Shown piece after piece: positions 1 through 25,331 of a stretch of 25,331 bases of DNA. The stretch spans positions 1 to 25,331 of the IMG/VR virus record IMGVR_UViG_3300033146_006366, one strand, 5' to 3'. The position numbers and the translations under genes were made by a program. The notes beneath the pieces were generated by a model, which was given only the letters and a program-made list of their open reading frames with translations, was not told the DNA's origin and searched no databases. How positions within the stretch are numbered: the stretch's first letter is position 1; each line of letters starts with the position of its first letter. The stretch is from a virus.

Positions 1-7
1 TTATTCT

Positions 8-880
8 TTAAGCAACTTTCATTAGCCAATCAAATGCTTTTTTCTTTTTTGCTCCAATTGGGCCAAACAAATCATTCATTTGATTAGATTTTTCAGAATT
101 ATCTAAATATTCGTAATAACCGTTTATTAAATCATAAGCAGTTTCACCATTATTACCTTTTCCTCTTTCAAATAAATTCTCAACTAAATCTCTTTCATCT
201 GATTTTTTTGAACTTGATACACAATCCAATAAAAAGTCTTCAACTAATTTTCTATCAACTTGTTTTTGAGCGAGCATTCTTACATTATTTTGGTATTTAT
301 CAAATGCTTTATTGAATATTTTTGAGTGGCCAATAATCTCATTAAATTTTCTATGTATAGCTTGGGTATGTGTAATTTTGAAGCTGCTATCTTTATCAGC
401 GACTAAACCAATCATTCCGTTTGTGCATATTTGCCGTACAACATTCATATTTACAGTCAATCCGCCCCAACCGTTATGAGAATTTTTAATCACAATTTGT
501 TTTATTATATCTTCTTTACCGTCTGGTGTTTTGATTAAATCAGGCGTTTCACTAAATAAAGCAACTTGAGCACCGCCGTTTGATATTACCATATTTTTTG
601 GCTTCATATCTAATTCATCACACATTGTCTCAAATAATTCAAAAACAACATCATTTTGAACAATTCCATATTTATCCGATACAATTCCATAATGATGCCC
701 GGTTTTGCCGTTATAAATTGCAAAACGATTATGAATTTCAGTTTTTGTCGCTGTATTCTTTATTGCAGCTAATTCTGTTACAGTATTTAAAGAAGACTCT
801 AAAAACTGTTCTTTTAAATCAACACCACTCTCAAATTTAACTGTTTCTACTTCTTTATAAGACATTCCTTGAAACCCCAT
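8..880 (-). CDS. DUF932 / TIGR03299-type phage protein
   Basis: A 290-residue protein that resembles the DUF932 (phage/plasmid-like TIGR03299) family. Family-like features are the FAIYNGKTG.HYG.VSDKYGIVQN stretch near residue 55, the GG..VALFSET segment, and the N.HNGWGGLTVNMNVVRQICTNGM block near residues 135-155. The biochemical role of this family is not established, so none is assigned. The start at 880 is supported by an AAAGGAGG ribosome binding site a few bases upstream. A second in-frame ATG lies five codons further in. The gene is the last in a leftward series after Hsp20 and the polymerase half, but it has its own upstream A+T-rich promoter-like region (983-1030) and is separated from Hsp20 by a terminator, so it is probably transcribed independently as an early or middle gene. 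Confidence 0.8.
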   Translation of the reverse strand: MGFQGMSYKEVETVKFESGVDLKEQFLESSLNTVTELAAIKNTATKTEIHNRFAIYNGKTGHHYGIVSDKYGIVQNDVVFELFETMCDELDMKPKNMVISNGGAQVALFSETPDLIKTPDGKEDIIKQIVIKNSHNGWGGLTVNMNVVRQICTNGMIGLVADKDSSFKITHTQAIHRKFNEIIGHSKIFNKAFDKYQNNVRMLAQKQVDRKLVEDFLLDCVSSSKKSDERDLVENLFERGKGNNGETAYDLINGYYEYLDNSEKSNQMNDLFGPIGAKKKKAFDWLMKVA

Positions 881-982
881 AGGTCCCTCCTTTTATTTTG
901 TTACTAATTTTATAAAAATGATTTATAATTATTTTTTTTTTCAATATTTTTCAAACACATTCACATTTGTTTTTGCTTTGTT

Positions 983-1030
983 ATATTAATAATATACAAC
1001 AAATTTTAAGTTAAAAAATTCTATTTTTCA
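983..1030 (-). promoter_or_regulatory. Putative early/middle promoter of the DUF932 gene
   Basis: Read on the minus strand, this stretch has a TTTAAC-type upstream hexamer followed by TATATTATTAATAT (plus-strand ATATTAATAATATA at 983-996). The same 14-mer lies at 17389-17402 upstream of the pyrophosphatase gene, and a close variant lies upstream of the DNA polymerase gene. Its presence in front of three leftward genes supports a promoter, but the region is very A+T-rich and no start site can be proved. Confidence 0.45.
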
Positions 1031-1049
1031 CTAAAAATATAAAGTATTA

Positions 1050-1131
1050 AAAATCAATAAGTTATGGAGTGAAAAAATTTTAGTATAAAAGTATATTTTT
1101 TATAAATAGCTATAAAATCAATAAGTTATGG
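1050..1131. repeat. Two 18-bp direct repeats in the intergenic region
   Basis: AAAATCAATAAGTTATGG occurs at 1050-1067 and again at 1114-1131, a period of 64 bp. Each copy is followed on the minus strand by a T-rich tract containing TTTATA. They lie between the Hsp20 terminator and the DUF932 promoter. The 881-1231 gap holds only these repeats, the promoter-like element and the terminator; I see no gene in it. They could be protein-binding sites or tandem promoters for leftward transcription. Confidence 0.6.
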
Positions 1132-1149
1132 GTTTTGATTAGTGAAAAT

Positions 1150-1189
1150 ACTAAAAAATTGCTGCAATTCTTAAAAACTGCAGCAATTT
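1150..1189 (-). terminator. Rho-independent terminator after the Hsp20 gene
   Basis: AAATTGCTGCA (1156-1166) and TGCAGCAATTT (1179-1189) form a perfect 11-bp stem with a 12-nt loop. On the minus strand the stem is followed by TTTTTTAG. It lies about 40 bp beyond the stop of the leftward Hsp20 gene. Confidence 0.8.
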
Positions 1190-1231
1190 ATGAGAAAATG
1201 TGTTTTTTGCAATATATTTAGCTTGGTTTCT

Positions 1232-1672
1232 TTATTTTATTTCGATTTCCTTATCTTTTTGCCCTTCCGATAATGGAATCTTAATTGTAAGTAAACCATT
1301 TTCTAATTTTGGTTCAATTTTATTTATATCAAATTTTGGCAATATTTTCCAGCGGTGTTTAAATGATGAATTTTTAATACCGCGAACTCCGTTCTCAAAG
1401 TCTTTATCTTCATCAAGACCGCTTGGTTTTACATATTCAATATTTAATACATTGCCGTCTGTGATTTTAATATTAATATCTTTTTTGCTTTTTCCAACAA
1501 CAGAAGTTTCAATAATTAAATCACCAGTTGATTTTTTTATATAAATATCAACGGGGTAATGTACATCTTTGATTGGAAAGAATTTACTTGATTGGTCAAA
1601 ACCATTACCGAAAAATAAATCTGTGTCTTGTAATAGTTTTTCAAATGTTGTGGTTAAAAATAGGTCTGTCAT
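1232..1672 (-). CDS. hsp20: Small heat-shock protein (Hsp20 / alpha-crystallin family)
   Basis: A 146-residue protein with an alpha-crystallin domain. Residues about 38-140 run from YPVDIYIKKSTGDLIIE through the F.HRWKILPKFDINKIEPKLENGLL segment, which matches the A.LENGLL.I.IP consensus, and the protein ends in an IEI (IXI-type) motif used in oligomerisation. Members are ATP-independent cytoplasmic holdases that keep unfolded proteins soluble. Genes of this kind are common in T4-like cyanophages, where they are thought to help virion protein folding; that role is an inference here. The start is supported by AAGGAGG upstream of ATG at 1672. The gene lies between the split polymerase and DUF932 on the same strand and ends at a strong terminator. 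Confidence 0.93.
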   Translation of the reverse strand: MTDLFLTTTFEKLLQDTDLFFGNGFDQSSKFFPIKDVHYPVDIYIKKSTGDLIIETSVVGKSKKDINIKITDGNVLNIEYVKPSGLDEDKDFENGVRGIKNSSFKHRWKILPKFDINKIEPKLENGLLTIKIPLSEGQKDKEIEIK

Positions 1673-1807
1673 AGCAGCCTCCTTTTCTAAAAATGTTTAA
1701 GAATGAAAATTAATCTGACCCACTCGGTATCAAATTATTTTTTAATTTTGTTTTAATTAAAAACAATTGCAAAAAACCAATTTTCAATTTTTATTTATTT
1801 TTTAAAT

Positions 1808-3241
1808 TTACCCAAATATGTCATCAAATGAATTTATTTCAGTTTTAACGTTATCATAACCTAATATATTCCACCACCTATCTGCTAATTGAATACAAGT
1901 CTTATTCCATAATGCGTCATAGTCAATTTCAAATATTTTATTGAATTCTTCAGGCCATTTATCTAAAAAGCCGACTGAAGTAAATTTATACTTATTATTT
2001 GGCTTTACTGCAATAAAACACATTAAATCACCATTTGTAATTGCAGGTTCTTTTATTAGCTTTAGTTCTTTTATTAAAAAATTATAATTTACTGCAGCTT
2101 TATTTCTTGCTGGAGATTTAAAAGCATATTGAATTGTACCATTTTTTAGTTTTAATGGAACAGAATATTTATCGTATGAAGATATTGAACCTCTTACTGC
2201 TATTTCTTCAATTGCTTGTTTTTCAAATTCTTTTCTTTTTTCTCTCATAAATTCATTTAATTCTTTTTTAGATTTTTTATCCAAAATCATTCTTAAAGCT
2301 TTTTCTAATACAGTTCTAATAAAAAATGGTTTATCTCGTTTCTTTACTTCAATGCCAATATTTTTAAATTTTAAATTATCAGAATAATCAATACCTTCAT
2401 CATCAACAATATAGCTTGCGTAATGTTTACGACCAGTAACGAACATACTTTCAATTATTTTTTCAGGTTTAAAATTAATACTTCTTCCTGAATTATAATA
2501 GCTGTCATATAAATCAGTACTTTTATCAATTAAAGGTATTATTACTTTTTTATTAAAATCAAGAGCCCAATCTCGATATTCAGCTGAATTTTTAAAATTT
2601 AAATTAAGTACTTTAACAACTTCTTCTAATGAAATATAATTTGAATCTGTATCTATTAATCTAACAACATCTTTTTTAATTTTATTATTTTCATTTATAT
2701 CATCAAAATAATCTTTATTTTTATAAAATTCGTTTTTAAAATAATCATTAAACATTCTGCTCATAAATTTTATTAAATGCTGACCTGTTAAAGTAATACA
2801 TCTTGCGTTATCAATATTAAATAAATGAAAATACCTATTTCCAAGCGCTCCATATAATGAGTTTATTCTGATTTTCCAACGATGCTGACTTCGGTCATAA
2901 AAATCAGAACTCATATTTCCTTCTTTATCAATATCAGAACAATATTTATCAAAGTCTTCTTCAGATAATTTTGTTTTCTTTAATAATTCTGATTTTTCTG
3001 TAATACCTTGCTCTTTCCAATATTGAATTGATTTTTTAGCTTTTTCTTCTAATCTTTTATTAAAACCAAACTCAACTATTTTTGAAATAATTGACTGCTT
3101 ATCTTTTTTATAATAAATATTTCCAATTGTCATTTCCCCACTACTAATTGGCCATTTTTTTACTTTTGATAATGGAGTTTCTTGTAAGTCTTCAATCGGC
3201 CTATAAATTGTTTCAATTTTTGATATTACGATTTCTTTCAT
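1808..3241 (-). CDS. gp43 (C-terminal part): Family B DNA polymerase, C-terminal (polymerase) part of a split gp43
   Basis: A 477-residue protein matching the C-terminal half of T4 gp43. Residues 127-135 (NSLYGALGN) are motif B and DTDS at 197-200 is motif C with catalytic aspartates. The last residues, SFDDIFG, resemble the T4 gp43 C-terminus SLDFLFG that binds the sliding clamp. The N-terminal 120 residues correspond to the T4 fingers region between motifs A and B. The exonuclease domain and motif A (D..SLYPS) are absent, so a partner polypeptide must supply one catalytic aspartate. The ORF has its own ATG and an AAAGGT ribosome binding site and is not preceded by polymerase sequence, so it is a genuine separate gene rather than a local frameshift. 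Split gp43 genes (43A/43B) are known in some Aeromonas T4-like phages. The N-terminal half is not in this window. Confidence 0.9.
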   Translation of the reverse strand: MKEIVISKIETIYRPIEDLQETPLSKVKKWPISSGEMTIGNIYYKKDKQSIISKIVEFGFNKRLEEKAKKSIQYWKEQGITEKSELLKKTKLSEEDFDKYCSDIDKEGNMSSDFYDRSQHRWKIRINSLYGALGNRYFHLFNIDNARCITLTGQHLIKFMSRMFNDYFKNEFYKNKDYFDDINENNKIKKDVVRLIDTDSNYISLEEVVKVLNLNFKNSAEYRDWALDFNKKVIIPLIDKSTDLYDSYYNSGRSINFKPEKIIESMFVTGRKHYASYIVDDEGIDYSDNLKFKNIGIEVKKRDKPFFIRTVLEKALRMILDKKSKKELNEFMREKRKEFEKQAIEEIAVRGSISSYDKYSVPLKLKNGTIQYAFKSPARNKAAVNYNFLIKELKLIKEPAITNGDLMCFIAVKPNNKYKFTSVGFLDKWPEEFNKIFEIDYDALWNKTCIQLADRWWNILGYDNVKTEINSFDDIFG

Positions 3242-3261
3242 TTAAAAAATACCTTTCATTT

Positions 3262-3307
3262 TTATTTAATTATAATATATAATTTTATTTTCAAAATAAA
3301 AATAGAT
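3262..3307 (-). promoter_or_regulatory. Putative early/middle promoter of the DNA polymerase gene
   Basis: On the minus strand the sequence reads TTTTGAAAATAAAATTA then TATATTATAATTA, giving a TTGAAA-like -35 and a TATAAT-like -10 just upstream of the polymerase ribosome binding site. The same arrangement, with few changes, is at 17391-17427 before the pyrophosphatase gene. The repeat of the arrangement is seen; the promoter function is inferred. Confidence 0.5.
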
Positions 3308-3320
3308 TTTTTTTAATTTT

Positions 3321-3340
3321 TATAAAAAAATAAATAATTT
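3321..3340 (+). promoter_or_regulatory. Putative late promoter (T4 TATAAATA-like)
   Basis: TATAAAAAAATAAATAATTT lies 46-65 bases upstream of the ATG at 3386 and contains AAATAAATA. The same type of site precedes other structural operons (10330, 13131, 14794, 17445, 23710). It resembles the T4 late promoter TATAAATA. Confidence 0.45.
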
Positions 3341-3385
3341 AAAATTATGAAACATTTAAATATAACACAAAAAGGAACAAATAAT

Positions 3386-4816
3386 ATGTTTTTTAAAGAA
3401 TTCGTTACTTTAATAGAAGAAAGTGAAAATATACTTAAGAATTTTGCAAATATACTCCCAACAAAATCAATATCTAATATATTTGATAAATTAAATAAAG
3501 TTCAAGAAGACTTAATTGATAATTATATTCTTTTAAATAACCCCAAATCTAAAAAATCAAAAATAATAAAAATTTCAATTAAAACAAAAAATAGAGAGTC
3601 GACCAAAGATTATATTGCAAATAAATTAAGTAAAAATAAACTTGTAATAAATTTAGATTCAAATGCGAATTTATCAGGATCTTCTTTCCCTGGAATTAAA
3701 TTTAATATTAAAAATTTTGATAAAGAAATTGTATTATTATTTAAACCTGCAAGTGGTGGTATGTCTGACACAACAATAAATAGTACAATCACAGAATTAG
3801 TTCCTTTAATTTTGTTATATAATAAAGCTACAAAATCTGTAAATGAAAAGAAGACTTTAGCTTTAGTTCAAAAGACAATTCCTCAATTTTCTAAAATATT
3901 AAGTAAAAAACTAATATTTGTAAATAAAGGTGATATGGAAGCAGGAACAAAAATGATGCAAAGATTAGTTGATGAATATGATTCTAATGATTTATTTAAA
4001 GTAAAATTACAAAATGCAATTGGTATTTATAAATATTTATTAGATGAAGGTGGTTCTGATACGCTTGTAAAATATTTCTGGGGATACCGCGCAAAACCAA
4101 CTACTTCAAACGGTTTAACAACAAATGTTCCTAAAAATCATAAAGGAGATATTTTTATTCAATATTATGATGGTGGCAATGTTGTCGGCGTTTCATTAAA
4201 AGCAGGTGGAGCAAAAACAAAAGAGCCGCAATTGAACACTTATATTGGAAAAGTATTTGATTATTTTGGCGGACAGAAAGAATATAAAAAATTAATTGGA
4301 GCAGACGCAAAAACAATTAGTTCAATTACAGGCACAACTGATATTTATGTAGATAAAAACAAAATACCCGTTACTATTAAAAAAGAATATAAACAAATGA
4401 TTGGGGGTTATGAGCTAACTAATTTAATTGATTATGAAAACAAATATGACAGTTTATTGAATAAAACAAGAACGGCAATTATTAATTTATTTAATGGAGC
4501 TGATTTAAAAACGTTTAAGAAATGGATAAATGAAGTTGTGATTGGAACTTCATCTGATGTGCCACTCGTCGTTGTAAAAGGTGTTGGTAGTAATTATGAA
4601 ATAAACAGCAATAATGGAACATTAAACACAATATTGCCAAAGATAAATAAAATAACCGCAAAAAAAGGTTCAGGAAAACAAGAGTTTTCAATTACACTTT
4701 CTTCTAAAAAAGAAAATATTGAAATGTCAATGTCAGTAAGAACAAATAAAGCTGGCATCGACCATAAATTAAATCAAATTCCAAATTTAGCTTTTAAATA
4801 TAATGGTCTAAAATAA
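3386..4816 (+). CDS. Unrecognised late protein with a possible PD-(D/E)XK-like nuclease motif
   Basis: Not recognised with confidence. I prefer the ATG at 3386 (476 residues, MFFKEFVTL) because AAAGGA precedes it by about 9 bases; the ATG 13 codons upstream at 3347 lies almost on the presumed late promoter. The first 70 residues are helical. The middle contains FKPASGGMSDTTIN and, further on, HKGDIFIQYYDGG followed by VVGVSLKAGG. The GD(I)FI...(V)SLK spacing resembles the core of PD-(D/E)XK nucleases that use S-x-K instead of D/E-x-K, but the family match is only by eye. There is no signal peptide or membrane segment. The gene is first in a two-gene plus-strand unit and is probably expressed late, so the product may be a virion or injected protein. 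A structural protein without enzymatic activity is equally possible. Confidence 0.6.
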   Translation: MFFKEFVTLIEESENILKNFANILPTKSISNIFDKLNKVQEDLIDNYILLNNPKSKKSKIIKISIKTKNRESTKDYIANKLSKNKLVINLDSNANLSGSSFPGIKFNIKNFDKEIVLLFKPASGGMSDTTINSTITELVPLILLYNKATKSVNEKKTLALVQKTIPQFSKILSKKLIFVNKGDMEAGTKMMQRLVDEYDSNDLFKVKLQNAIGIYKYLLDEGGSDTLVKYFWGYRAKPTTSNGLTTNVPKNHKGDIFIQYYDGGNVVGVSLKAGGAKTKEPQLNTYIGKVFDYFGGQKEYKKLIGADAKTISSITGTTDIYVDKNKIPVTIKKEYKQMIGGYELTNLIDYENKYDSLLNKTRTAIINLFNGADLKTFKKWINEVVIGTSSDVPLVVVKGVGSNYEINSNNGTLNTILPKINKITAKKGSGKQEFSITLSSKKENIEMSMSVRTNKAGIDHKLNQIPNLAFKYNGLK

Positions 4817-4836
4817 TTAAAAAAATAAGGTAATTT

Positions 4837-5751
4837 ATGTCAATTTACAAAAATGATAATTCTTTATATAATAAATTAATAACTGCGTTAAAAGCAATTT
4901 CATTAAACGTCTCGTATCAAGATAAAGACGGCACTTGGCACGAGATGGATGAAATTACTGACGATAATAAAGATGACGGCAAACCTAAAAATTTATTTAA
5001 AAAAATATATAACCCAGATAAAATTGCTGAAGCAACTAATATTCAATTGTCTCTTACTTCAGATAACCCAACTTCAAAAGCTAAGTTAAAAGAAAATATG
5101 GAGAAGACTGAGTTTGAAGATTCTGTTCCCCATAAATTTCAGTCCGAATATGACTCTGCAAAAACAGTAGGGATGTGGGCGATCGTAAAAGCAATTGCAA
5201 AAGAAGTAGTTGATTTTTTAATTGAAAATACAGTCGTTGCAATTGAAAAAAGATTTAATGATTTAGATACTGATTTTAATAATATTGTTGATTATATACA
5301 ATCTTCAATTGCGTATTATGACAATCATAAAAATGATGTAGTCGACTCAACTCCTTTTACAGCGGTTGAAACTGCAGTAGACGCAAGCAATTCAAATGAA
5401 ATTGAAGAACTTGATATAATACAAATTCCAGGCTTGCCATCTGCTGTACCTTCAAATGAACAAATCACAAATAAATTAAATGAAGTGATACAAATATTAA
5501 ACAATAATAAAATCGCAAATACTTCAAATACTTTAACGGCAATAAATACAGCAGTTCAAAGTATTGAAGAAGACTTAAATACAAATAAACAAAGGCATTA
5601 TATTGATATGAAAGGTTTTACTGAAAATATTTCAACTTTAGCACAAAATACAACTCACGGAGCAAGAAAATCAAAATCTGCTGCAACAATTGAAAGTGAA
5701 GAAAAATTGGCTGATAATAATGGTAATAAAGTTAAAATATCAATTAAGTAA
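4837..5751 (+). CDS. Hypothetical helical protein, probably late
   Basis: A 304-residue protein I do not recognise. It has a hydrophilic N-terminal part, a helical stretch near residues 105-160 (WAIVKAIAKEVVDFLIENTVVAIEKRF), a Pro-containing linker around IPGLPSAVPS, and a C-terminal helical part with coiled-coil character (residues about 210-270, many Asn and Ile/Leu). It follows the preceding gene after 20 bases with an AAGG ribosome binding site, so the two are almost certainly cotranscribed. Its stop is only 15 bases from the stop of the convergent gp6 gene, with no clear terminator between. Its position inside a block of structural genes suggests a virion or assembly role, but nothing in the sequence proves that. 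Confidence 0.65.
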   Translation: MSIYKNDNSLYNKLITALKAISLNVSYQDKDGTWHEMDEITDDNKDDGKPKNLFKKIYNPDKIAEATNIQLSLTSDNPTSKAKLKENMEKTEFEDSVPHKFQSEYDSAKTVGMWAIVKAIAKEVVDFLIENTVVAIEKRFNDLDTDFNNIVDYIQSSIAYYDNHKNDVVDSTPFTAVETAVDASNSNEIEELDIIQIPGLPSAVPSNEQITNKLNEVIQILNNNKIANTSNTLTAINTAVQSIEEDLNTNKQRHYIDMKGFTENISTLAQNTTHGARKSKSAATIESEEKLADNNGNKVKISIK

Positions 5752-5766
5752 AAAATCTTATTCTTT

Positions 5767-8760
5767 CTAATCTTTATACCCAACAATTGCATCAAATTTT
5801 ATTCTTGCAATTTCATTATTTATTGTATAACCACCGTGGTCTCTGACTTTTACAATTATTCCATCAACTAATTCATCGTGGTAACTTGACGCAATATCCC
5901 CATTTGAATTTATCATATTTAATTTAATGATTTCTTTCATATCATTATGAACATCTGCTAAGAACATATAAAATTCAGGTGTTCTGATTAGAGGAGTATA
6001 CCCTCGTGCAGAATCACTTAAACAATAAATATTTTTTATTTTATCAATTAAAGGTTTTACTAATTCAAACATAAAACTGCGTTCTGTAATTTTGTCAGAA
6101 AGTTTAGTTGATTTTTGCAATACTTCAAATTCACTTGTATTATTGAATAATTCCCAACCTTTAAATAATGTTTTTGTTTCGTTAGTTTCTAAATATTCTG
6201 CAGTAGATTCAGGAGAGATTATTGAATATTTATTGAAGAAATCTATTAATACTTCTTCAAAAGAATTAAGAAACAAATCGCTGTCAGAATGATGGCCTTT
6301 TGATATATACGAATAAATATAATGGTCTTTTCCGACTAACCGTTCCCAATCAAGATGAGAACTTTGTCCTTTAATTTTTTTAACTAAATCAATTGGAGCA
6401 AGTCTTATATTTGCATTTATTACTTCATCAAAACTTTCGATTATTTCTATTATGTTTGATAAATAAAGGTCTCTATTAAAATCATTTTTATTTGATAGAA
6501 ATTCATAAACAGCATTATTAATTTTTTTCTCAATTTCAGACTTATTTACTAAGTTCTTTATATTAACTTTACCAATAATTGCAAAATCGTGAATAATTGG
6601 AGAAACATAAATCGTTTGTTCTGTAACCATGCTTCTATTTTTCAAATATGAAACAAACTGATTTATTTTGTCTGAAGTAACAAAACCTGGAAAAATATTT
6701 TGTTCTGTTGTTTTGAAAGTAGTCATATCTTCAAATCTAAATGGGTCTGTTCCAATATCATTTTTTACTTCATCTATTGTATTCTCATCCCAATCAATTT
6801 CATATTTAATTTTAATGTCATCAAATTGATATAACGGATTATAATTATTTGTGTAATTACCTTCTAATTTTAGTTCATATAATGGAGAATTAAAAGTACT
6901 TGGATCTTCTCCATTATTATCCCAATATTTAATATCGTTTTCAAGATTAGAAGAAAGTTGAACATAAATAAAATTAGAGTAACTTAAATAAACTCCTAAT
7001 TGAGAATTTATTCTATCTTCTAATAATTCTATTATTGTTTTCCAACCACTATTATTTGCATCTAATCCATCAAATATTTCTTCTTCCCATTTTATTGTTT
7101 TTGAACTCCCATCATTTTTCGTAAGTTCAATTTCCATCTTAACATTTTGAGAAGCAACATAATTTAAAAATTCATATGATCCTTGACGCATTATTTCTGA
7201 GTTTGCAGTTTTATTTACAAAAGAAACTCTTGTTGGAACTGTGCCATCCCAGTTCATTTGCTGAAATTTTAATTGAGCAACGACTGAATCTGATGCAAAA
7301 ATATTTATATAGCTTTGTCCTGGAATTTGATAATTTGAATAACGGCCATCAAGAACTTCAGAATCTAAATCTTTTCTTATTGTATAAACTCCATCAGCCT
7401 GTTCATATAAATCTCCAAGCACTGAAAATAAAATTGTATTATTTAGTTTTTTAATTGCATTAAAACTAATATCATCAGAGTCTACTAAATAACTAATATT
7501 TTTAAGTTCTTCTTGTTCTCCCCAAGCTAACGCATTTTTTACTAATATTGGAGCAGTAAAAGATTTCATAAAATCAACATAATCTTTTTTAGTAATTAAT
7601 CTATCAAAAGTTTGGTAAACTCCCGGAGCATTTACTGCAATTGAGTCAAGCGTTTCAATATCTCCGCCACCAACAATATTTGAAGTAAATATTGCTTTTA
7701 ATTTTAAATAGTCTTTTTGTATTACATTATTTTTATTTGTAATTGAAACAGTATCTCCGATTACTCCGGTTTGATTTGCTTCACTACCTGATGTACTTAA
7801 ATATTTTACAAACACAGAATAATCATTAGAATCTATTCCGATTGAAGTTGTTACCCCGTCGCCAAATCTTAATTCAACTCCATACCCATCAAAAGATTCC
7901 GCAGAAGTACGAACTAAAACTATTTTAGCAGGTTCATTATTATCTGCATCTGGCATATATATTTTATTAAGGTTATTTCCTTTTAGTAAAGTTCGTCTTT
8001 CAATTTCATAAATATTATCTCCACTAAACGCGTCAGATTCATTTACACCAATTGCAACAACAGTAGTTTCTCCGTCTTGATAATCATATTCTCCATATAA
8101 ATTTGAAAATGTAGGGTCTTCAATTAAATATTTTTGAAATTTTGGAAAATGAACTTCATTATTTAAGTCTCTTTCAACTTCTTCGTGAATTAATTTTATT
8201 ACTCTAAATTCACCTTGCATTAATGTCAACGGTTTTGTTTTTGTTACAGTACTCTCAATATCATCATTTATATAAGTTTCATATTCAGGAGTTCCGTCTA
8301 CAATTATCTTTTCTCCATTTTGTAATTTTATTAATGCTTCAGAATCTAATATAACATTGACGTGGTTTTGTATTACATATTTTAATCCATTAAAACTAAA
8401 ATCAGTGAATTGAGGTATGTCAAGCGTAATTTCATCACCTGGCTGAATATCTTGAGGAAAACCGCGGTCTTTTGAAACTTCTATTTTAATTGTTGCAGTC
8501 GCGGGAATTGGTCTTTTAATATCGTAGCCTTGATTATTTGCTAATTTAATATGCCCACGATATCTTTTACCGGTTGAGTAAAATTGCTCTTCAACAGCTC
8601 TTTCAATATTATAATTTGCATAATCAATTGTTCCTGCCATTAATTCCATTAATACAGAAGCAATGTCAGAATCTGAGAAATTCTGAAAACGTCCGTCTGA
8701 CTTTATTTTATTTTTGAGTTCTTCTAATATATCTTGAAATGTTACATTAGTATAATTCAT
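5767..8760 (-). CDS. gp6: Baseplate wedge protein, gp6 / baseplate J-like
   Basis: A 997-residue protein of the T4 gp6 / baseplate-J family. gp6 forms the ring that links baseplate wedges around the tail hub. Signatures are the N-terminal FSDSDIASVLMELMAGTIDYANY block (residues 28-50) followed by the GYDIKRPIPA segment, FGDGVTTSIG at 299-308 with the G..ANQTG turn after it, and APGVYQTFDRLITKKDYV at 378-395, all typical of J-like proteins. T4 gp6 is about 660 residues, so this one carries roughly 300 extra residues, mostly in the middle and C-terminal parts. The last 80 residues, with a helical segment and then a beta-rich end, have no counterpart I can name. The gene follows gp25 after 24 bases in the same leftward operon; its ribosome binding site is weak, which suggests coupling to gp25. 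Confidence 0.9.
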   Translation of the reverse strand: MNYTNVTFQDILEELKNKIKSDGRFQNFSDSDIASVLMELMAGTIDYANYNIERAVEEQFYSTGKRYRGHIKLANNQGYDIKRPIPATATIKIEVSKDRGFPQDIQPGDEITLDIPQFTDFSFNGLKYVIQNHVNVILDSEALIKLQNGEKIIVDGTPEYETYINDDIESTVTKTKPLTLMQGEFRVIKLIHEEVERDLNNEVHFPKFQKYLIEDPTFSNLYGEYDYQDGETTVVAIGVNESDAFSGDNIYEIERRTLLKGNNLNKIYMPDADNNEPAKIVLVRTSAESFDGYGVELRFGDGVTTSIGIDSNDYSVFVKYLSTSGSEANQTGVIGDTVSITNKNNVIQKDYLKLKAIFTSNIVGGGDIETLDSIAVNAPGVYQTFDRLITKKDYVDFMKSFTAPILVKNALAWGEQEELKNISYLVDSDDISFNAIKKLNNTILFSVLGDLYEQADGVYTIRKDLDSEVLDGRYSNYQIPGQSYINIFASDSVVAQLKFQQMNWDGTVPTRVSFVNKTANSEIMRQGSYEFLNYVASQNVKMEIELTKNDGSSKTIKWEEEIFDGLDANNSGWKTIIELLEDRINSQLGVYLSYSNFIYVQLSSNLENDIKYWDNNGEDPSTFNSPLYELKLEGNYTNNYNPLYQFDDIKIKYEIDWDENTIDEVKNDIGTDPFRFEDMTTFKTTEQNIFPGFVTSDKINQFVSYLKNRSMVTEQTIYVSPIIHDFAIIGKVNIKNLVNKSEIEKKINNAVYEFLSNKNDFNRDLYLSNIIEIIESFDEVINANIRLAPIDLVKKIKGQSSHLDWERLVGKDHYIYSYISKGHHSDSDLFLNSFEEVLIDFFNKYSIISPESTAEYLETNETKTLFKGWELFNNTSEFEVLQKSTKLSDKITERSFMFELVKPLIDKIKNIYCLSDSARGYTPLIRTPEFYMFLADVHNDMKEIIKLNMINSNGDIASSYHDELVDGIIVKVRDHGGYTINNEIARIKFDAIVGYKD

Positions 8761-8784
8761 ATTTTTTAAATCTCAATTCTTCTG

Positions 8785-9210
8785 TTAAAAGTAAATTATA
8801 TCTTCCCACTTATCATCAATATCAGAGCCATTAATTTTAAATGAGATTGATATTTGTATTGAATCTTCTGATAATGTTTCAGCTGAAGATTTAGAATTAT
8901 TTATTTTAATTTCTGGAATATATTTTTTAATATCATTTATTGCGTAATGCAATGCTTTTTCAGCAGTTCTTTTTGAAGTTGGCTCATTAAATAATATTGA
9001 ATAAAGACTTGTTCCAAATGTAATATTAAAAAAACGTTCTCCAGGGATCGTTGTTAAAATAGTTCCAATTCTTTGTTTTATTACATCAATATTTTTAACT
9101 TCACCTTTATTTTCTAAATCGTACGCTAAATCGTAAGCATAGATTTGTTTTGAAAAACTATTCCTATTAAAACTTTTTATATCAAACTCAGTTTCGTATT
9201 TGCTTCTCAT
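8785..9210 (-). CDS. gp25: Baseplate wedge subunit gp25
   Basis: A 141-residue protein of the gp25/GPW family, close to T4 gp25 in length (132). The family signature is clear: NIDVIKQRIGTILTTIPGER followed by F...FGTSLYSILFNEP (residues about 40-76), then a helical and a beta-strand segment. In contractile systems gp25 joins the sheath-nucleating core bundle with gp6 and gp53 and starts sheath assembly. Its place immediately before gp6 in the same leftward unit agrees with that partnership. The ribosome binding site is weak (GAAG). Confidence 0.93.
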   Translation of the reverse strand: MRSKYETEFDIKSFNRNSFSKQIYAYDLAYDLENKGEVKNIDVIKQRIGTILTTIPGERFFNITFGTSLYSILFNEPTSKRTAEKALHYAINDIKKYIPEIKINNSKSSAETLSEDSIQISISFKINGSDIDDKWEDIIYF

Positions 9211-9256
9211 TTAACTTCTTTTCTTTTGTTTATTTGAACCGCTTTATTCACTTAGT

Positions 9257-10255
9257 TCACTCAATTACTTTGTTATCGAAGTTCTGAACTTCTAATTTGT
9301 TCATTGTATTATTATGGTATGCTAAAATATAATCATCAGACAATTCCCCTAATATTGCATAATCTGAAATAATAGATTGCACTTGTGTATCATCACGTTT
9401 CATTACCCCGCTTAAATATTTATAATACCCACCTGGACCGTAAGGAGCTACAACGCCCTCTGCAATAAAAAACCCATCAATATAAATTTTAAAATTATTT
9501 GTTGAAAAATCTGCTATAGTAGCGATTGAATGCGCATCAGTGTCATTTAATGTATAAAATGTATTCACAGTCGCCCCTGAGTAGTTGTTTATAATATATA
9601 TTTGTTTAGATGCATTTATTTTTATTGATACGTCTTGTGTCATATCGTAACCACTGCCATAATATCCTTTTATACTAAAACCAACAAGTTTCTTATCAGC
9701 GGACGGCGCAGCATTTAATTTAAAACAATTAATAACAGAATATTTTTTATTTCTTATATCAACGTATGTATTATTATCATACCTAAACGTTGCCCCGGTA
9801 CTTGTATTTTTTGCATTTATGTTTCCTCTATAATTTGCATCTGCTTCAGAGGCAAACCCATTATTATAAATACCTGTCATTAAACCATTTGTAATAAAAG
9901 AAGTCGTCAGTGAATTAGAGTTCGCTTTTGTAAAATCATTATATAAAAATTTTGCGCCGTCAGTCGGAACAAATGCATCCATTGATTGGCTAACAGCTGA
10001 GTTCCTTATTGCAATATAAAATGGTTTATCTGCAGAATCATCAATTGAACTAATTCTAACGTGAGCAATTAATATTTTTTGAGAAACATTGAAATATGTA
10101 ATGTATCGTTTACATTCTACTGTATATTGGTCATCTTCAAAAAATCTAATTTGGTTTGAGCTTTTGCCTTCTACATCAGCCCAAAAACTTGCAGGCAAAT
10201 TTGCGTCATCACCCCGTGCTTCATAATATAATGTAAAATTTGTTATACTTGCCAT
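9257..10255 (-). CDS. Lectin/LamG-like (concanavalin-fold) tail or baseplate-associated protein
   Basis: A 332-residue protein. The C-terminal half (residues about 150-310) has a laminin-G/concanavalin-like strand pattern, with FSIKGYYGSG..., a DAHSIATIADFSTNNFKIYIDG segment, and then GFFIAEG. That last part is the typical 'h.va...dg..v.lYvDG' edge seen in LamG domains. The N-terminal 120 residues are beta-rich with VECKRYITYFNVS and HVRISSIDDS. It is the first gene of the leftward unit with gp25 and gp6, has a GAGGAAA ribosome binding site, and starts beside the divergent late-type promoter. It may be a carbohydrate-binding appendage or a baseplate decoration protein. There is no enzyme motif; the fold assignment is by pattern only. 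Confidence 0.65.
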   Translation of the reverse strand: MASITNFTLYYEARGDDANLPASFWADVEGKSSNQIRFFEDDQYTVECKRYITYFNVSQKILIAHVRISSIDDSADKPFYIAIRNSAVSQSMDAFVPTDGAKFLYNDFTKANSNSLTTSFITNGLMTGIYNNGFASEADANYRGNINAKNTSTGATFRYDNNTYVDIRNKKYSVINCFKLNAAPSADKKLVGFSIKGYYGSGYDMTQDVSIKINASKQIYIINNYSGATVNTFYTLNDTDAHSIATIADFSTNNFKIYIDGFFIAEGVVAPYGPGGYYKYLSGVMKRDDTQVQSIISDYAILGELSDDYILAYHNNTMNKLEVQNFDNKVIE

Positions 10256-10297
10256 AACTTATTTTTTTCCTCATTTTAATTAATACAAAACTAAATT

Positions 10298-10346
10298 TAA
10301 TTGTATTTATTTTTTTGCTTTTTACTCCTAAAAATAAATACAATTA
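10298..10346. promoter_or_regulatory. Divergent late-promoter-like 17-bp inverted repeat
   Basis: TAATTGTATTTATTTTT (10298-10314) and AAAAATAAATACAATTA (10330-10346) are exact reverse complements separated by 15 bases. Each half carries an AAATAAATA core on the strand that runs towards the adjacent gene: lectin/gp25/gp6 to the left and gp15/gp16/tube to the right. The simplest reading is a pair of back-to-back late promoters. A terminator or operator is less likely because both flanking genes are transcribed away from it. Confidence 0.55.
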
Positions 10347-10398
10347 CAGAATTAATTATTTTTATAAAAACAATGAAAAGGTATTAAATAGAAATATT

Positions 10399-11136
10399 AT
10401 GAGAGGTAAATTAGATTATTATTATCCTGAAACAATTAGAGGAACTATTGAAGCATTAACAAATGTATTCTCAGATATTATTGTTTATAAACACGATAAT
10501 ATGAATAATAAAATAAAATTGATTGAAGTGCCTTTACAGTTCGGTTCTAATGTCCCTGAGACACGAATAAATGATAATGGTGATGTAGAACAATATATCC
10601 CACAATTGCCACGAATTGAGTTAAAATGGCTCGGTTTGAGCATCTCTGAAGACAGAATAATTGCTCCTTATACTGATAGGTTTTGGAACGATGAAGAAGT
10701 GCATTTCTTAGATCCAGATATTGAACCCGGAGAATATTTAACCGCAATAAATGGTTTATTCAAAGATAAGAACCCAATACCATATAATTATTCCTTTAAT
10801 GTAAAAATAATTACTGAAGACTTAAATTATTTATCTCAAATATTAGAAAATACATTACCTTATTTTACTCCTAAAAACAAAGGTATTATTAGAGTAAAAG
10901 AATTTTCTTTTTTAAATGTTGAAAGAGACTTAGTAATTAATATGGAAGGTGTTTCAGTTACAATGCCCGAAGATATTGATTTTGAAACTGTTCCTGTAAT
11001 TACAGCAGAATTTGATATTACAATTGAAGGATTTATTTATCAAAGAGTTGAAGCATCAAGAATTGTAAACACAATTATTGTAGATATTTTTACAGATGAT
11101 ATTCTTGATAAAGAAATAATTGTTAAATCAATTTGA
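10399..11136 (+). CDS. gp15: Tail sheath stabiliser / tail completion protein gp15-like
   Basis: A 245-residue protein from the ATG at 10399. I chose this over the upstream TTG (10315) because the conserved N-terminus then begins as in T4 gp15: a few residues, then YYYPETIRGTIEALTNVFSDI, comparable to T4's FGYFYNSS.RRY..LMGDLFSNI. Further matches are the IEVPLQFG segment and the LPRIELKWLG segment (family: IxVPI.Y...LPRI.). gp15 forms a hexamer at the head-proximal end of the tail, caps tube and sheath, and joins the neck. T4 gp15 is 272 residues. The stop lies 13 bases before the ATG of the small terminase. The possible ribosome binding site (AAAAGG) is far upstream, so initiation may be weak. 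Confidence 0.75.
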   Translation: MRGKLDYYYPETIRGTIEALTNVFSDIIVYKHDNMNNKIKLIEVPLQFGSNVPETRINDNGDVEQYIPQLPRIELKWLGLSISEDRIIAPYTDRFWNDEEVHFLDPDIEPGEYLTAINGLFKDKNPIPYNYSFNVKIITEDLNYLSQILENTLPYFTPKNKGIIRVKEFSFLNVERDLVINMEGVSVTMPEDIDFETVPVITAEFDITIEGFIYQRVEASRIVNTIIVDIFTDDILDKEIIVKSI

Positions 11137-11149
11137 AAAATTGGAGAGT

Positions 11150-11734
11150 ATGTATGAACAGGATAATAATGAGAGCGGTAAATTTATTGAAGAGAAAACG
11201 CAGACCAAAAACAAAAATGATAAAAATAATAGAAAAAAAGAAGAAAAGTTAAGCCAGGATGCTGTAGATAGCCAAAATAAACAGGCCGAAGAAAGTATAA
11301 TAGTAAAACAAACCGATGAACGTTTGCTATCAAATACGGGCTCAGAACTTGTTCCAGCAAATACAGGTTCAGAAATTGAAATGTATGTTGAGAAAGGTGA
11401 AGAGCCTGTAATTAGAGACCAAGAATATATTATTGGAGAAACTCATCAAACAATTGCAAAAGTTGGCGAAGTAATGACTACTTTAGCAGACACTTTACAA
11501 GATGGCTCAAGAGCATCAGAATTTGAAGCTTTTGCATCTTTAGCAAGAACTATGAATGACTCAATCAAAAATTTATCTGAATTTCATTTTAAAGTTGCAG
11601 ATAGAGAAAATATGAGAGACACGATACAACAACCAACAACAGTAAATAATAATTTAATATTAAGCGGTTCAGAAATGCTTGATAAAGTAATAGAAATGAA
11701 AGAACAATTAAATAAGAAGGAACAAGAGGAATAA
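11150..11734 (+). CDS. gp16: Terminase small subunit gp16-like
   Basis: A 194-residue protein from the ATG at 11150, preceded by GGAG; an alternative TTG start at 11120 would overlap the gp15 gene and is less likely. The N-terminal 70 residues are highly charged and look disordered. The C-terminal half matches T4 gp16 in pattern: SRASEFEAFASLARTMNDSIK corresponds to T4's 'H.EVFATLM.QM...N..IL', and NNLILSGSEMLDKVIE to T4's 'NATVFMGSPTELMDEI'. gp16 forms an oligomer that recognises concatemeric DNA and regulates the large terminase gp17, which is not in this window. The gene lies 13 bases after gp15 and 4 bases before the tail-tube gene. It could be mistaken for a coiled-coil structural protein, but the ordered C-terminal match argues for terminase. 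Confidence 0.75.
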   Translation: MYEQDNNESGKFIEEKTQTKNKNDKNNRKKEEKLSQDAVDSQNKQAEESIIVKQTDERLLSNTGSELVPANTGSEIEMYVEKGEEPVIRDQEYIIGETHQTIAKVGEVMTTLADTLQDGSRASEFEAFASLARTMNDSIKNLSEFHFKVADRENMRDTIQQPTTVNNNLILSGSEMLDKVIEMKEQLNKKEQEE

Positions 11735-11738
11735 AAAA

Positions 11739-12521
11739 ATGGCAAATTTTTTAGAAGCTAATACATTTAACGATAATGGCATTGATAATTCTATACAAAA
11801 AGAATGGCTATTTAGAGTACAATTTCATTTGCCTGCTTTATTTGATAATTTGAGCCGTTCATCAGTCACATCAGCAGAAAAATTATTATCATATAAAGCA
11901 AAGTCTTTTACATTACCATCTTTAAAAACAGAAACACTTGATATAAAATTTCAAGACAAAACAAAAAGAATACCTATTGAATACAGTCAAGAAGAAAACT
12001 TTTCAATTACATTTGAAGAAAATGATTATAAAGAACTGTATTTAATATTTTCAGATTGGATAAAATATATCAGAAGCGGCGAATTTGAACGTGGCGAGGA
12101 ATTTAATCAAATAGTCACTGAAATTGAATTATACACATTTAACAATTCATTAAATTATCACCCGTATAAAATGGTAATGCACGACTGTTTCCCACAAGAT
12201 ATTGGAAACTCAGAATATTCATACTCAGGCAATTCAATAATTTCTCATACAGTATCGTTTGCGTTTAGTGAATTTGATATTTATAAAGTAAACAAATTAA
12301 ATGATAAAGTATTAGCAGCAGAAAATGTAATTAAAACCATTGATACATCTGTTTCGCATACTGTTTTAGAAAACCCAGCGTTACAAACACTTGCTTATCA
12401 AGAATCAATATTGAAAGAAAGAGAATCGCTTATATTTAAATCAAATGCACAAAAATCAGCAATGAATGACCAACAAAAAAATATAGCAAGCATCTATAAA
12501 ATGAAAGAAGGTAGTAATTAA
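11739..12521 (+). CDS. Tail tube-fold protein (gp19/gp54-like)
   Basis: A 260-residue protein with the phage tail-tube fold as judged from its strand order: FRVQFHLPALF near the start, then AKSFTLPSLKTETLDIKFQDK (family A...LP......I...G), RIPIEYSQEENFSITFEENDYKELYLIFSDW (family: d....v.f..n.....f..W), an EIELYTFN strand, and MHDCFPQDIGNSEYSYSGNSI, typical of the 'C.P..ig....s' edge. T4 gp19 is 163 residues, so this protein has an extra helical C-terminal region of about 70 residues. That makes it either the major tail tube with a C-terminal extension or a tube-initiator of the gp54/gp48 type. It starts four bases after the terminase stop with AGAGGA as ribosome binding site. Confidence 0.75.
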   Translation: MANFLEANTFNDNGIDNSIQKEWLFRVQFHLPALFDNLSRSSVTSAEKLLSYKAKSFTLPSLKTETLDIKFQDKTKRIPIEYSQEENFSITFEENDYKELYLIFSDWIKYIRSGEFERGEEFNQIVTEIELYTFNNSLNYHPYKMVMHDCFPQDIGNSEYSYSGNSIISHTVSFAFSEFDIYKVNKLNDKVLAAENVIKTIDTSVSHTVLENPALQTLAYQESILKERESLIFKSNAQKSAMNDQQKNIASIYKMKEGSN

Positions 12522-12522
12522 A

Positions 12523-13110
12523 ATGAATTCGTTTAAAGGAAATGGAGTTGTAAAAAATTTTTATGACAAAGCTACTATACAAGTTAAATCTAAATTTTTA
12601 GTAACATTTACAGATGACACTACTGATAATCAAGAAAAGAAAGACTTATACGAAATAATTGGAAATATGCCAAAAATAGATCCCTGGCAAGTAAAACAAA
12701 TTGAATATCCTTATATGCCATCGATTGATGTTGTTGATTATTATTTTCAAACAATCCCAGTTGTAGATCCTTATAAGCCAAGCGCAAATACAATTTCAAT
12801 ACAATTTATCGAAAATGAGTTTAATAATGTATTGCAGTTTGGAGAGTGGTTATTTAGAAAAATATCAGGGCCAAGCGGCATATTAAGAAGTTCAAAAGCA
12901 AATTTTATAGACCAAATTGATATTTATGAAATTAATATAAAAGGTGAAATAATAAATCACGAAGTATTAACACATTGTCTTTTTACAAAAATGGACGGTA
13001 ATTCAAGGTCCAGTGACGGCGGCATTATTGAAAGAACTCTTGAATTTACTTATATTGAAAGATTACGTGAAGATAGACCGTTATCAATAACAGATCCTTC
13101 TAAAATTTGA
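12523..13110 (+). CDS. Second tail tube-fold protein
   Basis: A 195-residue protein with the same overall pattern as the preceding one: KFLVTFTDD at the N-terminus, then a lysine-rich linker, VKQIEYPYMPSIDVVDYYF, ISIQFIENEFNNVLQFGEWLF (aligning with the tube-fold ITFEENDYKELYLIFSDW), and a closing HEVLTHCLFTKMDGNSR...GGIIERTLEFTYIERL block. It begins one base after the preceding stop with AGAAGG upstream, so the two are tightly coupled. Paralogous tube-fold proteins occur in T4 (gp19, gp48, gp54). Which of the pair is the major tube cannot be decided from sequence alone, although expression level would tell. Confidence 0.7.
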   Translation: MNSFKGNGVVKNFYDKATIQVKSKFLVTFTDDTTDNQEKKDLYEIIGNMPKIDPWQVKQIEYPYMPSIDVVDYYFQTIPVVDPYKPSANTISIQFIENEFNNVLQFGEWLFRKISGPSGILRSSKANFIDQIDIYEINIKGEIINHEVLTHCLFTKMDGNSRSSDGGIIERTLEFTYIERLREDRPLSITDPSKI

Positions 13111-13130
13111 TTTTTTCACCGTATATTTAG

Positions 13131-13147
13131 AAAATTAAATACAATTG
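13131..13147 (+). promoter_or_regulatory. Possible late promoter before the gp26-type gene
   Basis: AAAATTAAATACAATTG matches the inverted-repeat halves at 10298 and 10330 at all but two positions. It lies in an 87-bp gap between the tube-fold genes and the gp26-type gene, where no other spacer of that size exists in this operon. Confidence 0.4.
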
Positions 13148-13197
13148 AATAGAAAATATTTAAAACTAAATTTTTAAATGAAAGGTGAAATTTAATT

Positions 13198-14037
13198 ATG
13201 CCAGTATCTAAAAAAACAATTAAAAAAGAAGAAACAATTAAAACTCCAATTACTGAGGAAGAAAGCATAAAAATTCCTCAAGATTATATTAAAATGCCTG
13301 CTGAAAATCTTAGCACGAAAGGCATTTATTATGATTTCGATATTTATTGCCGTTCTCTAAAAGGTTCTGAAATAATGCGCTTAGCTGATATTGATGAAAC
13401 TAATGCAGACGAAATAATTGATAACATATTGAGTGATGTCATTTTGTTATCAAAACCAAACAAAACTTATAAAAAAGATATTTATTTGAATGACAAATTA
13501 AACTTGCTATTTTTTGTCAGAGTGCTTACCTATAAAGACCCCAATTTCAAAATAAATTATACTTGTTCAAATGAATCTTGTAAAGCAGAAAATAAATTAC
13601 ATTTTACAATGGATAATGTAGAAATAAATTATATAGATTCTACAATAAGCGATAAAGATTTAAAGTATAAAACTGAAGATGGAGTTCTAATAAATTTTAA
13701 TTTAATAACAATTGAAGAAGAAAGTAATATTAGAACATTAATATCAGAATTAGAAAAAAGCTGCAAACGAAACAATTTATATTATGACTCAGACCTTGCT
13801 TTATTGAGCGCAATGGTAAAAATTAATAGTGAAGGTTTTGAAAATGAATTTCTTAAATATAAATATTTCATTGATAAAATTAGCGCTGTTGATTTAGTAA
13901 AATTAAAAAGTAAAATAAACAAATTAGAATGCGGTATAACAACTGAAATTAAGAGCAATTGCTCGGAATGTGGAGGTCAGGACTTAGTTCCTGTAATGTT
14001 TTTCGGCGAGTTCTTTATTCCCGAATATATCGCGTAA
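13198..14037 (+). CDS. gp26: gp26-type baseplate hub / tail-assembly (chaperone-like) protein
   Basis: A 279-residue protein resembling the T4 gp26 baseplate hub-assembly family (Pfam T4_baseplate). It has a charged N-terminus, the IYCRSLKGSEIMRLADIDE segment, a helical domain (residues about 75-110), and a Cys-based zinc site: C123 and C128 (CSNESC) and C255 and C258 (CSEC), split by a long insertion as in zinc ribbons of this family. T4 gp26 is about 208 residues. These proteins act in baseplate hub/tape-measure assembly and may not be part of the virion. The gene's stop at 14037 lies inside an out-of-frame open stretch that continues for 54 codons, which looks like a programmed frameshift product (see the next feature). 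The ribosome binding site is AAAGGTG ten bases before the ATG. Confidence 0.7.
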   Translation: MPVSKKTIKKEETIKTPITEEESIKIPQDYIKMPAENLSTKGIYYDFDIYCRSLKGSEIMRLADIDETNADEIIDNILSDVILLSKPNKTYKKDIYLNDKLNLLFFVRVLTYKDPNFKINYTCSNESCKAENKLHFTMDNVEINYIDSTISDKDLKYKTEDGVLINFNLITIEEESNIRTLISELEKSCKRNNLYYDSDLALLSAMVKINSEGFENEFLKYKYFIDKISAVDLVKLKSKINKLECGITTEIKSNCSECGGQDLVPVMFFGEFFIPEYIA

Positions 14038-14203
14038 GGCGTTTTTAGATTTAACATTTAAAGTTGCAAAATATTTTGGTTTTAACCCATTTGATTTAAA
14101 GGATGAGAGCTTAGCAGAAATTATATATTATTCAGATAAAATAGATGAACTGTATGAAGCTGATGAAAATGAAAATAATGTTGCAATACCAAAAATTAAT
14201 TAA
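13997..14203 (+). CDS. Start-less out-of-frame ORF overlapping the gp26-type gene; candidate frameshift extension
   Basis: This frame is open from 13997 to the TAA at 14201-14203. It encodes KAFLDLTFKVAKYFGFNPFD, then LKDESLAEIIYYSDKIDELY and an acidic tail, which reads like a real alpha-helical protein domain. It contains no ATG, GTG or TTG, and only an ATA at 14027. It overlaps the end of the gp26-type gene in the +1 (equivalently -2) frame. Slippery candidates in the overlap are TTT-TTC at 13999-14004 and CCC-G at 14020-14023. A slip at the first would fuse 268-269 residues of gp26 to 66 more. The pattern matches the tape-measure chaperone pairs of lambda (G/G-T), P2 (E/E') and Mu, although those use -1 or -2 shifts. 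In T4, gene 26 is followed by gene 51, so this ORF may be the gp51 equivalent. Translation by re-initiation at ATA is possible but less likely. Confidence 0.55.
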   Translation, partial: CFSASSLFPNISRKAFLDLTFKVAKYFGFNPFDLKDESLAEIIYYSDKIDELYEADENENNVAIPKIN

Positions 14204-14225
14204 GAAAAGGAGAAATTAGATTAAA

Positions 14226-14795
14226 ATGGTTGTAATAAATAGAACAAAAGAAGATATAAAGATTAGAGAGCTGAAAAGAATAGTACCGGCGGATGGCAAG
14301 AAATATATTTTGCCCGCTGATGTTGCGTTTAAATATAAATCATTATTAATACCGGTTCAAATGTCAGATTCAATGTATGACCCAAAAACAAAAGAAACAC
14401 CAAGGATGAAAATTTCAAATAACAAAACAACAAAATTATCTCAAGGCGAAATGCAAGCTGCAAAAGATAAAGCAATTGATTTGTATTATAATAAAGGCAT
14501 TAAAGTGTACGCTGAAATTGGAAGACTTATACCAAATGTTTCATTACAAACATTGAAAAAAGCAATTAAATCAGCAGGAGAATCTAAAAAAGATTCAATT
14601 TCAAATACAATTAAAGAAAAAGTTGAAAAGACTTTAAATTATAAAATCGAAAATTATACTGAAGAAGATGCGCAATTAGTAATTGATACATTTATAGATG
14701 GAGTTTTATCGACTTCTGCAGATATTGCTGAAGCATTAGGATTTAGCCCAGAATTTGTTGAGAAAACTCTATTTACGTACAACAAAAATAAATAA
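14226..14795 (+). CDS. Unknown protein with two possible helix-turn-helix segments
   Basis: A 189-residue protein that I do not recognise. The N-terminal 50 residues are mixed beta. Two segments have helix-turn-helix-like spacing: VYAEIGRLIPNVSLQTLKKA near residues 98-117 and TSADIAEALGFSPEFVEKTL near 165-184. A DNA-binding or packaging role is conceivable. The gene starts 22 bases after the out-of-frame ORF, with AAAAGGAG as ribosome binding site, and ends just before the gp13 late-type promoter. Its position between tail-assembly and neck genes suggests a virion-assembly role, but a transcription regulator is equally possible. Confidence 0.6.
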   Translation: MVVINRTKEDIKIRELKRIVPADGKKYILPADVAFKYKSLLIPVQMSDSMYDPKTKETPRMKISNNKTTKLSQGEMQAAKDKAIDLYYNKGIKVYAEIGRLIPNVSLQTLKKAIKSAGESKKDSISNTIKEKVEKTLNYKIENYTEEDAQLVIDTFIDGVLSTSADIAEALGFSPEFVEKTLFTYNKNK

Positions 14796-14808
14796 AAATA
14801 AATATAAT
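14794..14808 (+). promoter_or_regulatory. Possible late promoter before gp13
   Basis: AAAAATAAATATAAT overlaps the stop of the preceding gene and lies about 30 bases before the gp13 ATG. It matches the late-type consensus seen at 10330 and 17445 with two or three differences. Confidence 0.4.
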
Positions 14809-14837
14809 ATTTTTGTATTTAAAGGACTATAGAAAAT

Positions 14838-15740
14838 ATGCCAAAAATAAAAACAAGAGACGACTTAATTAAATACGCATTGTTAAAACACGGATCTCCA
14901 ATGCACAATGTTGAAGTTACTAATGAACAGTTTCAAATTGTAATAGATGATTGTATTGATATGTTTAGACGCTGTAATTATGGTGAAGGCTCTATTTTTA
15001 GTCACGGTGTATTTGAAGTAAAAGCAGGCAAAACTCAATATAATTTAAGAAGTATTGACAGCGGTTTTATTAGAGATAATTATGGTAATATTGTGCCATC
15101 TTCAACTGATTTATCAAGTCCTTCATTTGAAGATGGCGTTGTAAATATTTCAGCTGTATTAGAAATAAAAATATCAGGCTCAGGACGAAATGGGATTAAT
15201 ACTTTATTTAGTACAGATAATTTAATGTTCGCAGATAATAATGGAAGAACTATATTTGATAATTTGTTTAGTGCAAACTCAGGCAGTTCTGATTTTGTTA
15301 CAACAAATCAACCAGGCACAATTGGAACTTCAGCTGGAAGCAAATATGATTATTTAATGCCAATTACTAATTTTGTACAAAAGTCTGCTTATTATGAATT
15401 ATTTAATAAATTTTTTAAAGTTGAATATGAAGCAATTTATCGTGCTCAAGAAGGTATTTTAAATATTTACCCAACTCCTACTTCAGATGATATTGCAATG
15501 ATTACTTATTGGGCTAAAGAAAATGAAAAAGCTTTGTTTAATAATCCATTATTCAAACAATATTTTGTCGCTGAAGTTCAAAAACAATGGGGAGCAAACC
15601 TTAAAAAATATTCTGTTACATTAGCAGGAGGTGGAGAGATTGACGGACAAGGTTTGTATGATAATGCAGTTGAGCAAATTGAAATGATAATGGAAGAAAT
15701 AAATGGCGAATCTGAACCGCCTGCATTTTTTATAATGTAA
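14838..15740 (+). CDS. gp13: Neck protein gp13-like
   Basis: A 300-residue protein very close in length to T4 gp13 (309). The N-terminus (TRDDLIKYALLKHGSPMHNV) and the following VTNEQFQIVIDDCIDMF..CNYGEGS match the family's 'T..dl..y.L..LGaP...VelT.eQ....IddA...f' start. The C-terminal part, LAGGGEIDGQGLYDNAVEQIE, matches the family 'l.GG..i.G..iy..A..eIe'. gp13 binds gp14 to form the neck that closes the packaged head and accepts the tail. The middle is Gly/Ser-rich (residues about 118-175) and looks like an inserted flexible domain. gp14 is not seen in the window. The ribosome binding site is AAAGGAC-like at 14821. Confidence 0.8.
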   Translation: MPKIKTRDDLIKYALLKHGSPMHNVEVTNEQFQIVIDDCIDMFRRCNYGEGSIFSHGVFEVKAGKTQYNLRSIDSGFIRDNYGNIVPSSTDLSSPSFEDGVVNISAVLEIKISGSGRNGINTLFSTDNLMFADNNGRTIFDNLFSANSGSSDFVTTNQPGTIGTSAGSKYDYLMPITNFVQKSAYYELFNKFFKVEYEAIYRAQEGILNIYPTPTSDDIAMITYWAKENEKALFNNPLFKQYFVAEVQKQWGANLKKYSVTLAGGGEIDGQGLYDNAVEQIEMIMEEINGESEPPAFFIM

Positions 15741-15768
15741 GTTAAATAAAAGCCTTAACAATTCCATT

Positions 15769-15936
15769 CTATACCTTAAAAGCAATTCCTAATTTTAAAG
15801 AATATATTTCAGATATTTTTTTGTTACTTTTTTGTTTTGGTTTGAATTCTTTAAAGTTATGTCCTTGACAAGTTTTTTCTCCACCATATTGATGAATATA
15901 GCCATATTTACAAGTCATTTGTTTAACATTCGCCAT
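15769..15936 (-). CDS. Small Cys/His protein, function unknown
   Basis: A 55-residue protein starting at 15936. I chose this start because GAGAGGAG lies ten bases upstream; an ATG eleven codons earlier (15969) has no such site. Within MANVKQMTCKYGYIHQYGGE and TCQGHNF there are two Cys and two His (C9, H15, C22, H25) with spacing that could bind zinc. The remainder is lysine-rich. It lies downstream of the dCMP-hydroxymethylase-like gene after an intervening hairpin. No family is recognised. Confidence 0.5.
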   Translation of the reverse strand: MANVKQMTCKYGYIHQYGGEKTCQGHNFKEFKPKQKSNKKISEIYSLKLGIAFKV

Positions 15937-15985
15937 TTTTGAATTACTCCTCTCAAAAATATATTTCATTTAATTTACAATATTT

Positions 15986-16022
15986 TAAAAAGAAATGAGG
16001 ACCAACCTACCGCTCTCATTTC
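15986..16022 (-). terminator. Rho-independent terminator downstream of the nucleotide-metabolism operon
   Basis: On the minus strand GAAATGAG (16022-16015) and CTCATTTC (15999-15992) form a perfect 8-bp stem with a 15-nt loop (AGCGGTAGGTTGGTC), and are followed by TTTTTAAAA. It lies 157 bases past the stop of the dCMP-hydroxymethylase-like gene and ends the structured region. Confidence 0.65.
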
Positions 16023-16178
16023 ACCGACCGCCTTGGATATTTATAAAATTATTATAAAAGGTCGGAACCGAATACCACGATAACGCGAATATTATCTGTA
16101 TTCACTCAAAGTCCTGTATTTAATTAAATAATACAGTTCGCTTTTAACTACAGAGCCCGTTATTATTTTACTATTCAC
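16023..16178 (-). ncRNA. Structured untranslated block, possible small RNA
   Basis: No ORF. Relative to its surroundings it has more G and C and several self-complementary segments: CCGACC (16024-16029) with GGTCGG (16060-16065) about 30 nt apart, and CTGTATT...AATACAG around 16113-16135 (7 bp, 9-nt loop). With the terminator at 15986-16022 they give a 3' hairpin series on the minus strand. I tried to fold it as a tRNA and could not: no T-arm GTTCRANNC with matching stem and no D-loop GG. It could be a processed 3' UTR, a small RNA, or just a structured spacer. Strand is inferred from the terminator and flanking genes. Confidence 0.35.
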
Positions 16179-16850
16179 TTAAAGTAAATCATCTAAATAT
16201 TTAAAATGCCTTTCATAAATATGAATACTTCCAGCATTCCAAATCAAATCACCCAATTTAAGTTTTGGGTATTTTTCAATTAAATCGTAATATAATTTTT
16301 TATGAACATATTGTGCCCAATAAAAATCATTATTATATCCAAATACAGCATCATTACTTCTAATATTATAAACAGAAATTAAAGAGTCATTTCTAATAAA
16401 AAATTGGTTAGACGTGGTACAAATAAAATCTGACATCCCATCTTTATTATAATCAATATGCATTGAAGGTCTTTGATAAATCATTAAAGCTCTACGGCTA
16501 AATTTATTATTAATTAGTTCATTTTTAACATTTTCATATTGATTATAATTTTCATCACTAAATATTAAATAACCATAATTTGAATTTATTTTGCCGTTTT
16601 TATCTGCGACTTGTTTCCATATCAAAGGAGTTTTTCCAGGTATGTCTTCAACAAACAAAGATTGTGACTCATACCAACTTAATTCCCTTTTTACATAATC
16701 TAAATTTGGTTTTCTAATAATATGATCTGTATCGGCAATAAAAGTTGCTGCAATTAATTCAATCAATTTTGCTCCGGTTTTATCAATTACAAAATCTTTA
16801 TTTTTGTATTGTTCAACAAAAGCATTTTTAATATCTTGAGTATTATACAT
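16179..16850 (-). CDS. Thymidylate-synthase-family enzyme, probable dCMP hydroxymethylase
   Basis: A 223-residue protein of the thymidylate synthase fold (T4 dCMP hydroxymethylase is 246). Recognisable residues, by alignment to E. coli thymidylate synthase: E56 (catalytic Glu), R119-R120 (phosphate-binding pair), C144 (nucleophile, FICTTSNQF) with Q149, R164-S165-x-D167, G171, and H210-x-Y212 (SIHIYERHF). The residue that reads Asn177 in thymidylate synthase is D175 here (VFGYNNDF). In T4 dCMP hydroxymethylase this position is Asp and selects cytosine over uracil. The expected reaction is conversion of dCMP plus methylene-tetrahydrofolate to 5-hydroxymethyl-dCMP. It starts seven bases after the dNTP pyrophosphatase-like gene, with its ribosome binding site inside that gene's end, so the two are coupled. 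Alternative: a dUMP-using relative. Confidence 0.8.
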   Translation of the reverse strand: MYNTQDIKNAFVEQYKNKDFVIDKTGAKLIELIAATFIADTDHIIRKPNLDYVKRELSWYESQSLFVEDIPGKTPLIWKQVADKNGKINSNYGYLIFSDENYNQYENVKNELINNKFSRRALMIYQRPSMHIDYNKDGMSDFICTTSNQFFIRNDSLISVYNIRSNDAVFGYNNDFYWAQYVHKKLYYDLIEKYPKLKLGDLIWNAGSIHIYERHFKYLDDLL

Positions 16851-16857
16851 TTTTATA

Positions 16858-17337
16858 CTACTTTCCTTTTTTTACTTCTGCGATTATATCATCAAATTCA
16901 GGAGCTTTCCAACCTTTAGGTTTAACACAATCAAAAGTCGTGCCTCTTTTTGTTTCTGTTGTTGCTCTGACTTTTTGCATATTTGCGGCTTGAATTCTAT
17001 CCCAAGCTTCTTCGGCTAATGTTTTGCCATTTTTCAATTCTTTACTAAAACCATACAAATCAATTGTACCCATTATAACATATGTAAGATCTAATAGCCC
17101 GTCAATGAATTCAGGCTCACTTATATCTGCAGCAATACCTGTTTCTACTTTGCCATTATTAAAGCTGAATCCAGCTGCTTTAACGGTCTCAGTAAATTCT
17201 TCTAACAAAAAATTTAATCTCATTTCAAGATTCTTTTTTTGTTCATCAGATAAATTATGTAAATCTGGTTTTTTCATACTTTCACCTGGAAAATATTTGT
17301 TTTGAAATTTCATTACATCTGTTAAAGTCTTTAACAT
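16858..17337 (-). CDS. All-alpha NTP pyrophosphatase (MazG / PRA-PH-like)
   Basis: A 159-residue, mostly helical protein with the two metal-binding motifs of the all-alpha NTP-pyrophosphatase superfamily: E46-E47-x-x-E50 (FLLEEFTET) and D79-x-x-x-D83 (DGLLDLTYV). The C-terminal part (AANMQKVR, then the C-x-KPKGW segment) is typical of phage members. Such enzymes hydrolyse dNTPs to dNMP plus pyrophosphate. Because it is the first gene of a pair with the dCMP-hydroxymethylase-like enzyme, removal of dCTP and supply of dCMP (as T4 gp56 does) is a sensible proposal, but the substrate is not shown by the sequence. The start at 17337 has AAAGGAGG upstream. Confidence 0.8.
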   Translation of the reverse strand: MLKTLTDVMKFQNKYFPGESMKKPDLHNLSDEQKKNLEMRLNFLLEEFTETVKAAGFSFNNGKVETGIAADISEPEFIDGLLDLTYVIMGTIDLYGFSKELKNGKTLAEEAWDRIQAANMQKVRATTETKRGTTFDCVKPKGWKAPEFDDIIAEVKKGK

Positions 17338-17390
17338 ACTGCATCCTCCTTTATATAATAATTTTTAAACATTTTCTTTTTTATTTTCAT

Positions 17391-17427
17391 ATTAATAATA
17401 TATAATTTTATTTTTCAAAATAAAATA
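17391..17427 (-). promoter_or_regulatory. Putative early/middle promoter of the nucleotide-metabolism operon
   Basis: On the minus strand, ATTTTGAAAAATAAAATTA is followed by TATATTATTAATAT. The arrangement is nearly the same as that at 3269-3306 before the DNA polymerase gene, and the last 14 bases are identical to those at 983-996. Shared sequence upstream of three leftward genes supports a common promoter class. Confidence 0.5.
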
Positions 17428-17444
17428 GAAAAATGTATTTTTCT

Positions 17445-17460
17445 TATAAAAATAAATAAC
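17445..17460 (+). promoter_or_regulatory. Putative late promoter before the baseplate wedge gene
   Basis: TATAAAAATAAATAAC lies 41-56 bases before the ATG at 17501 and is the same type of site as 3321-3340. It heads the rightward wedge/fibre operon. Confidence 0.5.
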
Positions 17461-17500
17461 TATATTAGAAATAATTTAATTTTATGTTAAAAAGGCTAAA

Positions 17501-18571
17501 ATGGGACAACACTTAGAATATAATTCAAATAAAAAAGTAGATCTTCAAAGATTATTACCAGAGCAAATTACTGAATCTGATTTTAGTCGTTTGATAAAAG
17601 TTTATGAAGACACAATTAATAATCTTTATAAAGCTGATAAATCAGGTAATGAAATAGCTAATTATTTGAATGTCACTGAAGTTTCTGCATTTGAAGAAAT
17701 TAATATTGAAAGAGATATTCAAAATACAGAATCAAATTTGGTTCAAAAATGGAGAAATGTTCCTAAAAGAGATTACGCTGATCAAGATATACAAAATGTT
17801 AGTAAGAATGAAAGTTTTGATTATATTAAATCACATATTACTTCAGGTTCAAGACTTTTTGTACAATACCCGATTAAAGCAGAAAATAATGAAGGTATTT
17901 CATTATTAGAAAAAATATACAGAATTGCTGATAGTCACGATGCTTGGCTAGCTCCATTTGATTTTATACAAAAACAAGCTGAGTTTGTTGGTTACGATAT
18001 TAATAATAGTTTAGCAAATATTGAAAAGAATACTGATTATGAAACAGAACAACAAACAAGATTTATGATTGATAATTTAGCACATTGGTACAAAATAAAA
18101 ACAACTGAAGACTCAATTAAATTATTATTATTTACGTTTGGTTTGTTTGGCGGTTTATTAAATTATTATACTGAAGATTATGGAGTGGATAGAAAAAAGT
18201 GGCAATCTTCACAAAATTATTATGATGAAAAATTAAAATATAATGCAAGTGATTTATCTGAAATACCAGATAATTATTTTTCAACTCCTCATTTTGCAAT
18301 TTGGTATGATTTAGGTAAATCTGGAGGAGCTTCATTAAATAAAGAAAAAGATAGAAAAGCAATTGTAAATGCAGTAAACTCTATTAAACCAATAAATAAA
18401 GTTTTCAGTGGAATTATCACAATATTTTCAGCTGATGCTTCAGAAATTCGTGTGCATACATCAGAGCATTCATTATGGAGACGAAATTCAAAATCCTTGC
18501 TAAGAGGCACAATAAATACAGATAAAGAAACCGGATATTTTGCTTCTATTGATAGTGGAGTAATTTTATGA
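17501..18571 (+). CDS. Baseplate wedge protein, gpI/gp7-like
   Basis: A 356-residue protein with the pattern of tail protein I-type (P2 gpI) wedge proteins: a helical N-terminal half, the FIQKQAEFVGYDIN segment, RFMIDNLAHWYKIKTTEDSIKLLLFTFG, and a C-terminal FSTPHFAIWYDL strand followed by AIVNAVNSIKPINKVFSGI ('hfaI.id....i...i...kPin.vf'). In contractile tails this component clamps the gp6-like wedge and carries the fibres. Assignment to the gpI/gp7 class is by pattern; I cannot choose between the T4 numbers. It is the first gene of the fibre operon, so the link to fibre attachment fits. The ribosome binding site is AAAGG five bases before the ATG. Confidence 0.7.
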   Translation: MGQHLEYNSNKKVDLQRLLPEQITESDFSRLIKVYEDTINNLYKADKSGNEIANYLNVTEVSAFEEINIERDIQNTESNLVQKWRNVPKRDYADQDIQNVSKNESFDYIKSHITSGSRLFVQYPIKAENNEGISLLEKIYRIADSHDAWLAPFDFIQKQAEFVGYDINNSLANIEKNTDYETEQQTRFMIDNLAHWYKIKTTEDSIKLLLFTFGLFGGLLNYYTEDYGVDRKKWQSSQNYYDEKLKYNASDLSEIPDNYFSTPHFAIWYDLGKSGGASLNKEKDRKAIVNAVNSIKPINKVFSGIITIFSADASEIRVHTSEHSLWRRNSKSLLRGTINTDKETGYFASIDSGVIL

Positions 18572-18612
18572 TTTTTTTATTATTTAAAAAACGAGAGGAA
18601 TTTTAATAAATT

Positions 18613-21570
18613 ATGAATATAGTAGACAAACATATATCAGATATTGAATATGAAACAAAATTAGAAGCAATTGATTTAAATGCTGGCATTGGAGAGGGGC
18701 AATCTGGGTTTATTACTGAGAACGGTCAAAGCATTTATAAAACTGCAGACGGCTCTTCAATATATTTTTATACACCTGATAATGGAAACCCAGTTTTTAA
18801 TGAAATAACAGCGTCTATACTTACTTCAAATCAAATTGAAACAGTAACTTTAAATGCAACAACAAGAATAACTTCAAATGCTTTAAAACTTACACAATTA
18901 CAAAATGGTATTTTATCAGTTGACGGTAATGGTAATGTAAAAATTTATGATGATGGAGCAATTCCTGTTTCTGGTCCTAAAAATTCTGTGTTAAGAATGG
19001 AAGTAAATGACGGCACTTATTCAGGCTCAGATAATTTAATTATTGATGATAATAATTCTGAAGTAATATTTAAAAATAATGCTAAAGCAATGAAAGGCGA
19101 TAATTCATTATTATCAAGGCCAACAATAAAGTCAAGCTCAATTAATAATTCTAACATTGATATTGAAGTAAGCACAATTAAAGACTCAGTTTTAACTTAT
19201 GATGTTCAATCAGTAAATAATTTTACGCAAAATATAAGGTTCAGAGACACTGTTTCAACAGGAGAACCTGAAAATGGTTTAGTTTTTCAAATATTATTAC
19301 AAAATAATACAGTTGATGAAGTAACTTTTGTATTGTCTTCAGAAGATAACAATGAAATTAAATATTTAGGTGGAGACCCAAGTGAATTAGCTTACATTCC
19401 TGGCGGCGAAGAAGTCATTGTAATGGCTCAGTTCATATTAAATAAATGGGTAATAATTACAACCGTTGGAGAAGCAATTGCACCAATTTGGCAAACAGAT
19501 GACACAACGATTTCACCAATTAATGCAGAAACAAGTATAAGTTTAGATAATGGAAAAATAGAACTTAAACCTTATGAAATAATCAACCACTATACTGACC
19601 CAAGCGGTTGGAAGTTAGACCCGAACGCATTAAACATTAAAAATTCTAATACAAATTTTGCAACGTATAGTGTTTCAAGTATTAATATTGAAGATAATGA
19701 TGGAGCAAAAGTAAATATTTATTCTTCTCAATTACAATTAGTTTCCCCTGGAACTGATAGGGGAGAAACTATTTTATGGAATGGCACTAATTCTTGTTAT
19801 TGGCAAGTAAAAACAAAAGTAAACGAAGGTATTATTCAATTTGATGATGCTTCAAATAAATGGTCTGCAACAGACGGTAATGGTACATATGATTTATTTC
19901 AACCATCAAGTACTTTATGGGAAACGTTTCAAGATAGTGGTGTCGATGCCGGTGCCAAACTTATAAATGAAAATACCACTGGTATAATTGGAGACCCCAA
20001 CACTCTTGATAAATCTTGGCTAAAATTTGATGTTGCTGGTAGTGGATATATCCCAACACCTACATTTGGCGTTGAAGATAATATGCAAGTTGGCGGAGAT
20101 GTTTTAATTGGGCTCTCTGATGATTCTACTGACTTATATACAAAAATAACAACAAATGCTTCGACTTATCCAGTCTTATATTTGCACGATAAAAATAATA
20201 AGTATTTACAATTAGAAACTAAGTCTTCATCTGCATCAATTTCTACTGATTTATCTCAGATTGATTTTTATGCAACGGCTGCAGTTAAATTTGAGTTTAA
20301 AAGTACAGGGATAAACATTCCATCTGGTACAAACTTTATGATTGATGATACGCCAATTAATGCAAATCAATTTTGGATTGAAGATGGCACAAGACAAATT
20401 CGTTATTATGATGCCGCAGATCCAACTAAATTTACAAATATTGGAATTGGAACTGCAACAATAAAAAATTCAAGTACTTCTCAATCTACGATAAGTTCTG
20501 AAGATAATTCATTTATTTTCAAAAGCGCATCAATTCAAATTGCAAGTAATTTATATACATTAAATGATGTTTTAAAATATTCTACTGCTAATAAATCAAG
20601 TTATCTTAATATTGGCACTGATGGTTTTGCTTTTTATGTCTCAGACACTACTGGTGTCGAAGATGCGTCAATTGACGCAAATGATTTTAAATGCTCTGTC
20701 AGAATGCCAGCACGCGGCGGTATGAAAATTGGGCAATTATTAAACACGCCTTATGTTGGCTCAGGGTATAGTTTAATTTATACAGATTCTTCATTAAAAA
20801 CAACAAATAATGAATTTATACCTTATATTGTTCCTGGCAATTTTAATCAAGTGTATCCTTTATCTACGTTTAGAAAAGATGCTTACGGTGTTAAAAGTGG
20901 TTTAGGAAATGCTGGCGCAGCAGATGATATTTTATATTCAATAAGTTCTGACACGCCTTATATTGGAATTCAAAGCGGCGCATTACTTTATGAAATTGCT
21001 CCTGATATTGTCCGTGGAATAATAATGGGTAATAATAGAATATATTCCGCTAAAACAGATGCAGATTTTATTGAAGAAGATGATTTCATTATTACAAAAG
21101 GTGCATATTATACAGGTTTTAATAATGCGTACAGATTAAAATCTTCAGATAATATTGACGGCAATAATTATTATTATGCTTATCAATTTAAAATGAACGG
21201 GGAGGGAGTTTATTTTAATTATGATTATACTAAAGATAACTATTTGCTTGGCTTTACACATAATATGTTATCGATTGAACCGACAAATGGAACGACTGTT
21301 ACGAATTCATTAAATATTAAAGAATTCACAACAACTCCTGTATCAATCGCAGACGGTGGTAAATTTTATGTTAAAGATGATGGAAATGCATATTTCTTAA
21401 ATCAAAACAATATTGAATATAAAATAAACGGCTCAAATATTTTATCTGGCGGTACTTCTTCAAGACCGTCTACAACTGAAGTAGGTCTTAATTATTTTGA
21501 TACAGATTTAGGTTATCCAATTTGGTTTGATGGAACTAATTGGGTAAATGCAACAGGGGCAATTGTTTAG
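18613..21570 (+). CDS. Long modular tail fibre protein
   Basis: A 985-residue beta-rich protein with many Asn, Ser, Thr and Gly and few Cys, as in trimeric fibres. The N-terminal 120 residues probably attach it to the baseplate. Modules are introduced by Trp-containing segments (APIWQTDD..., STLWETFQD..., NQFWIEDG..., followed by an IGIGTATI repeat), suggesting duplicated units. The C-terminus (GTSSRPSTTEVGLNYFDTDL then GYPIWFDGTNWVNATG) matches the common phage fibre tip motif 'YFDT.LG.PIWW.G..WV.A.G'. No peptidase S74 auto-cleavage domain is seen. The gene follows the wedge protein after a 41-base gap with GAGAGGA as ribosome binding site, and the fibre gene at 21606 follows it. Confidence 0.85.
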   Translation: MNIVDKHISDIEYETKLEAIDLNAGIGEGQSGFITENGQSIYKTADGSSIYFYTPDNGNPVFNEITASILTSNQIETVTLNATTRITSNALKLTQLQNGILSVDGNGNVKIYDDGAIPVSGPKNSVLRMEVNDGTYSGSDNLIIDDNNSEVIFKNNAKAMKGDNSLLSRPTIKSSSINNSNIDIEVSTIKDSVLTYDVQSVNNFTQNIRFRDTVSTGEPENGLVFQILLQNNTVDEVTFVLSSEDNNEIKYLGGDPSELAYIPGGEEVIVMAQFILNKWVIITTVGEAIAPIWQTDDTTISPINAETSISLDNGKIELKPYEIINHYTDPSGWKLDPNALNIKNSNTNFATYSVSSINIEDNDGAKVNIYSSQLQLVSPGTDRGETILWNGTNSCYWQVKTKVNEGIIQFDDASNKWSATDGNGTYDLFQPSSTLWETFQDSGVDAGAKLINENTTGIIGDPNTLDKSWLKFDVAGSGYIPTPTFGVEDNMQVGGDVLIGLSDDSTDLYTKITTNASTYPVLYLHDKNNKYLQLETKSSSASISTDLSQIDFYATAAVKFEFKSTGINIPSGTNFMIDDTPINANQFWIEDGTRQIRYYDAADPTKFTNIGIGTATIKNSSTSQSTISSEDNSFIFKSASIQIASNLYTLNDVLKYSTANKSSYLNIGTDGFAFYVSDTTGVEDASIDANDFKCSVRMPARGGMKIGQLLNTPYVGSGYSLIYTDSSLKTTNNEFIPYIVPGNFNQVYPLSTFRKDAYGVKSGLGNAGAADDILYSISSDTPYIGIQSGALLYEIAPDIVRGIIMGNNRIYSAKTDADFIEEDDFIITKGAYYTGFNNAYRLKSSDNIDGNNYYYAYQFKMNGEGVYFNYDYTKDNYLLGFTHNMLSIEPTNGTTVTNSLNIKEFTTTPVSIADGGKFYVKDDGNAYFLNQNNIEYKINGSNILSGGTSSRPSTTEVGLNYFDTDLGYPIWFDGTNWVNATGAIV

Positions 21571-21605
21571 AAGAAAACTAAAAATTAAAGGAGAAATAAA
21601 ATAAT

Positions 21606-23705
21606 ATGAGTTTTAATATAAAAGAAGGAATTGAGCTAAAAAATCAAAGTTCTGATTTAAGTGGCCAAAGTTCATCAATAATATTATTCGCAAAAAGTGG
21701 TAAGTTAAATATTGTTGATGAAAATGATACAGTGACTGAAGTTGGAAGCGGTGGTGGTTCAAGTTTATGGAAATCGACAAGCGGTGCATTAGAACCTTTA
21801 GGAACTGAAACGGTTGTGAATATCCCAACAAGCGGTGCATTCAAACAAAATGGACTTAATTTAATTTCAGAAGATTCTTATATAGTTTCAATTGGAAATA
21901 CTTCTACAACTGCAAATGAACTGACCGGTGGTTTATTTTTAAAAGCTCAAACAGACGCAAGCACATCTAAAACGGGCTACGGTCAATTATATGTAGATAG
22001 TGACGATAATACTTTATATTATGTAAATGGCTCTAATACTTATGTTGCAAGCGCTTGGGAAGATGTAAATGGCGGCATAAGGTATCAAAACAATGTAATG
22101 ATTTCTACTGAGAATGATTGGGTTTTGCCTACATATAATACTATACAATTAGGGTATGGTGGGGCAATGATGACAAAGAAAGATGCCCTAACTTCATTAA
22201 TATTTATGAGTAATATGTATTACAATGGAGGTTATAAGTATAAGGCAGATGGTAAAGCATCAAGAATTGTATTTGGTGGTGCAGATGTACATTTCAAACT
22301 TGAAGCAACAGCAGACGGGAGTACAGGGGACACTTTAAGTTCATATGTTACAAGATTTAATATTGTAGATAGTACAATGGCATTGCATAAAGACGCCAAA
22401 ACAGACAATTATACATCATTTGACATATATGAGTTTGGCAATGGCGGTTCATTAATTGGCGTCAACACTACAACCTCAGATGTAATGCTTTGTGCTAATG
22501 CACAGATTTCAACAAGTGGCTGGAAACGATATTTTAGTGGACATTCTCTTGTATTAGATTTAAATACTAATGGGGCAAGTTCATTTGAGTTTAAGAGGAG
22601 CGCTACGAGCGACAGTGCAGGAGCATCGATAACTAATTGGGAGACTATAGCAAGCATTTCTGAAAACGGTCTTTATTTATTGAATTTAAGTGCTACTCCC
22701 GCGCTTCCATCAAATGGTTATAATGTTTATGCTAAAAGTGATGATTTATTTGTTCAGGATAGTTCCGGAGATTCTTTTTTATTAAATGTCTGGGAGAAAA
22801 CAACCAACGGTATTAATTATAATAGTGGTAATGTTGGTGTTGGGGCAGACGCAAATACCTCTATTCTTACCACAAAAAAAGCTAGCTCTGTTCTATATTC
22901 CTCAAGTGCTGCGCCATACCTAAATTATAGCATACCTATAATAGTTAATAATGCAACATCGGCCACAAATATTTCAACAGGGATATATTTTAGTGTAGGA
23001 GATACTAATGTGTCACGAGGCGCAATACAGTTAATTAAGCCGTCGTCATCAAGTATGCAAACAGATTTTGCAGTTCAACTGCGAAGCTCTACAGGGTTAT
23101 TTATGGAGGCTATGAGGATAAAATCTACTGGCAGAGTCGGGATTGGAACATCTGCTCCTTCTGAAGCATTAGATGTAAATGGTGTAATACGATTAGAGAA
23201 TTTTGCATCAGCTCCGGCGACTCCAACAAACGGCGCAAATATTTATTCAAGCAATGGCCAGCTCTATGCTCAAGACTACAATGGTTTAAAAACACAATTA
23301 TCAGGACATTATTTTAATGGTAATTTTTCAAGAATTGCTTTTAGGTGTGTGTCACAATTTACGCATCAATCAACGGGCACTGCTGCGACTTTTAAATCTG
23401 CTCAAACATTAAAGTCGTTTGATTTAAATATTACTGTTTTTGATAAAACTGATAATACAAGTTATGGTTTGTATAAAGTTTCTGGAATTATTAGGAAAGA
23501 TTCATCAACAACTACTTTTAATATAATAACTGCAAAAACATCAGGAATAGGTAATATAGTTGATTCTATTTCATTTACAAACAATTCATCGACTAATTTC
23601 GATTTAAAGATTTCAAATAGCGGTGGCGGTGGCGGTAATATTGACGCATATATGCATTTTGATATATCGTTTAATGATGAAACAGAATTAGTGTCATCAA
23701 ATTAA
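21606..23705 (+). CDS. Second tail fibre protein with a distinct C-terminal tip
   Basis: A 699-residue beta-rich fibre protein with at least three repeated modules: SSLWKSTSGALEPLG near residue 57, SAWEDVNGGIRYQNN near 150, and NVWEKTTNGINYNSGNVGVG near 395; the last two follow a 'QLYV/LFVQD.SG' segment. A later segment, GRVGIGTSAPSEALDVNG, matches a motif common in Bacteroidota fibres. The final 150 residues are different in style, with a GGGGG turn, and may be the receptor-binding tip. It starts 35 bases after the first fibre with AAAGGAG as ribosome binding site. It may be a separate fibre or the distal half of the one before it. Confidence 0.8.
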   Translation: MSFNIKEGIELKNQSSDLSGQSSSIILFAKSGKLNIVDENDTVTEVGSGGGSSLWKSTSGALEPLGTETVVNIPTSGAFKQNGLNLISEDSYIVSIGNTSTTANELTGGLFLKAQTDASTSKTGYGQLYVDSDDNTLYYVNGSNTYVASAWEDVNGGIRYQNNVMISTENDWVLPTYNTIQLGYGGAMMTKKDALTSLIFMSNMYYNGGYKYKADGKASRIVFGGADVHFKLEATADGSTGDTLSSYVTRFNIVDSTMALHKDAKTDNYTSFDIYEFGNGGSLIGVNTTTSDVMLCANAQISTSGWKRYFSGHSLVLDLNTNGASSFEFKRSATSDSAGASITNWETIASISENGLYLLNLSATPALPSNGYNVYAKSDDLFVQDSSGDSFLLNVWEKTTNGINYNSGNVGVGADANTSILTTKKASSVLYSSSAAPYLNYSIPIIVNNATSATNISTGIYFSVGDTNVSRGAIQLIKPSSSSMQTDFAVQLRSSTGLFMEAMRIKSTGRVGIGTSAPSEALDVNGVIRLENFASAPATPTNGANIYSSNGQLYAQDYNGLKTQLSGHYFNGNFSRIAFRCVSQFTHQSTGTAATFKSAQTLKSFDLNITVFDKTDNTSYGLYKVSGIIRKDSSTTTFNIITAKTSGIGNIVDSISFTNNSSTNFDLKISNSGGGGGNIDAYMHFDISFNDETELVSSN

Positions 23706-23709
23706 AAAA

Positions 23710-23727
23710 AAAAATAAATAAATATTG
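23710..23727 (+). promoter_or_regulatory. Possible late promoter before the small acidic protein
   Basis: AAAAATAAATAAATATTG follows the fibre stop directly and lies about 26 bases before the next ATG. It contains the AAATAAATA core, but the stretch is a run of A and T, so the support is weak. Confidence 0.3.
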
Positions 23728-23752
23728 TGAACTAAAAAGGAGAAAAAATAAA

Positions 23753-24109
23753 ATGGCTACAGAAATTACAGAAGAAGTATTACCAGCGGGTATCAAAGCA
23801 TTACAAGTATTGCAGTTTAATTTTCCACAATGGAACAATACAGATGCTGCAGTAAGAAAAGGTACTTTCACATTGAAGATGAGGAGCGGGATTCTTCAAA
23901 ATGATGGTGGGAGTAGAGAAGATTTAAACCCTATTAAATTATTAAGTGAATCTCAAACTAAATTATTATTAGAGGATACTGTTACTTTAGCAAGCGGTAA
24001 AGAAATTACGGGTGCAGAAATAGCAGAAGGTCTTGGTATTGCAATTGATAAAGCTTGGGCCGGGGATTACGATGTTGTAGACGAAGAGCCTGAAGAACCT
24101 GAAGTATAA
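23753..24109 (+). CDS. Small acidic protein of unknown function
   Basis: A 118-residue protein with no recognised family. The N-terminal part is mixed (LPAGIKALQVLQFNFPQW), the middle helical, and the C-terminus very acidic (DEEPEEPEV). The ribosome binding site AAAAAGGAGA stands 11 bases before the ATG. It is the last gene of the fibre operon and is followed by the strong terminator at 24147-24196. Small proteins after fibre genes are often fibre-assembly chaperones or baseplate accessories, but nothing here proves either. Confidence 0.6.
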   Translation: MATEITEEVLPAGIKALQVLQFNFPQWNNTDAAVRKGTFTLKMRSGILQNDGGSREDLNPIKLLSESQTKLLLEDTVTLASGKEITGAEIAEGLGIAIDKAWAGDYDVVDEEPEEPEV

Positions 24110-24146
24110 AAATATATTTTTTAAATTAATTACAAATGTGTTTTTG

Positions 24147-24196
24147 AAGCGGTAGATTTTTTTTTTATATTTAAAATCTACCGCTTTCTTTTTTAT
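24147..24196 (+). terminator. Strong rho-independent terminator of the fibre operon
   Basis: AAGCGGTAGATTTT (24147-24160) pairs exactly with AAAATCTACCGCTT (24173-24186): 14 bp with a 12-nt loop, followed by TTCTTTTTTAT. The T-rich tract is on the rightward side, so it ends the plus-strand operon. Confidence 0.88.
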
Positions 24197-24210
24197 AAAC
24201 TAAGCCGTAA

Positions 24211-24235
24211 AAATACAACTCTTTAGAGTTGTGTT
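24211..24235 (-). terminator. Rho-independent terminator of the leftward repeat-protein genes
   Basis: ACAACTC (24215-24221) and GAGTTGT (24226-24232) form a 7-bp stem with loop TTTA, extendable by A-T pairs. On the minus strand it is followed by ATTTTTAC. It lies just past the stop of the 24242-25030 gene and faces the fibre-operon terminator. Confidence 0.7.
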
Positions 24236-24241
24236 AGTTCA

Positions 24242-25030
24242 CTACTTAATAACTTTTACTTCATACCCAAGCAAATCTGAAATTTCTTCAACGCTAAGCT
24301 CCTTTGCTTCCGGTTTTAAATCATCATTAATATAATAAACTGCATCAAGATTATTATCAGCTGCAGTTTTACATATTTCTTCAGTTTGATTTTCTACGTA
24401 TTGCAAAGCAAGACCGTTTTGTTTAACTGCAGTTTTACATATTTCTTCAGTTTGATTTTCCACGTATTGCAAATTATAACCATTTTGTTTGACTGCAATT
24501 TTACATATTTCTTCAGTCTGGTTTTTCACGTATTGCAAATTATAACCGTCTTGTTTGACTGCAATTTTACATATTTCTTCAGTCTGGTTTACCATAAGCT
24601 GTAAAGCAAGACCATTTTCTTTGACTGCGATTTTACAAATTTCTTCAGTTTGATTTTTCACGTATTGCAAATTATAACCATTTTGTTTGACTGCAATTTT
24701 ACATATTTCTTCAGTCTGATTTTTTACAAACTGTAAAGCATAACCATTTTCTTTGACTGCTTCAATACATATTTCCTCGGTTTGGTTTTTTACAAACTGT
24801 AAAGAGTGACTGTTTTGTTTTACTGCTTCAATACAAATTTCTTCAGTCTGATTTTTTACGTATCGCAAATTAGAACTGTCTTTTTTGACCGCTTCAATAC
24901 AAATTTCTTTAGTCTGGTTTTTTACATATTGCAAGTTAAAACCATTTTCTTTTACTGCTGCTAAAGATTCTTCTTCAGTGAAATATTTATAACTTTTATT
25001 CTTTAATTTGATAAGATCTCTGATTTCCAT
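24242..25030 (-). CDS. DUF4116-like repeat protein (nine 22-residue repeats)
   Basis: A 262-residue protein. Residues 26-223 are nine tandem repeats of 22 residues, each beginning VK(E/Q), with LQYV or LQFV in the middle and ending NQTEEIC plus four residues. The spacing and the 'A.k.nG..Lq.v....' pattern resemble the DUF4116 family found in phages, giant viruses and bacteria, of unknown function; helical-repeat folding is expected. A 25-residue N-terminal cap and a 39-residue C-terminal tail (DAVYYINDDLKPEAKELS...) flank the repeats. The tail recurs at the end of the upstream neighbour, so the two are paralogues in tandem. AAAGGAG precedes the ATG. Confidence 0.75.
   Translation of the reverse strand: MEIRDLIKLKNKSYKYFTEEESLAAVKENGFNLQYVKNQTKEICIEAVKKDSSNLRYVKNQTEEICIEAVKQNSHSLQFVKNQTEEICIEAVKENGYALQFVKNQTEEICKIAVKQNGYNLQYVKNQTEEICKIAVKENGLALQLMVNQTEEICKIAVKQDGYNLQYVKNQTEEICKIAVKQNGYNLQYVENQTEEICKTAVKQNGLALQYVENQTEEICKTAADNNLDAVYYINDDLKPEAKELSVEEISDLLGYEVKVIK
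24362..24955 (-). repeat. Nine 66-bp coding repeats
   Basis: Period 66 bp, equal to 22 codons, with similarity high at the DNA level as well (the complement of ATTTCTTCAGTCTGGTTTT recurs with few changes). The units are not separated by unique spacers, so this is a coding repeat and not a CRISPR array. Confidence 0.85.
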
Positions 25031-25049
25031 TTTTTAAAACTCCTTTGTT

Positions 25050-25331
25050 TTATTTTATAATTTTTACTTCACACCCAAGTAAATCTGAAATTTCTTCAAT
25101 ACTAAGTTCCTTTGCTTCCGGTTTTAAATCATCATTAATATAATAAACTGCATCAGGGTCTTGACCAGCTGCGGCTAAACAAATTTCTTCAGTTTGATTT
25201 TCCACGTATTGCAAAGCAAGGCCGTTTTGTTTAACTGCAGTTTTACATATTTCTTCAGTCTGATTTTCCACGAACTGTAAAGCAAGACCATTTTCTTTGA
25301 CTGCGATTTTACAAATTTCTTCAGTTTGATT
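25050..25331 (-). CDS. Second DUF4116-like repeat protein, cut by the window edge
   Basis: The frame is open to the right edge. The 93 visible residues are the C-terminal end: the NQTEEICKIA end of one repeat, two full 22-residue repeats (VKENGLALQFV... and VKQNGLALQYV...), then the variant A-G-Q-D-P-D-A-V-Y-Y-I-N-D-D tail ending EEISDLLGCEVKIIK. The tail is nearly that of the downstream paralogue. An internal GTG at 25271 is inside a repeat and is not a convincing start. The gene ends 19 bases before the start of the other copy, so they are probably cotranscribed. Confidence 0.75.
   Translation of the reverse strand, partial: NQTEEICKIAVKENGLALQFVENQTEEICKTAVKQNGLALQYVENQTEEICLAAAGQDPDAVYYINDDLKPEAKELSIEEISDLLGCEVKIIK

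Follow-up and report, generated by a model that had tools for sequence, protein, structure and literature searches.

At the end of a gene resembling gene 26 of phage T4, an uncultured phage carries a second open reading frame (ORF) that reaches back into the gene in another frame and has no start codon of its own, which raises the question of how such a frame could be translated and what product it would yield. The locus lies in a 25 kb contig (25,331 nucleotides, the whole analysed stretch being called here the window) with T4-type virion genes. Searches with Pfam and PHROG recognise among them a tail sheath stabiliser gp15 (PF16724), a tail tube protein (phrog_45), baseplate wedge proteins of the gp6 and gp25 types (phrog_219 and phrog_261/43) and a gp13-type neck protein (phrog_211). 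The gp26-type gene, which would encode the short form of a tail-assembly chaperone, occupies 13198..14037 (+) and specifies 279 aa; it is located between tube-type genes and the neck gene. The next gene downstream (14226..14795, +), for a 189-aa protein, has its own ATG and is not part of the chaperone; the gene of the gp13-like neck protein comes after it. A tape measure gene was recognised neither next to the gp26-type gene nor elsewhere in the window.

The window also contains genes of other kinds. A 477-aa ORF with its own ATG at 1808-3241 (-) matches only the C-terminal half of a T4-type DNA polymerase (phrog_262 positions 455-851 of 856; PF00136); since no N-terminal half adjoins it, a split polymerase is suggested. 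Adjoining this gene is a small heat-shock protein (HSP20, PF00011) at 1232-1672 (-), while a thymidylate synthase (PF00303) is found among the structural genes at 16179-16850 (-). Two consecutive ORFs of DUF4116-type repeats occupy 24242-25271 (-), the first with nine matched stretches, and their near-identical units read KNQTEEICxxAVKQNG.

The gp26-type protein gives no direct match to PF12322 (T4_baseplate) or phrog_150 in Pfam and PHROG searches. A loose-threshold tblastn gave long matches annotated as 'baseplate protein' or 'baseplate hub subunit'. A profile was then made of 23 other gp26-type proteins, T4 gp26 among them; members of it match PF12322 at 2e-24 or better. With this profile, hmmsearch finds the window gene at 3.7e-16 (search size of 20,000 sequences), and the hhalign alignment, at 1.7e-15, covers residues 40-276 and takes in the C-terminal CxxC...EFF motif. 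These profile matches assign the window gene to the T4 gp26 family, within which it is divergent. Its C-terminus is zinc-knuckle-like (CSECGG...EFFIPEYIA) and the ORF closes with the codons GAG TTC TTT ATT CCC GAA TAT ATC GCG TAA; in T4, too, gp26 is normally short and ends at this point. No PDB relative was found, and an AlphaFold model of gp26 from two sequences reached a pLDDT of 36, too poor for a fold search.

The start-less ORF extends over 68 codons in the +1 frame (13997..14203, +) and would form the C-terminal domain of the proposed long form. Its first 41 nt are shared with the end of the gp26-type gene, and it closes 55 codon steps after the gp26 stop. The overlap is open from 13997 and the frame is devoid of ATG, GTG and TTG, both as described in an earlier, sequence-only reading of this DNA. 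The -1 frame, in turn, closes 3 codon steps past the gp26 stop. The length of the ORF is weak evidence on its own, because three other start-less ORFs of at least 68 codons are present in the window, although an open run of 67 codons has a P of about 0.003 from base composition alone; it is the coding score and the conservation that carry the case. On a score based on codon usage in the window's other genes, the +1 frame after the gp26 stop reaches 0.391 per codon and the other two forward frames -0.763 and -1.440; as controls, real genes have a mean of 0.30 and 34 stop-free out-of-frame segments a maximum of -0.19. By these coding statistics the +1 ORF is translated. Helices are predicted at its residues 13-27 and 37-58 (AlphaFold with two sequences, mean pLDDT 61), and it has no PHROG or Pfam match.

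Conservation can be followed at close range in one relative, L001, a separate contig encoding a gp26-type protein 53% identical to that of the window. When viral contigs were scanned with gp26 and the neck protein, L001 was the only close relative to emerge, and genome contigs scanned for such relatives yielded none; besides the contig of L001, a DNA pattern scan returned L004, which was discarded as an unrelated chance match. Alignment of the junction with relatives had been proposed as a check, and L001 indeed keeps the 41-nt overlap, the +1 frame and a matching C-terminal domain. Its overlap likewise lacks a start codon; the earliest one, an ATG, stands 85 nt beyond the gp26 stop and already within the domain. 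Past the slip, the two +1 frames share 27 of 42 aligned residues, and their differences by codon position (8/9/17) are concentrated at third positions. The gene at 14226..14795 is syntenic in L001 as well (54% identical). A profile of other downstream (gp51-type) domains finds the domain of L001 at 2.5e-4 and that of the window at 0.054, and hhalign of the start-less domain against these other domains gives a P-value of 2.7e-4 with low probability; the resemblance of this domain to the gp51 type is accordingly weak.

The junction itself is invariant between the window and L001, the two sequences on which its conservation at close range rests. A block of nine codons plus TA (GAGTTCTTTATTCCCGAATATATCGCGTA; 14008..14036, +), formed by the last nine sense codons of gp26, is identical in DNA, so that 9/9 junction codons are shared, as against 57% of the amino-acid-identical codons elsewhere in the gene. 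The block contains CCC, ATC, GCG, TTC and GAG, which are rare codons in this A+T-rich genome; in the window, for example, CCC accounts for 12 of 202 Pro codons, ATC for 36 of 690 Ile codons and GCG for 30 of 366 Ala codons. A simulation of synonymous choice gives P = 0.0007 for the nine codons, yet 1.3% of real nine-codon stretches are equally rare.

Judged from the sequences, it is very probable that a +1 programmed ribosomal frameshift at this locus makes a long tail-assembly chaperone of the gp26-gp51 type. The overlap, its frame, the missing starts, the coding character, the conservation and, by profile, the gp26-family membership are seen directly; we infer the occurrence of the frameshift, its codon and its frequency. 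Most ribosomes on the gp26-type gene would stop at TAA 14035 and release the 279-residue short chaperone. A fraction would slip by +1 near the end of the gene, most likely through movement of tRNA-Pro from CCC (14020-14022) to CCG (14021-14023), and read the start-less frame to TAA 14201, giving a 334-residue long chaperone (...GEFFIP-NISRKAFLDLTFK...). A chaperone role of the gp26-type products would follow from their family and from analogy: as in the lambda gpG/gpGT system, the coat around the tape measure protein would consist of many short copies and a few long ones, whose extra domain would recruit tail tube subunits. The sequence-only reading had likewise joined gp26 to a start-less gp51-type domain by frameshift as the tape-measure chaperone pair, a proposal that now gains support from L001 and from dozens of distant gp26 genes.

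Other explanations of the start-less frame have to be considered. The downstream domain might be translated alone, either from an unusual start codon or by ribosomes re-initiating behind the gp26 stop, and in KVP40, Yut3, BX-1, K475 and 207E48 an ATG does overlap that stop, making coupling possible there. The window frame, however, lacks all three usual starts, the only early near-cognate start that it has in common with L001 (ATA 14027) is not preceded by a Shine-Dalgarno sequence, and in T4 gp51 the domain is attached to a gp26-like body; independent translation is thus very unlikely. Even less credence can be given to a sequencing error, or to a recent frameshift mutation splitting one long gene: a one-base difference would merge both frames, but an identical frame relation is seen at 53% identity in the separate contig L001, dozens of unrelated assemblies repeat the +1 layout, and the normal T4 gp26 also ends at this point. 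Slippage of the transcript rather than of the ribosome could in principle join the frames at the run of five T at 13999-14003, yet the corresponding run in L001 is four T followed by A and no longer homopolymer is present in the overlap, which makes this explanation equally far-fetched.

If a ribosomal shift does occur, CCC_G (14020..14023, +) is probably its site, with re-pairing of tRNA-Pro from CCC to CCG and AAT as the next codon. The slip is placed here because CCC lies in the invariant block and CCC_N is the sole candidate in four distant loci. Within the block, only CCC re-pairs after a +1 move; CCC_GAA is identical in L001, and CCC_A is found at the same position in L048, L051, L054 and L058, where no other candidate re-pairs. 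The sequence-only reading had listed this codon in second place, behind TTT-TTC at 13999-14004. The latter offers an alternative +1 site, TTT_T (13999..14002, +), 21 nt upstream of CCC, at which tRNA-Phe would re-pair from UUU to UUU; it is the less likely of the two, though still to be taken seriously. TTT_T re-pairs perfectly in both the window (TTT_TTC) and L001 (TTT_TAC), and most of the SP-15-like and huge-phage relatives apparently use TTT_C or TTT_T. On the other hand, it lies outside the invariant block, which starts at GAG 14008, the two codons right after it differ between the window and L001 in both frames, and it has no counterpart at its position in most related groups. Moreover, at the homologous EFFxP position CCC is used by 6/6 members with a Pro codon and without TTT_C, against 3/14 of the rest, a contrast that rests on few independent lineages. 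The TTT-TTC sequence is present in the window, as had been claimed, but L001 has TTT-TAC in its place, on which a +1 slip at TTT_T can still re-pair; it does not hold as the preferred site.

Slip codons in more distant relatives are distributed by group. In most SP-15-like members the second Phe codon of the EFF motif forms TTT_C, and those without it (L048, L051, L054 and L058) have, like the window and L001, CCC_N two codons further; LIS04 departs from this pattern, having TTT_TTT but no CCC at that place. Huge-phage members have TTT in 54/54 and CCC in 50/54 at a single spot. Two huge-phage gp26 genes, L009 (about 2630-2660) and L011 (about 2660-2690), carry an identical stretch, TGTGGTGAGGAGGTCCACACGGATATG, just before TTT_CCC. 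For SP-15, LIS04 and GXN1, a shared NCC_C(GA) site was also considered and dropped when more loci showed that TTT_C prevails in that group. As to direction, a slip of '+1 or -2' had been envisaged, of which the +1 stands and the -2 does not: there is no good conserved re-pairing site for it, two-base re-pairing being limited to ATC to ATA and, at 14002, a TTC to TTT move that L001 has lost. The expected junction peptide is ...VMFFGEFFIPNISR for a slip at CCC_G and ...VMFSASSLFPNISR for a slip at TTT_T; from the purified product it would be SNCSECGGQDLVPVMFFGEFFIPNISR or SNCSECGGQDLVPVMFSASSLFPNISR, respectively.

Stimulatory elements were sought around the junction. Downstream RNA structure is no better than in shuffled sequences (z of +1.1 in the window and -0.6 in L001), and no well-placed Shine-Dalgarno sequence for a frameshift was found. 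With CCC in the P site, the codon in the A site is GAA, a common one, with no obvious slowing of the ribosome at this point. The GGAGG previously suggested as a stimulator does exist, at 13972-13976 rather than 13973-13977, but that role is not supported, as the P-site codon is some 43 nt further downstream and the GGAGG letters belong to the CxxCGG codons. A small hairpin at 13978-13993 (+) precedes the overlap and has a counterpart at about 3781-3797 in L001; the two have the same CTTAGT loop and differ by one A-T to C-G double change and the loss of one pair, which is too little to call the hairpin a signal.

Nearly every gp26 gene examined outside T4 is followed by a short helical-looking domain in an overlapping frame, with motifs such as MPWERE or MPYYEYE. 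The exception is the T-even-like Enterobacter phage id4496, whose -1 ORF at this overlap resembles a gene for a wedge protein of the gp25 type. Among distinct IMG/VR metagenomic junctions of two more distant gp26 groups, the downstream domain is in the +1 frame in 76 of 79 (SP-15-like, 24/27; huge-phage-like, 52/52), and this layout is also present in GXN1, SP-15, LIS04, LR756508 and three huge-phage records. A -1 frame is found in Kyanoviridae (Bellamy, S-SM2, P-SSM7), Aeromonas 65, KVP40, Ochrobactrum OC, Stenotrophomonas Yut3, Acidovorax ACP17 and Atu_ph07, the site of the group being T_TTT_TTC or T_TTT_TTT (T_TTT_TTY), one or two codons before the stop. In XacN1 and LR756511 the -1 domain stands behind polyT, while Ackermannviridae and the related phage K475 have a shorter T run and an ATG overlapping the gp26 stop, so that translational coupling is possible. 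Three loci matching the SP-15-type profile (L062, L063 and L064) have the -1, polyT form, and one profile thus spans both directions. The gene after the junction is an annotated tape measure in LIS04, a 'putative tail protein' in SP-15 and a long unannotated ORF in GXN1. The gp51-type domain is mis-annotated in SP-15, LIS04, GXN1, Aeromonas 65 and P-SSM7; these five public annotations either omit it or use an internal ATG, with the frame open back into gp26.

T4 gp51 matches phrog_150 over 3-248 and phrog_634 over 147-246, and cyanophage gp51, in the -1 frame, matches phrog_634. On these matches T4 gp51, which is more than the downstream domain alone, is a natural fusion of a gp26-like body and the C-terminal domain, i.e. 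the complete long form. It seems likely that one gp26-gp51 junction is used in three modes across the T4 superfamily, with the direction swapped and the products the same: +1 in this phage and in the SP-15-like and huge-phage groups, a large and mostly uncultured set; -1 in cyanophages, schizo-T4 and further phages, on T_TTT_TTY; and, in T4, a pair of separate genes. Such a natural series (+1, -1 and separate genes) lends itself to study of the evolution of frameshift direction at one homologous junction. For annotating many T4-like genomes it also provides a simple rule, the second domain being usually missing or mis-started in the public isolate records examined.

The frameshifted tail chaperone is a known kind of system, a trick common to most long-tailed phages; what would be new is its +1 form on a T4-type gp26. 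In lambda (gpG/gpGT), P2 and Mu, as proposed here, a short chaperone is accompanied by a minor frameshifted long form, the slip lies near the end of the first gene and the second frame has no start of its own. The window thus has the two overlapping, conserved ORFs of the lambda G/GT kind, the second start-less, and a conserved slippery codon in the overlap (CCC_GAA in L001, CCC_N in four loci). The direction of the shift is -1 in lambda and P2 and -2 in Mu, and would be +1 in the window; the forward direction is less usual than -1, which is common but not strictly defining. No sequence match was seen between lambda, P2 or Mu and the window genes. The tail chaperone frameshift has been described as conserved 'except T4', and the myovirus HSTV-2 very likely uses +1 (PMC5009743). 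T4 has long been listed as the exception, and a T4-type gp26 here appears to carry the missing long form, in +1. By profile, T4 gp26/gp51 (PF12322; phrog_150, phrog_634) belong to the same gp26 family, and the C-terminus of gp51 corresponds in position to the start-less domain; in T4, however, genes 26 and 51 are separate and on opposite strands, whereas the window has one gene with a putatively frameshifted tail. Vladimirov and colleagues are said to have proposed, in 2022, that a T4-like pair acts as tail chaperones, which we take to be gp26/gp51, consistent with the phrog_150 and phrog_634 matches of gp51. Cases of -1 gp26/gp51 have likely been reported already, and +1 cases may have been. 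T4 gp26 and gp51 are listed as hub assembly chaperones (PMC3004832). Cyanophage gp51 has about 20% of the length of T4 gp51 (Sullivan et al., PMC3037559). The short gp51 of cyanophages and KVP40 ('baseplate hub assembly catalyst') likewise comes right after gp26 in an overlapping frame, but in -1 with T_TTT_TTC at the gp26 end, as opposed to +1 in the window. In Bacillus phage SP-15, Listeria phage LIS04 and Streptococcus phage GXN1, as in the window, a gp26-family gene is overlapped at its end by a domain read in +1, and a tape measure or long tail gene comes next in these three. Their gp26 proteins have about 20% identity to that of the window, the apparent slip codon of the group is mostly TTT_C, and the junction bears no frameshift annotation.

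Follow-up and report, generated by a model that had tools for sequence, protein, structure and literature searches.

In a 25,331 bp virus record, IMGVR_UViG_3300033146_006366, a gene for a nucleotide pyrophosphatase is closely followed by a gene for a protein with the thymidylate synthase (TS) fold, which raises the question of whether the two genes belong to a pathway for the modification of cytosine in phage DNA, as proposed in an earlier note made from the sequence. Phages are known to protect their DNA by hydroxymethylation of cytosine. The whole record, here referred to as the window, has a G+C content of 28% and comes without a completeness estimate.

The gene pair and its surroundings

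The window contained T4-type genes for a contractile tail, including the baseplate wedge (phrog_219, phrog_261) and the tail sheath stabilizer (phrog_227), as well as T4-type genes for the tail tube (phrog_45) and a head-tail adaptor (phrog_211). It is a fragment of the genome of an uncultured T4-like phage of a divergent lineage. The gene pair, at positions 17337-16858 and then 16850-16179, was located on the minus strand amid neck and tail genes on the plus strand. The features of the locus were as follows:

16179..16850, minus strand: dCMP 5-hydroxymethylase of the T4 gp42 family, 223 aa, with E56, S90, Y92, R119/R120, D141, C144, R164, S165, D167, D175, H210 and Y212
16858..17337, minus strand: DR2231-like nucleotide pyrophosphohydrolase (PRA-PH/MazG superfamily), 159 aa, with E46, E47, E50, D79 and D83; proposed dCTP(/dUTP) pyrophosphatase
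16851..16866, minus strand: gene junction, with GGAAAG at 16861-16866 inside the 3' end of the pyrophosphatase gene, the stop codon at 16858-16860, and 7 nt to the hydroxymethylase ATG
17345..17349, minus strand: GGAGG, ribosome-binding-site-like, 7 nt ahead of the pyrophosphatase start
15741..16178, no strand: gap of 438 bp, where locus L099 of a relative has six further genes
15769-15969, minus strand: ORF of 66 aa, the only one in the 438-bp gap

The two ORFs thus had the arrangement described in the earlier note, which had called the genes coupled, and the sequence of the junction suggests that their translation is likely coupled as well. Promoter-like sites in the window were fewer than in shuffled sequence, and three terminator-like sites were identified.

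Family and specificity of the hydroxymethylase

In phmmer searches against solved structures, the TS-fold protein matched T4 dCMP hydroxymethylase over residues 15-220 with 250 bits (E = 1.6e-73), compared with 35.5 bits (E 6.7e-8) for the best thymidylate synthase, an E-value of 1.6e-7 for the CMP hydroxymethylase MilA, and 22.6-22.7 bits for the RB69-type chains 9iqc and 9iqu. The AlphaFold model (pLDDT 95.5) had PDB entry 1b49, the T4 enzyme, as its top match, with a TM score of 0.96 and an rmsd of 1.2 A over 222 columns at 51% sequence identity, and MilA and the thymidylate synthases were far behind. In a careful tree of 37 hand-picked rows, the window protein and other gp42-type proteins, 25 rows in total, were separated by a branch with support values of 96/95 from the RB69, SPO1, Microbacterium and thymidylate synthase rows. 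A larger, quick tree of 85 rows, in which identical proteins were entered once, recovered a gp42 clade of 74 rows with a support of 89. The profile search with a tree and the structure prediction that the earlier note had suggested thus gave the same placement, and a grouping with dUMP-using enzymes, which it had named as evidence to the contrary, was not found, since profile, fold and tree all placed the protein with the T4 enzyme. Taken together, they provide strong evidence that the gene at 16179-16850 on the minus strand encodes a dCMP hydroxymethylase of the T4 gp42 family.

Relatives of the protein were encoded by 1010 phage records, all of them less than 60% identical to it, and in 970 of these at least 80% of the query was covered at one place; more distantly related proteins are counted among them as well, for example from 193 Microbacterium phage records. 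A scan of bacterial genomes identified gp42 relatives on 7 metagenome-assembled contigs. The window enzyme resembles T4 gp42 (PDB 1b49, 6a9a) in fold and in all active-site and signature residues, and it stops before the C-terminal tail of thymidylate synthases, which is likewise described as absent from the T4 enzyme. It differs in being 23 residues shorter and in its genomic location, since the window gene lies amid structural genes on the opposite strand, whereas the T4 gene is part of the replication cluster.

All of the residues listed in the earlier note (E56, R119, R120, C144, Q149, R164, D167, D175, H210 and Y212) were present at the numbers given there, although Q149 is no constant of the family, with Q in 46 of the 74 gp42-clade rows. 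D175 falls in the column of Asn177 of E. coli thymidylate synthase. The column contained D in 74 of 74 distinct gp42-clade proteins, and D175 was not part of the search patterns that gathered the gp42 loci. It contained N in SPO1 dUMP hydroxymethylase and in all seven full-length thymidylate synthases from phage records that also carried gp42. The T4 equivalent is Asp, as noted earlier: the alignment paired D175 with T4 D179, and the D179N mutant chain 6l18 differed exactly there. The hydroxymethylation signature described for the T4 enzyme, Ser94, Tyr96 and Asp145 (PMC6400193), corresponds to S90, Y92 and D141 in the window protein, with D141 located three residues before the catalytic C144. 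S90 and D141 were each present in 74 of 74 gp42-clade rows, but these counts are biased because the locus search patterns contained both residues. The window protein also has S165 and R119, the residues for deoxyribose selectivity, where MilA is described to have Ala and Lys in place of the Ser and Arg of deoxyribose enzymes (PMC5175136).

Asp175 alone points to cytosine but is no proof of hydroxymethylation, because RB69 ORF048c, represented by a single row with a long branch, also has Asp in this column. ORF048c is near-identical to PDB 9iqc, titled riboflavin-dependent monooxygenase with dCMP, and the TS-superfamily enzyme of RB69-like phages has been described as a 5-hydroxy-dCMP synthase (PMC13390438). 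The argument in the earlier note that Asp selects cytosine therefore held as an indication of the base, but was insufficient for the product. S90, D141, E56, Y212 and D167 correspond to T, E, F, F and N in RB69, as judged from this one row on a long branch, so that E56, D167 and Y212 are lost in RB69 and retained in the window protein. As far as the aligned residues indicate, it is S90, Y92 and D141 together with E56 and Y212 that set hydroxymethylation apart, and these group the window protein with T4.

Three other activities were set aside on residues, scores and trees. The generic label of the fold in Pfam, PHROGs and NCBIfam is thymidylate synthase, but a thymidylate synthase or dUMP hydroxymethylase acting on dUMP is highly improbable given the Asp at the Asn177 position, the difference in bit scores, both trees and the missing tail. 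Moreover, the column of D141 contained L in 7 of 7 phage thymidylate synthases, and a separate full-length thymidylate synthase was found in 7 of the 12 gp42 records searched. An RB69-kind, flavin-dependent 5-hydroxy-dCMP synthase, which would place oxygen directly on C5, would share the TS fold, a similar length and the Asp at the D175 column, and RB69-type DNA is described as using 5-hydroxycytosine (PMC13390438). We consider this reading very improbable in view of the more than tenfold lower bit scores to 9iqc and 9iqu, the 21% identity to ORF048c and its different signature residues. There is also little reason to assume a dCMP methylase that recognizes cytosine and yields 5-methyl-dCMP: an N-to-D change in thymidylate synthase gives such an enzyme (cited in PMC8670742), but the window protein contains the S/Y/D signature, lacks the tail that seals the site in thymidylate synthases and falls inside the gp42 clade.

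The pyrophosphatase and its alternation with gp56

The pyrophosphatase matched phrog_671 (E 5.7e-19) and reached 19.5 bits against PF01503, just under the cut-off of 21.3 bits, which was passed by the homologue in the nearest relative. The EExxE...DxxxD motif described previously was confirmed, and all 23 homologues in the alignment had the residues E46, E47, E50, D79 and D83. A profile built from these 23 homologues, A2, had DR2231 of Deinococcus radiodurans (PDB 2yeu, 5hva) as its best match among solved structures (E 7.7e-10). DR2231 was also the first fold match of the predicted model (pLDDT 77; E 3.1e-3, TM about 0.5), followed by a weak match to mouse dCTPase (E 0.77). DR2231 is a distant, cellular enzyme, with 19% identity in the structural alignment, and it is reported to be dUTP-specific, or exclusively active on dUTP in the title of a 2016 paper. 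Membership in the T4 gp56 family was rejected, in that no match to phrog_173 or PF08761 was obtained, whereas T4 gp56 matches both. On sequence grounds, the partner is classified as a DR2231-like MazG pyrophosphatase. Of the analogy to T4 gp56 and gp42 drawn in the earlier note, the gp42 part stood and the gp56 membership did not, while the analogy in function is kept: an NTP pyrophosphatase is expected beside a gp42 enzyme, a role common to the window protein and to the dCTPase-dUTPase gp56 (phrog_173/dUTPase_2).

Close relatives of the pyrophosphatase were not found in viral_contigs with short, near-exact peptide patterns, and homologues were identified within gp42 loci. These loci were gathered from IMG/VR with an alignment of gp42 proteins as query; of at least 600 matching stretches, 592 were confirmed and the best 80 of these were used, so that the following figure holds for the best-matching loci only. 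In 48 of the 80 loci, gp42 was preceded on its own strand by a homologue, at a distance of 305 to 8447 bp; in many of the remaining 32, there was little DNA ahead of gp42. Other genes often found near gp42 encoded a dCMP deaminase, a DUF1599-like protein, a protein similar to C5 cytosine methylases and proteins similar to glycosyltransferases. The DUF1599-like protein (nucleotide modification associated domain 1; median 116 aa), assigned from a weak Pfam match of one member, was found near gp42 in 58 of 90 clustered loci (for example L054:9480-9983). The C5 cytosine methylase-like protein, about 405 aa long and identified on one member of its family, was found downstream of gp42 in 41 of 90 (for example L023:15706-16992).

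Records matched by the gp56 family were never matched by the MazG profile. Among 46 gp42 records, 26 contained the DR2231-like enzyme, 10 a gp56-type enzyme, none both and 10 neither; these were the longer records, many of them still fragments, with shorter contigs and near-duplicates left out. The hypergeometric probability was 4.5e-5 for the 46 records and 0.024 for the 20 records with a length of at least about 60 kb, in both cases with ancestry not corrected for. Counts made with profile A2 are partly by construction, because 20 of its 23 rows come from gp42 loci, the others being the window, L099 and Microbacterium phage Quenya. In record G009, the gp56 match begins 17 bp past the end of the gp42 match, in place of the DR2231-like partner. 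The 10 records with neither enzyme, in which a PF01503 search gave only one weak extra match, include G002, G004 and G005 (158-205 kb), which carry gp42 and may have a third type of pyrophosphatase. The alternation agrees with two enzymes that can substitute for each other in the same task, and indicates that next to gp42 another pyrophosphatase commonly takes the place of T4 gp56.

From the gene neighborhood and the alternation with gp56, we infer by analogy that the partner would use dCTP. The alternation may instead reflect the removal of dUTP, because gp56 is also a dUTPase and is reported from T4-like phages that lack gene 42 (PMC2993671). A dUTPase or an enzyme for general house-cleaning, whose place before gp42 would be incidental to cytosine modification, would agree with the reported activity of DR2231 and with phage Quenya, where a similar enzyme is located beside thymidylate kinase and gp42 is absent within 6 kb. 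We nevertheless regard it as unlikely, considering the upstream position in 48 loci among the best 80 of 592, the 8-nt overlap or 7-nt gap to gp42 in the two nearest genomes, the alternation with an enzyme that is also a dCTPase and the weak structural match to mouse dCTPase. An assay of dCTP versus dUTP on DR2231-like phage enzymes would be informative for many uncultured phages.

According to the MetaGPA study (PMC8670742), PF00303 and PF01503 co-occur in phage contigs selected for modified cytosine, with Asp at position 177; both the pairing of these domains and the rule on Asp177 are thus already published for such contigs. The window has the same two domain families and the same Asp, but a carbamoyltransferase, often present in those contigs, was not recognized in it. 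For DR2231-like enzymes alternating with gp56, no description was found in the literature searched, which does not establish that there is none.

Proposed pathway and the genome site

We consider it very probable that the gene pair is a single, probably translationally coupled unit of a T4-like pathway for the replacement of cytosine. The MazG-like enzyme would convert dCTP, and probably dUTP, into the monophosphate, which would lower dCTP and supply dCMP. The gp42-type enzyme would then transfer a hydroxymethyl group from methylene-tetrahydrofolate onto C5 of dCMP, with C144 attacking C6, D175 binding the cytosine face, and D141, S90 and Y92 positioning a water molecule so that the product is hydroxymethyl rather than methyl. 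A kinase, which is not in the window, would convert hm-dCMP into hm-dCTP for the polymerase, and the phage DNA would contain 5-hydroxymethylcytosine, either bare or decorated by genes outside the fragment. Modified DNA is thus likely in this phage, which would represent one more divergent T4-like lineage among those expected to replace cytosine with hydroxymethylcytosine; such phages would be protected against many restriction enzymes and become targets of modification-dependent ones. The known scheme of cytosine modification is unchanged by the pair. Caution is called for with regard to the modified base, because Shewanella phage Thanatos has the same annotations, a gp42 enzyme and a dCTP pyrophosphatase, yet its sugar is reported to be bound directly to cytosine (PMC12838424).

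No glycosyltransferase was recognized among the window ORFs scanned, which did not include 23753-24109. This agrees with the remark in the earlier note that the window has no glucosyltransferase or other hypermodification gene, with the qualification that several predicted proteins had no match, including those at 9257-10255, 17501-18571, 12523-13110 and 4837-5751. The absence of a gene from the window says little about the phage, because the record is 25,331 bp long and has no completeness estimate. Phages with gp42 and without known glucosyltransferases have been described before (PMC2993671).

The nearest relative was record G001 (IMGVR_UViG_3300033146_007355, 23,265 bp; locus L099), which had 13 ORFs in common with the window over a 17-kb stretch; searches with a baseplate protein and with a neck protein both retrieved this single related record. 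Its pair was located at the same site, flanked by the same neck gene (68% identity) and a homologue of 17501-18571, and the pyrophosphatase and gp42 proteins were each 64% identical to those of the window, with the genes overlapping by 8 nt. Between gp42 and the neck gene, six more genes were located at L099:1252-6797 on the same strand as the pair, encoding:

a protein of 102 aa
a protein of 199 aa
a fusion of HAD and phosphoribulokinase/uridine kinase
a class II aldolase
a protein of two fused nucleotidyltransferase domains (phrog_3980)
a TAGT-like glycosyltransferase

The last protein was weakly similar to TET-associated and beta-glucosyl-HMC-alpha-glucosyl transferases. No remnants of this cassette were found in the window, including its 438-bp gap (best tblastn E 0.24). 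The two records thus have the core pair in common at this site, but not the decoration genes. The products of the cassette could give hydroxymethylcytosine a novel sugar-like decoration. As a tentative extension, which we consider possible but doubtful, the site between the neck gene and 17501 might be a base-modification slot of this lineage, with a fixed core of pyrophosphatase and hydroxymethylase and an exchangeable decoration cassette. The L099 cassette would then assemble a sugar-like group that has not been described and transfer it to hydroxymethylcytosine, while the window phage, having lost or never had the cassette, would carry bare 5-hydroxymethylcytosine.

Two other regions of the window were noted. 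The ORF at 1808-3241 on the minus strand encodes the C-terminal part of a family B DNA polymerase, with matches confined to the C-terminal half of polymerases of the T4 type; the same 477-aa form was present in locus L093, with 70% identity, and the protein is probably a split polymerase with its remaining part elsewhere. At 24242-25331, also on the minus strand, tandem DUF4116 repeats were identified, with nine stretches in 24242-25030 (E 3.9e-65), and a second DUF4116-like ORF runs off the end of the window.
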